Below, in pieces: positions 1 through 59,728 of a stretch of 59,728 nt of DNA. The DNA lies in assembly GCF_900115365.1 (NCBI RefSeq), contig NZ_FOWD01000026.1, positions 1-59,728 on the forward strand, in the 5' to 3' direction. Each line of letters opens with the position of its first letter. The stretch's first letter is position 1. Source of the DNA: Anaerocolumna aminovalerica (GTDB lineage: Bacteria; Bacillota; Clostridia; Lachnospirales; Lachnospiraceae). Under the pieces are notes generated by a model, which saw only the letters and a list, made by a program, of their open reading frames with translations, ran no database searches and was not told the DNA's origin. Position numbers and translations under genes: made by a program.

Positions 1-150
1 AGCAAGACCGTATTTCCCACAGACGACAGTCTGCTAAAAATGCTGTATCTGGCCACGATGGACATCACGAAAAAATGGACAGGGCACCGTCAGAACTGGG
101 GACAGATTCACTCCCAGTTGGAGATATTCTTTGAAGAAAGGTTATCCTAA
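1..150 (+). CDS. IS256-family transposase, C-terminal fragment (starts before the window)
   Basis: An open frame from base 1 ends at a TAA at 148-150 and translates to about 49 residues, including VFPTDDSLLKMLYLA and a tryptophan-rich tail (KKWTGHRQNWGQIHSQL). This matches the conserved end of IS256/Mutator-type DDE transposases, which join DNA during cut-and-paste or circle-mediated transposition. The catalytic part lies outside the window. Base composition is richer in GC than the flanking DNA, as expected of an acquired element. The right terminal inverted repeat could not be identified, so the boundary of the element is unknown. Confidence 0.85.
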   Translation, partial: SKTVFPTDDSLLKMLYLATMDITKKWTGHRQNWGQIHSQLEIFFEERLS

Positions 151-229
151 AAACGGAAAAATTAAGGTATTAAGACTGCCGAAGGGGAGTTTTACTTGAC
201 AACCCCAAAAACAGATTTATAATACAAGC

Positions 230-264
230 ATGGGCAAGAACCACAGAAAAATGGCCTTGCCCAT
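230..264. terminator. hairpin after the IS256 transposase
   Basis: ATGGGCAAG (230-238) and CTTGCCCAT (256-264) form a perfect 9-bp stem around a 17-nt loop. It lies 80 bases after the transposase stop. No clear U-tract follows, so it may be a terminator or part of the element's end. Confidence 0.4.
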
Positions 265-605
265 AAATAACTATTAAAATTTTATGTCAGTTTTTTGAGT
301 TTACACGGACTTTGAAACGGTCTCCTTTGGCTCCTTTTTATTTGTCAATCAGCACTACTTTATTTTAATAAACAGAATGACCTTCCGAATGTTTTCGTTA
401 CATTAGAATAATGAATTTATTATTCTGATACTCCTGTAGTTATGAAAAAGCAACTTATATGATTAATGTATTTGCTAACATAACTTTGTGAAAATTCATA
501 TCTATAATTCAAAGCAAATAATATCTCAATTAAGCAAACTTATTTTTCTACCCAAAATATAATTACTGCCCATATACTATATATCTTTCCCTCAACAAAT
601 GAAAT
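265..605. other. AT-rich non-coding stretch
   Basis: No supportable ORF, repeat or structured element was seen between the IS256 remnant and the inverted repeat that starts at 606. Confidence 0.5.
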
Positions 606-674
606 AGACCTTCGAAGATATGTTGGATTTTTATTCCAAAAAACAAAAACCATATACCATAACTTCGAAGGTCT
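606..674. terminator. 11-bp inverted repeat downstream of spoVT
   Basis: AGACCTTCGAA (606-616) and TTCGAAGGTCT (664-674) are perfect inverted arms around a 47-nt AT-rich spacer. The pair lies about 40 bp beyond the spoVT stop on the minus strand. It is probably a long-loop terminator or a small folded element. Confidence 0.45.
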
Positions 675-712
675 TGAAAACTTATACAGGGCAAAGTGTC
701 CTTATTCTTAAA

Positions 713-1261
713 TTATTGTTCCATCTGTCTGCCTAAAAAAGCAGCTGCTGTACTAGCCAATTTTGTTTCCACTTCTCCAAATTTCACTTTTGGATCTTTT
801 GTAAGCATAATAACAGAACCTATCGCATCACCCTCGCTTATAATTGGGTAGATAACCTGGTAAGTATATTCACTTTCATCGTCTGCTACAATTTTAATAA
901 AATTCTTATCTTCTTTACTAGCTAAAATATTTTCTCTTTCATTAATCACTTCTTCCAAATCTCTTGTAATTGGTTTTGAAATGATTTCTTTCTTCATACT
1001 GCCGGAAGCTGCAACAAATTGATCTTTATCAGAGATAGCAATAATGTAACCTGTAGTTTGTGCAAGAGAATCTGCATATTGTTTTGCAAATTGTCCTAAC
1101 TCTCCTATAGGTGAATATTTCTTTAAAATTATTTCTCCTTCTCTATCTGTAAATATTTCTAGAGGATCTCCTTCTCTAATACGCAGTGTACGACGAATTT
1201 CTTTTGGTATAACTACACGTCCAAGATCATCTATTCTTCTTACGATTCCAGTGGCTTTCAT
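713..1261 (-). CDS. spoVT: stage V sporulation protein T, AbrB-family regulator
   Basis: SpoVT is a forespore-expressed DNA-binding regulator that tunes sigma-G-dependent genes during spore development. Residues 1-50 are a swapped-hairpin AbrB domain (MKATGIVRRIDDLGRVVIPK and EIRRTLRIREGDPLEIF). Residues 55-180 match the GAF-like C-terminal domain that separates SpoVT from short AbrB proteins. The length of 182 aa is typical. The ATG is preceded by GGAGG at good spacing. Upstream on the minus strand there is a TTGACA (1320-1325) with a weak TATTGT 18 bp away, so a vegetative-type promoter is possible; no sigma-G promoter was recognised. In B. subtilis spoVT follows mfd; here mfd lies about 9 kb away on the same strand. 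Confidence 0.95.
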   Translation of the reverse strand: MKATGIVRRIDDLGRVVIPKEIRRTLRIREGDPLEIFTDREGEIILKKYSPIGELGQFAKQYADSLAQTTGYIIAISDKDQFVAASGSMKKEIISKPITRDLEEVINERENILASKEDKNFIKIVADDESEYTYQVIYPIISEGDAIGSVIMLTKDPKVKFGEVETKLASTAAAFLGRQMEQ

Positions 1262-1402
1262 AATAATATTCCTCCATTTGCATGATTATCATAGTACAAT
1301 ACTTATGATTATTATTGTTTGTCAAAAGGAAGAATTTATACCTAAACTTGTCATTTAGATAAAAAAATATTTGCGGGGACTTAGAATATTTTTAAAATTC
1401 TA

Positions 1403-2212
1403 TTATTCATAATAAACCTGATAAAGGAAAAGTCCGTGTCCGCTAACTGTAATTCCTGCCTTTTGACGCTTTTTGCTTGTTAAAATTTCTAGCATGTCAT
1501 CTGTCCCCCTATTTCCCTCACCAATTTCAATTAAGGTTCCTATTATGATTCGTACCATGTTATAAAGAAAACCATTGCCGGTAATTCCAATACTTAATAC
1601 ATTTCCATTTCCATTAACATGAAAATAAATATCTTCAATTGTTCTTATTGTAGATTTGCCGTCCCTTCGATCAGTTGAAAATCCTTTAAAATCATGTGTT
1701 CCAACTAAATAAGAGGCAGCTTTTTTCATATGTTCTATATTCAGCCTATTAGGCTCATGATACGTATATTTTCTTAAGAAAACCGATTGTGTTTCACCCA
1801 TATAAATTCGATATTCGTAAGTTTTAGCCTTTGCTGAATACCTGCTATGAAAATTAAGATCCACTTCCTTAATATCTACTACCGCAATATCCTCCGGCAG
1901 CAACCTGTTTATACCTATAAGCATTTCCCTTAAAGGTAAATTAGTGTAACTATAAAAATTAGCAACCTGTCCCAGAGCATGAACGCCGGCATCGGTTCTA
2001 CCCGAACCAATCAGTTTAATATCTTCCTCTAACAGTTTGGAAATACTATCTTCTATTACTGCTTGAATTGAAGCTTTTTTAATAGATTTACCAACTGTAT
2101 CTACTGAGGTTTTCCCCAGCCTTTGCCAGCCTGAATATCTGCTTCCATCATACTCTATGATTATTTTTATGTTCCTTTTACTAATATTACCAGAAACTCT
2201 ACCATTATTCAT
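1403..2212 (-). CDS. truA: tRNA pseudouridine(38-40) synthase
   Basis: TruA isomerises uridines 38-40 in the tRNA anticodon stem to pseudouridine. The N-terminal IIIEYDGSRYSGWQ motif and the catalytic loop GSGRTDAGVHALGQ (catalytic Asp about residue 74) are intact. The C-terminal half contains the conserved FLYNMVRIIIGTLIEIG stretch. I prefer the ATG at 2210-2212 (269 aa), which has GGAG 8 nt upstream. The frame stays open to a TTG at 2260, but that codon has no ribosome-binding site and would add 16 residues absent from the family. It is transcribed toward spoVT. Confidence 0.95.
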   Translation of the reverse strand: MNNGRVSGNISKRNIKIIIEYDGSRYSGWQRLGKTSVDTVGKSIKKASIQAVIEDSISKLLEEDIKLIGSGRTDAGVHALGQVANFYSYTNLPLREMLIGINRLLPEDIAVVDIKEVDLNFHSRYSAKAKTYEYRIYMGETQSVFLRKYTYHEPNRLNIEHMKKAASYLVGTHDFKGFSTDRRDGKSTIRTIEDIYFHVNGNGNVLSIGITGNGFLYNMVRIIIGTLIEIGEGNRGTDDMLEILTSKKRQKAGITVSGHGLFLYQVYYE

Positions 2213-2474
2213 TGAATAATCTCCCACACCTGCTTCAATAAGCCTTTCTCTTTTGTACAATATCTATTATATATAATTTAACTATTTGGCAGTCAAATAA
2301 ATAGATGTATTTCCCGGATATCTAATTCATAAAAATTATAATCTAAAAATTAATTCTACTTTACATTTATGTCTTTATAACTTTCTTGAAATATTATCCA
2401 GGTTTTTAATATATAAATTTAGCAAATGGGTTTCTTTATATAGTATTTACATAATAAAATTCTTAATGTGAAAA

Positions 2475-2520
2475 AAAGACATATGTATAATAATACATTT
2501 ACTATTATACACAAGTCTTT
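2475..2520. terminator. terminator hairpin downstream of mscL
   Basis: An 18-bp imperfect stem runs from AAAGAC at 2475 to GTCTTT at 2520, with TGTATAATA pairing with TATTATACA inside. The A-rich and T-rich flanks suit termination of mscL on the minus strand. Confidence 0.6.
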
Positions 2521-2556
2521 CCAAAAGAAAACCCTAAATTTTGATATTTTTCTAAA

Positions 2557-2991
2557 TTATTCTACATCTGATGTACAATAAGGGCATTTTGTCGCTTTAA
2601 TATTGATCTCAGATAAGCAATGTGGACATTTTTTAGTTGTAGGTTCTGCCACCGGTGCATTCTTTTCACGTAATTTATTCATCTGTCTTACCATAATAAA
2701 AATAACAAATGCCATAATAAGAAAATTAAGAACTCCGGTAATAAAAACACCATAGTTAATAGTTGCAACGTTTGCAGCCTGAGCAGCCTGGATATTCTCA
2801 TAAAACTTACCGTCAACTGCAATAAACCAATTGGAAAAATCTAAACTTCCTGTAAAGATACTTAGAATTGGCATAATAATATCATTAACTAAAGATGTTA
2901 CTATACCATTAAAAGCACCGCCAATAATAACACCCACTGCTAAGTCTATCATATTGCCTCTTAATGCAAACTTTTTAAATTCTTTTAACAT
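2557..2991 (-). CDS. mscL: large-conductance mechanosensitive channel with C-terminal zinc ribbon
   Basis: MscL forms a homopentameric tension-gated pore in the membrane that releases solutes on hypo-osmotic shock. The N-terminal amphipathic helix (LKEFKKFALRGNMIDLAVGV), TM1 (about 16-44, with GVIIGGAFNGIVTSLVNDII) and TM2 (about 80-104) are clear. Unusually, the cytoplasmic tail ends in a CPHC...CPYC treble-clef or zinc ribbon (about 122-139) in place of the usual charged helix. The start is the ATG at 2989-2991, behind GAGGT. An in-frame GTG at 3021 lies in the leader. The leader shares a hairpin plus GAATCGAGGT block with two other genes in this window. Confidence 0.93.
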   Translation of the reverse strand: MLKEFKKFALRGNMIDLAVGVIIGGAFNGIVTSLVNDIIMPILSIFTGSLDFSNWFIAVDGKFYENIQAAQAANVATINYGVFITGVLNFLIMAFVIFIMVRQMNKLREKNAPVAEPTTKKCPHCLSEINIKATKCPYCTSDVE

Positions 2992-2997
2992 AATATA

Positions 2998-3057
2998 ACC
3001 TCGATTCCAGCTCTTGAGCACTTTTTAATATTAATAGTAATTTTGTGTCCGGTACAA
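2998..3057 (-). promoter_or_regulatory. mscL leader: copy of a recurrent hairpin-GAATCGAGGT element
   Basis: Read on the minus strand: a TTTGT/ACAAA hairpin, TATTAAA, a degenerate GTGCT-type hairpin, GGAATCGAGGTT (containing the Shine-Dalgarno), then ATG. The same order and much of the sequence recur before the kinase gene (ATG 19000). The second stem is weaker here (GCT/AGC core) than in the other copies. Confidence 0.55.
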
Positions 3058-3226
3058 ATAGTCCATGAAATATTTGTCTTTTTATATCTCTTCCTTTGAA
3101 TCAAACTTATCATTTCCTCCCGATTACAGTTTAATTATGTAAGTTTGTGTCATGTCTTTATTATAATTTAAAAAAACGCAATAATCAAGAATTATATTTC
3201 CCTTGAAATATTCTAAAAAATAAAGA

Positions 3227-3346
3227 TGAGAGGGCGTATATAATATTTACAGATAATCATGTGTCCCCTGTGGGAATGTTTAGGATAGAGAATACCTCCG
3301 TCCATAACCTGACACAGATTTCGAAAACATTATATACGCCCTCTCA
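3227..3346. repeat. 120-bp element with 18-bp perfect terminal inverted repeats
   Basis: TGAGAGGGCGTATATAAT (3227-3244) is exactly inverted at 3329-3346. The 84-nt interior carries a further TGTGTC/GACACA pair. The element lies downstream of the natB-like gene, and on the minus strand it is followed by a T-rich run, so it could terminate that transcript. The length and perfect ends also fit a small non-autonomous mobile element. No target duplication was seen. Confidence 0.55.
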
Positions 3347-3420
3347 CCTTTCACAATAAGTACTTTTTTATATTCCTGGAAATCCTCTAAGGAAAGGGTT
3401 CCGGGTCTAATGTCTACTGC

Positions 3421-4644
3421 CTATGCATTAAACATAACCTTCTCACTGTTAAAAGCCTTTGTAATGAAAAAGGTCAAGATAACAGAAAGCGCCAGCGTAC
3501 CGCCAATAGCAGCTCCAAACTGTACCATAGTCAGTTCACCGGAAAGAATCTGCTGTATTGATAAAGCACTCCCATATACAGGAATTGCAAATCTTTCTAT
3601 AGGAATTTCACCACTTCCGGTAAACATTGTTATCATACCGGCTACAATAACCGCAATATACATTGGAGATATATAAGTATTGGCTTCCTTAGCAGTTTTG
3701 GAAAGTACAGCAACTAAAGATACTAAAGCTACGTATAGATAGACTAAAGTAATCATAACAACGAATAATTGTATAATTTGTTCTGTAGAAAACTTCATAC
3801 TCAGATTGTTTAAATTGCCGTCTGTTAATTGTTTTAATATATTAGGCATGGAAACAATCATGGAAACCGCATAAACCGCCGCAGAAAGTACAGAAAGTAA
3901 AGATAAGGAAAGTAATTTACCCAGTACAATATCACGACGGTTTAATGGCGTTAAAAGCATACTTGCTATAGTTCCCCTTTCTTTTTCTCCGGTAATGGCA
4001 TCAACCCCAAGACTCATGGCACCTGCAAATAACATTAATGTAATAAAGTAGGGCAGCATAGTCCCAATTAATTTTCCTGCTGCTTTATCTTCATCTACTA
4101 TAATAGATGATTCCGGATCAACATCTATATTAAAAACCGTAAGCTGGCTTAAATCTCCAAAACGTTCTGCCAGTAATTGCTGTTGATATACGGAAAGGAC
4201 TTCTGCTACAAAACTGTTTCTAACAGCACTGGAGTATTGTTCTGAACTATTATAGTAAGTTTTAACTTCCGGGATTCCACCTTCTGATCCATAATTACTT
4301 ATTTTATTTAAGAAATCAATTTCAAAAACAACCAATAAATCCGTTGTACCTTTTAAAATTCCATTCTTAATCTCTGTAACATCTGCATTCATTTCCAGAT
4401 TTGCAATATTTCCGTTAAAACCAGCAGCTGCCATAACATCCTTGAAGCCTTCCGGTATATTTTGAATATATACGGATGGCACATGCTTTTCAATATCATC
4501 TATCATGGCAGATTGTAATCTTCCTATCAAAGAATACAAACCAACCATAATAATAACCGGCAATATAAATAAACTAAACACCAATTTCTTATCGGTAAAT
4601 ACTCTGGTCAATTCTTTTTTAACAATATATTTTACCCCATTCAT
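3421..4644 (-). CDS. ABC-2 type permease, NatB-like
   Basis: This is the membrane subunit of an ABC exporter. NatB with NatA exports Na+ in B. subtilis, but the substrate here is not proven. An N-terminal TM segment (about 20-40) is followed by a large extracytoplasmic domain (about 45-190). Five or six C-terminal TM segments follow, with the ABC-2 coupling signature GEKERGTIASMLLTPLNRRD near residue 225. I start at the ATG at 4642-4644, with AGGAGG 9 nt upstream, rather than the longer frame opening at 4692. The stop codon of the ATPase gene lies just upstream, so the pair is translationally coupled. ABC-2 permeases of other substrates look similar, so the NatB name is tentative. Confidence 0.7.
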   Translation of the reverse strand: MNGVKYIVKKELTRVFTDKKLVFSLFILPVIIMVGLYSLIGRLQSAMIDDIEKHVPSVYIQNIPEGFKDVMAAAGFNGNIANLEMNADVTEIKNGILKGTTDLLVVFEIDFLNKISNYGSEGGIPEVKTYYNSSEQYSSAVRNSFVAEVLSVYQQQLLAERFGDLSQLTVFNIDVDPESSIIVDEDKAAGKLIGTMLPYFITLMLFAGAMSLGVDAITGEKERGTIASMLLTPLNRRDIVLGKLLSLSLLSVLSAAVYAVSMIVSMPNILKQLTDGNLNNLSMKFSTEQIIQLFVVMITLVYLYVALVSLVAVLSKTAKEANTYISPMYIAVIVAGMITMFTGSGEIPIERFAIPVYGSALSIQQILSGELTMVQFGAAIGGTLALSVILTFFITKAFNSEKVMFNA

Positions 4645-4645
4645 A

Positions 4646-5422
4646 TTATGCTTCCTCCTGGTTATATTCTTTATAAAGTTCGAAGAAGGCATCTTCCAAA
4701 TCCTTTGTACCTGTTTGAACTAATAATTCCGGAATGGTTCCTTCTGCTACCTTTTTGCCATTAATAATAATTCCTACCCTGTCACAAAGTTTCTCCGCTT
4801 CTGACATAATATGAGTAGATACAATCACTACTTTGCCCTGTTCTCTCAATACTTTTAAATAATCTGTAACGCTTCTTGCAGTTACAATATCCAGTCCATT
4901 GGTGGGCTCATCGAATATAACAACTTCCGGATCATGAACCAAGCTTACTGCTATGGAAGCTTTTTGCTTCATACCAGTTGACAGCTCTTCGATTTTTTTA
5001 TCCTGAAAATCAAAGATTCCAAATTGTTTAAACAGCAATTCTCTTCTTTCATTAATTGTTTTATCATCCATTCCGTGGAGTTTTCCGAAAAAGTTAAACA
5101 TATACTTTGGTGTAAACTGAGGGTCTAACTTTATTTCATTGGTTAAGAAAGCAATGGATTCCCTTACCTTCTCCGGATATTTTATGGTATCATTTCCGCA
5201 GACCTTTATAGCTCCGTCCGTTGGTCTTAGCAAGGTTGCCACACAACGAAGGGTAGTTGTTTTACCCGCACCATTAGGTCCCAACAGACCATAAAGTTCT
5301 CCTTTTTTAGCAGATAAAGATACATTATCTACCGCTTTTTTTATACTTTTCTTTGTTTTTTGTTCTCTCATCTGTTTCTTGGAAAGCTTATAAATCTTCG
5401 TTAAATTACTTATCTCAATCAT
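4646..5422 (-). CDS. ABC transporter ATP-binding protein, NatA-like
   Basis: This is the cytoplasmic ATPase that powers the adjacent ABC-2 permease. Walker A (GLLGPNGAGKTTT, about residue 48), the signature (LSTGMKQK), Walker B (EVVIFDEPTNGLD) and the switch His (VSTHIMSEAEKL) are intact. The basic insert between the first strand and Walker A (KKQMREQKTKKSIKKA) and the overall sequence resemble NatA-type sodium exporters. An 8-bp inverted repeat 19 bp upstream of the start is a candidate operator. The order ATPase then permease, 1 bp apart, supports one complex. Confidence 0.8.
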   Translation of the reverse strand: MIEISNLTKIYKLSKKQMREQKTKKSIKKAVDNVSLSAKKGELYGLLGPNGAGKTTTLRCVATLLRPTDGAIKVCGNDTIKYPEKVRESIAFLTNEIKLDPQFTPKYMFNFFGKLHGMDDKTINERRELLFKQFGIFDFQDKKIEELSTGMKQKASIAVSLVHDPEVVIFDEPTNGLDIVTARSVTDYLKVLREQGKVVIVSTHIMSEAEKLCDRVGIIINGKKVAEGTIPELLVQTGTKDLEDAFFELYKEYNQEEA

Positions 5423-5440
5423 TTCTACACCCTTCCCATA

Positions 5441-5462
5441 TCACATTTACAGACAAATGTGA
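5441..5462. promoter_or_regulatory. inverted-repeat operator candidate upstream of the natA-like gene
   Basis: TCACATTT (5441-5448), six bases, AAATGTGA (5455-5462): perfect 8-bp arms at -19 to -40 from the ATG. No regulator gene is adjacent, so the cognate protein is unknown. Confidence 0.45.
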
Positions 5463-5982
5463 CACCGCCACCAATAAATCGGTTGAAAGAATCGGATTGT
5501 GGCAGCCTTTCTATATATGTATTTTCTTTCAGCCGTCTTCCGCTAAGATCTTGCCATATTTATTTTATACTGGTCCTGATCATACTTTTATGGCTATACT
5601 TTATTGTCGATATAAAGATATACCATTATTTCCCTTACGTCAATATCAATAATAATTATTAACATATTTTTAATACATCTTGAAAACAACTTTTCTATCA
5701 TTTACTTGAGTTTTTAAATCAGATTATGTAGGTTTTAAGGTTTTTTCTTACCAAATCAGGATACAAATAGTCCAAAAATTACTTTACAAAAAAATTTTAA
5801 TTTTTTCTTAAATTATTGTAATAACTGTCCTTTTATTCTCTTTTATTCTGTGCTATACTATGAATAATTGTGGGTAAATATACTACCCATTTTACTTATG
5901 TTCATTTTTAAAATTTGACTCAATAACTCCCTCAAAACTTCAAAAAGGTGGGATAACAATATTACAAAGGAGTAATATCATT
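5463..5982. other. long divergent intergenic region
   Basis: 520 bp between the natA operator and the DUF1846 gene. ORFs here are short and lack ribosome-binding sites. Visible elements are a possible TATACT -10 (5854-5859) and a TGGGTA/TACCCA hairpin (5871-5889) in the likely DUF1846 leader. No known riboswitch was recognised. Confidence 0.45.
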
Positions 5983-7488
5983 ATGAAATCAGGATTTGAT
6001 CCTCAAAAATACATTGAAGAACAATCTAAGTTTATTCTGGAACGAGTAAATAATTATGACAAGCTTTATCTGGAATTCGGAGGTAAGCTAATAGGGGATA
6101 AACATGCTAAGAGGGTTCTTCCGGGATTTGATGAAGACGCTAAGATTAAACTTCTTCAAAAATTAAAGGACAAAGCAGAGATTATTATCTGCGTATATGC
6201 AGGAGACATTGAACGAAATAAAGTACGGGGAGATTTTGGTATTACTTATGATATGGATGTGTTACGGTTAATCGATGATCTTAGATCCTATAACTTGGAA
6301 GTGAATAGCGTTGTCATTACCCGTTTTAGCGGACAGCCGGCTACTACTGTATTCATGAATAAATTAGAACGGAGAAATATAAAGGTCTATACTCATGTGG
6401 CAATCGAAGGATACCCTACTGACGTAGATGCCATCGTCAGTGAAGAAGGCTATGGTAAGAACCCTTATATCACAACAACAAAACCTATCGTTGTTGTAAC
6501 TGCACCGGGTCCTGGAAGCGGCAAGCTGGCAACCTGCCTGAATCAGCTTTATCATGAATATAAAAGAGGGAATTCTTCCGGCTATTCTAAGTTTGAAACC
6601 TTCCCTGTATGGAATGTTCCTTTAAAGCATCCTCTTAATGTAGCTTATGAAGCAGCAACTGTAGACTTAAAAGATGTTAATATGATGGATTATTTTCATT
6701 TTGAAGAATACAACGAAGTAGCTGTAAATTACAACAGAGACTTAGAAATGTTTCCGGTTATAAAAAGAATCATTGAGAAAATTACGGGAGAAGAATCCAT
6801 TTACCAGTCACCCACTGATATGGGTGTAAATCGAGTAGGATTTGGAATCATAGACGATGATGTAGTTGCAGAAGCTTCTAAACAAGAAATCATCCGCAGA
6901 TACTTTACCACTGCCTGTGAATTTAAAAAAGGCTTAGTTGACGAAGAGGTTTTAAATCGAATGAAGGTCATTATGGAAGAAGTAGGTTTAAAGCAGGAAG
7001 ACAGAGGACCTGTGCTCCCTGCAAGAGAATATATGTCAAAACAAAAAGTTGGTTCTTCCGATTCTGAAAGAACTCCTGTTATTGCCCTGGAATTACCGGA
7101 TGGTACAATGATTACCGGTAAAGGTTCTTCCTTAATGGATTGTTGTTCTGCTGCCATCCTAAATGCAATTAAATACATGGCAGGAATCTCGGATGAAATA
7201 TACCTGCTGTCACCATTAATCTTAAATACCATTCAGGATTTAAAAGACAAGAAATTAAAGAATAAAATACCGGCATTAAACGCTGATGAAATATTAATCG
7301 CCCTAAGTATCTGTGCTGTTACCAATCCAACGGCTCAATTAGCTTATGACAAGTTAACTGAACTAAAAGGTGTGCAGGCTCATGCCACCGTAATGTTAAA
7401 CAGACGCAGCGAGCAATTGCTCCGTGACTTAGGAATAGATGTTACCTGTGATCCATATTATCCATCAGAGAATTTGTACTATATTTAA
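5983..7488 (+). CDS. DUF1846 (UPF0371) family protein
   Basis: A 501-aa cytosolic protein of the DUF1846 family, which is widespread in Firmicutes and whose biochemical role is unknown to me. It begins [18 protein letters not shown] and contains the family segments [20 protein letters not shown] and a glycine-rich [20 protein letters not shown] near residue 175 that resembles a nucleotide-binding loop. The later [11 protein letters not shown] and [15 protein letters not shown] stretches are also family-typical. The ATG has AAAGGAG 10 nt upstream. It is a single-gene unit ended by a 30-bp palindromic terminator. Confidence 0.9.
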
Positions 7489-7510
7489 ACAAGCCGTTAT
7501 CTAAAGTCAT

Positions 7511-7540
7511 TAAAGGGATGTTGCATGCAACATCCCTTTA
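7511..7540. terminator. 30-bp perfect palindrome terminator
   Basis: The sequence from 7511 to 7540 equals its own reverse complement, centred on GCATGC, with AT-rich flanks on both sides. It lies between the convergent DUF1846 and amidase genes and probably terminates both. Confidence 0.75.
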
Positions 7541-7562
7541 TATTTATCACAAATCTTGATAT

Positions 7563-8672
7563 TTACTTGAAATATTCGTCTAATCCATTGGCTATTCCTT
7601 GCACCATTTTATCCTGATATTTTTCTGTAGCCATTAATTTATCTTCTTTTGGATTTGTCATAAATCCCATCTCTACAATAGTTACAGGAACTTCACACCA
7701 ATTTATGCCGCTCATCGTATCCGTTTCCCACACTCCTTTGGAATTGGCTCCTGTAGTTTCAAGCATTCCATCCAAAACGGCTTTTGAAAGTGTTTTGCAT
7801 TTTTTATATAGGCTGCTGATATAAGGATTTTCTTTTGTGGGACTAATGGTCATAATGCCGGATACTTTGCTGTTGTCAGAGCCGTTGGCATGAATCCGGA
7901 TAAATGCATCAGCTTTTGCTTCATTAGCAATAGCTGCCCTTTCACTATTACTGATATTTACATCATTGGTTTCACGAATCATAACAACTTCATAGCCTCT
8001 TTTTATAAGTTCCTTTTTCAATTTCAGAGATACTTTTAGATTCAATTCATACTCTTTTAGCCCACTGGCTACTCCTGTGGTACCGGAGGATACTTTTGCC
8101 TTCTTCTCCTTAGCCCCTGGCCCTACCGGTTCTTTTTCATTATTCCCTTTTTCTTGATGCCCGGCATCAATAACTATTAACTTCTTTGTTTCCTTTGCTT
8201 TTTCATTCTCCCCTTGATTCTTGCTTACTTTTTTATCCTTTTCCCTTTCTTTTGTATCTTTTGTTGAACTTTCTTTTTTAACTTCCGTACTGGCATTTTT
8301 ACCTTCCTTTGTACTTCCGCTTTTACTTTCTCCTGTACTTCCACTTTTGTTTTCTTTTGTACTGACTTCTTTACTTATCTTAGTACTATCGTTTTCGCCT
8401 TCTTTTGTACCTGTTTTTTCTCTTTCATTTTCGCTTTTCTTTATATCCTTATTTTTAGTTTTATTCTCTTTCGCACCGGTATGTATAATGGTATCAAATG
8501 CATTATTATCTTCTGACTTTTCTATTTCTTTTATATCATGTTCCAATATTTTAGTTTCAGAAATTATTGGCTCTTCGGGGTTTGGATATGGGAGATTATC
8601 CTTCTTACCACATCCCCACAGGAAAAGAAAACTGGAAAGAAGTATTATTATTTTAAACTTTTCTTTAAACAT
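7563..8672 (-). CDS. N-acetylmuramoyl-L-alanine amidase, lipoprotein (Amidase_3)
   Basis: A zinc amidase that cleaves the bond between MurNAc and the stem peptide, anchored outside the membrane. A signal peptide with lipobox (LFLWGC, Cys 21) is followed by a long low-complexity Lys/Glu/Ser/Thr linker (about 45-165) with GST/KE-type repeats. The Amidase_3 domain follows: metal ligands and catalytic residues are seen in IDAGHQE, LKEYELN, RIHANG and IVEMGFMTN. The linker would let the enzyme reach through the wall. A role in cell separation or sporulation is possible but not shown. The upstream neighbour is also a lipoprotein gene (prsA-like). Confidence 0.88.
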
Positions 8673-8696
8673 AATGTGTATCCTCTCTTATATATA

Positions 8697-8744
8697 AAAA
8701 GACTATAAAATAACCGGATTTACCAATTTATTTTATAGTCTTTT
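8697..8744 (-). terminator. terminator between the prsA-like and amidase genes
   Basis: A 17-bp perfect inverted repeat with arms at 8697-8713 and 8728-8744 (AAAAGACTATAAAATAA and its complement) surrounds a 14-nt loop. It ends in a T-run in either direction and lies just after the prsA-like stop on the minus strand. Confidence 0.75.
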
Positions 8745-8773
8745 CTAACTGTCTCTAAAATGGATTACTTAAT

Positions 8774-9964
8774 CTATTTTTTGTCTTCCGGAGTTTCTTC
8801 CTTTTTACCATCAGCGGTTTCCCCCGTGGTGTCTTTGTTATCTTTTCCCGTTGAGTCTCCGGCTTTTCCTTCATTAGCAGCATCTGATGCTTTATCTGAT
8901 TTTGCATCTTCTGATATAAACGTTATGGAGTCCCATATTTCATTATTTACTTTTATATCCGTATCTTTATTCCATTCTTCATAAAGTTTTTGGAAAGCAT
9001 CCGATTGTCGTTTTGATATGATTTGTTCTTTTTGCTCCTGTGTTGCATCTTCGTCAAAATCACTTACACAGTAAAGAATGTGAAATCCATAATCTGTTTC
9101 AACAATATTACTTACTTCTCCTGGTTTCATTGCAAAGGCTGCCTCTTCAAATGGTTTTACCATTTCACCTTTACCAAAAGTGTATTCTACACTTGAATCA
9201 TCGGTATTGGCTTCTGCCAACTTATAAAAGTCATCTGTTTCTTTTGCTTCCTTTAATAAGTTATCTGCCTTTTTACGCGCTTCTGCTTTTTCTTTTTCAG
9301 TTAAATCTACAGTTTTTCCATTTTCATCCTTCTTTTGTGTCTTAACTAAAAGATGCTGAATGGTAATTTGTTTTGCTTCTTCATCAGAAACTTCTGTATC
9401 CACATCTAAAGTAGCTGCTTCATATACTTTTTGTTTTAATAAGTCATCTTTCAGTATATTAGTAACAACCTCTTCTGTTATTCCGTAAGCTGCTTTATCT
9501 TCATCTGTAATCCCTGCTAGGAATTTTGTTGTATATTCTTTAATTTCTGCTTCTTCATCTTCTGAAACTGATACATTAAAGCTGCCTGCTTTATCACTTA
9601 TTATTTTGTTCTGAACAATCATGTTCATAATATCCTGCTTTGCCAATTCTTCAAAAGTCTGGCCTCCGCCGAAATCATATCCCCATATATCAGAACCGTA
9701 CTGCGCTTCCATCTGGGCCTGAAATGACTTAAAATAAGCCATTGCCTCACTATATAAAACCTTTTTATTTCCAACAGAAACAACTTCTTTTCCAAATAAC
9801 TTATTGTCTGTTTCTGTACCTTTCTCATCTGTTTCTTTTCCTTCTGCACCCTGGCTTGTGCTTCCGTTATTATCTTTTTTACCAGGCTTTGAACAAGCTA
9901 CAGCAAATACCGTAATGGATGCCAAAAGCCCTAAGTACATTAATTTCTTTGCAATTTTCTTCAT
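8774..9964 (-). CDS. prsA: foldase lipoprotein, parvulin-type peptidyl-prolyl isomerase
   Basis: PrsA-type foldases sit on the outer face of the membrane and help exported proteins fold. The signal peptide ends in a lipobox (FAVAC, Cys 24). A SurA_N/trigger-like region (about 55-190) is followed by a parvulin domain (about 193-305) with QHLLVKT, a phosphate-loop-like region and a YGFHILY end. The acidic Lys/Asp/Gly-rich tail (about 350-396) is low complexity and probably disordered. AGAGGAAAGA precedes the ATG. Its own terminator separates it from the amidase gene downstream, and mfd lies upstream on the same strand. Confidence 0.88.
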   Translation of the reverse strand: MKKIAKKLMYLGLLASITVFAVACSKPGKKDNNGSTSQGAEGKETDEKGTETDNKLFGKEVVSVGNKKVLYSEAMAYFKSFQAQMEAQYGSDIWGYDFGGGQTFEELAKQDIMNMIVQNKIISDKAGSFNVSVSEDEEAEIKEYTTKFLAGITDEDKAAYGITEEVVTNILKDDLLKQKVYEAATLDVDTEVSDEEAKQITIQHLLVKTQKKDENGKTVDLTEKEKAEARKKADNLLKEAKETDDFYKLAEANTDDSSVEYTFGKGEMVKPFEEAAFAMKPGEVSNIVETDYGFHILYCVSDFDEDATQEQKEQIISKRQSDAFQKLYEEWNKDTDIKVNNEIWDSITFISEDAKSDKASDAANEGKAGDSTGKDNKDTTGETADGKKEETPEDKK

Positions 9965-10054
9965 TCTTTCCTCTTTCCTGCCTAAGTCAGTCTACCTTGA
10001 AAAAACTAAAGGCGCAATTTCTCTTTTATTGCATAATACATGTCTCATTATAGT

Positions 10055-13000
10055 TTAATTTTCTTCATCTAGCAATAGTTTTAAATCATTTAATAGATTT
10101 TTCACATTTTCAAAAAATGTTATACAATCTATTTTTCCTTTCACTATTTTCTTTAAATCATAAGTAAAATAGGGGTTTGCTTCCATGGTAAGTTTTAAAG
10201 CAGGTTGGTATTTTTTGATTAATTCCGGGAACTTATCCGCTTTTAATTTCGCCCTATTATACATAATCAATTTAATCTGATCATTTTTATGAATCATGGA
10301 AGTAATATACACCCCATGGCACATAGATTTTATAAGTGCAATATTCAATAAATTATTGACGGAAGAAGGAATATCTCCAAAACGGTCCAATAATTCCTCC
10401 TGCATGTCAAGGAATTCTTCTTCATCTTCAATCTCTGCAATCCGTTTGTACACATCCAGTTTTTGAAATTCACTTTTAATATAAGTAGCAGGAATAAATG
10501 CATCCATATCCACATCCACTGTGGTATCAAAAGTTTCCTCTTCTACCGTATCCCCCTTCATAGTCCGCACTGCATCATTTAGCATCTTGCAGTATAAATC
10601 ATATCCTACTGCTTCCATATGTCCACTTTGTTGTGCACCAAGTAAATTTCCTGCACCACGGATCTCTAAATCCCTCATGGCAATCTTAAAACCGGAACCC
10701 AGCTCAGTAAATTCTTTAATGGCTTGAAGGCGTTTTTCTGCTATTTCTTTTAACATTTTATCTCTTTTATACATCAAAAAGGCATAGGCGGTTCGATTAG
10801 ACCTTCCTACACGTCCTCTTAACTGATATAGCTGTGATAGACCAAGGCGGTCCGCATCATCTATAATCATAGTGTTTACATTGGAGATATCCAGACCAGT
10901 TTCAATAATGGTTGTGGATACCAATACATCAATTTCTCCATTAATAAAGTCAAACATAATCCGTTCCAATTCCCGTTCACTCATTTGACCATGTGCAAAG
11001 GATACATTTGCCTCAGGCACTAATTTTGCTATTCTTCCTGCAATTTCATCAATGCCATTTACACGGTTGTACACATAATACACCTGTCCATCCCTTGCCA
11101 GTTCCCGGTTTATAGCCTCCCGGATAATTTCGTCATTATGTTCTAAAACGTAAGTTTGAATAGGCATTCTATCCACTGGCGGTTCATCCAAAACACTCAT
11201 ATCACGAATTCCGATTAAACTCATATGAAGAGTTCTTGGTATAGGAGTAGCCGTTAAGGTCAGTACGTCAACCTCCCCTTTTAACTGTTTGATTTTTTCT
11301 TTATGAGTCACTCCAAATCGCTGCTCTTCATCCACAATCAGCAGCCCCAGATTCTTAAATTGTATATCCTTTGATAAAACTCTGTGGGTACCAATTATAA
11401 TATCCAGGCTTCCTTTTTTCAGCCTTTCAATTACTTTCTTCTGCTGAGCAGGTGTGCGGAAGCGGGACAGCATATCAATACTGATAGGAAAATCCATCAT
11501 TCTTTGCACAAAAGTATTGTAGTGCTGCTGAGCCAATATAGTAGTGGGCACCAGAATAACTACCTGTTTGCCGTCAGAAACAGCTTTAAATGCAGCTCGA
11601 ATGGCAATCTCGGTTTTGCCGTACCCAACATCTCCACAGATTAAACGGTCCATGATCTTCTTACTTTCCATATCCCGTTTTGTTTCTTCAATAGCCCGAA
11701 GTTGGTCGTCTGTTTCATCATAAGGAAACATTTCTTCAAATTCCTTCTGCCACACCGTATCTGAACCAAACTGGTAACCGGTTTTAGATTGGCGAATGGC
11801 ATAAAGTTCTACCAATTCCTTAGCAATCTCTTTTACCGCCCCTTTTACTTTTGCCTTTGTCTTTTTCCATTCCGGCGAATTCAGTCTATTTAGTTTCGGC
11901 TTCTTAGTTTCTGCGCCTGCATATTTTTGTATCACGTCAAGGCCTGTTGCAAGTATATACAACACGCCTCCTCCAGCATATTCAATCTTTATATAATCTT
12001 TTGTTATTTTATCTACTTCGATCTTTTCAATACCCCGGTAGATACCTAATCCGTGATTTTCATGAACCACGTAATCACCAATATTTAAATCGGTAAAGTT
12101 TTGTATCTTCTTACCGTCATATTCTTTTATTTTTCGCTTCTTCTTTTTCTCTGTACCAAAAATATCACTTTCAGATATGATTACAAATTTAATAAGGGGA
12201 TATTCGAAACCTTTGTGAAGACTTCCATAAGCAACCATAATTTCGCCCTTTTGTATGATACGGTCCATATCTTCACCGTAAAATGCAGTTAACTCATGTT
12301 CCATTAAGTCTTCGCTAAGCCTTTTAGCTCTGGTTCTGGAACCTGACAGCAAAAGAATACGATATCCGTTTTTCTTCCACTTTGCCAAATCCTTAATCAG
12401 AACATCAAAGTTATTGTTATAAGGGTTCACAGACCGTACAGTAAAATCGTACCTGGATTTAATGGCAAAGACATTTGTTTTATAATCCATGGTGCTTAAT
12501 AATATGGTATTCTTACGGTTTAAATTAGCAAGAAGTTCTTTGTAGCTATAAATAACATCACTTTGTCCCGGAAGAATATAACCCTTCTCCATTCGGCCAA
12601 TCATGCCTTCTCTAAACTCTGTTTCCACAGCCTCCCCTTTTTCTACAACTCTGGAGGGTTCATCCAGGAAAACAATAGAATTATCTCCTTCAAAGTAATC
12701 AAATAAGGAGACGGTTTTATCATAAAAATAATTTATGAAACTATCAATACCTACAAAGCTTTGAAAATGAACGATATTTTCTTTGAAATCATCAATAATA
12801 TTCTGAATACGGGCGGCCTCTTCTGTTTTAAACTGTTCCCGGAGCTTTGCCGTATATTGTTTTTTCTCATCCTCAATTTTTTTAAGGCCTTCTAACATCC
12901 TATCCTTACTAAGAATCATTTCCGCCGCAGGATATATCTTAAGGCCTTTTACATTCTCAATAGATCTTTGGCTGTCTACATCGAAAGAGCGAATGGAATC

Positions 13001-13594
13001 CACTTCATCCCCCCACAGCTCTATACGGTAAGGACAGTCTTCCGTAGGAGGGTAAATATCCAGAATACCTCCTCTTACTGCAAATTCACCGGGGCCTTCC
13101 ACCTGCCCCTGCCTTTCGTAACCCAGATGAATCAGTTTCTCCTGAAGCCCTGTAAAATCTACAGTAGCTGCCTCCTCTATGGTAATTACAGATTCCATCA
13201 GTGAATCAAAAGGTAGAATTTTATCCATACCTCCGTCTAATGTTGTAATAATGGTTACCGGCTCTTGTTCCATAAGCTTTCTTAATATCTTAAGACGGTT
13301 CTTCACAAGGGCATTGCCATGAATATCTGCACTGTAGAAGATAATGTCTTTGGCCGGATACAAATAAACATTTTTATCATAAAGCTTATAATCTTCATAT
13401 ATTTCCTTGGCTTTCATATCATTATAAGTTATGACTAATTTCCATGGATAGCCTTCACCCAAGCCACTGATGAGATGACATTTCTGCGAGTCAATACAAC
13501 CTGTAACCTGCACCGGTGTGTTTTTTAATTTTAAGTTGTTCTTAATGTCATTAAATTCTTTTAGTTCCTTCAGAGGAGAAGTAAAGGTTTTCAA
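10055..13594 (-). CDS. mfd: transcription-repair coupling factor
   Basis: Mfd is an ATP-dependent DNA translocase that removes RNA polymerase stalled at lesions and recruits UvrA. At 1179 aa it is full length. An N-terminal UvrB-like region (about 1-330) is followed by the CarD-like polymerase-interaction domain (NIGDYVVHENHGLGIYRGIE, about 500). The helicase motor has Walker A (CGDVGYGKTEIAIRAAF), DEEQ box (IVDEEQRFG) and QLRGRVGRS. The C-terminal TRCF domain ends the protein. The start is TTG at 13592-13594 with AAAGGAGG upstream. It follows pth by 32 bp, as one operon; no fin gene sits between them, unlike B. subtilis. Confidence 0.97.
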   Translation of the reverse strand: MKTFTSPLKELKEFNDIKNNLKLKNTPVQVTGCIDSQKCHLISGLGEGYPWKLVITYNDMKAKEIYEDYKLYDKNVYLYPAKDIIFYSADIHGNALVKNRLKILRKLMEQEPVTIITTLDGGMDKILPFDSLMESVITIEEAATVDFTGLQEKLIHLGYERQGQVEGPGEFAVRGGILDIYPPTEDCPYRIELWGDEVDSIRSFDVDSQRSIENVKGLKIYPAAEMILSKDRMLEGLKKIEDEKKQYTAKLREQFKTEEAARIQNIIDDFKENIVHFQSFVGIDSFINYFYDKTVSLFDYFEGDNSIVFLDEPSRVVEKGEAVETEFREGMIGRMEKGYILPGQSDVIYSYKELLANLNRKNTILLSTMDYKTNVFAIKSRYDFTVRSVNPYNNNFDVLIKDLAKWKKNGYRILLLSGSRTRAKRLSEDLMEHELTAFYGEDMDRIIQKGEIMVAYGSLHKGFEYPLIKFVIISESDIFGTEKKKKRKIKEYDGKKIQNFTDLNIGDYVVHENHGLGIYRGIEKIEVDKITKDYIKIEYAGGGVLYILATGLDVIQKYAGAETKKPKLNRLNSPEWKKTKAKVKGAVKEIAKELVELYAIRQSKTGYQFGSDTVWQKEFEEMFPYDETDDQLRAIEETKRDMESKKIMDRLICGDVGYGKTEIAIRAAFKAVSDGKQVVILVPTTILAQQHYNTFVQRMMDFPISIDMLSRFRTPAQQKKVIERLKKGSLDIIIGTHRVLSKDIQFKNLGLLIVDEEQRFGVTHKEKIKQLKGEVDVLTLTATPIPRTLHMSLIGIRDMSVLDEPPVDRMPIQTYVLEHNDEIIREAINRELARDGQVYYVYNRVNGIDEIAGRIAKLVPEANVSFAHGQMSERELERIMFDFINGEIDVLVSTTIIETGLDISNVNTMIIDDADRLGLSQLYQLRGRVGRSNRTAYAFLMYKRDKMLKEIAEKRLQAIKEFTELGSGFKIAMRDLEIRGAGNLLGAQQSGHMEAVGYDLYCKMLNDAVRTMKGDTVEEETFDTTVDVDMDAFIPATYIKSEFQKLDVYKRIAEIEDEEEFLDMQEELLDRFGDIPSSVNNLLNIALIKSMCHGVYITSMIHKNDQIKLIMYNRAKLKADKFPELIKKYQPALKLTMEANPYFTYDLKKIVKGKIDCITFFENVKNLLNDLKLLLDEEN

Positions 13595-13626
13595 ATTGCT
13601 GCCTCCTTTATAGACACCTATTGCTG

Positions 13627-14190
13627 TTATTTTCTATTATAAATATTCATTGCAGATTCCATTCCATCTGTAATAATTGACTTTACTGCTTCGGAAGACC
13701 TTTTTAAGGCTTCACGTATAACAGGTTCTTCTTCCTTTGGAAAACGGGACAGCACATAGTCTGCCAAGTCCCAATCCTTAGGTTTGTCACCTACTCCTAT
13801 TTTGATCCTTGCAAAATCCTCAGTACCCAGATGGCTGATAATATTCTTAATTCCGTTGTGTCCTCCCGCACTTCCTTTACTGCGAAGGCGAAGCTGACCA
13901 ACTTCTAAACTAATATCATCATAAATTACTATAATTTCTTCGTTTGACACTTTATAAAAATCCACTAATTCCCTAACACTTTCTCCGCTTAGATTCATGA
14001 AGGTCTGAGGCTGTGCAAGCACTACCTTTTCACCTCCAACGTATCCCTTTCCGCATATAGCTTTGTGTTTTTTAAAATCCAAAGGAATATTATAATCATC
14101 CGCAATTCGTGTTATGGCATCAAACCCTATATTATGTCTCGTTGCTGCGTATCTTTGATCCGGATTACCCAGTCCTATAATAATGTACAT
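13627..14190 (-). CDS. pth: peptidyl-tRNA hydrolase
   Basis: Pth releases tRNA from peptidyl-tRNAs dropped by ribosomes. The family start MYIIIGLGNPDQRYAATRHNIGFD contains the catalytic His (RHNIGF, residue 20). The substrate-binding motifs TFMNLSGESV, IYDDISLEVGQLRLR and GSAGGHNGIKNII are complete. The ATG at 14188-14190 matches the family start; an in-frame GTG at 14202 would add four residues. Neither has a strong ribosome-binding site. It leads the pth-mfd unit, and a folded intergenic element lies upstream. Confidence 0.95.
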   Translation of the reverse strand: MYIIIGLGNPDQRYAATRHNIGFDAITRIADDYNIPLDFKKHKAICGKGYVGGEKVVLAQPQTFMNLSGESVRELVDFYKVSNEEIIVIYDDISLEVGQLRLRSKGSAGGHNGIKNIISHLGTEDFARIKIGVGDKPKDWDLADYVLSRFPKEEEPVIREALKRSSEAVKSIITDGMESAMNIYNRK

Positions 14191-14304
14191 AACTATACCC
14201 ACTGCATATCACAAGCTTTCCTGCGATACTGCCATTCATAAATAATGTGAAAGAATTCAGTTTACGGCATCCTTTCATTCTTAATTTTTCTTTCACCGTT
14301 TTAA

Positions 14305-14441
14305 AGCGGATATTCCCACTTGCCTACAGGCAAGTTTATCCGCTTACGCTACTTGCTCATAACCTCATTGCCACTACGTGGCATTTCAGCAGGAGCACTA
14401 ACTCCTGCTGAAACAGGCAAGCCCTCTTCCCTGATGAGGTT
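14305..14441. repeat. multi-stem structured intergenic element
   Basis: Several perfect stems are packed here. AGCGGATA (14305-14312)/TATCCGCT (14337-14344) encloses ACTTGCC/GGCAAGT. AACCTCAT (14361-14368)/ATGAGGTT (14434-14441) encloses TGCCAC/GTGGCA (14369-14383) and an 11-bp TTCAGCAGGAG/CTCCTGCTGAA hairpin (14385-14412). It lies between the DUF4003 stop and the pth start. It could be a repeat element, a structured leader of pth-mfd, or a terminator array. Confidence 0.6.
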
Positions 14442-14446
14442 AACTT

Positions 14447-15448
14447 CTAATCTCCATAAGAAGATGCTGCGGCTGCCGCAGAAGCACTGGATACAGCAAT
14501 AATCATTGCCGTTTGCTGTGCAATTATCAGGTTTGTTATCCCATTAGCCAAAGTCATTGTAAGGGAATCCTTCTTTGATTCTTTCAGGTATTCCTCCACT
14601 ACCAGTACTGAACTGAATAAAGTTCGATCCTGCTTGGATATGGACCATCTTCCAAAACCTTTTTTCCCCAACAAATATTTATTGACTTCTGCAATCTCAT
14701 CTGTCAGCTTCTCCACATCTTCACTAACCAATACTAATATGCCAAGATTAGCAAGATTATGATATTTTGATATCTTGCAATCTTTATTATTCAAACTTTC
14801 AAATACTTCTAATACCCTGTCACATTTTTCCTGAGCAGGTTCTTCTCCCATAGCAAGTACATGGGTCAAGGATTGCAATTCATTGCCCACCCCAAAATTT
14901 TTCTTTAACAGTTCATAACACATTTCCATCTCGTTTATTGTGGAAGCTATATTTAAATCTGTTGCAGCTAACATTGCTGCATATCCATAATCATCAGCGG
15001 CAGTTAAAAACCGATGCTCTCTTTTCATTGCATCATAGAATTCTTTTGCTCTGCTAATGACAGCTCCCACATCCTGCTCCGGCTTTTGCTTTGCCACGGA
15101 AAATGCAGCTAAGGTCAAATAGGGCGAAGCACGAAAACCTGTTTTTCTCATTTCTTCATATATATTCTTAGTTTTTAAAAACATCTCTTCCTGATTCTTT
15201 TCAAGAGAAAATAAAGTAGATAAAATAAAAAATGAAATATCCTTAAAAGAGGAGAAAACTCCTGTATTATTCTTAATGATTCCTTTTGCCTTTTTTATTG
15301 CTTCTACATCAGCCTTGATACCGGCATTGGCACATATTATAGCGGCTAATCTTAGCATCATGGAGTATTCCCATTTAAAATTCTTCTTTAATATCCCATA
15401 GTTTTCTTCAAATAAATCACATTTGTATTGTAGATTGTTACTTAACAT
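14447..15448 (-). CDS. DUF4003 family protein
   Basis: A 333-aa predominantly helical protein of the DUF4003 family, unknown function. The repeated Leu/Ala-rich helices and segments such as TGFRASPYLTLAAFSVA and LGKKGFGRWSISKQDR are characteristic. The C-terminus is Ala/Ser-rich (VSSASAAAAASSYGD). I start at the ATG at 15446-15448, which has GGGAGGT upstream. The frame continues to 15592, but that extension is hydrophobic, has no ribosome-binding site and overlaps the leader. It is monocistronic, with a folded element downstream and a region of interleaved inverted repeats upstream. Confidence 0.8.
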   Translation of the reverse strand: MLSNNLQYKCDLFEENYGILKKNFKWEYSMMLRLAAIICANAGIKADVEAIKKAKGIIKNNTGVFSSFKDISFFILSTLFSLEKNQEEMFLKTKNIYEEMRKTGFRASPYLTLAAFSVAKQKPEQDVGAVISRAKEFYDAMKREHRFLTAADDYGYAAMLAATDLNIASTINEMEMCYELLKKNFGVGNELQSLTHVLAMGEEPAQEKCDRVLEVFESLNNKDCKISKYHNLANLGILVLVSEDVEKLTDEIAEVNKYLLGKKGFGRWSISKQDRTLFSSVLVVEEYLKESKKDSLTMTLANGITNLIIAQQTAMIIAVSSASAAAAASSYGD

Positions 15449-15502
15449 TCTAATACCTCCCTCTTTAACAAGAACGGACAACATGAAAAATACTGCAAAA
15501 TA

Positions 15503-15550
15503 TGCACGTAACAACGCTACACCTATAATAATTATACGTGCAGCGTTGTT
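15503..15550. promoter_or_regulatory. two interleaved inverted repeats in the DUF4003 leader
   Basis: TGCACGTA (15503-15510) pairs with TACGTGCA (15535-15542), and AACAACGCT (15510-15518) pairs with AGCGTTGTT (15542-15550). The order A-B-A'-B' with no connecting bases makes the two stems mutually exclusive in RNA. It is either a switch-like leader or a compound protein-binding site. Confidence 0.4.
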
Positions 15551-15758
15551 CCATATTGTTATTATTATAAAGCATTGTAATTTTAATGGCAATAGTTTTT
15601 CTAATACTAATTCCTCATTAAAACCTTTCCAAAACTGGACAAATCTTTTAGTCCGAAAGTCACTCTTAAATCTTGTTAAACTTGTTATTATGTGTTTTAC
15701 TTATAGTAGGATTTACTCTTATTCCATAATTGATTTGTAAAAAGAACGAGGTGATACC

Positions 15759-16601
15759 ATGTCTGCTGAAATTACATTGGAAAGAATTTTAAAAGAACTT
15801 TATAATATATCCGGCTTTCGAATCAGTATCTATGATACCGAATTTAACGAAATAATTGCCTATCCCCAAAAATTAAGTTGTTATTGCAGTCTTATACAGG
15901 AGTCTCCGGAAGGAAAACAAAAATGCGTACAAAATGATATTAATGCTTTTGAAAAAGTACAAACTTTGAAAAATGTATATATCTACAAATGCCATTTTGG
16001 CTTGTGTGAAGCCGTTACACCTCTTTACAGCTTTGACACTTTAACCGGTTACCTGATGATGGGCCAGTATTTGGATGATGATTCCGAATCAATGAATAAT
16101 GCCTTTTATGCTGCATTTCCTTATACAAAAGATAAAAACCGTTTATCAGAGGCTTTAAAACAAGTTCCTGTCAGCTCCAAAGAAACTATTCAATCGGTAA
16201 TTACCATCATGAATGTTTGTGCTCAGTATATTACTTTAAGCAACCGTTTAAATCATCAAAAGCAAGACCTTGCCATGAAAATAAAAGAATACCTTGATAT
16301 AAATTATAGCAGAAAAATCACCATTGATTTACTATGCTCTCACTTTTTCTGTTCAAAGTCCACATTGCATACTCATTTTAAAGCGAAGTTTCATAAAGGT
16401 ATTAATCAGTATCTGACAGAAATCCGTATTCAGCATGGAGAAAATTATCTTCGCAACAGCAAGAAAACCATTGGAGAAATTACATCATTGTGTGGTTTTA
16501 CCGACCAAAATTATTTTACCAAGGCATTTACAAAGCATAAAAATATGTCCCCAACAGAATTTCGCAAAAGCTGCGAAACAGGTAATGAAATAGCAAATTA
16601 A
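15759..16601 (+). CDS. AraC-family regulator with PocR sensor domain
   Basis: A transcription factor pairing an N-terminal PocR-type ligand-binding domain with a C-terminal AraC helix-turn-helix. The PocR part (about 10-165) has the Cys-rich pattern CYCSLIQESPEGKQKC...CHFGLCEAVTPL and the MMGQYL motif. The two HTH units (about 185-275) include CSKSTLHTHFKAKF and LCGFTDQNYFTKAFTKHKNMSPTEFRK. GAACGAGGTG precedes the ATG. PocR sensors in clostridia often detect small diols or hydrocarbon derivatives or related metabolites. No obvious catabolic operon is adjacent, so the target is unknown. Confidence 0.88.
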   Translation: MSAEITLERILKELYNISGFRISIYDTEFNEIIAYPQKLSCYCSLIQESPEGKQKCVQNDINAFEKVQTLKNVYIYKCHFGLCEAVTPLYSFDTLTGYLMMGQYLDDDSESMNNAFYAAFPYTKDKNRLSEALKQVPVSSKETIQSVITIMNVCAQYITLSNRLNHQKQDLAMKIKEYLDINYSRKITIDLLCSHFFCSKSTLHTHFKAKFHKGINQYLTEIRIQHGENYLRNSKKTIGEITSLCGFTDQNYFTKAFTKHKNMSPTEFRKSCETGNEIAN

Positions 16602-16650
16602 ATTTTTATCAAAGGGATTAATAATAATCTCCCTTAGAAATATAGATAAA

Positions 16651-16684
16651 AAACTCCGAAAGTCCAAGAGGCATTTCGGAGTTT
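16651..16684. terminator. bidirectional terminator between the araC-type gene and galE
   Basis: AAACTCCGAAA (16651-16661) and TTTCGGAGTTT (16674-16684) form an 11-bp stem with a 12-nt loop between convergent genes. Confidence 0.8.
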
Positions 16685-16702
16685 CATTTATTTTACCTGA
16701 AT

Positions 16703-17716
16703 TTACTGTCTATAACCTTCTGGATTATGACTTTGCCAATTCCAGGCATCCTGACACATTTTTTCAATATCATATTTTGCAGACCAGTCTAATTCGCTCT
16801 TTGCTTTCTCCGGATTAGAATAGCATGCAGCTACATCCCCCGGACGACGATCAATAATTTGATATGGAAGCTCTTTTCCACATGCTTTTTCAAAAGCATG
16901 AATCATTTCTAATACAGAATAACCTCTGCCGGTTCCTAAGTTATAAATATATACTCCCGGATTGCCAGCTTTTTTCTCAATGGCTTTCAGGTGTCCAATA
17001 CTTAAATCTACAACATGGATATAATCTCTTACACCGGTACCGTCAACCGTAGGATAGTCGTTACCGTATACACTTACCTGTTTTAATTTACCAGTAGCAA
17101 CTTGTGCAATGTATGGAAGTAGATTGTTAGGAATTCCACGTGGGTCTTCCCCAATACGTCCGCTTTCATGAGCTCCAATAGGATTAAAGTAACGAAGAAT
17201 AACAATGGAGAATCTGGAGTCAGAAACATATAAGTCTTGTAAAATCTGTTCTATCATTAACTTGGTTGTTCCATATGGATTGGTTGTGGATAGTGGGAAA
17301 TCTTCTGTAATAGGTAATTTCTCAGGTGTTCCGTATACCGTTGCAGAGGAAGAGAATACCAGATTAAATACTCCGTGTTTTTGCATACAATCAAGCAGAT
17401 TAAAGGTACCTGTTAAGTTATTATGATAATATCTTAAAGGAATGCTTACAGATTCTCCTACTGCTTTTAAGCCTGCAAAATGTATAACTGCATCTACTAC
17501 ATTTTCATCAAATATTTTATCTAACGCACCATAATCAAGTAAATCAGCCTGATAAAACAATATATCTTTACCTGTTAATTCTTTTACACGCTTTAGGGAT
17601 TCTTCACTGGAATTGGATAAGTTATCAACAACAATAACATCATGTCCGGCATTTAACAGTTCCAGACAAGTATGGCTTCCAATAAAACCAGCACCTCCGG
17701 TTACCAATATATTCAT
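16703..17716 (-). CDS. galE: UDP-glucose 4-epimerase
   Basis: GalE interconverts UDP-glucose and UDP-galactose (some also the N-acetyl forms) using bound NAD. The Rossmann motif GGAGFIGSHTCLELL is at the start. The catalytic Ser/Tyr/Lys set is seen in FSSSATVYG and NPYGTTKLMIEQ (YxxxK about residue 148). The later RYFNPIGAHESGRIGEDP and GTGVRDYIHVVDL segments are typical. The length of 337 aa is standard. It follows a NahK-like kinase and a sugar nucleotidyltransferase on the same strand, so it may act on the UDP-sugar they make. A 20-bp palindrome lies upstream. Confidence 0.95.
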   Translation of the reverse strand: MNILVTGGAGFIGSHTCLELLNAGHDVIVVDNLSNSSEESLKRVKELTGKDILFYQADLLDYGALDKIFDENVVDAVIHFAGLKAVGESVSIPLRYYHNNLTGTFNLLDCMQKHGVFNLVFSSSATVYGTPEKLPITEDFPLSTTNPYGTTKLMIEQILQDLYVSDSRFSIVILRYFNPIGAHESGRIGEDPRGIPNNLLPYIAQVATGKLKQVSVYGNDYPTVDGTGVRDYIHVVDLSIGHLKAIEKKAGNPGVYIYNLGTGRGYSVLEMIHAFEKACGKELPYQIIDRRPGDVAACYSNPEKAKSELDWSAKYDIEKMCQDAWNWQSHNPEGYRQ

Positions 17717-17817
17717 AACAACACCTATGCCTTTCCTTTATATTTTGCCTCATAAGGCCATCTGAGCTGAAATGTACATTTTCAGCCGGTAACTTGAATA
17801 TTTACATATATTCATTA

Positions 17818-17837
17818 CAGTATAGTATACTATACTG
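17818..17837. promoter_or_regulatory. 20-bp perfect palindrome upstream of galE
   Basis: CAGTATAGTATACTATACTG is exactly self-complementary and lies about 100 bp upstream of the galE start. It is a candidate operator. It could also be a chance result of AT-rich sequence. Confidence 0.35.
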
Positions 17838-17875
17838 CTCTATCTATTTCCATTGTTTTTTTGCCATGGCGCCAA

Positions 17876-19000
17876 TTAATTCTTGCAATGGCTCATTACT
17901 ATTTCATTCATCATTTCCATCTTCTCTTCCATGTTGGCAACCAATTTAAATTGAGTTCTTGCACGGTCTAAGTTATGATGTTCTCTGTGGATTTTAAAGT
18001 AAGTGTCTCCCTCCAGATAATCAGTAAGAAAACGGATACCGCATTCTAAAGTCAGAAGCTTTGCAGAGAAGGCAAGTAATTCATATTCTTTCTTTGTTAA
18101 TGTTTCACCAGCTTCACTTAAGAATCCTTCCACATATTCTTTGAATAAATTAATGTCCATATAAACCTTGGACAAATCTGTCTCATCTTCTGCTGCAGAA
18201 CTTGCTCCAAAACGGATACTGTCACCAAAGTCATAGAAAACGGAACCTGGCATTACAGTATCAAGGTCAATAACACAGATACCTTCATTGGTTTCATTAT
18301 CCATCATAATATTATTTAGTTTTGTATCATTATGAGTTACACGTAAAGGTATCTCTTTCTTTTCGATGAGATCCAACACGATACCACAGTCGTCTTTTCT
18401 AGCTTTTACAAATTCAATTTCCTTTTGAACGTCTTTTGCTCTTCCCATCCTATCTTCTTGTACTGCTTTTTCAAAGTTTTTATAACGGTTTACGGTGTTA
18501 TGAAACTTTTCAATGGTTTCTGATAAGGTTTCTGCCGGGTAATCAGATAATAGTTTCTGGAATCTGCCGAAGGCTTTTGCGGAATTATAGAATAGTCCCG
18601 GTTTTTCAGCAGACTGATAGCAAGTAGCATCCTCAATAAAAAGGTATGCTCTCCAACATTCTTTATCCCCATCTTCATAAAATAATTTTCCGTCTTTTGT
18701 TTTTACGATAGTAAGGGTTTCTCTGTCAGGATTACCGCCGGCTTCCATAATCTTTTTACGTAAATGATTGGTTACCCCTTCAATGTTTTTCATTAATGTC
18801 AATGGATTTTTAAGAATGCTTGTATTAATTCTCTGCAAAACATAACGGATTGGGGGTACTGTTTCTCTTCTGAAATATACCGCATAAGTTGAATTAATAT
18901 GTCCCTGTCCCAGGGGCTCAATATGAATAAACTCTCCATTAAACTCAAATTGATTTACGACTTCTGCTGTTATTTTAGTATCAATTATTTTATTTTCCAT
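17876..19000 (-). CDS. aminoglycoside-phosphotransferase-fold kinase, N-acetylhexosamine kinase (NahK)-like
   Basis: An APH-fold small-molecule kinase. NahK phosphorylates GalNAc/GlcNAc at C1 in the lacto-N-biose/galacto-N-biose pathway. The catalytic loop THNDTKLNNIMM, the metal-binding segment VIDLDTVMPGSVFYDFGDSIRF and the N-terminal EPLGQGHINSTY nucleotide loop resemble that family closely. The position between galE and a sugar nucleotidyltransferase supports a sugar-1-phosphate role. The start is the ATG at 18998-19000 behind GAGGT; the frame opening at 19030 runs into the leader hairpin. The leader carries the recurrent hairpin-GAATCGAGGT element. The substrate is an inference. Confidence 0.72.
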   Translation of the reverse strand: MENKIIDTKITAEVVNQFEFNGEFIHIEPLGQGHINSTYAVYFRRETVPPIRYVLQRINTSILKNPLTLMKNIEGVTNHLRKKIMEAGGNPDRETLTIVKTKDGKLFYEDGDKECWRAYLFIEDATCYQSAEKPGLFYNSAKAFGRFQKLLSDYPAETLSETIEKFHNTVNRYKNFEKAVQEDRMGRAKDVQKEIEFVKARKDDCGIVLDLIEKKEIPLRVTHNDTKLNNIMMDNETNEGICVIDLDTVMPGSVFYDFGDSIRFGASSAAEDETDLSKVYMDINLFKEYVEGFLSEAGETLTKKEYELLAFSAKLLTLECGIRFLTDYLEGDTYFKIHREHHNLDRARTQFKLVANMEEKMEMMNEIVMSHCKN

Positions 19001-19004
19001 GTTA

Positions 19005-19123
19005 ACCTCGATTCCGGTGCTTGGCACCATTTAATAACGACAGCAATTTTGTGCTCCTGCACAAATTGCGGGCTGAAAATGCTTGTTTTATCAACCTAAT
19101 CTGGATTCCGGTGCTTTAGCACC
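19005..19123 (-). promoter_or_regulatory. tandem recurrent hairpin leader of the NahK-like gene
   Basis: On the minus strand, GGTGC-CAA-GCACC (19016-19028) is followed by GGAATCGAGGTT and the ATG. A second copy, GGTGC-TAAA-GCACC (19110-19123) plus GGAATC, lies about 95 bp further upstream. Between them an 11-bp stem with one bulge (GCAATTT-GTGC/GCAC-AAATTGC, 19043-19069) exposes AGGA in its loop. Confidence 0.6.
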
Positions 19124-19187
19124 ATTACGTTTCAGTTATTCTCAATATTAGAACATCCAGTGGTTGAAATATCCCTGTTTGTAAATA

Positions 19188-20117
19188 TTATTTATTCCAC
19201 AAATTCTCCGGGTAAACACCTATTTCAATTTGTTTACTAATGAATTTCACGATTTCTTCTTTATCTTCATGGTAAGTTACACCATACCATTTTGCATTGG
19301 TATTAAGGACTTTAACATCGCATTTTTCATTGTCAATTAAGTTTTGTACCACAGATGGCAAGAAGAATTCTGCTTTTGCTAAAGTAGCGGTGTCCTGTTT
19401 AAAGAAGTTCTTCATCTGCTTTTCGATTTCAGTAAAAATGTCCGGTGTAAAGCCCCAGCAGTTCATAGATACGGTACTGTTTGGATCTATTGTTGTCCAG
19501 CCGTCACCTTCTTCGTAGAACTGAACCTTTCCGTGGTTGTATTGAATCTTTGTTCTTTCTGTTACATTCTTTAGATAATTATTGGCATCTGTGGTGCATA
19601 CACCTCTTGCAACGTGACCATTTTCAGTTAAGGTGTTATTTAAGATAAATCCTGCCATTGCAAAATGATGCTTATCTCCGGCTTCCGGCTTTTCTTTCAA
19701 AAAATCAGCTAATTGTACAAAAGAATCTCTTCCATAGAAATCATCTGCATTAATAACTGCAAAATTCTCATTCACTAAATCCTTGCAGCTATAAACAGCA
19801 TGTGCAGTTCCCCAAGGTTTTGTTCTTCCCTCCGGCATTACAGTTCCTTCCGGAATTGTATCAATTTTCTGAAATGCATATTTTACATCAACTAAGTTCT
19901 CAACACGCTTTCCCACTGTGTCACGAAATACTTCATAATTCTCTTCTTTTATAATAAATACAACTTTATTAAAGCCTGCTATAATAGCATCATAAATAGA
20001 ATAATCAATAATGAATTCACCATGTTTCCCAACCGGATCAATTTGTTTTAATCCGCCATATCTGCTTCCCATTCCTGCAGCCATAATTACCAACGTTAAA
20101 TCACCTGTATTATCCAT
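19188..20117 (-). CDS. sugar-phosphate nucleotidyltransferase
   Basis: A GT-A fold nucleotidyltransferase that would couple a sugar-1-phosphate to UTP or another NTP. The signature IMAAGMGSRYGGLKQIDPVG is at residues 10-30, and VINADDFYGRDSF carries the metal-binding Asp. A length of 309 aa lacking the hexapeptide-repeat tail sets it apart from GlmU and GlgC. With the NahK-like kinase and galE downstream it could form a three-step route from free hexose or HexNAc to UDP-sugar and its epimer. GGAGGAAGCT precedes the ATG. The exact sugar and nucleotide specificity cannot be read from the sequence. Confidence 0.75.
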   Translation of the reverse strand: MDNTGDLTLVIMAAGMGSRYGGLKQIDPVGKHGEFIIDYSIYDAIIAGFNKVVFIIKEENYEVFRDTVGKRVENLVDVKYAFQKIDTIPEGTVMPEGRTKPWGTAHAVYSCKDLVNENFAVINADDFYGRDSFVQLADFLKEKPEAGDKHHFAMAGFILNNTLTENGHVARGVCTTDANNYLKNVTERTKIQYNHGKVQFYEEGDGWTTIDPNSTVSMNCWGFTPDIFTEIEKQMKNFFKQDTATLAKAEFFLPSVVQNLIDNEKCDVKVLNTNAKWYGVTYHEDKEEIVKFISKQIEIGVYPENLWNK

Positions 20118-20366
20118 AGCTTCCTCCTTCTAAACTTGTTCTATCAAGATACAGATTAATTATTTCTCTGCTCTTTAAAAGTGTTTTTAAAGTATCTATA
20201 TATAGCTTTATTTTATTTAATAACAGGAAAGATTACTATGAAGAATCGTATGATTATTAGTAATTTAGTATGATGTTATATTATTTTACGATAATTATAT
20301 AAATCTACATTATACATAGGAAATCTAAAAGAGCGGCTTTAATTTCAGGTAATTTTTCAGAAAGAA
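20118..20366. other. leader of the nucleotidyltransferase unit
   Basis: AT-rich non-coding DNA upstream of the minus-strand nucleotidyltransferase. No recognisable riboswitch or repeat was seen. Confidence 0.4.
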
Positions 20367-20402
20367 AAACCAGGAAGAGATACTGCTCCAACTCCCTGGT
20401 TT
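20367..20402 (-). terminator. terminator after the transglutaminase-like gene
   Basis: AAACCAGG (20367-20374) and CCTGGTTT (20395-20402) form an 8-bp stem with GAAGAG/CTCC pairing inside, 90 bp beyond the stop on the minus strand. Confidence 0.6.
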
Positions 20403-20491
20403 CTATCTAAACTATTCTTTTTAAATGGCTAACTTTCCAGACAGGATAATCCGGGATATCTCAAAATAAAAGATAAGATGCTTTTCACCTC

Positions 20492-21355
20492 TTATTCTTC
20501 ATAACTTTCTTTACTCATATTGTACTCCTTATGAAACTCTTCTGTCTGAAACTCTTCATCTCTCACATGGTTTGGAAAGTCCTTATCCGCCTTTAAGAAG
20601 AAATCATACGTCAGCACTTCTTCCCCGTTCCAGGTAAGTGGATCGTCCCAAGTACTGTCAAAATTATACCATTTTCCCTCTAAGTATACGATATTCCAAC
20701 CATGGGCTTCACCATTACCTGTTCCGGTTACGATTCTACAGGGAATCCCTGCTTCCGTAAGCATTTTATAGGCTAAACTCATATATCCTTGGCAAGTAGA
20801 TGTTTTTTCGAACAAATTATCATAGGCGGAATAATTTCTCATAGAGGTATCATAAGAAGCATTTTCTATAATAAAATCATGAATTTTCTTAATCTTCTCA
20901 TAATCGCTAAGTTTTTCTATATTCCACTTACGGAAAAGCTTTTTAACCTTATCATCTACTTTTTTTGTTTCATCTGCAGTTTCATTATATTTAAACTGAT
21001 AAGTAACAGATAAAATTTTTCCCAAACCCCCAACTTTAGCATAAATGCTTTCCACCTTATATCTAAGATAATCATAGTCACTGGAAGTTTGCTGATCATC
21101 TATGGAATAAGCCATGTTTATTGCATCCTCTGTAAACCAATCTATACTGTTGAATTCCCCAACATACTGAATTATAAGTTCTTCCTCCCCTTTAAGCATG
21201 GCTTGGCGGATTGTATTAATAAACTCTTCTTCCACGGTTTCTTCCGTTGTGATTACATGGTATACCCACTCAATTATTTTATATTTATCTTCAAGCTTAT
21301 ATATTAATACAGCAAATAATGCTATAATTGCTAAGGTTTTTATAAGTTTTTTCAC
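20492..21355 (-). CDS. membrane-anchored transglutaminase-like (papain-fold) protein
   Basis: An N-terminal hydrophobic anchor (LIKTLAIIALFAVLIY) is followed by an extracytoplasmic domain. The papain-like triad is visible: Cys in KTSTCQGYMSLAYKML, His in GEAHGWNIVYLEGKWYNF and Asp in DSTWDDP. Such domains act as proteases or peptide-crosslinkers, or as inactive peptide-binding modules in the envelope. The start is GTG at 21353-21355, placed 7 nt after GAGGT; an ATG at 21373 has no ribosome-binding site. It is monocistronic, and the terminator lies 90 bp downstream. Confidence 0.75.
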   Translation of the reverse strand: MKKLIKTLAIIALFAVLIYKLEDKYKIIEWVYHVITTEETVEEEFINTIRQAMLKGEEELIIQYVGEFNSIDWFTEDAINMAYSIDDQQTSSDYDYLRYKVESIYAKVGGLGKILSVTYQFKYNETADETKKVDDKVKKLFRKWNIEKLSDYEKIKKIHDFIIENASYDTSMRNYSAYDNLFEKTSTCQGYMSLAYKMLTEAGIPCRIVTGTGNGEAHGWNIVYLEGKWYNFDSTWDDPLTWNGEEVLTYDFFLKADKDFPNHVRDEEFQTEEFHKEYNMSKESYEE

Positions 21356-21621
21356 AAAAGGCACCTCAAACATTCTAAATCATTATGGTTTCGTAAATAA
21401 AACAAGTTTCTAATAATCATTATATAGATTATTGGTTCATTATATCTTATTTTAGAACCAATAACCATATGAAAAAAAAGAAAAGGAAGAACAACTTAAC
21501 AGTATTCTTCCCTTTCATATTAACTTTGTTTAGAATGGTTGAGATCATTTATGAATTATGTAATGCCTAGCTTCTAAACGATACTCTCTTACACTAGAAA
21601 TACTCTCATCGGATTATCTTT

Positions 21622-21912
21622 TTATTCTGCTTCTGCTGCAGTCTCATCTGTACCTACTTCAGCTGCTGCTTCATAGCTTTCCAAGATAATTTTTTGTATC
21701 TTCTCCCTAGTTTCAGAATTGATTGGATGTGCGATGTCGCGATATTCACCATCACCGGCTTTACGGCTTGGCATTGCTATAAATAACCCTTTTTCACCCT
21801 CAATTACCTTAATATCATGAACAACAAATTCATTGTCCATAGTAATTGAAACAACCGCCTTCATCTTTCCTTCTTTGCTTACTTTGCGTACTCGCACGTC
21901 TGTAATTTGCAT
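21622..21912 (-). CDS. spoVG: septation/sporulation regulator SpoVG
   Basis: SpoVG is a small conserved nucleic-acid-binding regulator linked to asymmetric septation and envelope functions. The entire family core is present: [54 protein letters not shown] and [11 protein letters not shown]. The 96-aa length is typical, with a short acidic Ala/Glu tail. AAGGGGG precedes the ATG. It stands alone; in B. subtilis it precedes glmU and prs, whereas here glgD lies upstream. A sigma-H promoter was not confidently seen. Confidence 0.96.
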
Positions 21913-22069
21913 TTTGTAAGTCCCCCTTCTGAGTTTATCTTTTGGTTTTTTATAGATAAAAATTTTATCTTAACGTATTTAATACCCACCAAAATCTGTA
22001 GGATTTAGTTGAAAAAATAAATTTTACAACTTCTTGATTTGTATGTATTCTATAGCTAAAGCAGGAGTT

Positions 22070-23191
22070 TTATAACACATATCTATTATTTTTCTCCACC
22101 ACAATCCTGATTTCACCATCTTCACCTATATAGCTTGAATTTGCCTGGATGGTGCCTCTGCTTTCTACAATACAATTTTCTATATAGGTATTATTACCTA
22201 TATATACATCGTTCAAAATAATAGAATTCTTAATAGTACAGTTATTACCTATGTAAACTTTTTTGAACAGTATGGAATTTTCCACCTGACCATTGATAAT
22301 ACAACCGTTGGAAATTAAACTGTTTTTCGTATTGGAGCCCTGGTTGTACTTGGCAGGAGGCAAATCCTCTACTTTAGAATATATATCCGGATACTGCCTG
22401 AAGAAATAATTCCTGACATCCTTGTCCAGAAAATCCATGTTTGTTTTATAATAAGCCTCCACAGTAGAAATATTATTCCAATAAGTATCCATAGAATAGG
22501 CATATATTTTCTTAATATCCTTATACCTGATCAGAATATCCTTTACAAAATCAAACCGCACTTCCTCAGCCGCTTTTTCTAACAATTCAATTAATTGACG
22601 TCTGCGGATAATATATATTCCCGTAGACACAGTATCGGAATCTGTTACAATTGGCTTCTCTTCAAACTGTGTGATTCGTCCATCTTCCCCTGTTTTAACT
22701 ACTCCAAACCTGCAGGCATCTTCATCCTTAGGAAGCCTTGTACATACTACCGTAATATCTGCTCTTTTATTAATATGATAATCTAAAACTTTATGATAGT
22801 CCAGCTTATATATACAATCTCCTGATGCAATAACTGCATATGGTTCATGACTCTTTTTCAAGAAACTTATATTCTGATACATAGCATCTGCTGTTCCCCG
22901 GTACCAGTAGCTGTTTCTTGCGGTTATTGTAGGTGTAAATACGAATAGTCCACCTTGTTTTCTTCCAAAATCCCACCATTTTGAAGAACTCAGGTGTTCA
23001 TTTAAAGACTTTGCATTATATTGTGTAATTACTGCAACTTTTTGAATGTGGGAATTTGACATATTACTTAATGCAAAATCGATTGCACGATAACTTCCGG
23101 CAACAGGCATGGCTGCAATAGCTCTTTTGTTGGATAATTCCCTCATCTTATTATTATTCCCACCTGCTAAAACAATACCTATTGCTTTCAT
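22070..23191 (-). CDS. glgD: glucose-1-phosphate adenylyltransferase subunit GlgD
   Basis: GlgD is the partner subunit of GlgC in Firmicutes ADP-glucose pyrophosphorylase, the committed step of glycogen synthesis. It has a degenerate pyrophosphorylase N-terminus ([20 protein letters not shown]), where GlgC has the catalytic GGxGxRL loop, and a C-terminal left-handed beta-helix with hexapeptide repeats ([20 protein letters not shown]). It overlaps glgC by 4 bp (ATGA-type coupling). At 373 aa it is typical. GlgD usually stimulates GlgC rather than catalysing by itself. Confidence 0.95.
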
Positions 23192-24462
23192 AATCTGTCA
23201 CCTGCCTTAATCAAAGTTTCACCGCTTTCAAGAACTCCGTTTGGATAATCCTCGGGAAGGGTAATTCCTTCTATGGCTGTATTTTTACCAATCTTTACAC
23301 CGGATGGTATTTGAGTATTTTCAGCCACTGTAACAAGACCAAAGGAATAAATATTAGGATATAATTTATTCGGGACTTCTTCCCCCACACCTAATTGTGT
23401 ATTGGCACCAATCACTGCTCCTTCTGCAATAATAGATTTATTAATATGTACACCTTCTTCAATCACTACATCTTTCATTATAATGGAATCCCGAATAACT
23501 GCACCGGATCCAATTGTAACTCCAGAACCGATAACAGAACTATATACTTCGCCATAGACTTCCGTTCCTTCACCTATGATTGCTTTATTAACGGCAGCGG
23601 TATCCGAAATGTAGCCCGGTGGAATAGTATCTGCTTTCGTATATATCCTCCAGAATTCTTCATATAAATTGAACTCCGGAACCAAATCTATCAGTTCCAT
23701 ATTGGATTCCCAATACGCCCCTAAAGTGCCTACATCTTTCCAGTATCCATTGTATTCGTAAGCAAATACTCTATCGCCTTTTTGATGACAATAGGGAATA
23801 ATGTGTTTGCCAAAATCACATCCCTTTTGCGACCATAAGGCAATTAGTGCATCCTTTAACACCTTCCAGGTAAAAATATAAATCCCCATGGAAGCTAAAT
23901 TACTCCGTGGTTTTTCCGGTTTCTCTTCAAATTCAGTAATTCTCTTATTCTCATCTGTGATTGCTACACCAAACCTGTTGGCTTCTTCTATTGGTACCGG
24001 GATGGTTGCTAAGGTAATATCCGCATTCTTTGATTTATGAAAATCCAGCATGACCTCATAATCCATCTTGTAAATATGATCCCCGCCAAGAATCAGTACA
24101 TAATCGGGATTATAGTATTCCATATATCCTAAGTTTTGATATATGGCATTGGCTGTTCCTGTATACCATTCACTGCAAGTATTCTTTTCATAAGGAGGAA
24201 GAATACTTACACCCCCAATATTCCGATCCAGATCCCATGGTATACCAATCCCTATATGTGTGTTTAATCGCAAAGGCTGATACTGAGTCAGCACACCGAC
24301 GGTATCAATACCTGAATTGATACAATTACTAAGAGGAAAGTCGATGATTCTATATTTCCCCCCGAATGCAACCGCCGGCTTAGCTACATGGGACGTCAAA
24401 ACTCCCAGTCTGGAGCCTTGTCCACCGGCAAGAAGCATTGCTATCATTTCCTTTTTAATCAT
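23188..24462 (-). CDS. glgC: glucose-1-phosphate adenylyltransferase
   Basis: GlgC makes ADP-glucose and pyrophosphate from glucose-1-phosphate and ATP. The catalytic loop [20 protein letters not shown], the [10 protein letters not shown] motif and the C-terminal beta-helix are intact over 424 aa. GAGGTG precedes the ATG. A good minus-strand promoter lies 30-57 bp upstream. It is the first gene of the glgC-glgD operon; synthase and branching enzyme are not in the window. Confidence 0.97.
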
Positions 24463-24490
24463 GCAATCACCTCTTACTCAATCTGAGACT

Positions 24491-24519
24491 ATTATACCAT
24501 ATATTTCTATTGTTGTGAA
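24491..24519 (-). promoter_or_regulatory. glgCD promoter
   Basis: On the minus strand, TTCACA (24514-24519), 17 bp, TATAAT (24491-24496), about 30 bp from the glgC start. Confidence 0.65.
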
Positions 24520-24790
24520 TAAATTTTACAATAATTTTCGAAATATTTAAAACTTTTACTACATATTGTATATATCTATTACCAGAAAATATAAATTAAT
24601 TATAAATTATTAACATAATTAATTAATTCCTGTCATTAATTATAATATTCTATATATTATAGATATACGATGATTCTAAATTCCTCTTTTATTATTGGTG
24701 AAATCAGGAGCGCAAAGCAATAAAATAGAGTATTTATAATTTATCAGCAGCCTGCATAGCCTGTTTGCTTCCCCATAGGATAAATTTTAA
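24520..24790. other. AT-rich divergent spacer between glgC and murC
   Basis: No ORF seen. A GGAGCGCAAAGC stretch near 24707 is locally GC-rich, but I could not fold it into a known riboswitch. Confidence 0.4.
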
Positions 24791-24858
24791 TTGTATTTTT
24801 ATAGGAAACGGTTATAATAACAATATGTAACTTATATCTGACACTTATTTCAGATATA
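24791..24858 (+). promoter_or_regulatory. murC promoter and 5' hairpin
   Basis: TTGTAT (24791-24796), 16 bp, TATAAT (24813-24818). A 9-bp hairpin TATATCTGA/TCAGATATA (24833-24858) follows in the predicted leader, about 30 bp before the ATG. Confidence 0.55.
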
Positions 24859-24888
24859 AACCAATTAATTTAGAATAGGAAGTGTCTT

Positions 24889-26292
24889 ATGTATCAAATT
24901 GATTTTAGCAAACCAAACAACGTGCACTTTATTGGTATCGGCGGTATTAGTATGAGTGGACTGGCCGAACTTTTACATACGATGGGTTTTCGTGTCAGTG
25001 GTTCTGATTCAAAAATGAGTAAAATTACAAATCACCTAGAAAGTATTGGTATAAATATAATATATGGACAAAGGTCTTCAAATATTACACCTGATATTAA
25101 CTTTGTAGTTTATACTTCCGCAGTAAAGGAAGATAATCCAGAATACCAGTCCGTTATTCAGGCAGGGATCCCCATTATGGACCGTGCAGAACTCCTTGGC
25201 CAGGTAATGCTTCATTATACTGATTCCATTGCCATTGCCGGAACTCACGGAAAAACTACAACTACTTCCATGTCATCTCTTATCCTATTAAAAGCAAATT
25301 TAGATCCAACCATTTCCGTGGGCGGAATCTTGGATAATATAGGAGGAAATATTCGTATAGGCCATTCGGAGCATTTCATTACGGAAGCTTGTGAGTACAC
25401 CAACAGTTTTCTAAAATTTAATCCTGCAAGGAGTATAATATTAAATGTAGAGGCAGAGCATCTTGATTTCTTTAAGGATTTAGATGATATCCGTCATTCT
25501 TTCCGTGAATTTGCAAAGCGCCTTCCTGATGATGGATTATTAATTATTAATGGTGATATTGACAATGTAAGTTATTTTACAGAGGATTTACCCTGTAATG
25601 TAATAACTTACAGTGTGAATCAGGAGATGAGCCCTGTTTCAAAGGCATTGCTTCATTATAGTGCAGCTAATGTAATGTTTGATGGTAAAGGCCATGGTCA
25701 TTATGATTTAATGGAAAATGGCAAACTGCTGACTCACATTGATTTAAATATAATGGGAATTCATAATATTTCCAACTCCTTACCAGCGATTGCTCTGGCA
25801 AGAAGTTTAAATATACCTTTAGATGTTATCAAAGAGGCTTTGCTATCCTTTCAAGGCACGGAACGCCGGTTTGAATATAAGGGAGAGATAGGCGGAATCA
25901 CCATAATCGATGATTATGCACACCATCCTACCGAAGTAAGGGCTACTTTAGCAGCTGCTAAGAATTATCCACACAAAACAACCTGGTGTGTATTCCAGCC
26001 CCACACGTATACCAGAACAAAATCTTTCTTAAAAGATTTTGCAAAAGCTTTATCTTTAGCAGATAAAGTAGTGTTAACTGATATATATGCCGCAAGGGAA
26101 GCCAATCCCGGAGACATTTCTTCAAAAGATTTACAGGATGAACTGTTGAAATTAGGGAAAGAAACCTATTATTTTCAAAGCTTTGGAGAAATCGAAAACT
26201 TTTTATTGCAAAATTGTACTAACGGCGACTTGTTGATAACTATGGGCGCTGGAGACGTTGTAAACATTGGAGAAGCACTTCTTGGGGAATAG
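24889..26292 (+). CDS. murC: UDP-N-acetylmuramate--L-alanine ligase
   Basis: MurC adds L-alanine to UDP-MurNAc, the first step of stem-peptide synthesis. The N-terminal Rossmann motif FIGIGGISMSGLAELL, the ATP loop AGTHGKTTTTSM, the metal-binding EACEYTNSF and the C-terminal IIDDYAHHPTEVRA are all intact. The length of 467 aa is standard. AGGAAGTG precedes the ATG. Two overlapping-spaced DnaA-box sequences begin right at its stop codon, so replication control elements directly abut it. Confidence 0.97.
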   Translation: MYQIDFSKPNNVHFIGIGGISMSGLAELLHTMGFRVSGSDSKMSKITNHLESIGINIIYGQRSSNITPDINFVVYTSAVKEDNPEYQSVIQAGIPIMDRAELLGQVMLHYTDSIAIAGTHGKTTTTSMSSLILLKANLDPTISVGGILDNIGGNIRIGHSEHFITEACEYTNSFLKFNPARSIILNVEAEHLDFFKDLDDIRHSFREFAKRLPDDGLLIINGDIDNVSYFTEDLPCNVITYSVNQEMSPVSKALLHYSAANVMFDGKGHGHYDLMENGKLLTHIDLNIMGIHNISNSLPAIALARSLNIPLDVIKEALLSFQGTERRFEYKGEIGGITIIDDYAHHPTEVRATLAAAKNYPHKTTWCVFQPHTYTRTKSFLKDFAKALSLADKVVLTDIYAAREANPGDISSKDLQDELLKLGKETYYFQSFGEIENFLLQNCTNGDLLITMGAGDVVNIGEALLGE

Positions 26293-26322
26293 TTATCCAC
26301 ATTATCCACAATCTTATCAACA
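26293..26322. promoter_or_regulatory. DnaA-box cluster, first group
   Basis: TTATCCACA at 26293-26301 and again at 26302-26310, in direct 9-bp tandem, then TTATCAACA at 26314-26322. TTATNCACA is the DnaA consensus, and all three lie in the same orientation just after murC. Confidence 0.7.
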
Positions 26323-26468
26323 ATTCTATTGTGATATGGTTGTGGATTTTTTAGTTCACATAATAACCTTTGTACTTCACTATAAAATATTCCCAATTCT
26401 TAAGATTTATTTTGAATACCAACATTTCTTGCTCTTGTAACATAAATTAGAAGAATTCTTGCACCAAT

Positions 26469-26495
26469 CTATCCACATTATCCACATTGTCCACA
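26469..26495. promoter_or_regulatory. DnaA-box cluster, second group
   Basis: CTATCCACA, TTATCCACA and TTGTCCACA follow each other without a gap (26469-26477, 26478-26486, 26487-26495). They lie about 60 bp upstream of the promoter of the dnaD/helicase-loader genes. Confidence 0.7.
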
Positions 26496-26552
26496 AATGT
26501 TTTGTGGGGAATTTCCACTCCCATTTCACCTATTTCATTCTTTTGAAACCTA

Positions 26553-26561
26553 TGCTATAAT
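26553..26561 (+). promoter_or_regulatory. extended -10 promoter of the dnaD-dnaI-like unit
   Basis: TGCTATAAT (TG-N-TATAAT) at 26553-26561 with no good -35, as in extended -10 promoters. It leaves a leader of about 185 nt before the ATG. The second DnaA-box group lies just upstream. Confidence 0.55.
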
Positions 26562-26751
26562 GAGGCGGAATGAGGATGGCAGGTGAATTAAAGTATTTCC
26601 ATTGCAAGCTTCTCTTGCTAATTCTCACTGATGCTTATAACATGAACATCCTTCGATTCATGTTATATAGTCGTTGTAACAAATATTAATTAACATGTTA
26701 ATAGCAGAAGATTTATAGTATGTATTCTGCATAGAAAGGCTTGGTATAAAA

Positions 26752-27852
26752 ATGAACACAATTACTTTACAATCCAACAGTACCTCTGAGAGTACTGTTA
26801 TACCAAATATTTTTATAGACAACTATATGCCCTCTGCAAATGGAGCCTATGTGAAGGTTTACTTATATTTATTGCGTTGTATGGCCTCTTCGGACATGGA
26901 GATTACCCTTTCTTCCATTGCCGATCATTTAGAAGATACGGAAAAAGACATAACCCGAGGATTATGTTATTGGGAAAAAGTAAATCTGCTTTCACTGGTA
27001 AGAGACACCAACCATCAAATTGTATCTATTACTATTAATGATATCTATACAGCAAAAGATAGTCAGGATGCCGAAGAATATGCCACTTCCACCGCAGCTC
27101 CACCGTCAGAGCCGGAGCAGGCTGAGACAGTTTCCATTTCACCGAGGCAGAACTTTGAAAAACCAACTTACTCAGATGCCCAGATAAAACAACTAACCAA
27201 TCATGATGAAGTAAAGTGGTTGTTGAACATTATTGAAATATACTTAGATCGTTTGATAAAACCAATGGATCTTCAATTAATCCTGTATTTATATGAAAGT
27301 CTTGGTTTCTCAGCAGAGTTGATTATGTATCTGTACGAATACTGTGTTTCCAAGAACAAAAAGAATCCATCTTACATAGAAGCCGTTGCCTTATCATGGG
27401 CAGAAGAAGGAATTGATACCGTAGAGAAAGCAGAGGCAGCCACTGTCCTCTACAACAGCAACTACAATGCTGTGAATAAAGCATTTGGATTAAACAGAGC
27501 ACCTGGTAATGTAGAAAAACAGTTTATTAATAAATGGTTAAATAAATTTGGCTTCTCTATCGATATTATTGTAGAGGCCTGCAACCGTACTATTCTTATG
27601 ACTCAAAAACCGGATTTTAAATATGCGGATAAAATATTGGAGAACTGGTTTAAAAAAGGCGTGAAAGAATTAAGCCAGATAGCTAAATTAGATGAAGAAC
27701 ATTCTAAGAGCGTAAACGCTAAGGCTAATTCCTCCAAAATGGCTCCTGCATCCAAGGCGTCCCAGTCAAACCGTTTTAATGCATTTCCTCAAAGGACTTA
27801 TACCGATGAAGATTATTCTTCTATGGAGCAAAGACTGTTAAATAAGCAATAA
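26752..27852 (+). CDS. DnaD-domain primosome protein
   Basis: A primosomal protein of the DnaB/DnaD group that helps load the replicative helicase at origins or restart sites. The N-terminal winged-helix region (about 15-85; IPNIFIDNYMPSANGAYVKV) is the DDBH1 type. Two C-terminal DnaD (DDBH2) repeats follow (about 160-235 and 240-310), each ending in the YxxxIxxxW-type motif, seen as YIEAVALSWAEEGI and YADKILENWFKKGV. The tail is Ser/Ala-rich. The helicase-loader gene follows 52 bp later. The protein cannot be assigned to DnaB rather than DnaD on sequence alone. Confidence 0.85.
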   Translation: MNTITLQSNSTSESTVIPNIFIDNYMPSANGAYVKVYLYLLRCMASSDMEITLSSIADHLEDTEKDITRGLCYWEKVNLLSLVRDTNHQIVSITINDIYTAKDSQDAEEYATSTAAPPSEPEQAETVSISPRQNFEKPTYSDAQIKQLTNHDEVKWLLNIIEIYLDRLIKPMDLQLILYLYESLGFSAELIMYLYEYCVSKNKKNPSYIEAVALSWAEEGIDTVEKAEAATVLYNSNYNAVNKAFGLNRAPGNVEKQFINKWLNKFGFSIDIIVEACNRTILMTQKPDFKYADKILENWFKKGVKELSQIAKLDEEHSKSVNAKANSSKMAPASKASQSNRFNAFPQRTYTDEDYSSMEQRLLNKQ

Positions 27853-27904
27853 AACCATAACTTAGATAGATGAAATGATGTGAATCATAAGGAAGGAATT
27901 ACCT

Positions 27905-28891
27905 ATGGCATTGAAAAATTTTCAATATAATAAAATATTACGGGATTATGATGCAAAGCAGTTGGAAAGTAAGCACAAATTAGATCTGCGTACTGAGCTG
28001 GTATATAAAACAATCCCTGAAATGAAGGAGATTGACGATAAAGTCATAAGCAGTTCCATTGAAAGTGCAAAGCTTCTTCTATATGGGGATGAGAAAGCAT
28101 TGAATTCATTGAAAAAAATCACCAAAGAAGCTTCCAGAAAAAGAATCCAGCTGTTGGAACAACATGGATTTCCAAGGGATTACCTTCAGCCTACCTATTA
28201 TTGCCCGGATTGCAAAGATACCGGTTATAAGGGCAAAGAAAAATGCCATTGCTTTAAACAGGCTATCGTAGATATTGTTTATTCCCAGTCTAATATCAAA
28301 ACGGCCATTGCAGTAGAGAACTTTTCCACATTTTCTTATGATTTTTATTCCGATGATTATATGGAACCAAGTATTAAAATGACTCCAAGGCAGAACATTA
28401 AAAAAGCTGTCCAGACATGCAGGCAGTTTATTGAGAACTTTGATAAGGAGTATAATAACCTTTTACTTTATGGCAATACTGGTGTTGGGAAGACTTTTTT
28501 AGCAAACTGCATAGCAAAGGAACTTTTAGACAGTGCCCATACAGTTATATATTTAACTGCTTTTCAATTATTTGATATATTGGAGAAGAATAAATTCGGT
28601 AAAAGCGAAGAATCCTTTGAATCACAAAATCAATTTGAATATATATTAGATTGTGATTTGCTTATTGTAGACGATTTAGGAACAGAATTGAATAACACTT
28701 TTGTTTCTTCACAATTATACTTATGTATTAATGAACGTTTCTTACGGCGCAAGTCCACTATTATTTCTACAAATTTATCTTTAGATAATATAAACATTAA
28801 TTATAGCGAAAGGGTTTTTTCCCGTATTGCCAGCAATTACATTCTTTTGAAAATTATAGGAGAAGACATTCGGCTAAAAAAACTGTTTTAG
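27905..28891 (+). CDS. DnaI/DnaC-type helicase loader ATPase
   Basis: An AAA+ protein that delivers the replicative helicase to DNA. The N-terminal helicase-binding half carries a zinc site (YCPDCKDTGYKGKEKCHC, about residues 99-117). The ATPase domain has Walker A (LLYGNTGVGKTFLANC), Walker B (LLIVDDLGTE) and the sensor segment STIISTNLSLDNI. The Arg finger-like RVFSRIASNY is near the end. GGAAGGAATTACCT lies before the ATG. With the DnaD-domain gene upstream it forms a primosome operon. The DnaA-box cluster suggests replication-linked control. Confidence 0.88.
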   Translation: MALKNFQYNKILRDYDAKQLESKHKLDLRTELVYKTIPEMKEIDDKVISSSIESAKLLLYGDEKALNSLKKITKEASRKRIQLLEQHGFPRDYLQPTYYCPDCKDTGYKGKEKCHCFKQAIVDIVYSQSNIKTAIAVENFSTFSYDFYSDDYMEPSIKMTPRQNIKKAVQTCRQFIENFDKEYNNLLLYGNTGVGKTFLANCIAKELLDSAHTVIYLTAFQLFDILEKNKFGKSEESFESQNQFEYILDCDLLIVDDLGTELNNTFVSSQLYLCINERFLRRKSTIISTNLSLDNININYSERVFSRIASNYILLKIIGEDIRLKKLF

Positions 28892-28912
28892 AAGTTTGTT
28901 TAAGATTTAGCC

Positions 28913-28941
28913 TTGACTTACTATATTGATAATGGTATAAC
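28913..28941 (+). promoter_or_regulatory. prs promoter
   Basis: TTGACT (28913-28918), 17 bp, TATAAC (28936-28941), about 55 bp before the prs ATG. Confidence 0.65.
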
Positions 28942-28996
28942 GTAAATGGACATTTTCCCATTAACTTATTAAATTTTTATCGGAGGACAAATACAA

Positions 28997-30172
28997 ATGC
29001 CACAGCAAGAAAAAATAATCGAAACAATCCCAGTGGGACCTTTAGGAATAATTGCCTTAGAAAGTAGTAAAGAACTTGGGCAAAAAGTAAATAACTACAT
29101 TGTAAGCTGGCGTAATGAAGTGAACAGTGAGCATACTTCTACCATAGCCTTTGCTGGTTATCAAAGAGATTCCTATTTAATCAACGCTTCCTGCCCAAGA
29201 TTCGGCAGCGGTGAAGCAAAGGGCCTCATTAAAGAAACTGTGCGAGGTGACGATTTATATCTGTTAGTAGACGTATGTAATTATAGTTTAACTTATTCTG
29301 TATGCGGTCAAGTAAATCATATGTCTCCAGATGACCATTACCAGGACTTAAAGAGAATTATAGCAGCTGTTGGCGGCAAAGCTCGTAGAATTACTGTAAT
29401 CATGCCATTCTTATATGAGAGCAGACAACATAAAAGAAGTTCAAGGGAATCATTAGACTGTGCTTTGGCTTTACAAGAATTAACAAACATGGGTGTAGAA
29501 AGCATCATTACCTTTGATGCCCATGACCCTCGTGTTCAAAATGCTATTCCTTTAAAGAGCTTCGAAACAGTACAACCTACTTATCAATTTATTAAAGCTT
29601 TACTTAAGAATGTACCAGACTTGAATTTAGATCCAAACCATATGATGGTTATCAGCCCTGACGAAGGTGGAATGAACCGTGCTGTATATTTTGCCAATGT
29701 TCTTGGCATTGACCTTGGTATGTTCTACAAACGCCGTGACTATAGCACCATCGTTAACGGACGTAACCCTATTGTTGCCCATGAATTCCTGGGTGATGAT
29801 ATAGAAGGAAAAGATATGTTAATTATTGATGACATGATTTCCTCAGGGGAAAGTATGATAGATGTTGCTACAGAACTAAAGAAGAGAAAAGCAGGAAAAA
29901 TCTTTGTATGTGCAACTTTCGGATTATTCACCAATGGTTTTAAAAAATTTGATGAAGCTTACGAGCAAGGATTAATCGATCGTGTATTAACCACGAATTT
30001 GGTATATCAACCATCTGAATTGCTTTCTAAGCCTTATTATATCAGTGTGGATATGAGCAAATACATTGCTTTATTAATTGATACTTTAAACCACGATAAA
30101 TCCATCAGTGAATTTTTGAGTCCAACCGAACGTATCCAAAAATTATTAAACAAATATAAAAACCGCCAGTAA
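28997..30172 (+). CDS. prs: ribose-phosphate pyrophosphokinase, long clostridial form
   Basis: Prs makes PRPP from ribose-5-phosphate and ATP for nucleotide, His and Trp synthesis. The PRPP-binding loop MLIIDDMISSGESMIDVATE, the flexible loop region (YESRQHKRSSRESLDCAL) and ISPDEGGMNRAVYFAN are present. At 391 aa it is about 75 residues longer than the B. subtilis type, with an N-terminal extension (PQQEKIIETIPVGPLGIIAL) and inserts, as in a divergent clostridial subfamily. CGGAGGAC precedes the ATG. It is followed by a bidirectional terminator. Confidence 0.88.
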   Translation: MPQQEKIIETIPVGPLGIIALESSKELGQKVNNYIVSWRNEVNSEHTSTIAFAGYQRDSYLINASCPRFGSGEAKGLIKETVRGDDLYLLVDVCNYSLTYSVCGQVNHMSPDDHYQDLKRIIAAVGGKARRITVIMPFLYESRQHKRSSRESLDCALALQELTNMGVESIITFDAHDPRVQNAIPLKSFETVQPTYQFIKALLKNVPDLNLDPNHMMVISPDEGGMNRAVYFANVLGIDLGMFYKRRDYSTIVNGRNPIVAHEFLGDDIEGKDMLIIDDMISSGESMIDVATELKKRKAGKIFVCATFGLFTNGFKKFDEAYEQGLIDRVLTTNLVYQPSELLSKPYYISVDMSKYIALLIDTLNHDKSISEFLSPTERIQKLLNKYKNRQ

Positions 30173-30196
30173 TCATCAGATTACTGCTCCGAATTA

Positions 30197-30227
30197 AAAA
30201 TTCCCGGAACTTAAAACCGGGAATTTT
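30197..30227. terminator. bidirectional terminator between prs and the PBP gene
   Basis: AAAATTCCCGG (30197-30207) and CCGGGAATTTT (30217-30227) form an 11-bp stem with A- and T-runs on either side, between convergent genes. Confidence 0.85.
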
Positions 30228-30253
30228 TTGTATCATTTTTTATATGTTTTTTA

Positions 30254-32740
30254 TTATCCAGGCCCCCCATTACCCCCTAAGCCTTTGTTTATATCTTCTT
30301 CCCATCCGTTGTTTATATCACCGTTTGCATCTTGGTCCCTAGGCCTATCTTTGTCTGTCGGTACCTCTTGCTCTGTATTCTCTTCATAAAATTCTTCTAA
30401 ATCGGTCTGGTCCTCAAAGTCCATTCCTGATTCCGTATCTTCATAAAAATCATCCTCATTGGACTCATTCCATTCCTCTCCTGAATCAGGGCTTGGATTA
30501 ATGTCTTGATTTTGGCTATCCTTTGCCTTCTCTTGGTCATTGTCCTTTCCTGTTTTATCCTTGTTTTCATTATCCTTTGTACTATCCGGTTTTTCTGAAT
30601 CCTTTATAGAATCCTCTTCCGCCTCTTCTTCCTTTTTCTCTTTCGGCGGTCTATTATCTGTATATAATATGAATTCTTCATTCTCTAAGTTTTTATGAAT
30701 TTCATTCATATAAGTTTTCCATATAGTACCCGGATGTTTAGAGCCGTATAGGTTGTTAAGGGACTTCGGAAGATCGTACCCAACCCATACCCCTGTGGTG
30801 TAATAAGGGGTATACCCTACAAACCAACCATCTTTGTTGTTATTTGTAGTTCCGGTTTTACCGGCACTGGTCATATTGGTTAAAGTCAGACCTTTTCCGG
30901 TACCTCTTTTCATAACGCCTTCTAATACATTCGTCATTATTCTGGCTGCGTTGGTTTCGTAAATGCGCTTTTGTTTATTGATTTCACCCACAACTTCATT
31001 ACCTTCTGCATCTAATATCTTTACAATACAGGTAGGTTCCCGAAAAATTCCGTCATTTTCTAATGCGGCATATGCCGAAGTCAGTTCAACCGGACTTGTA
31101 CCTATTGTAAATCCTCCCAAAGATGCCGCCGGTATATAATCATTCTTATCAATTTTAGAAAAATTCATATTCAGCAGATAGGATAACCCAACATTCGGTG
31201 TCAGTTCTTCAAACATCTTCCATGCTATAGTATTCTTTGATACTTCAATTGCCTTTCTTAATTCCATCTGTCCGGAATAGGTTCCGCCGGAATTAGAAGG
31301 CCCGCCTTTTATTGGTTCATCCACAACTGTACTGTCGGGATAATAACCTCTCTCGAAAATTGGAGTATATACAATCAGGGGTTTTATGGCACTTCCAGGC
31401 TGACGGTAACTTTGATATCCCCGGTTCAGGGTATATCCGTTATATTTTTGTGATCGCCCTCCCACAATAGCTACCACTTTTCCCGTTGAATTATCTATAC
31501 TGACTGCTGCTCCTTGTAAAGTATAAATTCCTTCTTTATTTACTTCTCCGTAATCTTTCAGAGTATTATCCACTGCCTGCTGCAATAGTTTTTGCTTCTT
31601 CATATCAATGGAGGTATAGATACGGTAACCCTCAAAATAAAGGGATTTTTGAATCTTATAATATAAATCATAATACTGTTCTTCGTATTTTTCCTGCTGT
31701 TCTTTATTATCAAACCGATACTGGAACTCAAAACCCTGCTTCTCCATCAATGCCCTTATAGCACAGTAAGACACATAAGTATCTACATAATTGTTCTTTT
31801 TCACCTTACTTAAGGACAAGGTAATCTCCTGATTCGAAGCCTTATTATACTCTTCCAATCCTATGCGGCCGTCTTGATACATATGGTCCAGAATACGGTT
31901 TCGTCTGGCTTTGGTATTATCCATATGATGCAATGGGTTATAAATGGTGGGATTATTGGGTATAGCACATAAAAATGCAACTTCAGACAGACTAAGGTCC
32001 TTTGCGCTCTTATTAAAGTATCCCTTACTAGCTGCTTCAATACCATAATAACCATTTGCAAAATAGATATTATTTAAATAAAACTCCAGAATATCTTCTT
32101 TGCTATACTTCTTCTCCAACTCAATGGCAATAAATATTTCTTTTAATTTCCTTTCATAGGTCACTTCATTGCTGAGAAAGATGTTCCTTGCCAACTGTTG
32201 GGTAATGGTGCTGGCTCCCTGAGTAATGTCACCTTCGTTCTTAATAAGTGCTGTCATTGCCCTGATAATGGCCAGCAGATCTACCCCTTCATGAGACATA
32301 TACTTCTTATCTTCAATTGAGATCATCGCTTTTACTGCTGTCTCAGGAATCTCTTTATACTCCAGATAATATACATCTTTCTCTCCCTTTAGTACAGAGA
32401 TTGGTTTCCCTTTTATGTCATATACCAAACTGGTTTCCGCCTGGCGGAAAGTATCCCTGTCAGACATACTAACTGCCTCCTGAGCTTCTTTCTGAAACCG
32501 GATAATGGTATTACCGTATTTAAAATAAATAAACAAACCTGCTATGAGAACGCATAAGGATAATATCAATAACAGAATCAGAAAAAACAAGCCTATTTTC
32601 TTACCGATGGAATCTTTCCCTGTATTAGCTGCTTGTCTCTTATTCTTTTTTGATTTTTGATTGGTCCTTTTACTTTTTTTATTATTTTTCTTCTTATGGA
32701 TTTGACTTGTATTGGTTCTTGAATTCGTTGGTTTATTCAT
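30254..32740 (-). CDS. class A penicillin-binding protein (PBP1A type)
   Basis: A bifunctional peptidoglycan synthase. A basic cytoplasmic N-terminus (about 1-45, Lys/Asn-rich) and one TM segment (about 48-75) precede the GT51 glycosyltransferase (SIEDKKYMSHEGVDL and GASTITQQLARNIFL, about 120-290). The transpeptidase has SxxK (GSAIKP), SxN (SKN) and KTGT (AGKTGTTNN). The last 130 residues are a very acidic Asp/Glu/Asn/Lys low-complexity tail, probably disordered and outside the membrane. The length is 828 aa. It is monocistronic, with a terminator shared with prs. Confidence 0.93.
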   Translation of the reverse strand: MNKPTNSRTNTSQIHKKKNNKKSKRTNQKSKKNKRQAANTGKDSIGKKIGLFFLILLLILSLCVLIAGLFIYFKYGNTIIRFQKEAQEAVSMSDRDTFRQAETSLVYDIKGKPISVLKGEKDVYYLEYKEIPETAVKAMISIEDKKYMSHEGVDLLAIIRAMTALIKNEGDITQGASTITQQLARNIFLSNEVTYERKLKEIFIAIELEKKYSKEDILEFYLNNIYFANGYYGIEAASKGYFNKSAKDLSLSEVAFLCAIPNNPTIYNPLHHMDNTKARRNRILDHMYQDGRIGLEEYNKASNQEITLSLSKVKKNNYVDTYVSYCAIRALMEKQGFEFQYRFDNKEQQEKYEEQYYDLYYKIQKSLYFEGYRIYTSIDMKKQKLLQQAVDNTLKDYGEVNKEGIYTLQGAAVSIDNSTGKVVAIVGGRSQKYNGYTLNRGYQSYRQPGSAIKPLIVYTPIFERGYYPDSTVVDEPIKGGPSNSGGTYSGQMELRKAIEVSKNTIAWKMFEELTPNVGLSYLLNMNFSKIDKNDYIPAASLGGFTIGTSPVELTSAYAALENDGIFREPTCIVKILDAEGNEVVGEINKQKRIYETNAARIMTNVLEGVMKRGTGKGLTLTNMTSAGKTGTTNNNKDGWFVGYTPYYTTGVWVGYDLPKSLNNLYGSKHPGTIWKTYMNEIHKNLENEEFILYTDNRPPKEKKEEEAEEDSIKDSEKPDSTKDNENKDKTGKDNDQEKAKDSQNQDINPSPDSGEEWNESNEDDFYEDTESGMDFEDQTDLEEFYEENTEQEVPTDKDRPRDQDANGDINNGWEEDINKGLGGNGGPG

Positions 32741-32835
32741 ATTCTTCCTTCACTTACTCCTCCGGTTGCAAATGTTTATCTAGTTTGGATTCCATGAAAG
32801 CCTGCCCATGAAATACTTATGAAAATGCATATACT

Positions 32836-34959
32836 TTAGCTGTTAAGATTTATATAATTATAGTCTGCCTGCATCCCGTCAAGAAACTCTTTTTCTCTTT
32901 TATGACAGGTAAATATTATAATCTGTCCTTTTTTATTCTGTGTAAGAAACCTAAGAGCTGCTTTTGTTCGGTTATCATCATACAAAGCAAAGCAATCATC
33001 CAGCAATATGGGCATATTATCCTTGCCGTACACCAGATCGGATATGGCAAGGCGAAGAGCAAGATATAACTGCCCTATGGTTCCAGCACTTAGCTTGTCC
33101 AATAATATGTAATTGTCTTGCTGATCCACCTTTATATTCATTTTCTCATCTACTTTAACATTGGAATATTTACCGTCTGTTATAGCTCCTGCAAGGTCAG
33201 AAATCAGCTGGTTTAATTTCCAGCCAAAACTATCGTGAATGTCTACAGACAGACGTTCTATGGTCTCTATGGCTAATTTAATTGCAGATAGCTCCACTTC
33301 ATTATCTTTCGCCTGTTTTTCTAATTCCTCAAGTTCTTTGGTTTGTTGCAGCAGCCTTTCTTCATTGTCCTCTAAACCTTTCAGTTCCCAGCCTATCTTT
33401 TCTTTTTTCAGCCTGATCTCTTCGTATCTTTTTGTTCTATGGTCTTTTAAATCTGCAATAACCTGCTTTTCATTACTAATATACTTCTCCCATAAAGATA
33501 AGCTGCTATCACTAATTTCAAAAGCCGGCAGCTTCTCTTTATGAAATACATCGGCAAAAGTTTGAAAATATTTTCTTAGTTCTTCTTCTATTATTTGAAT
33601 CCTTTCACTGATACCAGTTATCTGTTCTTCGTAGTCTTCTATTTGTTTTTTAAGATGCCCTAGTGACATTACCGATTTTAAATAATAATCATGCCTGCTC
33701 TTTAATTCTACTTCACTTACAACATGATTACTGTTTAATATACTTTGCTTTCTGGTTTTTAATTGTTTTAAAGTATCTTCCAGGATTTTATACTCTTCCT
33801 CCATACTGTTCTGCATTTCTTTTGAATGCTTTACCATAAATAAGGATCCGATAAAACCCAAGCCTCCTAAGACTGCAAGGGCTAACAGAAAAGGGTATTT
33901 GTGATTTATCCAAAAAAGGATACTAAAAATACATAAGGTTGCCGGAATAAGCCCTATAAGCAGATTACTTATCCCTTTTGTTACTTTACCTCTGTAGTTT
34001 TCCATATAAATGGATTTCTTTTGTTCATATTGAGAAATTCTATTATTTATATCCTCAAGTTCTTCTAGATGATCTGAAATATAATCCTTCCACTTCTCAT
34101 TATCTAATATCTTCCTTTCTTCTTCCTTTTGTTTGTTTTGCTTCTCCTTCAGAGTTTGTATCAAGTTCCAGTCTTGACGGTAATTATAGTACTTTTCTTT
34201 CATAACCGGAAAATGATTCAGAAATTCTTCGTATGCTAAGGTTGCTTCATTACTAAAGGAGGCACTTCTATATTCATGTTCTAGCAGCTTTTCCTGACTT
34301 TCCAATTCTTTTATTTGTAAGGTTAATTCTTCTATTCTATCTTCTTTTTCAAGACACTCTTCCAACTCTTCTTTTATGCTATGAATCTTATTATCTAATT
34401 GAAGACTCTCCAGTTCTTTTCGTCTATCCTGTAAAAGACTTTGTGCTCTTGTTACATCTACCTCATTGCTTTTTGACATAGATAGATTGGCAAGATAATT
34501 TCTTACTTCATCCTCCAGTTCCTGATCCGTTTTTGCCCTTAACTGTTCAATACTGATCGTATTCCGGTATCCGGACTCGGTAAGTCCGCCATAAAACTCC
34601 GGAAGTTCCTCCGGTTTTATGTTTATTTCCCTTCCGGTGGTAATATCTATGATGGTATAGCTTTTTGTATTCTTATCAAAGTTACGGATGATACGGTAAG
34701 CCTTATCTGATTTTTCTATATCCATGCTTCCGCTATAAGCACCGGGCATATCCCAAGGCTGATACTTTAAATAAATATCATCTTTGGAGGCTCTTCCTCT
34801 TTGCTTTTCTATTCCAAACAGCATACCTTTGATAAAAGTATGAATAGTGGATTTACCTGCTTCATTTTCACCATAGATAAGATTTATACCGCTTTTTAAA
34901 GTTATTGCTTTATTATGAAACTTTCCAAAATGATTCAGTCTTAATTCTTTGATCTCCAA
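32836..34959 (-). CDS. SbcC/YhaN-like coiled-coil ATPase
   Basis: An SMC-like ATPase likely working with the nuclease encoded 15 bp upstream. The N-terminal Walker A half (INLIYGENEAGKSTIHTF, about 26-43) and the C-terminal signature and Walker B half (LSAGTIGQLYLALRLAI then MPILLDDCFALYDD) are separated by about 400 residues of coiled coil. The coil is interrupted by two hydrophobic segments (about 335-385), characteristic of YhaN-type rather than classical SbcC proteins. At 707 aa it is shorter than B. subtilis YhaN. A role in DNA end processing is inferred from the family. Confidence 0.82.
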   Translation of the reverse strand: MEIKELRLNHFGKFHNKAITLKSGINLIYGENEAGKSTIHTFIKGMLFGIEKQRGRASKDDIYLKYQPWDMPGAYSGSMDIEKSDKAYRIIRNFDKNTKSYTIIDITTGREINIKPEELPEFYGGLTESGYRNTISIEQLRAKTDQELEDEVRNYLANLSMSKSNEVDVTRAQSLLQDRRKELESLQLDNKIHSIKEELEECLEKEDRIEELTLQIKELESQEKLLEHEYRSASFSNEATLAYEEFLNHFPVMKEKYYNYRQDWNLIQTLKEKQNKQKEEERKILDNEKWKDYISDHLEELEDINNRISQYEQKKSIYMENYRGKVTKGISNLLIGLIPATLCIFSILFWINHKYPFLLALAVLGGLGFIGSLFMVKHSKEMQNSMEEEYKILEDTLKQLKTRKQSILNSNHVVSEVELKSRHDYYLKSVMSLGHLKKQIEDYEEQITGISERIQIIEEELRKYFQTFADVFHKEKLPAFEISDSSLSLWEKYISNEKQVIADLKDHRTKRYEEIRLKKEKIGWELKGLEDNEERLLQQTKELEELEKQAKDNEVELSAIKLAIETIERLSVDIHDSFGWKLNQLISDLAGAITDGKYSNVKVDEKMNIKVDQQDNYILLDKLSAGTIGQLYLALRLAISDLVYGKDNMPILLDDCFALYDDNRTKAALRFLTQNKKGQIIIFTCHKREKEFLDGMQADYNYINLNS

Positions 34960-34974
34960 GATTTCATCTCCTTG

Positions 34975-36054
34975 TTACCTTACTTTTGCCCCTAATAACG
35001 CCTCCAGTCCATAATACAATGCCTTTTTCCCTATTATATCCCGGTCGTTACCCTTTTGGCAGTGCTCTTGGATTCCTTTTATATACAGACCTATTATGTT
35101 GTCCTGATTTTCCCGGTAGAGGGTTTCAAAATCATAATCAGGCACTGTATCATCCATTACCTCAATTACATTTCCAAGATTATAGATATCCTCTTTCTGA
35201 AAAGAAATATCCTCATCCCGAAACCCGTTAATCTGAAATATAAATATATTCTGCTCTCCATATTCTTTAATTTTATCTTTTGCCATATCAATTAAAGCAC
35301 CATTAGTGAAACCAGGATCTACCGTCAACTCTGCCTTTATATATTCCCTTACGGAATGAGGAATAAAATTTATATGGATATGGGAATTCTCTTCTTCTTT
35401 TACTATTTCCCCTTTAATATACCCTCTCGGGCCTGTTTCGTTTTTATCCAAAGGTTCCAAAGAACCTGCATATGCCATTCGGCTGCCGAATAATTCCGGC
35501 TTATGAATATGTCCCAAGGCTACATAGTCAAATCCATTGTTACCTACTGCCTTTTTATCAATAGGTATGTTTTTCTCATCACCGCCATGGGCAAGTAATA
35601 TGTTGATCCGTTCCTCACATCCCGGTCTTACTTTATTATACAATGGTTTTGTAATATCTCTCTTATGATAGCTAAAACCATACACTTCTGTATTAATATC
35701 TTCTAAGTATATGCTGTCCATATCTTCCTCTATTAACATCTGAACCTGTCTACACCATTCAAAACCAATATAGTTAGATCTGGCACCAATATAATCGTGA
35801 TTGCCGGCTATTAAAACAACCTGAGTTCCTATTAATTTTTCAAAACTATAATTCACCTCTTTTAATTCTCTAATTAAAGGCTGCTTATGAAATAAATCAC
35901 CTGAAATCAGCAGCAAATCTATGCCTTCTTCGTTACATATATCTATTATTCCATTAAAAGCAGACAAAATCTCTTTTTCCCTCATTACTCCCCAGGAGTA
36001 ATTAGAATCTGGCTTTGCACCTATATGTACATCTGATATATGGATAAACTTCAT
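34975..36054 (-). CDS. SbcD/YhaO-like metallophosphoesterase (DNA exonuclease)
   Basis: A calcineurin-like phosphoesterase of the Mre11/SbcD group. The five metal-binding motifs are visible: FIHISDVHIG, ISGDLFHK, IAGNHDYIG, LLAHGGDEK and ALGHIHKPELF. The C-terminal third (about 250-359) is a capping or partner-binding region. It is followed at 15 bp by the YhaN-like ATPase, a pairing typical of nuclease-ATPase complexes that process DNA ends. It is divergent from the LysM-GH18 gene. Confidence 0.87.
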   Translation of the reverse strand: MKFIHISDVHIGAKPDSNYSWGVMREKEILSAFNGIIDICNEEGIDLLLISGDLFHKQPLIRELKEVNYSFEKLIGTQVVLIAGNHDYIGARSNYIGFEWCRQVQMLIEEDMDSIYLEDINTEVYGFSYHKRDITKPLYNKVRPGCEERINILLAHGGDEKNIPIDKKAVGNNGFDYVALGHIHKPELFGSRMAYAGSLEPLDKNETGPRGYIKGEIVKEEENSHIHINFIPHSVREYIKAELTVDPGFTNGALIDMAKDKIKEYGEQNIFIFQINGFRDEDISFQKEDIYNLGNVIEVMDDTVPDYDFETLYRENQDNIIGLYIKGIQEHCQKGNDRDIIGKKALYYGLEALLGAKVR

Positions 36055-36333
36055 ATGCTCACTCCTTGTTAATACAGCATTTATTATAAATTACGTTTAA
36101 TTTATTTGAATAGGTTAAATCAATACTAATATTTGAAAATCATAATCGAATATTTGTTTTCATTATTGTACCATTATTTCAATTTCATGACAACCAATTC
36201 ATTACAGACCAAAAGTCTCATTTCAATTAGGCTGTTTTATCATGCAAAGGACCTTGCATCTACTAAAAATAGAATTATAACAACTTCTATATGTAATCCC
36301 ATATAATATAATAAAATACTTCTTGGAGTATAT
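36055..36333. other. divergent spacer
   Basis: AT-rich DNA between the nuclease gene and the LysM-GH18 gene. No firm promoter or structure was identified. Confidence 0.4.
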
Positions 36334-37617
36334 ATGCAAATTTATATAGTTCAACCCGGAGATACGATATATTCTATTGCAAACGCTCATAGTGTTTCCC
36401 CTGAGAGGTTATCATTAGAAAATGATATACCATTTCCTTATAATTTAGTAGTAGGTGAGGCACTAGTAATTATACAGCCAAACCGTACTTACATTGTTCA
36501 GGAAGGGGATACGCTAAAAAGTATATCCCTATCCCAGCAAATCGATATAATGGAGTTACTTAGGAATAATCCTTCGATTTCGGACGGAAATCTTTATACC
36601 GGTGAAGAGCTGGTAATAAGTTATGCCGACAAAAGAACAGGGGAAATTGAAACAAACGGATTTACCTATCCTTTTATTGATATGAGTATCCTCAGGAAAA
36701 CCTTACCCTATCTAACTTACTTAACAATCTACTCTTATCAGTATAACCGGGATGGAAGCCTGATTGAAATAGAGGATACTGAAATAATACAGGCTGCAAA
36801 AAGTTATGGTGTGGCACCTATTATGTATATTACTACGCCAACCAGCGGGGATAATATTGATACCGAAATAGCACACATCTTTGTCAGCCATATGGAAATA
36901 CAAAATAGATTTATAGATACAATTCTGCTGACACTTCAAATTAAAGGTTACTCCGGAATAAATATGGATACCCCTTATATACAACCACCAGACAGACAGC
37001 TTTATGTAGATTTTATCAAAACATTGACAAACCGTTTAAACCGGGAAGGATATTCAGTAACAGTTACAGTAGCACCTAGTCTTTTTGAAGCGGCAACCGG
37101 AATTACCTATTCAGGAATTGATTATACCGGGTTAAGTAACGCAGCCAATGCCGTTTTATATCAGCTGACCTATGAATGGAAATATCCTTATTACCTTCCA
37201 ATTAGTATATTACCTCTTGATGCCGTTTTACATACACTCAGGAAAGCTGTGGCCCAGTTCTCACCTCCAAAGTGTATTTTAGGTTTTACAAACATTGGTT
37301 TCGTTTTTGAATTCCCATATTTTGCAGCAATTACGGAGGCGAATTTTATAAATTACCGCTCAGCAATAGAACTTGCCAATAATACAAACTCTAAAATTGA
37401 ATTTAACGAGCCCTCTCATTCTGCCTATTTTCATTATATAGGAAATGCAAAGGAATACATGGCATGGTTTAAAGACAGCAGGGCTATAAACTCATTAATT
37501 TCTAATTCACAAGAATTAGGTATGCGGGGCATCTCAATATGGAACATTATGTATTTCATTACAAATATCTGGCTGTTAATCAATGCTCAGTTTGAGATCA
37601 AAAAAATATTATTATAA
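36334..37617 (+). CDS. LysM-GH18 spore-cortex-lytic-type protein with altered catalytic motif
   Basis: The architecture matches SleL/YaaH-type N-acetylglucosaminidases: two N-terminal LysM repeats (about 2-46, YIVQPGDTIYSIANAHSV; about 51-95, YIVQEGDTLKSISLS), then a GH18 barrel (about 105-425). LysM binds peptidoglycan, and GH18 would cut cortex muropeptides on germination. In active members the fourth strand ends in DxxDxDxE. Here it reads SGINMDTPYIQ (about 207-217), so the catalytic Glu position appears to be Pro 214. The protein may be inactive or binding-only. There is no signal peptide, as is usual for SleL. TTGGAG precedes the ATG. Confidence 0.8.
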   Translation: MQIYIVQPGDTIYSIANAHSVSPERLSLENDIPFPYNLVVGEALVIIQPNRTYIVQEGDTLKSISLSQQIDIMELLRNNPSISDGNLYTGEELVISYADKRTGEIETNGFTYPFIDMSILRKTLPYLTYLTIYSYQYNRDGSLIEIEDTEIIQAAKSYGVAPIMYITTPTSGDNIDTEIAHIFVSHMEIQNRFIDTILLTLQIKGYSGINMDTPYIQPPDRQLYVDFIKTLTNRLNREGYSVTVTVAPSLFEAATGITYSGIDYTGLSNAANAVLYQLTYEWKYPYYLPISILPLDAVLHTLRKAVAQFSPPKCILGFTNIGFVFEFPYFAAITEANFINYRSAIELANNTNSKIEFNEPSHSAYFHYIGNAKEYMAWFKDSRAINSLISNSQELGMRGISIWNIMYFITNIWLLINAQFEIKKILL

Positions 37618-37620
37618 ATA

Positions 37621-37749
37621 AAAATGAGGTTGTCATAAAACTGCTTTGAGCCCTTCTGCTACTTCAAATCTTATCTCCCTAAAGAGATTCTTTCTTTAGA
37701 TTTAGAAACTAAATTAAGCTCAGTTAACAGTTTTACAACAGCCTCATTT
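37621..37749. repeat. MITE-like 129-bp element with imperfect terminal inverted repeats
   Basis: AAATGAGGTTGTCATAAAACTG at one end is inverted as CAGTTTTACAACAGCCTCATTT at the other, giving 19 paired bases with one 3x3 internal loop. Smaller stems lie inside (TGAGC/GCTCA, CTAAAG/CTTTAG). It lies between convergent genes, so it could also serve as a double terminator. The GAGGYTGTnRTAAAACTG ends recall some IS1182-like termini, from memory only. Confidence 0.5.
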
Positions 37750-37776
37750 CCTTTGACTGCTGTGTTCCATTTTGAC

Positions 37777-38256
37777 TTATTCTATTATTAAATACCACAA
37801 AGGGATCTTCTTCCCTTCCAGGAATTCATCTAATGTTCGAATATCATCTTCCTTGCCATATATATCATTGTAAAAATGGAATTTACGGTCTTCTCTACGG
37901 AAGGCTACATAATGTATATTGTTAAAATCTGTATAAAGAATAATACCTACTGCATTTTTCTTTGCCTGTAATCTTCGGGAAAGAAAAGCATATCTAAAAT
38001 CATAATTTTGTTCTTCAAAGTACTTTTTAATCCCAAAAGGATTGGTACCAAACCGGCCGTCAAGAATCGTATATTTATTTAGATATTGAAGAACTTCCTC
38101 CACTTCTACTTTTTCACCTAATAACTTCATGACATTATAAGTGGCTATCCACCCACATCCGTTATAATCCGAGGTATATTTCCCATACGGGATTGTCTTT
38201 AGTTGGCTCTGATTAATAATTAACCCATCATTTGACAGTGTACTACATAATAGCAT
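37777..38256 (-). CDS. peptidase C39-like protein
   Basis: A 159-aa protein with a papain-like C39 pattern: Cys in YNGCGWIATYNVMKLLG (about residue 34), His in NNIHYVAFRRED (about 113) and an Asn/Asp in FYNDIYG. The C39-like family includes bacteriocin leader peptidases and stand-alone domains of unknown substrate. No signal peptide or TM is seen, and no bacteriocin precursor was found nearby. The role is therefore open. Confidence 0.55.
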   Translation of the reverse strand: MLLCSTLSNDGLIINQSQLKTIPYGKYTSDYNGCGWIATYNVMKLLGEKVEVEEVLQYLNKYTILDGRFGTNPFGIKKYFEEQNYDFRYAFLSRRLQAKKNAVGIILYTDFNNIHYVAFRREDRKFHFYNDIYGKEDDIRTLDEFLEGKKIPLWYLIIE

Positions 38257-38507
38257 ATGAACTCATCCTTCCAACACATTATACGGGACAAATTGATAGT
38301 TCAAAAACACCAATTCATACAAAATCTGCTTAAAAATATCTGTTTAAATAACCTTATATATATGGTCCCATTCTATTATATGCCAGAAGGTTAATATGAG
38401 GTATCAAAACAATATATTTACTGTAGCTAACAGAATAATAACCTAATATATATAAACGATACTATTCCCGTTATATCCCTAGATAAGGATAAAGATCAGC
38501 TTTACTA
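38257..38507. other. non-coding gap
   Basis: 251 bp of AT-rich DNA between the C39-like gene and the short DUF4097-like gene. I looked for a continuation of the truncated DUF4097 frame and found none. Confidence 0.4.
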
Positions 38508-38744
38508 TTAATCCGCATTTCCTATGTTCATTAAATGTATATTGTTTCCGAATTTAACCCCATACCATGGCGTATCACTATTTATATGAATAGTTTGATA
38601 CCATGGATCATGAGTAGCCTCTTTCTTCAAGCGATTGTAATCAAATCCTGCTACTCCAAACCCAGCTATAGATATAAGAACCCCTGTCAGTATTAAAATT
38701 AAACTTAAAATTATACATTTTCTTTTAATGTTTTTTATTTTCAT
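38508..38744 (-). pseudogene. short DUF4097-like membrane protein, probably truncated
   Basis: A 78-aa product with one TM segment (about 12-33, LSLILILTGVLISIAGFGVAG) and a short outer part. Its place as third gene after padR and a DUF1700 gene, with a 4-bp overlap, is where a DUF4097 beta-structure protein of roughly 250-350 aa is usually found. The TM-proximal sequence is similar, but the beta domain is missing. Either an early stop removed it or this is a natural short variant; I favour truncation. Confidence 0.5.
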
Positions 38745-39328
38745 CCTACTATCACCTTCTTTTTAAATAATGCTGCCAGTTTTGCATTTAAATTTTTTGT
38801 TATGATAATAAGTCTCTTTGATAAGCCTAATGTGGCTAATCCTAATAATAATGAAATACCAATAGAAGCAATGCCTGTTCCTAACTGCATAATACCCATA
38901 GAAGCGTTTTTTAACATAACAAAAGGTGATCCAACAATTCCGATAATTGATGTTGTAAAAAATCCTATACTTAGGGCTCCTGTGGTAAAAGGAACGCACC
39001 AGATAATTACATATACAGAGAATACCATTAATACAAACGCAAGTAAAACACTTCCCCATAATGGAAACCCTATTATTGTTAATATATAGTTTAAGCCTCT
39101 AATGCCGGTAAAAGGTAAATTTATTTTAACACTGCCGTAATCAGCTAAAAGTTCCTCTGCAATTTTCTTTGGATCTCCGATTTTATCCACGGCATCCTCT
39201 TCGGTCATACCATTTTCAACATAATCAGATAGCATTTCGTCATAGAAGATAATAAACTTATTTTTTTCAGAATTATTCATATTTTGCAAACAAAATGATA
39301 GCTCATTTAAAAATTCTGCTTTATTCAT
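38741..39328 (-). CDS. DUF1700 (HAAS-domain) membrane protein
   Basis: An N-terminal helical HAAS domain (MNKAEFLNELSFCLQNM through EEDAVDKIGDPKKIAEELL, about 1-62) is followed by three or four TM segments (about 75-185). DUF1700 proteins are typically encoded next to PadR regulators and DUF4097 proteins and are thought to take part in envelope-stress sensing, though the mechanism is unknown. It overlaps padR by 8 bp and the next gene by 4 bp, so the three genes form one tight operon. Confidence 0.85.
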   Translation of the reverse strand: MNKAEFLNELSFCLQNMNNSEKNKFIIFYDEMLSDYVENGMTEEDAVDKIGDPKKIAEELLADYGSVKINLPFTGIRGLNYILTIIGFPLWGSVLLAFVLMVFSVYVIIWCVPFTTGALSIGFFTTSIIGIVGSPFVMLKNASMGIMQLGTGIASIGISLLLGLATLGLSKRLIIITKNLNAKLAALFKKKVIVG

Positions 39329-39638
39329 AATTGCGTTCTCCTTTTATAAAATAATATATTTCCATTACTTGCTGCCACTCCTCCAGAAATTCTTTTATAT
39401 AATCTTTACCTTTATTGGTAATCTTATAATACTTTCTTAATCGGCTATTATGCTCAACTGAATATGTTTCCAGATAAGAACTTGCTTCCAGCCTTTTCAA
39501 TATCGGATATAAGGTGGATTCTGAAATCTCCACACAGGTTGATATATCTTTAATTATTTGATAACCATATGAATCTGATTTATTAAGAACGGCAAGAACA
39601 CAAAACTCAAGCAGGCCTTTTTTTAATTGACTGTCCAT
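39321..39638 (-). CDS. PadR-family transcriptional regulator
   Basis: A 106-aa winged-helix repressor. The PadR core is clear: LKKGLLEFCVLAVLNKSDSYGYQIIKD, STLYPILKRLEASSYLETY and RLRKYYKITNKGKDYIKEF. I start at the ATG at 39636-39638 behind GGGAGGT; the frame opening at 39689 would run through its own promoter. An inverted repeat covering the -10 suggests autoregulation of the padR-DUF1700-DUF4097 operon. Confidence 0.92.
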   Translation of the reverse strand: MDSQLKKGLLEFCVLAVLNKSDSYGYQIIKDISTCVEISESTLYPILKRLEASSYLETYSVEHNSRLRKYYKITNKGKDYIKEFLEEWQQVMEIYYFIKGERNYE

Positions 39639-39658
39639 ATAATACCTCCCTATGTCAT

Positions 39659-39689
39659 ATACTATACATTGCATAGTATTATCAGTCAA
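39659..39689 (-). promoter_or_regulatory. padR promoter with overlapping operator
   Basis: On the minus strand, TTGACT (39684-39689), 17 bp, TATAGT (39661-39666). ATACTAT (39659-39665) and ATAGTAT (39673-39679) are perfect arms that cover the -10, a position suited to PadR repression. Confidence 0.7.
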
Positions 39690-39968
39690 GGATAATTTAT
39701 AATTATTTTATTTTTGTTCTCAAATTTATGTTAAAGAATTAATAGAAATTGGCTGTCCTCAACGTTCTGCTAATACATAATATGCTTCTGATTTGAAATA
39801 TTAAGTACATAAATATATAATTCCAGTGTAATGTTCTTATGACTCTTGTTATGTATTCTCCTTATTACATAAATAAAGTTGTAAGGAAAAAGCGATTAAC
39901 TCCCTCAGAATCTATTTTGTCATGAATCTGGACTTACCAAACAAAATTATATAATTATAACTAGCAAA
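39690..39968. other. divergent spacer between padR and the ECF sigma gene
   Basis: AT-rich DNA without ORF or recognisable RNA structure. Confidence 0.4.
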
Positions 39969-39996
39969 TGAAACTTTTTTCACATTATTTTAGTAT
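39969..39996 (+). promoter_or_regulatory. candidate autoregulated ECF promoter
   Basis: TGAAAC (39969-39974) followed by a T-run, 16 bp, then TAGTAT (39991-39996), just upstream of the sigma gene. TGAAACTTT is a common ECF -35. The -10 lacks the usual CGT, so the call is tentative. Confidence 0.4.
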
Positions 39997-40017
39997 TGAT
40001 AATTGAAAGGAGGTACC

Positions 40018-40569
40018 ATGGAAGATTGTACAATCATTAAAAAACTCAAACAAAATAAAGAAAAGGCACTAGAGGCCTTAATGGACCGTTACACATCCTA
40101 TGTTGTTTCCATCGTTGTAAAGATTGGAGGACACCTGCTGTCCGCTCAGGATGTGGAAGAAATCGCTTCCGATGTTTTTTTTGCAATATGGAAGAAACGT
40201 GAAAATCTAATCGAATCAGGCAGTTTAAAACCATATATTGCTCAGATTGCAAGAAATATGACAAAGACACGGCTGTATCAGACAAGAGAGGAAGAACCTT
40301 TGGAAGAAGACATTCTGGTCTTTGTATCTGAAAGCATGGATGAATTTCTTATTCGTAAGGAACAATTGCAGTTTCTTCAGGATACCATATCAGGGTTTAC
40401 CTATCCTGATAAAGATATTCTAATTGCTTATTATTTTTGGAATTATAAATTAACTGAAATTGCCCAGCGGTTTGAATTGCCCCTTTCTACTATTAAGTCA
40501 AAACTTTACCGTGGCCGCAGTGAACTTATAAAAAGATTTGAAGAGGGAGGTTATCATTATGAAACATAA
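40018..40569 (+). CDS. ECF-type RNA polymerase sigma factor
   Basis: A group IV sigma factor with region 2 (MDRYTSYVVSIVVKIGG and DVEEIASDVFFAIWKKRE, about 20-75) and region 4 (YYFWNYKLTEIAQRFELPLSTIKSKLYRGR, about 135-170). I use the ATG at 40018 with AAAGGAGG upstream; a TTG at 40003 overlaps that Shine-Dalgarno. It overlaps the membrane protein gene downstream by 11 bp, the usual layout for a sigma and its anti-sigma. The stimulus is not evident. Confidence 0.92.
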   Translation: MEDCTIIKKLKQNKEKALEALMDRYTSYVVSIVVKIGGHLLSAQDVEEIASDVFFAIWKKRENLIESGSLKPYIAQIARNMTKTRLYQTREEEPLEEDILVFVSESMDEFLIRKEQLQFLQDTISGFTYPDKDILIAYYFWNYKLTEIAQRFELPLSTIKSKLYRGRSELIKRFEEGGYHYET

Positions 40570-41647
40570 TGTTGGTTTACATTCATTATTTAAAAAACTA
40601 AATATAGAAGATATACAGGCAGAAGACAGTTCTTCTTTGTCCAGTCAGGTCAATATGGAACGGATACATCAATTGACCATGGAAAAAGTACGAAAAGAGA
40701 AAAAAGAAGTAATATCTCCTTTCAAGAAACAATTATTTAAAGCAGCCATTGTTGCTTGTACCGTGGTATGTATTGGGGGCGGGACTGTATTCGCCGCAAC
40801 TAATAAGACAGTACGTGAAACCATTAGCAGCCTGCTTGGTATTTCACAGTCAGAAATATTGATGGTGGGGGAAAGCATAAAAAGTAAGGATTACAAGCTC
40901 ACTGTTCACGAGATTGTCTGTGATTCTTACACCGGAATGGTAAATATATCTGTGGAAGCTTTAAGCGCCAAAGCTAAGGAAACCTTTCTTAAAGATAATA
41001 TCATTCATAAATTAGGCCACTTAGGCTCCGTAGGCTATGGTCTTAAAGAACTGGAAGAATTACAGAATGAATTTTCCAGATATTTTTCTTTTTCCTTTAA
41101 TGTACATGATAAGAGACATCTGGATGATGGTCTAACCTTTTCTATGGAGGGTATCTCTAAAAAGATAAAGATACCAATTACCCAGACGATAGAATTATCA
41201 GAATTAGCTATTAAAGTACCGGAGGCAAAGGGTTACTCTGTATCCTATCAAAAGTTATCCTACTCTGAAATTGGCTTCACTCTTTTAGGTACCTTAGAAA
41301 ATGAAGAATTCGATCCGGAAAATATTCTCATTACAATTGAATTTATGGATGGTCGTATTAGTAATTTCTATCACTTCTTTAAAGAGAAAGATGAAATCCA
41401 GTCCTTTAATGAAATTCCTGCTTCGGAATCTCAGGTTTCAAAAAATGGTTCGGAAACAAGTGTCACAAATGCTGCAACACCGTCAGAAAAAAATTTAGTA
41501 AATGACTTTGATGAGGAATGGTTCTCAGGTGGTGGTGGTTATTATGGTACTGAAAAAGTAATTACTACTTTCAGTTTTTCTCAAAAGATGGATTGGAGCT
41601 TGGTAAAATCAATTACCATCAATGGAATAACAATTTATTTAAATTAA
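40559..41647 (+). CDS. probable anti-sigma factor, single-pass membrane protein
   Basis: A 362-aa protein with a cytoplasmic N-terminus (about 1-60, presumed sigma-binding), one TM (about 64-85, LFKAAIVACTVVCIGGGTVFA) and an extracytoplasmic domain resembling DUF4179-type proteins. The ATG at 40559 has GGAGGT upstream and lies within the end of the sigma gene, supporting translational coupling. A Ser/Asn/Thr-rich loop (about 300-325) sits near the C-terminus. The anti-sigma role rests on gene order and topology; no classical zinc-binding HxxxCxxC motif is seen. Confidence 0.75.
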   Translation: MKHNVGLHSLFKKLNIEDIQAEDSSSLSSQVNMERIHQLTMEKVRKEKKEVISPFKKQLFKAAIVACTVVCIGGGTVFAATNKTVRETISSLLGISQSEILMVGESIKSKDYKLTVHEIVCDSYTGMVNISVEALSAKAKETFLKDNIIHKLGHLGSVGYGLKELEELQNEFSRYFSFSFNVHDKRHLDDGLTFSMEGISKKIKIPITQTIELSELAIKVPEAKGYSVSYQKLSYSEIGFTLLGTLENEEFDPENILITIEFMDGRISNFYHFFKEKDEIQSFNEIPASESQVSKNGSETSVTNAATPSEKNLVNDFDEEWFSGGGGYYGTEKVITTFSFSQKMDWSLVKSITINGITIYLN

Positions 41648-41762
41648 AAGTATACCATTTCATACATTAAATATATATATCATTCCTGCTCCTCTTTCAG
41701 CCGTTACTAACCTTTAATAAACTCTATCGGAATCATACTTAAACTTCTCAGATAAAACAAAT

Positions 41763-41810
41763 AGACATTTGTATGTTGCGCCCTTTATAACCGCCATAAT
41801 ACAAATGTCT
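41763..41810. terminator. hairpin downstream of the anti-sigma gene
   Basis: AGACATTTGTAT (41763-41774) and ATACAAATGTCT (41799-41810) form a perfect 12-bp stem with a 24-nt loop between convergent genes, followed by a T-rich stretch. Confidence 0.6.
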
Positions 41811-41951
41811 GTTTATGTTTATTATACTTCATGGAAAGGAATTTTTTATTATTTCCTCTCCATATCTTACATTTCCAGTTAAGGTACTATAGTTTAATAG
41901 TTGATTTTAACTTTCTTTACTGTACTCCACTTGCCGTACTATAAAACATTT

Positions 41952-43706
41952 TTAACCTTGATTCTGGAACTGACTCATATACAGTTTTTCATAGAACCCT
42001 TTCTTTTCCATTAATTCGTCATGGGTTCCCTGTTCCATAATGGTTCCGTTATTCATTACAAGAATTAAATCCGCATTTCTAATAGTTGAAAGGCGGTGGG
42101 CAATAACAAAACTGGTTCTGCCCTTCATGATATTTTTCATAGCTGTCTGAAGCATTAACTCAAGTCTGGTATCCACTGAACTTGTGGCTTCATCAAGGAT
42201 TAATATAGCTGGGTCCGCCAGGAACGCTCTCGCTATTGTTAATAGCTGTTTCTCACCCACTGATACGTTTGAGGATTCTTCATTTAATATCATATTATAG
42301 CCATCCGGCTGTGTTTTGATAAAATGATTTACATTTGCTGTTTTCGCAGCATTTACAATCTCTTGCTGGGTTGCATCCTCTTTCCCGTATTTTATATTAT
42401 CGGCAATGGTTCCGTTGAATAACCAGGTATCCTGTAACACCATACCAAAAATGGAACGAAGATCATCCCGCTTCATATCCTTAATATTCACACCGTCAAC
42501 CTTAATTGCCCCTTCATTTACGTCATAAAAACGCATTAAAAGATTGATAAGTGTGGTTTTTCCAGCACCGGTGGGGCCCACAATTGCTACCATTTGACCG
42601 CTTTTCACGTTAATATTCAGATGCTCAATCAGCATTTTATCTTTGTTGTAACCAAAAGATACATCTTCAAAGGTAACATTTCCTTTCAAATCCCCTATTT
42701 TTACAGGATTGTAAGCTTCCGGCGCTTCTTCTGCTTCTGATAGAAATTCAAATACTCGTCCCGCTGCTGCCATGGCAGATTGGATGGAGGCGGACAATTG
42801 TGTCACCTGCTCCAGCGGCTCATTTAACTGCCACATATATCGGATAAATGCCTGAAGCTGTCCTACCGTTATAGCACCTGTAATTGCAAATGTGGCACCT
42901 AATATGCAAACAGCTACAATGGCTATATAAGTAATTAAGGAAATTAACGGTGACATCAGCCCTGATATAAACTGTGCCTTAAATCCATTTTCACAAAGAT
43001 TATTATTAATCTCCTTAAACTGTTCTATGGAGTCTTCTTGCTTCCCATATAGTTTAATTTCGGTGGATCCAGTGTATCTTTCCTGAATGTAACCATTTAA
43101 ATTACCAAGTGCAACCTGTTGTTTTTTAAACATAGCGGAAGAACGTTTCATAATAAATTTCATAATCAAAGCGCTTCCCGGTATCAGTAAAACCGCTACA
43201 GCACCCATAATGGGGTTAATATAAAACATTAATACTATTGCTAAAATAATGGATAAGAAAGCACTTAGTATTCTAGATAAACTCTGCTGAAGAGCGTTTG
43301 ACATGGTATCAATATCATTTGAGATGATGCTGAGAATATCTCCCACTGTACGTTTATCAAAATAGCTGATTGGAAGCTTTGCAATCTTCTTTTGCACATC
43401 ATTTCTTAAATCACGCATTGTGTTTTGAATGCCATTTGTTAAAAAATATTGTGAACCATAATTACTAAGAACATTTCCGATATAAATAACAAGTAATAGC
43501 TTTAAGATTTTAATTATATAAGAAAAGCTGATGGCAGCCCCAGGAACTTTGTTTGCGATATCTAAAACATCATCCTTTAGTCTTGTTGTAATCAAGCCTT
43601 CCACCATTGGTGCCGCTGATAAGAAACCGGAGTATCCTATTGTAAGGAGAATAGCCACTATAAAAAATTTTAAATATGGCTTTATATATGGATATAATTT
43701 TCTCAT
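41952..43706 (-). CDS. heterodimeric ABC exporter subunit, catalytic-Glu half
   Basis: A six-TM plus nucleotide-binding-domain half-transporter. Walker A is GPTGAGKTTLINLL and Walker B is ILILDEATSSVD with the catalytic Glu kept. Its signature is altered to VSVGEKQ in place of LSGGQ. The sister subunit has the reverse pattern, so one complete ATP site would form at the interface, as in BmrCD/LmrCD multidrug exporters. It overlaps the sister gene by 4 bp. A divergent MerR regulator controls the pair. The drug or lipid substrate is unknown. Confidence 0.92.
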   Translation of the reverse strand: MRKLYPYIKPYLKFFIVAILLTIGYSGFLSAAPMVEGLITTRLKDDVLDIANKVPGAAISFSYIIKILKLLLVIYIGNVLSNYGSQYFLTNGIQNTMRDLRNDVQKKIAKLPISYFDKRTVGDILSIISNDIDTMSNALQQSLSRILSAFLSIILAIVLMFYINPIMGAVAVLLIPGSALIMKFIMKRSSAMFKKQQVALGNLNGYIQERYTGSTEIKLYGKQEDSIEQFKEINNNLCENGFKAQFISGLMSPLISLITYIAIVAVCILGATFAITGAITVGQLQAFIRYMWQLNEPLEQVTQLSASIQSAMAAAGRVFEFLSEAEEAPEAYNPVKIGDLKGNVTFEDVSFGYNKDKMLIEHLNINVKSGQMVAIVGPTGAGKTTLINLLMRFYDVNEGAIKVDGVNIKDMKRDDLRSIFGMVLQDTWLFNGTIADNIKYGKEDATQQEIVNAAKTANVNHFIKTQPDGYNMILNEESSNVSVGEKQLLTIARAFLADPAILILDEATSSVDTRLELMLQTAMKNIMKGRTSFVIAHRLSTIRNADLILVMNNGTIMEQGTHDELMEKKGFYEKLYMSQFQNQG

Positions 43707-45430
43707 TGCTCTAGTTCCTCCTTTGTTAATTGTGAATCTGCAATTTCATAATATACATTACATGACTTTAATAGTTCCTTATGAGTTCCCATACCAACCA
43801 CTTCGCCCTCATTTAGTACTATTATTTTATCCGCATTCATGATTGTACTAATTCTTTGTGCAACAATGAATACAACGGATTCTTTTGTTTCTTCCTTAAG
43901 TGCGGTACGTAAAGCAGCATCTGTTTTATAGTCAAGGGCAGAAAAGCTGTCATCAAAAATGTAGATTTCAGGTTTTCTGACCAAAGCTCTCGCAATGGAA
44001 ATCCGCTGTTTCTGACCTCCCGATACATTCTTTGCACCTTCACTTATAAATTCCTGTAATTTATTGGGCTTATTCTCAATAAACTCCTTTGCCTGAGCTA
44101 CTTCTATTGCATGGTCTATTTCTTCCGGTGTAGCCTTGGGATTACCGAATTTAATATTTTCTTCTATGGTTCCTTTGAATAAAAATGCTTTTTGTGGGAT
44201 AAAGCCAATTTTTTGACGGAGTGCCTTTAAGTCATAGTTACGTATATCCACACCATCAATTTTGATAGAACCCTCTGTCACATCATAAAATCTTGGAATT
44301 AAATTAATTAATGTACTCTTTCCGCTGCCTGTACTACCGATAAATGCTACAGTTTCACCTTTAACTACAGTAAATGATACATCCTTTAAAACCGGGAGCT
44401 CGCCATCGGGATACTGGAACGTAACATGGTCAAATTCTACCATACCTTTATTTTTAGCTGCGATGATCTCTGTAGGATTTCCCACTGATGATTCCTCATC
44501 TAGTAATTCCTGAATACGGTTTGCGGACACCTGGGCTCTGGGATACATTACAAACACCATGGAGAATAGCATAATAGAGAACATTGCATGAAACTGATAC
44601 TCTAAGAATGCAACTAATTGCCCAACCTGTAAGGTACCTTTATCAATCATTACACTTGATATCCAAAACACTGCCATCATTGCAAGGTGTAATAAGAAGA
44701 AAAAGGCTGGCTGTGTAAATGACATGATTTTAAATAACTTCTTGGAATTAGAAGTATAGTTATCATTGGTTTCTGCAAAACGTTCTGCTTCATATTCACT
44801 TTTTCGAAAGGCTCTGATTACACGGACCCCTGTTAAATTTTCTCTTGAGATTCGATTCAGTCGGTCCATACCTTTTTGTTGCTTCTCGGAAAGAGGATTG
44901 GTTAATTTGGCAATGACAATAACACCCACTACTATAAATGGTAAGCTACCTCCGATAACCAAAGAGAGATTAATACTAGTTCTGATAGTCATAAAAACAC
45001 TAATAAAAATCATTACCGGTGCTAAAAGTGCAGTTCTAAATAACATATTAGAGAACAACATTAACTGAAATGCATCATTTGTTGTTCGTGTAATCATGGA
45101 AGATACACCAAATTTATTATATTCCGTGTGGGAGAATTTCTGCGACTGAGCGAAAACATCATTTCTGATGTCACGGATCATATAGGTTGAAATTCTGGAT
45201 GAAGCAAACGTTAATAAAATGGTACCTGCACCTCCAAGGATACAGACAATCAGCATGATTCCTCCCATTTTCTTAATATAAGCTATATCACCATTACCTA
45301 TTCCGTTATCAATCATCCATGCCATAATCGTTGGAATTCCGAGCTGTACCGCTACGAAACTAAAGATTCCTATGATGTTTAACAGAATTAGTTTCGGATA
45401 TCTTTTCAGATATTTTAACATTAATTTCAT
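43703..45430 (-). CDS. heterodimeric ABC exporter subunit, degenerate-site half
   Basis: A six-TM half-transporter with Walker A (GSTGSGKSTLINLIP) and a canonical signature (VSGGQKQRISIAR). Walker B reads IYIFDDSFSALD, with Asp instead of the catalytic Glu. This is the hallmark of the non-catalytic site in asymmetric exporters such as BmrC/LmrC. It is the first gene of the operon, driven by a MerR-type promoter about 80-110 bp upstream of its start. Confidence 0.92.
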   Translation of the reverse strand: MKLMLKYLKRYPKLILLNIIGIFSFVAVQLGIPTIMAWMIDNGIGNGDIAYIKKMGGIMLIVCILGGAGTILLTFASSRISTYMIRDIRNDVFAQSQKFSHTEYNKFGVSSMITRTTNDAFQLMLFSNMLFRTALLAPVMIFISVFMTIRTSINLSLVIGGSLPFIVVGVIVIAKLTNPLSEKQQKGMDRLNRISRENLTGVRVIRAFRKSEYEAERFAETNDNYTSNSKKLFKIMSFTQPAFFFLLHLAMMAVFWISSVMIDKGTLQVGQLVAFLEYQFHAMFSIMLFSMVFVMYPRAQVSANRIQELLDEESSVGNPTEIIAAKNKGMVEFDHVTFQYPDGELPVLKDVSFTVVKGETVAFIGSTGSGKSTLINLIPRFYDVTEGSIKIDGVDIRNYDLKALRQKIGFIPQKAFLFKGTIEENIKFGNPKATPEEIDHAIEVAQAKEFIENKPNKLQEFISEGAKNVSGGQKQRISIARALVRKPEIYIFDDSFSALDYKTDAALRTALKEETKESVVFIVAQRISTIMNADKIIVLNEGEVVGMGTHKELLKSCNVYYEIADSQLTKEELEQ

Positions 45431-45509
45431 AACATAACTCCTTTATCTGTACTGAATAATTACATAAATAATTCAGCCACATTCCTTGACAGGATATGGC
45501 CGTTTGATT

Positions 45510-45540
45510 ATTATAAACTATAAGGTTGTCTTATAGTCAA
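45510..45540 (-). promoter_or_regulatory. MerR-type promoter/operator of the ABC exporter operon
   Basis: On the minus strand, TTGACT (45535-45540), exactly 19 bp, TATAAT (45510-45515). ACTATAAG (45517-45524) and CTTATAGT (45530-45537) form the dyad inside the spacer. A 19-bp spacer with a central dyad is diagnostic of MerR-family activation by DNA untwisting. Confidence 0.85.
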
Positions 45541-45631
45541 GAAGAAAACAATAGGATAAAATTTTTTACTAAATTGCTGGAACTGCAAACATAAAATCTG
45601 TAAAAATACAGCATAGAACCGAGGTAATTTT

Positions 45632-46462
45632 ATGTCTGAAAATAAAAATGAATACTTAACAACTGGACAATTTGCAAAAATCTGTGGAATCCCTAAGCAT
45701 ATTTTATTTCATTATGATCAGATAAATCTTTTTCAACCTGAGATCACAAAAGAGAATGGCTACCGCTATTACTCCTTCCGGCAACTGGATACTTTTTCTA
45801 TTATCTCTGCACTAAAAAGGCTAGGAATGCCACTAAAAGAAATTAAAAAGTACATGGATGAAAGAAACCCTGCAAAATTAGTAGACTTACTGGAACAAAA
45901 ATCTGATGAAGTGGCTAAGGAAATTATAAAATTAAAAAACACGAAACGTGAGATAGATTCTCTTAAGAATTTAACAGAAAATGCCTTATCCGCAGAATAC
46001 AACATCATTAAGCCTGCTTATCATAAAAGCATGAAAGCTATATGCAGTACTTTAATGGATAACGGCAATGACAATTCTTACTCCATTTTTGTAACAGAAC
46101 TGATCGCATTCCGAAACAGCAGTAATGCAAGTATGATTGATTTTCTGGGAGCCTCACTTACCATTGATAATATCCGGGAAAAAAGATTCGACAGCTTTTC
46201 CTTCTTATATACGAAAACAAACAATACTGATAAGAAAAACAACACTCTGGTGCGAAAAGAAGGTTGGTATCTTCAGGTTTATTATAAGGGAAGTTACCGT
46301 AATATCAGTGAAATGTATACAAAGATTATACAGTATGCAAAAGAGCATCAGATAAAACTTGGGAAAAATGCTTATGAGGAATATCTTATATTCGAGATAG
46401 GTACAAAAAATAAAGACGATTATGTTACGTTGATCTTGGTTGAAATTGAAGGCGAACCATAG
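45632..46462 (+). CDS. MerR-family multidrug-responsive activator (BmrR-like)
   Basis: The N-terminal MerR HTH ([26 protein letters not shown] and [16 protein letters not shown], about 8-75) is followed by a coiled-coil dimerisation helix (about 80-120) and a C-terminal GyrI-like effector domain (about 125-275). This layout matches BmrR-type regulators that bind lipophilic cations. It is divergent from the heterodimeric exporter and faces its 19-bp-spacer promoter, so regulation of that exporter is very likely. CCGAGGTA precedes the ATG. A hairpin lies just downstream. Confidence 0.9.
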
Positions 46463-46475
46463 AAACATTAAAGAA

Positions 46476-46518
46476 ACAGAGGCAGAAAGTATGGCAATAT
46501 TCCAATTTCTGACTCTGT
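46476..46518. terminator. terminator hairpin after the merR-type gene
   Basis: ACAGAG-G-CAGAAA (46476-46488) pairs with TTTCTG-A-CTCTGT (46506-46518), 12 bp with one mismatch, between convergent frames. Confidence 0.6.
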
Positions 46519-46591
46519 ATTATTATAATTCTAAGCATAAAAATAGGTCTTCACAACTCTTCTTTACCTTCCACAGTGACATAAATAATCT

Positions 46592-47160
46592 CTAGATTTT
46601 TATAGGTATTCGGCTGATAGCACCGGAGAGCAGCCGAATCAGTACAACAATCAGCAATAGTGATATACAAAGCTGTGTGGTCTCAGGTAAGTGAAGCAGC
46701 ATGGATGTGGCATTCATGATATGGAAGCAAGCAATGGCATATAATATTCCCAAAAAAGCGGTATGCAATTTTCCAAACCGAAAGCCGATAGCAGCCGTTG
46801 CAGCCATTTTTTTCTCCTGCTCAGTAAGCTGGCAGAAGAAAACAGCTTCTTTCTGATTACCAAGAATCCGCTGGGAAAGAAGTTCCCTGCCCTCCACAAA
46901 GCGATCTACTGCTTCCCAGTCTCCTGTTATTGCAGTTCCTTTTTGACGGAGAGCGTCACAATCATCATGGGCAAACACCTGTCCTTCATGCAAGATAACC
47001 ATATCGCTGAATAATGTCTCCATCTCATTGATATAGTGTGTGGAGAATAGGATTAACTTCGGTTTCCTCATATAATCCTCCAGCAGCTCACTGATAAACA
47101 GTTTTCTCATTGCAGCATCCATGCCCAGATGGTCATCTCCATCACTCCAAATTAAATCAT
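46592..47160 (-). pseudogene. ABC transporter ATPase, N-terminally truncated
   Basis: The frame keeps the end of an ABC ATPase: DDHLGMDAAMRKLF (Walker B/D-loop region), then LILFSTHYINEMETLFSDMVILHEGQVF with the switch His. A C-terminal hydrophobic region has two TM segments. Walker A and the signature motif are missing. Upstream, in-frame TGA TGA stops occur at 47161-47166, exactly where the duplicated leader begins. The gene was therefore cut by the rearrangement that placed that leader. An ATG at 47122 could still be read, but the product would not be an ATPase. Confidence 0.8.
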
Positions 47161-47168
47161 GTCATCAC

Positions 47169-47196
47169 TTGACAACCTCTATTTTCATGCTATACT
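47169..47196 (+). promoter_or_regulatory. promoter of the first leader copy
   Basis: TTGACA (47169-47174), 16 bp, TATACT (47191-47196). It is the same promoter as at 49279-49306 apart from two spacer bases. Confidence 0.75.
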
Positions 47197-47210
47197 AAAA
47201 CAGTCACAAA

Positions 47211-47344
47211 TGCCCTAAAAACAAGGTCTATGGGCTATATAAACCGTGTGTTCGAGACCTTCCACACGTAAAACAAAACATTCAGAAGTGTTCTTTTATC
47301 TAGTTCTATCAGCCTTTATCATTCCCTTGGATGAAGGCTTTTTT
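47211..47344 (+). ncRNA. orphan copy of the queT leader (candidate preQ1 aptamer) running into a terminator
   Basis: P1 is GCCC (47212-47215)/GGGC (47232-47235), and the second hairpin is CGTGTG (47245-47250)/CACACG (47263-47268). Loop AAGGTCT (47223-47229) can pair with loop AGACCTT (47255-47261). No ORF follows: an intrinsic terminator (47311-47344) comes about 40 nt later. The predicted product is an RNA of roughly 140 nt. Confidence 0.6.
47311..47344 (+). terminator. intrinsic terminator after the orphan leader
   Basis: AGCCTTTATC (47311-47320) pairs with GATGAAGGCT (47330-47339) over 10 bp, followed by a T6 run. Confidence 0.85.
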
Positions 47345-47421
47345 AAGAATTTAGGCTTTATCACCTTTTATCTGATTTCATCTGAAAAATACCGAGTTGA
47401 GTCAGAAAATTGAGTCAAAAA

Positions 47422-47459
47422 AAGAGTGCTATCCACTTGAGCTAGCACTCTTCTTTTTA
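47422..47459. terminator. second intrinsic terminator
   Basis: AAGAGTGCTA (47422-47431) and TAGCACTCTT (47443-47452) form a 10-bp stem with an A-run before and CTTTTTAT after. Confidence 0.75.
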
Positions 47460-47460
47460 T

Positions 47461-47638
47461 CGTTCCCTTAATCGGGTCTTTAACATACGTTCCTTTAATC
47501 AGGTCAAAATTATTAACGTACATACATATTATATGCAATTATACACAAAAAACGCTAACAATATAGCGTTTTTTAAAATTTTATCGTTTCCTTAATCGGA
47601 TCTTTTTTATATACTTTTACCGTTCCCTCAATTGGGTC
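47461..47638. repeat. four 18-bp direct repeats with compensatory changes
   Basis: CGTTCCCTTAATCGGGTC at 47461, CGTTCCTTTAATCAGGTC at 47488, CGTTTCCTTAATCGGATC at 47585 and CGTTCCCTCAATTGGGTC at 47621. Bases 5-7 and 14-16 form a dyad (CCC/GGG). In copies 2 and 3 each arm change is matched by its partner (CCT/AGG and TCC/GGA). Spacing is irregular: 27, 97 and 36 bp. Confidence 0.75.
47547..47574. terminator. intrinsic terminator inside the repeat array
   Basis: AAAAAACGCTA (47547-47557) and TAGCGTTTTTT (47564-47574) form an 11-bp perfect stem with a 6-nt loop. It is symmetrical and likely terminates the minus-strand PemK-like unit. Confidence 0.8.
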
Positions 47639-47734
47639 AAATTAATAATAACATATTTTATATATTTATGCAACACTTATTTTTATCTTTTTTCTTTACT
47701 ATATTTCTCTGCAAAGTCACTAAATTCACAAATA

Positions 47735-48595
47735 TTATGTAATATTATCAATTAATGCTTTTGCATTGTTTATTTTGTCTTGATTATTGGAAAATAATGC
47801 TTTTACTATTTCCTTTCTCCTTTTATAACGATTTTCCTTATAGTATATATGTTCTGTATACAATGATTTATGTTGAGCAGAGTCAAATTTATCTTTGTCA
47901 ATTTTTTTTGCTTTCACATTATACTCTATGGTATTACAACTATATTTAATTATAGCATTGTTATCATCTGTCACAGTAAACGAATAATCATATATTAATC
48001 TATATCCATGAAGTAATTCTACTGTATTATAATCCAATATCCAATTTGCATTTATCTCTTGAATGTAATCGCATAAACACTTGCCTTCATTTAACAAAAA
48101 CAACTTTATGCCATCATTTATTCTTATTATCTGTAAGTCGCTTAATACAACTTTCAAATTATTTCCTTGGCGATCTGCTATATTATTTCCACTTGATGTA
48201 TTAATCTGAAACCATGGTGATATCCTTTTTCGTGATACTTCTCTTATCTTGCCCAGATGAACCCAGCTTTCTTTTATATCCAAACAATCTCTAGAAGTAA
48301 CAAAGTTTTCTATTTTTCCTATTGTAAATGTCTTCATTGACTCTAACTTAGGTTGGCTAGTCATAGGAATTACAATAATGCTCTCATCATTAGGTGGTGC
48401 ACTCCACACAATAGCAAAGTGAGTATCATTATATTCTGTTCCTAATCCTGTAAATTCACAACTAACTATATTACCTCTTTTTAATTGAGGTAAATATGCA
48501 TTATTTGTTCCTCTTTCAACCTTCACTGAACTTAATTGTGTAACTCTAATAACATTATCAAGTATCATTTTATTCATATTTTCTCTGCTACCCAT
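47735..48595 (-). CDS. MazF/PemK-like protein with C-terminal extension
   Basis: Residues about 38-150 follow the MazF/PemK barrel: LKRGNIVSCEFTG, FAIVWSAPPNDESIIVIPMTS and WVHLGKIREVSRKRI. MazF-type toxins cut mRNA at short sequences. The protein is 286 aa, more than twice the usual 110-120. Its extra 130 C-terminal residues include a Lys/Arg-rich helix (YYKENRYKRRKEIVKAL) and are not recognised. No typical small antitoxin overlaps it; a separate 89-aa gene lies 163 bp upstream. AGAGGAG precedes the ATG. It sits between two copies of the same leader, in DNA that looks inserted. Confidence 0.6.
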   Translation of the reverse strand: MGSRENMNKMILDNVIRVTQLSSVKVERGTNNAYLPQLKRGNIVSCEFTGLGTEYNDTHFAIVWSAPPNDESIIVIPMTSQPKLESMKTFTIGKIENFVTSRDCLDIKESWVHLGKIREVSRKRISPWFQINTSSGNNIADRQGNNLKVVLSDLQIIRINDGIKLFLLNEGKCLCDYIQEINANWILDYNTVELLHGYRLIYDYSFTVTDDNNAIIKYSCNTIEYNVKAKKIDKDKFDSAQHKSLYTEHIYYKENRYKRRKEIVKALFSNNQDKINNAKALIDNIT

Positions 48596-48758
48596 TATTC
48601 ACTCCTCTACTGCATGTCAGTACATTTTCATATGTCTGCTTTATTTTTGGAGAGTCAAAAGTTCAATACCAATTAACACTTTAAATTGAAAATAACTTTT
48701 ACCTCTCCAGTACTAATGCATATCAAATTATTATTTCCTCGTATTAGTGCTAATTGCT

Positions 48759-49028
48759 TTATTTATCAGCATAACTATTTCTTACTTTCTCAATTCCAGT
48801 ACGACCGTGAGGATTAGTACCATATCCATCAATAATATCGGCATCGTAATTACCTATAATTGGCTTAAGTCGTGTGTTGTACCAATCCGTTATACTAGTA
48901 TTTACTGCTGCCTTTCTGTCGTAATTATATTCATCAAATAAAGTTTCTTTCGAGCATCTTATTACGACCTTAATCTCTTCTTTTTCAAAAATTTGCCTTT
49001 CTAAATCAGTTGCAGATACTTTACCCAT
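48759..49028 (-). CDS. small protein of unknown function, possible partner of the PemK-like gene
   Basis: An 89-aa, mostly charged protein with no TM and no recognised domain. Visible segments are VSATDLERQIFEKEEIKVVI and DWYNTRLKPIIGNYDADIID. It has a near-consensus promoter with a palindromic operator and a weak AAAGGG ribosome-binding site. Upstream position, same strand and small size would suit an antitoxin or a regulator of the PemK-like gene, but the 163-bp gap is larger than in typical toxin-antitoxin pairs. Function is not assigned. Confidence 0.5.
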   Translation of the reverse strand: MGKVSATDLERQIFEKEEIKVVIRCSKETLFDEYNYDRKAAVNTSITDWYNTRLKPIIGNYDADIIDGYGTNPHGRTGIEKVRNSYADK

Positions 49029-49054
49029 TTTATAAGCCCTTTCTATTACTATTT

Positions 49055-49119
49055 ATTAATACGTATTTAATATAATGTTAATACGACTTTATATTAAGCT
49101 TATTATTGTGTTTTGTCAA
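49055..49119 (-). promoter_or_regulatory. strong promoter and operator of the 89-aa gene
   Basis: On the minus strand, TTGACA (49114-49119), 17 bp, TAATAT (49091-49096). ATTAATACGTATTTAAT (49055-49071) is a near-perfect palindrome just downstream. Its half-site TTAATACG recurs at 49079-49086, 22 bp (two helical turns) away. Confidence 0.7.
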
Positions 49120-49150
49120 CGCTTTTTAAATATAATTTTTATTGAAATCA

Positions 49151-49242
49151 GGACCACCAGTGTGAACTGGTGGTTTGCTCTGTCCCTGTAAAGGACTATT
49201 GCCGGCATGAACCTCAAAGGTCCTTCGAAAGTAAAGGCCTCA
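49151..49242 (+). mobile_element. IS200/IS605-type right-end-like block (remnant)
   Basis: Compact hairpins lie in series: ACCACCAGT-GTGA-ACTGGTGGT (49153-49174, 9 bp), GTCC/GGAC (49182-49196), ACCT/AGGT (49211-49221). The block ends in GGCCTCAA. Serial hairpins with a TCAA-type terminus recall the right end and omega-RNA scaffold of IS605-group elements. No tnpA or tnpB is present. The match is by pattern and memory only. Confidence 0.4.
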
Positions 49243-49278
49243 ACCGTACCTAAATTGAGTCAAAAGTTGAGTTAACGC

Positions 49279-49306
49279 TTGACAACCCCCATTTTCATGC
49301 TATACT
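49279..49306 (+). promoter_or_regulatory. queT promoter
   Basis: TTGACA (49279-49284), 16 bp, TATACT (49301-49306). Confidence 0.8.
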
Positions 49307-49320
49307 AAAACAGTCACAAA

Positions 49321-49379
49321 TGCCCTAAAAACAAGGTCTTTGGGCGATATTAAACCGTGTGTTCGAGACCTTCCACACG
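49321..49379 (+). promoter_or_regulatory. candidate preQ1 riboswitch (probably class III) of queT
   Basis: P1 is GCCC (49322-49325)/GGGC (49342-49345). The second hairpin is CGTGTG (49356-49361)/CACACG (49374-49379). AAGGTCT (49333-49339) in the first loop is fully complementary to AGACCTT (49366-49372) in the second, giving a 7-bp pseudoknot. It sits directly before queT, the typical target of preQ1 classes II and III. The class was not verified against a covariance model. Confidence 0.62.
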
Positions 49380-49406
49380 TAAAACAAAACTAAAGGAGAA
49401 TTTTAT

Positions 49407-49898
49407 ATGAGAAGCAAGAAAATTTTATTTATGACGGAAGCTGCTATTATTGCAGCTATTTATGTTGTATTAGTTTTTGCATTTGCACCAATTAGCTTTC
49501 CTGCCATACAGGCAAGAATTGCAGAGGCACTAACTATACTTCCTTTCTTTACTCCTGCTGCCATTCCGGGAGTTACCATTGGTTGTCTGTTATCTAATCT
49601 TTTGATTGGCGCAGATATTCTGGATGTCATCTTTGGTACTCTTGCAACCTTACTTGGCACTATGGGTTCCTACCTATTAAGAAAGAACAAGTTCTTAGTT
49701 CCCCTTCCACCCATTATTGCCAATGCCCTAATTATACCATGGGTCCTGCGTTACGCTTATGGTGCACCTGAGGCAATCCCATTTCTAATGCTTACGGTAG
49801 GCATTGGAGAAATTATTGCTTGTGGTATATTAGGTACGTTTTTATTGCTTGCATTAGATAAATATAAACATATTATCTTTCATTATAATAAAGAATAA
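49407..49898 (+). CDS. queT: queuosine precursor transporter QueT
   Basis: A small multi-pass S-component-like protein that takes up preQ1/preQ0-type queuosine precursors, probably with an ECF energy module encoded elsewhere. Five or six hydrophobic segments cover 163 aa. The family segments FAPISFPAIQARIAEALTIL, PFFTPAAIPGVTIGCLLSNL and DVIFGTLATLLGTMGSYLLR are clear. AAAGGAG lies 8 nt before the ATG. The structured leader upstream supports preQ1-responsive control. It is a single-gene unit closed by a palindromic terminator. Confidence 0.93.
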   Translation: MRSKKILFMTEAAIIAAIYVVLVFAFAPISFPAIQARIAEALTILPFFTPAAIPGVTIGCLLSNLLIGADILDVIFGTLATLLGTMGSYLLRKNKFLVPLPPIIANALIIPWVLRYAYGAPEAIPFLMLTVGIGEIIACGILGTFLLLALDKYKHIIFHYNKE

Positions 49899-50070
49899 CT
49901 GTTAAACCTGTTGCAAATGCCATTTTGTAGCCTCTTACCTAAAGGAATCTCCTTATGAAGACGGTTTTTTCTAAAACTACAGAACTACATGTTTGCATTT
50001 TGACAGATACAGGGACAGAAACAAGATATAGCATATTTAATAATAATTAAAAATAAGGTCGATTTATATG

Positions 50071-50097
50071 GACTTCCATAATTATGGAAGTCTTTTT
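50071..50097 (+). terminator. queT terminator
   Basis: A 22-bp perfect palindrome (50071-50092, arms GACTTCCATAA) followed by a T-run. Confidence 0.8.
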
Positions 50098-50204
50098 AAT
50101 ATTAATATAATCTTAATATTTCCACCTATGGTTCTTACTTGATATCAATTGGAATAAATGGTAAACTGTTTTTATAAATTTTATTTTCTTTTCTGCTATT
50201 AAAA

Positions 50205-50230
50205 GGCACTAAAGTGCCAGAATCGAGGTT
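50205..50230 (+). promoter_or_regulatory. recurrent hairpin-GAATCGAGGT leader of the zinc-ribbon gene
   Basis: GGCAC-TAAA-GTGCC (50205-50218) is followed by AGAATCGAGGTT and the ATG at 50235. Compared with the kinase-gene copies (GGTGC/GCACC), two stem pairs have changed in a compensatory way. Confidence 0.65.
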
Positions 50231-50234
50231 TATT

Positions 50235-50684
50235 ATGTCCAAGATATCCAAAGAACGTAAAGTAACTTATTATATTGGAATGGGATTAATGATAATAGGC
50301 TTTCTACTATTTATCTCTGTGTTCTTTCAAGTTGCAAGCTTTACAAATGATCCCTTCTCTATGACAAACACAGAACCTTCCTTTTCCAACGCTATATTCG
50401 GTTTTATTCTTATTGCTATTGGCGGTATTGTCTCTAATGTTGGAGCGAAGGGTGCTGCCGGTTCCGGCATGATTCTGGATCCGGATCAGGCCAGAGAGGA
50501 TCTGAAACCATTTAATGAAGCAAAAGGCCAAATGTTAAATGATGTGATTAGTAACATAGATGTAGCGAACAATTTGGCTAAACCGGCAGAGGAAAAAGAA
50601 GTTATAAAAATAAAATGCAGAAGCTGCGGAACACTTAATGAAGAAGATGCGAAGTTCTGTAAGGACTGCGGAGAAACTTTGTAA
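50235..50684 (+). CDS. two-TM membrane protein with C-terminal zinc ribbon
   Basis: A 149-aa protein of unknown function. Two TM segments (about 13-36, IGMGLMIIGFLLFISVFF; and 55-72, AIFGFILIAIGGIVSNVG) are followed by a linker and a zinc ribbon (KCRSCGTLNEEDAKFCKDCG, about 128-147). The ATG at 50235 sits behind GAGGTT; an in-frame start at 50214 would fall in the leader hairpin. It shares both the zinc-ribbon-tail architecture and the leader type with mscL in this window. Confidence 0.75.
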   Translation: MSKISKERKVTYYIGMGLMIIGFLLFISVFFQVASFTNDPFSMTNTEPSFSNAIFGFILIAIGGIVSNVGAKGAAGSGMILDPDQAREDLKPFNEAKGQMLNDVISNIDVANNLAKPAEEKEVIKIKCRSCGTLNEEDAKFCKDCGETL

Positions 50685-50795
50685 CTGTATATCTATAATT
50701 CTAATAAAATTTTATCAATAATGTGCTATACAAATTATTATTTAGTTTTTTCTAATTCCTTTATATAAGACTTAGCAATTAATTAAAGTAATACA

Positions 50796-50834
50796 AAAAG
50801 TAGACAAGTGAAATTAAAACATTGCCTACTTTTT
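50796..50834. terminator. terminator after the zinc-ribbon gene
   Basis: AAAAAGTAG-A-CAA (50796-50808) pairs with TTG-C-CTACTTTTT (50822-50834), giving 12 pairs and one mismatch. Confidence 0.7.
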
Positions 50835-50974
50835 ATTTTATTACTTCCGGTAATCTATTAATATTAGGATGTAAACTCACCTTCCGGGCAATTATCTAAA
50901 TCTCTTATATTTCAAGAGATAGGTTATTTATAAGTTTCGATGCTTCTCTAAGAAATATTTATGGAGGTGATTAC

Positions 50975-51293
50975 ATGTCTAAATATGAAAAATTTGTACG
51001 TGATCGTATAACACAGCTTAGGCTACGGAAAGGAATATCCGAATATCAATTAAGTTATGATTTAGGACATAGCAGAGGGTATATTTACAATATTACTTCA
51101 GGAAAATCCCTTCCCCCCCTTAACAGAGCTTTTTGCGATTTGCGAATATTTCAATATTACTCCGGTAGAGTTTTTTGATGATAAACTTTCCACTCCTGAA
51201 CTTGTTCATAAAGCAGTGGAAGGATTAAAAGAATTGGATGACAATGATGTCTTGATGATACTAAACCATATTAACCGTCTAAGAAGGAAATAA
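50975..51293 (+). pseudogene. XRE-family HTH regulator with a frameshift in a C7 tract
   Basis: The first frame encodes a Cro/C1-type HTH (FVRDRITQLRLRKGISEYQLSYDLGHSRGYIYNITSGKSLPPL) and ends early at 51178. Removing one C from the C7 run at 51113-51119 restores a continuous 105-aa protein continuing TELFAICEYFNITPVEFFDD and ending ILNHINRLRRK at 51293. That continuation is the normal end of this small XRE family. The change could be a sequencing error, a real mutation or slippage-based phase variation. GGAGGTGA precedes the ATG, and a terminator follows the restored stop by 6 bp. Confidence 0.8.
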
Positions 51294-51298
51294 GTAAC

Positions 51299-51334
51299 AG
51301 CCACTTGCCAAATTTAACAGCAAGTGGCTTTTTA
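51299..51334 (+). terminator. terminator after the XRE gene
   Basis: AGCCACTTGC (51299-51308) and GCAAGTGGCT (51320-51329) form a 10-bp stem followed by a T-run. Its position after the restored stop supports the longer reading frame. Confidence 0.85.
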
Positions 51335-51554
51335 TTTTCATGGAAGTTTCTGATTTTCTTTAATTTCACCCTGTGATAAATCTAACTTATGTAATTAAGC
51401 AAGATTAATTTATTCTAAAATTGTTTGTAAATACAATAAACTGCCATTCTTAAGCACAAAATCCCGTTGTACTCTACCAATGACAGTTTATTCATTATAT
51501 AACCTATTATAAAATTGTTTATAAGAACCCTAAATACCTATTCTATTCCAGATA

Positions 51555-52946
51555 CTACAACTCACAGTTATTAACCGTACGTGGGAACGGTATCACGTCT
51601 CTGATATTGCCCATTCCGGTTAAGTACATTACACAGCGTTCAAAGCCAAGTCCAAAGCCTGCATGCCTTGTAGAACCAAACTTTCTTAAATCAAGATAGA
51701 AGTCATAATCTTCTTTATCTAATCCAAGCTCTTCCATTCTCTGAACCAGCTTATCATAATCATCTTCTCTTTGGCTTCCGCCGATAATTTCACCAATTCC
51801 CGGAACTAATAAGTCCATAGCTGCTACGGTCTTATTATCTTCATTTAATTTCATATAGAATGCTTTGATGTCCTTTGGATAATCCGTTACAAACACCGGT
51901 TTCTTAAATACTTCTTCTGTTAAGTATCTTTCATGCTCGGTTTGTAAATCGCAGCCCCAGCTTACTTTATAATCAAATTTATCATTATTCTTCACTAAAA
52001 TATCAATTGCTTCTGTATAAGTAACATGTCCAAATTCAGAATTTGCTACATGCTCTAATCTTTCCAGTAAGCCTTTATCAATAAAGGAATTAAAGAAATT
52101 CATTTCCTCTGGTGCATTCTCTAATACATAACGGATAATATATTTAATCATGTTTTCAGCTAAAACCATGTCATCCTTTAAATCAGCAAATGCAATCTCT
52201 GGCTCAATCATCCAGAATTCAGCCGCATGACGGGTGGTATTAGAATTCTCTGCACGGAAAGTAGGTCCAAAAGTATAGATGTTGCGGAAAGCCATAGCAT
52301 ATGTTTCTCCATTTAGCTGGCCGCTTACTGTTAAATTGGTTGGTTTTCCAAAGAAATCTTCTGCATAATCCACTTTTCCATCTTCAGTTAGGGGAACATT
52401 GTTTAAGTCCAAAGTAGTAACCTGGAACATCTCTCCTGCTCCCTCAGCATCACTTCCAGTAATAATTGGAGTGTGTACATATACAAAGTCTCTTTCCTGG
52501 AAAAACTTATGAATCGCATAAGCAATCAAGGAGCGAACACGAAATACTGCTTGGAACGTGTTTGTTCTGGGTCTTAGATGAGAGATGCTTCTTAAATACT
52601 CTAAGGTATGTCTTTTCTTTTGTAATGGATATTCTGATGGGGAATTTCCTTCAACCTGAATATCTGTTGCCTGAATTTCAAAAGGTTGTTTTGCTTCCGG
52701 TGTTGCAACTAACTCTCCTTCAATAATAAGAGCAGAACCAACATTTATTTTTGCAATCTCAGCAAAGTTGGATAATTTGTCACCATATACAATCTGTAAT
52801 GTTTCAAAAAATGTTCCATCATTTAATACGATAAAGCCGAAAGTCTTAGAATCTCTATTACTTCTAACCCATCCTCCAACAGTTATCTTTTTTCCAATAT
52901 ACTGCTCTTTATTTCTATACAGTTCTCGAATTGTGATTAGATCCAT
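51555..52946 (-). CDS. asnS: asparaginyl-tRNA synthetase
   Basis: A class IIb aminoacyl-tRNA synthetase charging tRNA-Asn. The N-terminal OB-fold anticodon-binding domain (about 17-105, [20 protein letters not shown]) and the catalytic core are complete: motif 2 ([21 protein letters not shown]) and motif 3 ([16 protein letters not shown]). The 463-aa length is standard. Upstream on the minus strand an extended -10 (TG-A-TATAAT, TATAAT at 52991-52996) gives a short leader of about 35-40 nt. That leader has no room for a T-box, which many clostridial synthetase genes have. Confidence 0.97.
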
Positions 52947-53619
52947 GTGTTTGACTCCTTTGTCTTAATATTTCCTGTAATTTCTTTTTTATTATATCAT
53001 GAACATAAACTTATTTCATGATCTTCCCACTCCACTGGGAATTTCAAACATGCTGAAATTCCTCATTCCGTTTTTATTATTATATCATATGATTTTCTGA
53101 TTACAACTAAAAGTTCTGAATATTATTTCGTTAATTCTCCGTTTTTATATTACTATTCATTATGATACCAACTATTTATTCTATTCATTTTCATAAAATA
53201 TTAGCCACTTCATTGTTATTAAAAACCGGTGTAATTCTCTAGTTTTTCCCATCCCCATACTATTTATATGGTCTATTTCTGTAAACATAATCATTCATAC
53301 GTAAAATATCGCTGTTTCTTCCGGACCGCTAAAAAATCATTTTTCTTATATTTCTAAAATAAAAATCTAAAAAAATTTAGATTGTCTATATTCTTTATGA
53401 ACTTAACTTCATTAATACATCTATTATTTTCTTTTTTGTTTTATCACTGGCTGATCCCGTCTGAGAATTTTGCATAGAATGGCATAGATAGAAAGCATTT
53501 AAGCAGCCTTATTATTTACCATACTTTTATCCCTAATATCTTTGACACCACTATAATAACATGATAAAATAAAATTATAATTTGTTAATCTAATAACAAT
53601 GTTTTGGGAGGATTTCTAT
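52947..53619. other. long divergent intergenic region
   Basis: It holds the asnS promoter and, just upstream of it, a 9-bp dyad GGAATTTCA (53038-53046)/TGAAATTCC (53054-53062) overlapping a TCCCA/TGGGA pair (53025-53040). The remainder is AT-rich, with no ORF, T-box or known riboswitch seen. Confidence 0.5.
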
Positions 53620-53880
53620 ATGATAATTACAGTATGTATTGGCAGCTCCTGTCATTTAAAGGGTTCAAGAGAAATTGTAAAAACACTTGAAAGCCTTATT
53701 TCATTACATAACTTAAAGAATAAAGTAGAGTTGAACGGTTCTTTTTGTATGGAGAATTGTCTGAAGGGTGTTTGTGTTAAAATTAACGAAGATGTGTTTT
53801 CTTTAGAACCCAAAAATACAGAACAATTTTTTAAGGAGGAAGTCCTTAGGAGGCTAAGTAATGAATGTAATCAGCTTTAA
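53620..53880 (+). CDS. thioredoxin-like [2Fe-2S] protein (NuoE type)
   Basis: An 86-aa stand-alone version of the NuoE/HydC-type [2Fe-2S] fold. Ligands are spaced CxxxxC (Cys 6 and 11, VCIGSSC) and CxxxC (Cys 43 and 47, FCMENC). It probably passes electrons to or from the hydrogenase-like protein encoded next, with a 20-bp gene overlap. I use the ATG at 53620 behind GGGAGGA; the ATG at 53599 would place that Shine-Dalgarno inside the gene. Confidence 0.88.
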   Translation: MIITVCIGSSCHLKGSREIVKTLESLISLHNLKNKVELNGSFCMENCLKGVCVKINEDVFSLEPKNTEQFFKEEVLRRLSNECNQL

Positions 53881-55600
53881 AGAAGCAAAGTGCAAGAATT
53901 GCTATAAATGTGTCAGGACCTGTGAAGTAAAAGCAATTACCGTCACCAACTCTCAAGCCCAAATTATGGATGATAAATGTATTCTATGTGGTCTATGTCT
54001 GGAAGCCTGTCCCCAAAATGCCAAAACATTTAATAGCGATTTAAATAAAGTGAAAGGGTACCTAAGAGATAATATTCCTACTATTGTCTCCATTGCTCCC
54101 TCTTACCTTGGTGTGTTAAAATACAAAACTCCAGGGCAAGTAATTACTGCACTATTAAAGCTTGGCTTTTGGAAGGTATTTGAAACCGCAGAAGGTGCTG
54201 CATTTGTAACAAAAGAGTATGAGAAATTGTTAGAGGCCGGTACTATGGATAATATCATAACTACCTGTTGTCCAAGTGTTAATGATTTAATTGAAATATA
54301 TTATCCTACCCTTACTAAATATATGGCACCTGTTGTATCGCCTATGATTGCCCATGGTAAAATTCTTCGTAAGAAATATGGAAAAGATGCAAAAATCGTA
54401 TTCTTAGGTCCTTGTATTGCCAAAAAGAGGGAAGCCGAATGTGACCACAGAACCCGAGGTTATATTGATGCGGTTCTTAATTTCATTGAATTGGAACAAT
54501 GGTTAAAGGAAGAGCAGATTAACATTTCAGATTTGGAAGATACTCCTCCCGAGAATCCGGATCCTATGGTAAATCGATTATATCCTGTTAGCAGCGGTAT
54601 TATTTCTTCTGTTATTGCATCCCAGGTCCCAAGCAAATACCGTAAATTTTATGTTCATGGAATTAAAAATTGTATGGAATTGTTGGACAGCATGGAAAAA
54701 GAAGAAGTAACCGGTAGTTTTATTGAAGCAAATATATGTACCGGGGGCTGCATCAAAGGTTCTGCTCTGAATAAAGAAGGCTTGTCACGGTTTAAAGTAA
54801 AGCTGGATATGGAAGAAACCATTCCGAAACTTCCTGTAGATAACAAAGATTTCTTTGAAAGAGGAAATAACATTTCTTTTTTTAAACCTTTTTCCGACCA
54901 TTCCCACAACGACCCTATGCCTACGGAGGAAGAAATAACTCAGATCTTACAGAAAATAGGCAAGATAAAACCGGAAGATGAATTAAATTGTGGTGCATGC
55001 GGTTATTCCAGCTGCCGGGAAAAAGCCATAGCTGTACATCAGGGAAAAGCAGAACTGACTATGTGTATTCCTTATATGCACGAAAAGGCCCAGTCCATGG
55101 CCAATATTGTTTTGGAAACCACACCCAATATTATTATATTAGTAGATTCTGATATGAAGATTCTTGAATTTAGCGGTACCGCAGAAAGTTATTTTCATAT
55201 GTCCAGAGCAAAAGCTGTGGAAAAATATCTTTATGAATTAATTGACCATACAGATTTTGAAAAAGTACTTAATACCCATGAGCCTATTACAGGTAAAAAA
55301 CTGGAATACCCGGACCTTGGTATTATTACTCTCCAAACTATTGTTTATGTAAGTGAGCAAAATGCTGTTTTGGGTATTATACAGGATATAACCAAGGAAG
55401 AAGAACAGAAGAAACAATCTTATAAAGTAAAAGTAGATACCATTGAAATGGCTCAAAAGGTTATTAACAAGCAAATGCTGGTTGCCCAGCAAATTGCCGG
55501 CTTATTAGGGGAAACTACTGCAGAAACCAAAGTTACCCTGACTAAACTAAGAGATACCATCTTAAATGACGGCATGGAAGAGCTTTCCAAAAAATGTTAA
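53861..55600 (+). CDS. [FeFe]-hydrogenase-like sensory protein with PAS domain (HydS/group C type)
   Basis: Domains in order: two [4Fe-4S] ferredoxin motifs (Cys 11, 14, 17, 21 and 40, 43, 46, 50); an H-cluster domain (about 65-345) with L1 ITTCCPSV, L2 FLGPCIAKKREAE and L3 NICTGGCIKGSA, so all four cluster cysteines are kept; an extra Fe-S motif (CGACGYSSC...C, about 377-402); a PAS domain (about 415-520); and a C-terminal helical output region. Group C enzymes of this design are thought to sense H2 or redox state and signal to a kinase or phosphatase. Here a SpoIIE-type phosphatase and a hydrogenase lie just downstream. AGGAGG precedes the ATG. Confidence 0.9.
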   Translation: MNVISFKEAKCKNCYKCVRTCEVKAITVTNSQAQIMDDKCILCGLCLEACPQNAKTFNSDLNKVKGYLRDNIPTIVSIAPSYLGVLKYKTPGQVITALLKLGFWKVFETAEGAAFVTKEYEKLLEAGTMDNIITTCCPSVNDLIEIYYPTLTKYMAPVVSPMIAHGKILRKKYGKDAKIVFLGPCIAKKREAECDHRTRGYIDAVLNFIELEQWLKEEQINISDLEDTPPENPDPMVNRLYPVSSGIISSVIASQVPSKYRKFYVHGIKNCMELLDSMEKEEVTGSFIEANICTGGCIKGSALNKEGLSRFKVKLDMEETIPKLPVDNKDFFERGNNISFFKPFSDHSHNDPMPTEEEITQILQKIGKIKPEDELNCGACGYSSCREKAIAVHQGKAELTMCIPYMHEKAQSMANIVLETTPNIIILVDSDMKILEFSGTAESYFHMSRAKAVEKYLYELIDHTDFEKVLNTHEPITGKKLEYPDLGIITLQTIVYVSEQNAVLGIIQDITKEEEQKKQSYKVKVDTIEMAQKVINKQMLVAQQIAGLLGETTAETKVTLTKLRDTILNDGMEELSKKC

Positions 55601-55613
55601 ATACGCCATTGCA

Positions 55614-55658
55614 AAAGTAAATTCCACTGTCAGGTGGCTGGTAAGTGGAATTTACTTT
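55614..55658 (+). terminator. terminator after the sensory hydrogenase gene
   Basis: AAAGTAAATTCCACT (55614-55628) and its complement (55644-55658) form a 15-bp stem followed by T-rich DNA. It separates the sensor unit from the phosphatase-hydrogenase unit. Confidence 0.85.
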
Positions 55659-55745
55659 TTTAATCTTTGAAATTATTCAGAAATTATCTCTATACCATTA
55701 AAATAAAGCTATAAACTTTATGATACATTAAACTCAATATTATTT

Positions 55746-55985
55746 TTATTTACAAATTTCCCTGTATTTTTCAATGACATCCTTTTTTATATCTATATGT
55801 TTACTATTATCCAAACTATCAGGCGTTAGTTTATTATAATCTTCTTCCGTATCATATGTTACATAATTTGCATGAATATCAATTACTTTTATAGAATTAT
55901 AAACATTATAATAATATAACCCGCCAGATATTATTAAAGTTAATAAACAAGTACTTATAAAATAAATTAATTTTTTCTTCTTCAT
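55746..55985 (-). CDS. small membrane-anchored protein of unknown function
   Basis: A 79-aa protein: basic start (MKKKKLIYF), one TM (about 6-26, ISTCLLTLIISGGLYYYNVY), then about 50 polar residues ending KKDVIEKYREICK. The ATG at 55983-55985 lies behind AGGGGT; a longer frame to 56033 lacks support. It reads against the hydrogenase genes and splits the cluster. It is not recognised and may be a remnant of a longer gene. Confidence 0.5.
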   Translation of the reverse strand: MKKKKLIYFISTCLLTLIISGGLYYYNVYNSIKVIDIHANYVTYDTEEDYNKLTPDSLDNSKHIDIKKDVIEKYREICK

Positions 55986-56554
55986 ATAGACCCCTTCTAT
56001 AATATTTTTTGCAGTTTTCTGTTCAGTTGTCATGTTATATGCGATCCATTTGATTTACAATTATAAGTCCAATCCTCATTTGCTTCTGCTGCTATCAAAT
56101 CCTAAAGCTTTTTAAACATTTATAATCCTGCTATACAACTATGATATCATATATAATATCACAATTTGGTACTAATATATCATAGACTACACCATTTCCT
56201 TCCATGTTTCTGCTAATTTAATTTTATCACATCGAAAACAATAAGAGTGTATGTACTATAAGTAATAGAAATCGGATATATCAAGTTTGATGTATGAAGA
56301 AGGGTATGAAGGTGTCATTTGTTAAAACTATATTATCTTGCTATTTTAAAAAAATTTAACTACCTATTACATTGATAAAGCTTCCAACATCAGAAAACTT
56401 TCAGGAGAAAAACTGATTTAGTATGTGCTATTTACAAGGTTTCGAAATGTAGTAGAATTTATTCATGTTTAATTTGCAAAGTATATAGATTAATTGAAAA
56501 TAGGTTTGGCCTCGAATCATATTATAAACTTATAATTAAATTTCTAAATTAGTT
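55986..56554. other. AT-rich non-coding gap inside the hydrogenase cluster
   Basis: About 570 bp without a supportable ORF, strong hairpin or repeat. Confidence 0.45.
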
Positions 56555-56583
56555 TTGTCTTACTGCATAAAATATGATATAAT
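56555..56583 (+). promoter_or_regulatory. promoter of the phosphatase-hydrogenase unit
   Basis: TTGTCT (56555-56560), 17 bp, TATAAT (56578-56583) with an extended TGA immediately before it. It lies 75 bp before the ATG. Confidence 0.65.
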
Positions 56584-56657
56584 GCAACCGTTGAAAATTG
56601 AAAATAAAGTCGAAAGGTGTATATAAGCAGCTTGCCATATGCAAAAAGGTATAAATC

Positions 56658-57830
56658 ATGAATGTAAGTATTGACACTTCTTATAAAAGTCTTAATAAAC
56701 ATCATGAAGAACTATGCGGTGATAAAGTTGAACTATTAAAAACGGCTGATTCCCATATATTGATTCTTTCTGATGGAATGGGCAGCGGCGTAAAAGCCAA
56801 TATACTAGCCACACTGACTTCCAAAATATTAGGAACCATGTTTCTAAATGGAGCTTCCATTGATGAGTGTGTAGAGACTATAGTAAAAACTTTACCCGTC
56901 TGTCAGGAGAGACAAATCGCTTATTCTACTTTTAGTATATTGCAGATATTCCACAACGGAGAAGGTTATCTGGTGGAGTTTGACAACCCCAGTTGTGTTT
57001 TTATCAGAGAAGGTCAGCTCTTAAAGATACCTTATGCCGAAAGAACCATCGAGCACAAAACAGTTCGGGAATATCGTTTTAAGGTTCAATTAAATGACTG
57101 TTTTATTTTATTGAGCGATGGTGTTATCCATGCCGGTGTAGGTCAGGTATTAAATTTCGGATGGACATGGGAGAGCATGGCTGAATATGCCCTAAAAACC
57201 GTCAAATCAACGTTGTCTGCTTCCAGGCTTGCAACTACATTGATAAAGGCCTGTAAAGATCTATACAATGATATACCTGGGGATGACACCACTGTGGCTG
57301 TGGCAAGAGTCATAGAAACAAAAGTAATCAATCTATTTACCGGCCCTCCGGCCAATAAAAAAGATGATGCCCGGTTAGTCCGGGATTTTATGGAAGTCCC
57401 TGCAAAGAGAATTATTTGCGGAGGTACCAGTGCTAATATAGCAGCTAGAGTTCTAAACACAAAAATCAAGACCTCATTAATATACACCGACCCTTCCCTT
57501 CCTCCCGTTGCGACAATGGATGGAATAGAATTAGTTACAGAAGGTGTCCTGACCTTGTCCAGAGCTTTGGCACTAATGAAATATTATGTGGAAGGTGAAA
57601 TCAATGAGGTGTTTTTCGATGAATTAGATAAAGAAAATGGAGGCTCTATGATTGCAAAACAGATTATAGAAGATTGCTCTATTTTAAACTTGTTTGTAGG
57701 AAAAGCCGTGAATGAGGCACATCAAAATCCGGGACTTCCTTTCAATCTAAGTATACGAATGAACTTAGTAGAACAAATTAAAGAAGCAGCATTAAAAATG
57801 GGTAAAGAAGTACATATAAAGTTCTATTAA
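56658..57830 (+). CDS. SpoIIE-type PP2C serine phosphatase with extra C-terminal domain
   Basis: The N-terminal half (about 1-220) is a PPM/SpoIIE phosphatase: the metal-binding Asp lies in ILILSDGMGSGVKAN, the second in FILLSDGVIHAG, and GDDTTVAVARV closes the fold. The C-terminal half (about 225-390; ICGGTSANIAARVLN, ELVTEGVLTLSRALALM) is an alpha/beta domain I do not recognise but which recurs with such phosphatases in hydrogenase clusters. It likely relays the signal of the PAS-hydrogenase sensor. It is followed by the hydrogenase gene after 83 bp. The phosphoprotein target is unknown. Confidence 0.85.
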   Translation: MNVSIDTSYKSLNKHHEELCGDKVELLKTADSHILILSDGMGSGVKANILATLTSKILGTMFLNGASIDECVETIVKTLPVCQERQIAYSTFSILQIFHNGEGYLVEFDNPSCVFIREGQLLKIPYAERTIEHKTVREYRFKVQLNDCFILLSDGVIHAGVGQVLNFGWTWESMAEYALKTVKSTLSASRLATTLIKACKDLYNDIPGDDTTVAVARVIETKVINLFTGPPANKKDDARLVRDFMEVPAKRIICGGTSANIAARVLNTKIKTSLIYTDPSLPPVATMDGIELVTEGVLTLSRALALMKYYVEGEINEVFFDELDKENGGSMIAKQIIEDCSILNLFVGKAVNEAHQNPGLPFNLSIRMNLVEQIKEAALKMGKEVHIKFY

Positions 57831-57913
57831 CTAATTACAAAACATGTACATCCATATTACATGTATTTATTGTATTGACTTCCTGCCCACTGTACAAGAT
57901 AAGGAGATATTTT

Positions 57914-59371
57914 ATGTTAGGAGAAAATTCAAACATCGGTACCATAAAACACGAAGTATTATTTGAAGTAGCAAAACTTGCTTTTCGTGATGAATTAGAA
58001 GAAAAAAAGGAATCACTTCCATATGATATGATACCAGGGCCTCAAGCGAATTTTCGTTGTTGTATTTATAAAGAAAGAGAAATAATCAGACAGAGAATAC
58101 GTTTAGCAGAAGGAAAATCCCCATCTGTGGGATCTGATAAGAAAAATATTGTACAAGTAATTCCTTCTGCTTGTGAAGGCTGTCCAATTGCAAGATTTGT
58201 GGTAACAGATAACTGCCAGAAATGTATGAGTAAGAAGTGTCAGGGTGCATGTAATTTCGGAGCAGTATCCATGTCTAAAGACAGAGCCTACATAGACCCA
58301 AGTCTTTGTAAAGAATGCGGCAAATGTTCTCAAGCCTGTCCATATAATGCAATTGCGGACCTTATGCGTCCTTGTAAGAGAAGCTGCCCGGTAGATGCCA
58401 TTACTATGGATGAAAATAACATTGTAGTAATTAATGAGGAAAAATGTATTAACTGCGGAGCTTGTATCATAAACTGTCCATTTGGTGCTATTTCCGACCG
58501 TTCTTTTATAGTAGATGTTATTAATCTGTTGAAGCAAAAGGATAAACATGTTTATGCCATGTTAGCTCCTGCCTGGGAAGGCCAGTTCGGAAGCCATGTT
58601 TCAGTAGGAAGTATGGCAGCTGCCATCAGAGAATTAGGTTTTACTGAAATGTATGAAGTTGCTTTAGGTGCTGACTATACTGCTTCTACAGAGGCAGAAG
58701 AATGGTCCGATGCCTATAACGAAGGTAAGAAAATGACTACTTCCTGCTGTCCTGCCTTTGTTAAAATGATCCGCCAACATTTTCCCGGGTTGACAGATAA
58801 TATATCAACCACTTTATCTCCTATGGCTGCAACAGCAAAGTTAATTAAAGCTATGGATCCGGAAGCGATCTGTGTATTTATCGGACCATGTATTGCCAAA
58901 AAGGAGGAAGTACTTGATTCCATATCTCTTAATGCGGCAGATTATGCTTTAACTTTAGATGAACTGGTAGCTATGTTCAGAGCAAAAGATATTGAACCAA
59001 AATCTTTCAACGGATATGTGCAGCAAGGAAGTATATACGGAAAGAAATTCTGTATCTCCGGTGGAGTTACCGCCTCCGTAGTACAATCTCTGAAAGAATC
59101 CAACGGAAATACCAGTATTACCGTTAAAGTATGTAATGGTGCCGCAGAATGCAAGAAAGCTTTAATGTTATTGAGAGCCGGAAAACTTCCGGAAGATTTC
59201 ATGGAAGGAATGGCATGTGAAGGCGGATGTTCCAATGGACCGGGAAGTATTTTAACCGGCAGAGCCGCTAATATAAACCGCGAAAAATTATTTGCTCAGG
59301 CAGATAACCGTGATATTCATGAAAACCTGAGAGAGTATGAGGAATATGAATTCTCTATGCATAGACATTAA
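57914..59371 (+). CDS. monomeric [FeFe]-hydrogenase, group B type
   Basis: It catalyses reversible H2 formation from reduced ferredoxin in the cytoplasm. The N-terminal family region (about 1-60, HEVLFEVAKLAFRDELEEK) is followed by Cys-rich ferredoxin-like modules (about 75-200; CEGCPIARF, CQKCMSKKCQGACNFGA, CKECGKCSQACPYNA, CINCGACIINCPFGA). The H-cluster domain has L1 TTSCCPAFVKMI, L2 FIGPCIAKKEEV and L3 GMACEGGCSNGPGS. The L3 form CEGGCxNGP fits group B rather than the CpI type. The ATG at 57914 lies behind AAGGAG; the frame opening at 57875 has none. Maturases HydEFG are not in the window. Confidence 0.93.
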   Translation: MLGENSNIGTIKHEVLFEVAKLAFRDELEEKKESLPYDMIPGPQANFRCCIYKEREIIRQRIRLAEGKSPSVGSDKKNIVQVIPSACEGCPIARFVVTDNCQKCMSKKCQGACNFGAVSMSKDRAYIDPSLCKECGKCSQACPYNAIADLMRPCKRSCPVDAITMDENNIVVINEEKCINCGACIINCPFGAISDRSFIVDVINLLKQKDKHVYAMLAPAWEGQFGSHVSVGSMAAAIRELGFTEMYEVALGADYTASTEAEEWSDAYNEGKKMTTSCCPAFVKMIRQHFPGLTDNISTTLSPMAATAKLIKAMDPEAICVFIGPCIAKKEEVLDSISLNAADYALTLDELVAMFRAKDIEPKSFNGYVQQGSIYGKKFCISGGVTASVVQSLKESNGNTSITVKVCNGAAECKKALMLLRAGKLPEDFMEGMACEGGCSNGPGSILTGRAANINREKLFAQADNRDIHENLREYEEYEFSMHRH

Positions 59372-59485
59372 ATATTGCTTATTAATGTACGTACGCTCAA
59401 TGTCGTCAACTTAAGGACACTACCGTCATATTGTATATTTATTTATAGGTGTTTTGGTTAAAATGCGAATTGACAAACAAATGTT

Positions 59486-59533
59486 CCCTCCAAAATTTTA
59501 TTAGATACATTTTATCTATTAAATTTTGGAGGG
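59486..59533 (+). promoter_or_regulatory. hairpin sequestering the transposase ribosome-binding site
   Basis: CCCTCCAAAATTT (59486-59498) pairs with AAATTTTGGAGGG (59521-59533) over 13 bp, with TAGATA/TATCTA inside. The Shine-Dalgarno GGAGGG lies in the 3' arm, 6 nt before the ATG. Confidence 0.75.
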
Positions 59534-59539
59534 ATTTTT

Positions 59540-59728
59540 ATGTCTATTCGTAATAACTTAAAGGATTTTTTTCAAGAAATGAATACTCTTCTTACTTCTA
59601 ATGAGTTTATTGAACAACACAGAGTAAACAACTCAGCATTTTCAAGAACGAGGAAGTTAGCCTTTACAGATATTATTCACTTTCTTTTAACACTTCCTCA
59701 AAAATCATTGTCCGTATCTTTGGGAGAG
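59540..59728 (+). CDS. IS4-family transposase, N-terminal part
   Basis: An open frame from ATG 59540 runs off the window. It reads MSIRNNLKDFFQEMNTLLT and then SRTRKLAFTDIIHFLLTLPQ, which is the conserved N-terminus of IS4-type DDE transposases common in Lachnospiraceae. The catalytic DDE region is outside the window, so intactness cannot be judged. Confidence 0.75.
   Translation, partial: MSIRNNLKDFFQEMNTLLTSNEFIEQHRVNNSAFSRTRKLAFTDIIHFLLTLPQKSLSVSLGE

What the first reader, a model, noticed from the sequence alone, without database searches (positions are those of the whole stretch)
47167..49389. A promoter plus structured queT leader is duplicated around a 2-kb accessory segment
Seen: about 113 bp (47167-47279 and 49277-49389) including TTGACA/TATACT, two hairpins and the loop-loop pairing are almost identical, with only a few substitutions and one indel. 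The second copy drives queT. The first abuts an ABC ATPase gene that has lost its N-terminal half at exactly this point. Between them lie a PemK-like gene, a small unknown gene, repeats and terminators. Inference: an insertion, or recombination between two leaders, captured the module at a riboswitch, truncating the ABC gene.
Basis: partly seen in the sequence, partly recalled or inferred. Interest (0 to 1): 0.72.

Follow-up and report, generated by a model that had tools for sequence, protein, structure and literature searches.

The report
Mobile cassettes in a riboswitch leader
The two near-identical leaders look like the scars of a mobile DNA cassette that slipped into the RNA switch in front of a nutrient-uptake gene, brought a fresh copy of that switch with it, and carries a toxin-like gene that may be held in check by a small RNA.

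Summary
Confirmed: 113 bp (47167-47279, 49277-49389) recur at 95.6% identity; the second copy leads queT. It is no isolated duplication: in Lachnospiraceae-type genomes the preQ1-I-like queT leader is a recurrent insertion site. I examined 27 outer/inner leader pairs in 26 genomes. The inner copy precedes queT in 25 and has a promoter-like sequence in 26. One tyrosine-recombinase family lies inside in 18, in 15 with its stop 24-179 nt from the outer copy. Arm-type repeats adjoin 21 inner copies; in 15 the word recurs at the same element's other end. A close genome has the site empty. The window's segment is an integrase-less member; others carry DarTG, retron, PIN or Fic genes. The ABC truncation lies at the wrong end of the leader to be caused by this insertion. 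The 'repeats and terminators' are two small-RNA-like units after the PemK-like gene; three diverged homologues also have paired same-loop hairpins and a terminator there: a candidate RNA antitoxin. Crossover point, mobility and function are untested.

The parts
46592..47161 (-). remnant of an ABC-transporter ATPase gene lacking its N-terminal half (outer flank, not part of the cassette)
   Evidence: 40/94 identities to residues 157-250 of a 293-aa ORF in L146; no Pfam match for the 176-aa ORF
47167..47279 (+). outer (orphan) leader copy: promoter, upstream hairpin, aptamer hairpin, TAAAACAAAAC tail; lacks the SD/P2 strand
   Evidence: alignment; promoter 47169-47196; Rfam PreQ1 15.9 bits
47280..47424 (+). 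conserved left end of this cassette type (ATTCAGAAG...), with a terminator-like hairpin at 47311-47339
   Evidence: 75-86% identical over 142-152 nt in L060, L244 (=L160), L245 (=L185), L063 and L065, and 82% over 68 nt in L053; fold
47397..47417 (+). two TTGAGTCA words (47397-47404, 47410-47417), proposed arm-type integrase sites, left end
   Evidence: 3 of the 5 TTGAGTCA in the 59.7-kb window lie at the two cassette ends; general pattern
47417..47545 (-). second small-RNA-like unit: hairpins 47488-47505 and 47461-47478, then terminator-like hairpin about 47417-47457
   Evidence: (z -3.75)
47547..47673 (-). first small-RNA-like unit: weak promoter-like TTGCAT-17-TATTAT (47673-47645), hairpins 47621-47638 and 47585-47602, terminator-like 47547-47574
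   Evidence: (z -1.90)
47735..48595 (-). PemK/MazF-like toxin gene (286 aa)
   Evidence: PF02452 E 4.4e-8; 36% homologue on a C. difficile plasmid
48759..49028 (-). small gene of unknown function (89 aa)
   Evidence: ORF; no Pfam or PADLOC match, no phage match
49255..49274 (+). TTGAGTCA and TTGAGTTA, proposed arm-type sites, right end
   Evidence: matching right ends in relatives; not counted among the 21, which asked for 7 exact bases
49277..49390 (+). inner leader copy: promoter 49279-49306, upstream hairpin, preQ1-I-like aptamer, tail; with TAAAGGAG (49391-49398) it leads queT
   Evidence: one match in the own genome; relatives

Best explanation
The segment between the two leaders is an integrase-less, att-flanked mobile cassette (a CIME-like element). 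It belongs to a group of site-specific integrative elements that use the preQ1-I-like leader of queT as their attachment site. A tyrosine recombinase splits the leader. The outer copy keeps the old promoter and aptamer but loses the SD strand. The inner copy, next to queT, is supplied by the element with promoter, upstream hairpin and aptamer, so queT keeps a preQ1-type leader. Shown by sequence: recurrence, integrase position, arm-type repeats at both ends, an empty site, promoter and aptamer in the inner copy. Inferred: that this integrase family acts on this site, that the window's cassette was or can be moved by an integrase in trans, that queT regulation is preserved, and that the PemK-like cargo is a toxin or defence module whose downstream small RNA holds it in check.
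For: 27 outer/inner pairs in 26 genomes, 1.07-17.2 kb apart. queT follows the inner copy in 25 of 27; promoter-like sequence in 26 of 27 inner copies against 14% of shuffles. Integrase of one family in 18 of 27; in 15 its stop codon is 24-179 nt inside the outer copy and it points at it. Outer and inner copies stop matching abruptly: 25 of 27 are identical at the T after TAAAACAAAAC, 2 of 27 at the next base. Exact tandem repeat of 7 bp or more upstream of 21 of 27 inner copies (period 11 in 19 of the 21; 4.7% of shuffles); the same word occurs at least twice in the same element's left end in 15 of 21, against 31 of 544 with other elements. Empty site: G333 matches Claveliimonas bilis on both sides (98.8% over 1530 nt, 99.1% over 1531 nt) with one leader and no 9.6-kb insert. 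Same left-end type with an integrase in a Herbinix genome. Int-less cassettes with other cargo: DarTG, retron I-B, PIN, Fic.
Against: The crossover is not pinned. Seven pairs with whole-hairpin differences, some without any other shared stretch, place it in the aptamer or tail; the only close empty-site comparison places the switch about 60 nt further 5', in the first hairpin. Loop and tail are invariant in the 27 pairs because exact matches to them were required, and pairs were taken on one strand by construction; one genome (G441) has its two cores on opposite strands. Outer copies also have promoters (25 of 27), and 7 of 27 have a tandem repeat upstream, so the repeats are not exclusive to inner copies. 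No circular form was found: no exact core in viral contigs; the integrase matches in phages and plasmids were all under 60% identity, listed rows at most 33%, and 27% in viral contigs. The window's own genome has no close match to the integrase queried (best 29%), so present mobility is unsupported. In 30 loci around family integrases with E<=1e-60, 4 carry the core nearby.
Confidence: 0.86

Rival explanations
1. Plain homologous recombination or segmental duplication between two pre-existing leaders captured the 2-kb module, with no dedicated recombinase.
For: The two window copies are 95.6% identical along the full leader. In 4 of 27 pairs (window, L228, L230, L234) the 104 nt upstream of the aptamer are more alike (0.80-0.95) than the best of 100 random inner/inner pairs (0.79). 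The C. bilis empty-site comparison puts the exchange outside the tail.
Against: In 23 of 27 pairs that stretch is no more alike than random inner/inner pairs can be (0.34-0.79; random mean 0.55). Integrases sit at a fixed place and arm-type words match within elements far more than between them. One queT match in the own genome, so no second native leader is at hand.
Confidence: 0.08
2. Two functional riboswitch leaders, each with its own gene, in the ancestral order.
For: Both copies have the same promoter and hairpins.
Against: Copy 1 lacks the SD/P2 strand and runs into a terminator-like hairpin at 47311-47339; no + strand ORF of more than 64 aa follows it up to 49276.
Confidence: 0.02
3. 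Assembly artefact.
For: The window is a whole contig of a draft genome of 83 contigs. In 12 of 42 genomes the core copies lie on different contigs.
Against: Copies differ at 5 positions and continue differently; 25 other genomes show the arrangement on one contig, two on chromosome records titled complete.
Confidence: 0.02
4. For the cargo: the PemK-like toxin is an ordinary type II system with the 89-aa protein as antitoxin, and the downstream hairpins are only a decorated terminator.
For: The 89-aa gene lies directly upstream in the same orientation. A C. difficile 55-aa ORF upstream of its homologue shows a marginal match to it (E 0.003-0.005 in a three-sequence comparison).
Against: No Pfam or PADLOC match for the 89-aa protein. 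Carnobacterium's neighbour does not match it, and the Paenibacillus record annotates no gene within 1 kb upstream. Paired same-loop hairpins follow the toxin in all four diverged loci (in the window only when 330 nt are searched) and 1 of 880 other downstream segments.
Confidence: 0.4

Closest known systems
CIMEs and tandem accretion of ICEs/IMEs at one att site (definition in PMC5704250, passages)
   Same: Element without integrase or transfer genes between two att-like direct repeats; other elements stacked at the same site (L053, L065)
   Different: The att repeat is a riboswitch leader with its promoter; no mobilisation shown
SXT/R391 ICEs in the 5' end of prfC (PMC2791158, PMC2654960, passages)
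   Same: Tyrosine recombinase targeting the 5' side of a housekeeping gene, so the element has to supply what lies upstream (recalled for SXT)
   Different: Here the target is a non-coding regulatory leader, and promoter plus aptamer are supplied
Prophage integrated into the PreQ1 riboswitch of Enterococcus cecorum (PMC10117131, passages)
   Same: A mobile element in a preQ1 riboswitch
   Different: The passages seen report a likely change of expression of a downstream nucleoside hydrolase gene; a replacement leader, cassettes and queT were not in them
Tn916/Tn1549-type integrases
   Same: Closest solved chains are 6emy/6en0/6emz 'Int protein' (E 9e-27; recalled as Tn1549 Int); arm-type direct repeats at the ends
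   Different: Tn916 is described as preferring AT-rich DNA at many sites (PMC3715440 passage); here one conserved leader
Type III toxin-antitoxin systems (PMC5086642, passages)
   Same: Toxins of the MazF-like fold beside a repeat-bearing small RNA with a Rho-independent terminator
   Different: RNA lies after the toxin and seems to have its own promoter; units are short same-loop hairpins

Membership tests
CIME (integrase-less, att-flanked element) | retains both att sites | tested here: met
   leader repeat and TTGAGTCA words at both ends
CIME (integrase-less, att-flanked element) | has lost integration and transfer genes present in related full elements | tested here: met
   only two ORFs of 80 aa or more on the cargo strand, neither an integrase; same left-end type with integrase in L245
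CIME (integrase-less, att-flanked element) | can be mobilised by a related integrase | not testable with these tools
   needs an experiment
Tyrosine-recombinase integrative element | phage-integrase-family recombinase at one end, pointing at the att site | tested here: met
   met for the group, not for the window: PF00589 in three members scanned; 18 of 27 elements have the family, the window does not
Tyrosine-recombinase integrative element | empty site in a close relative | tested here: met
   G333 versus C. bilis; not found for the window itself
Tyrosine-recombinase integrative element | short fixed crossover identical in attL and attR | tested here: inconclusive
   tail favoured by 7 hairpin-discordant pairs, first hairpin by the empty site
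PreQ1-I riboswitch (RF00522) | reaches the Rfam gathering score | tested here: not met
   25.7 of 39 bits; same sub-threshold match in 15 of 16 related loci. Called preQ1-I-like only
PreQ1-I riboswitch (RF00522) | binds preQ1 | not testable with these tools
   needs in-line probing or similar
PemK/MazF toxin family | Pfam PF02452 above its cutoff | tested here: met
   33.7 against 23.1 bits. Of the homologues, Carnobacterium passes, Paenibacillus falls just below (20.3) and C. difficile has no match
Type III toxin-antitoxin | tandem-repeat antitoxin RNA, then terminator, then toxin, from a single promoter | tested here: not met
   order reversed: toxin, then hairpins, then terminator, in all four loci; compared. 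Not filed as type III
Type III toxin-antitoxin | RNA binds and inhibits the toxin | not testable with these tools
   needs an experiment

The most novel reading that the evidence does not exclude
Riboswitch leaders serve as swappable att modules. Each incoming cassette replaces the promoter and aptamer of the host transporter gene with its own, so that a pool of int-less 1-7 kb defence/toxin cassettes circulates through one riboswitch. The window's cassette carries an undescribed class of toxin-RNA pair: a MazF-like toxin followed, from a separate promoter, by a small RNA of paired same-loop hairpins that acts as its antitoxin.
Probability: 0.38. Interest if true: 0.82.

Novelty: new variant of a known kind. 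Interest (0 to 1): 0.7.

Why it matters
It offers an explanation for the mosaic queT leaders of Lachnospiraceae-type genomes: promoter and aptamer are repeatedly replaced by mobile elements. It also names a small, easily searched place (TTCGNNACCTTCCNNNNNTAAAACAAAAC) where defence genes gather in such bacteria. It gives a natural series of promoter-plus-riboswitch replacements in which ligand response could be compared. If the downstream small RNA is an antitoxin, it adds a toxin-RNA arrangement that differs in order from the described type III systems and is testable with one plasmid pair in E. coli.

Tried and rejected
Kissing-loop riboswitch as the main story: the complement is conserved in part, but folding favours an alternative helix and gives no significant stability, so I make no claim beyond complementarity.

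Crossover between the two arms of the aptamer hairpin (loop as overlap): rejected, because no chimeric stems occur in the 7 pairs with differing stems (by eye).

Insertion truncated the ABC gene: not supported; ABC-like matches are distant and the break lies upstream of the old promoter. A permease-like tail of the remnant is only hinted at (9 of 20 identities, E 0.011).

Integrase in the window's own genome as donor: best match 29%.

Phage or viral attP: none found. One search used wrong coordinates (outer flank instead of the integrase) and is not used.

Further empty sites by relatives of G454: no flank close enough.

PemK-like homologues in the family sample: 1 of 397, the own genome. Viral contigs gave none with the window protein and one with the alignment, the C. 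difficile element again.

Pattern scan of viral contigs for the toxin-side repeat gave 5 loci (L277-L281) that I did not examine.

Structure prediction of the toxin with two sequences failed (mean pLDDT 39), so no fold search was run.

Rows dropped before counts: of 25 genomes with two or more exact cores on one contig and strand, G435 (30.8 kb apart) was not fetched. L065 (decayed outer core), L063 (only one exact core) and L142 (cores on opposite strands) are left out of the 27 pairs. The exact-core requirement makes loop and tail identity circular.

Literature: not-found statements rest for the leader as att site and for the toxin-RNA arrangement. These are listings of an open-access library; passages only were seen of PMC8190616, PMC10117131, PMC7643969, PMC3715440, PMC2791158, PMC11477304, PMC5704250, PMC2654960 and PMC5086642. 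McCown 2014 on preQ1 classes was not held.
Full report
What is there. The window is one whole contig of a draft genome (G000:C66). Three loci from its genus carry Anaerocolumna titles (L162, L175, L193), so the host is taken to be Anaerocolumna or near it; the family name Lachnospiraceae is inferred from such titles. Two leaders of 113 bp flank 2.0 kb that hold, on the - strand, an 89-aa gene, a PemK/MazF-like gene (PF02452) and four short repeats with terminators. The second leader drives queT. The leader is a promoter, an upstream hairpin, then a preQ1-I-like aptamer whose loop CCUU can pair with the AAGG of the Shine-Dalgarno (by eye). Rfam scores it below its gathering cutoff (25.7 of 39 bits), as it does 15 of 16 related loci searched; the sixteenth gave no match. 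Copy 1 stops right before CTAAAGGAG and so lacks that strand.

It is not alone. A DNA search found matches to the leader in 14 of 15 genus genomes, several with more than one. The core pattern TTCGNNACCTTCCNNNNNTAAAACAAAAC occurs in 146 of 397 family genomes, twice in 11 of them. A scan of genome contigs for copies that do not continue into the queT Shine-Dalgarno gave 42 loci. Their titles name Lachnospiraceae or genera I place there from memory (Faecalicatena, Eisenbergiella, Dorea, Blautia, Mediterraneibacter, Parablautia, Extibacter, Herbinix, Claveliimonas and others), plus a few called only Clostridiales or Clostridia. Of those 42 genomes, 25 have two or more cores on one contig in the same orientation, 12 on different contigs, 1 on opposite strands and 4 have one.

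Anatomy of the elements. I fetched 24 of those 25 genomes, which with the window and G269 gives 27 consecutive outer/inner pairs in 26 genomes. The inner copy precedes queT in 25 of 27; the other two are inner ends of stacked elements. Outer and inner copies cease to match after TAAAACAAAACT, one base earlier in the window and in the first L053 pair. In 18 of 27 a tyrosine recombinase of one family lies inside; in 15 its stop codon is 24-179 nt from the outer copy and it points at it. Two members scanned carry PF00589 and the SAM-like domain PF14659, as does the one in L245; the closest solved chains are 6emy/6en0/6emz. Upstream of 21 of 27 inner copies lies an exact tandem repeat of 7-12 bp, with an 11-bp period in 19 (4.7% of shuffles; 7 of 27 outer copies have one too). 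The same word occurs at least twice in the same element's left end in 15 of 21 cases, against 31 of 544 comparisons with other elements' left ends. Such words are what arm-type binding sites of a tyrosine recombinase look like (knowledge of this enzyme class, recalled). In 26 of 27 the inner copy has its own promoter-like sequence (14% of shuffles), as do 25 of 27 outer copies. The 104 nt upstream of the aptamer are 34-95% identical between outer and inner copy; only 4 of 27 pairs exceed the best of 100 random inner/inner pairs (79%). The element thus appears to bring promoter, first hairpin and aptamer.

Empty site. Claveliimonas bilis (G465, L229) carries a 9.6-kb element. The genome G333 matches it over 1.53 kb on each side (98.8% and 99.1%) with a single leader and no insert. 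This supports insertion or excision. One detail speaks against the simplest crossover: from CGAAAACCAAGGTCTAT onward G333's leader equals the inner, not the outer, copy. For this pair the switch therefore lies in the first hairpin, whereas seven pairs with wholly different aptamer stems (L052, L053 second pair, L129, L227, L236, L239, L242), several with no other shared stretch, point to the tail. The exchange point remains open, and later homologous exchange between leaders is likely in some genomes.

The window's cassette. Its left end (47280-47424: ATTCAGAAG, terminator-like hairpin, two TTGAGTCA words) recurs at 75-86% identity over 142-152 nt in five other loci and over 68 nt in L053. Its right end has TTGAGTCA/TTGAGTTA before the promoter. 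Three of the five TTGAGTCA words in the whole window lie at these two ends (2.1 expected in the whole window). Cargo differs each time: DarT/DarG in L053, a CAAX-protease-like gene in L063, MerR and PNPOx genes in L065. The Herbinix locus L245 has the same left end followed by an integrase 41.7% identical to the L052 one, so the type has an integrase-bearing form. The window lacks any integrase inside, and its genome's best match to the queried family member is 29%. I therefore read the segment as an integrase-less, att-flanked remnant or cassette. Nine of 27 pairs have no family integrase (window, L053 first pair, L054, L131, L182, L228, L232, L234, L235; 1.07-7.1 kb). Six of the nine have toxin or defence matches: PemK, DarTG and retron I-B, PIN, Fic/PDC-S04 and PDC-S01. 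One L131 gene has no Pfam match; genes of L182 and L232 were not scanned. Integrase-bearing ones include a PARIS-like pair in L052 and L133 and L233, whose four scanned genes have no PADLOC match. I scanned a selection of cargo genes, not all.

The ABC remnant. The open frame to 47161 matches residues 157-250 of a 293-aa ATPase-like ORF, so the N-terminal half is gone. Because it ends upstream of the outer leader's promoter, the insertion cannot be its cause under either crossover. An older event at the 5' edge of that leader is needed, for example loss next to an earlier element. No relative with an intact gene at this place was found.

A candidate RNA partner of the toxin. Up to one mismatch, the repeat occurs only here in the 4.6-Mb genome. 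Covariation inside the window alone is modest (31 of 500 shuffles reach it). Three diverged homologues of the toxin, 27-37% identical in the alignment, are on a C. difficile plasmid (a very similar copy on a Clostridioides phage, by eye), a Carnobacterium plasmid and a Paenibacillus plasmid. Each has, after the toxin stop, two hairpins with identical loops and different stems and then a terminator-like hairpin. Such a pair appears in 0 of 1000 dinucleotide shuffles for each of the four (1 of 1000 for the phage copy). In 883 real downstream segments of 230 nt it occurs in 4, of which 3 are these homologues. The window's own first 230 nt do not pass that test, because its first two loops differ; its second pair does when 330 nt are searched. 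Promoter-like hexamers precede the hairpins: TTGACA-17-TAATAT in Paenibacillus and a weak TTGCAT-17-TATTAT in the window, and, by eye, TTGATT-17-TATAAT in C. difficile and TTGAAA-17-TAGAAT in Carnobacterium, which overlap the stop codon and which the script, starting after it, did not see. No protein neighbour is clearly shared (one marginal match). Since described type III systems have the repeat RNA before the toxin (PMC5086642, passages), this would be a different arrangement. Whether it is an antitoxin is untested.

Known or new. A prophage in a PreQ1 riboswitch is in print for Enterococcus cecorum (PMC10117131, passages). Tandem CIMEs (PMC5704250) and integration in the 5' end of a gene (SXT) are known. 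I found no paper on the queT leader as att site or on elements that replace a riboswitch leader; that library is open-access only. I therefore call it a new variant of a known kind.

Noticed in passing
window 47417-47673 (-): Two tandem small-RNA-like units (two GA-CCC-GATTAA-GGG-AACG hairpins plus terminator each) after the PemK-like gene; three diverged toxin homologues (L272, L282, L284) also have paired same-loop hairpins and a terminator there.
   Followed up: partly
L053 1900-17400: Two stacked elements in front of queT in an Anaerocolumna genome: a 2.1-kb DarTG cassette without integrase, then a 13-kb element with integrase and two genes that look reverse-transcriptase-like by eye; the first leader has lost the 5' arm of its aptamer hairpin.
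   Followed up: partly
L054 7572-14684 and L065 6260-15985: Two genus genomes carry a retron-like reverse transcriptase and an ATPase gene at the queT leader without an intact integrase (L054 genes scanned as type I-B; L065 ones alike by eye; L065 has an integrase remnant). L054 adds a kinase gene like PD-T4-6.
   Followed up: partly
L142 (G200) 5330-9272: The only same-contig pair of cores on opposite strands, with a family integrase fragment near the first; misassembly or an inverted element.
   Followed up: no
L229, L236, L237, L239, L240: 8-10 kb elements with genes that look primase-like and sigma-like by eye, resembling phage satellites; related elements differ in the arm words at their right ends (TTTGGTACTTT or GTGGGTA).
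   Followed up: no
L252, L255, L259, L263: Leaders from genomes with a single exact core that still bear tandem arm-type repeats, some degenerate, before the promoter (by eye), as if scars of lost elements.
   Followed up: no
L197-L226: In 26 of 30 loci around integrases of the same family (E<=1e-60) the leader core is not nearby; their target sites were not worked out.
   Followed up: no
L277-L281: Five viral contigs with an exact match to the toxin-side repeat pattern.
   Followed up: no
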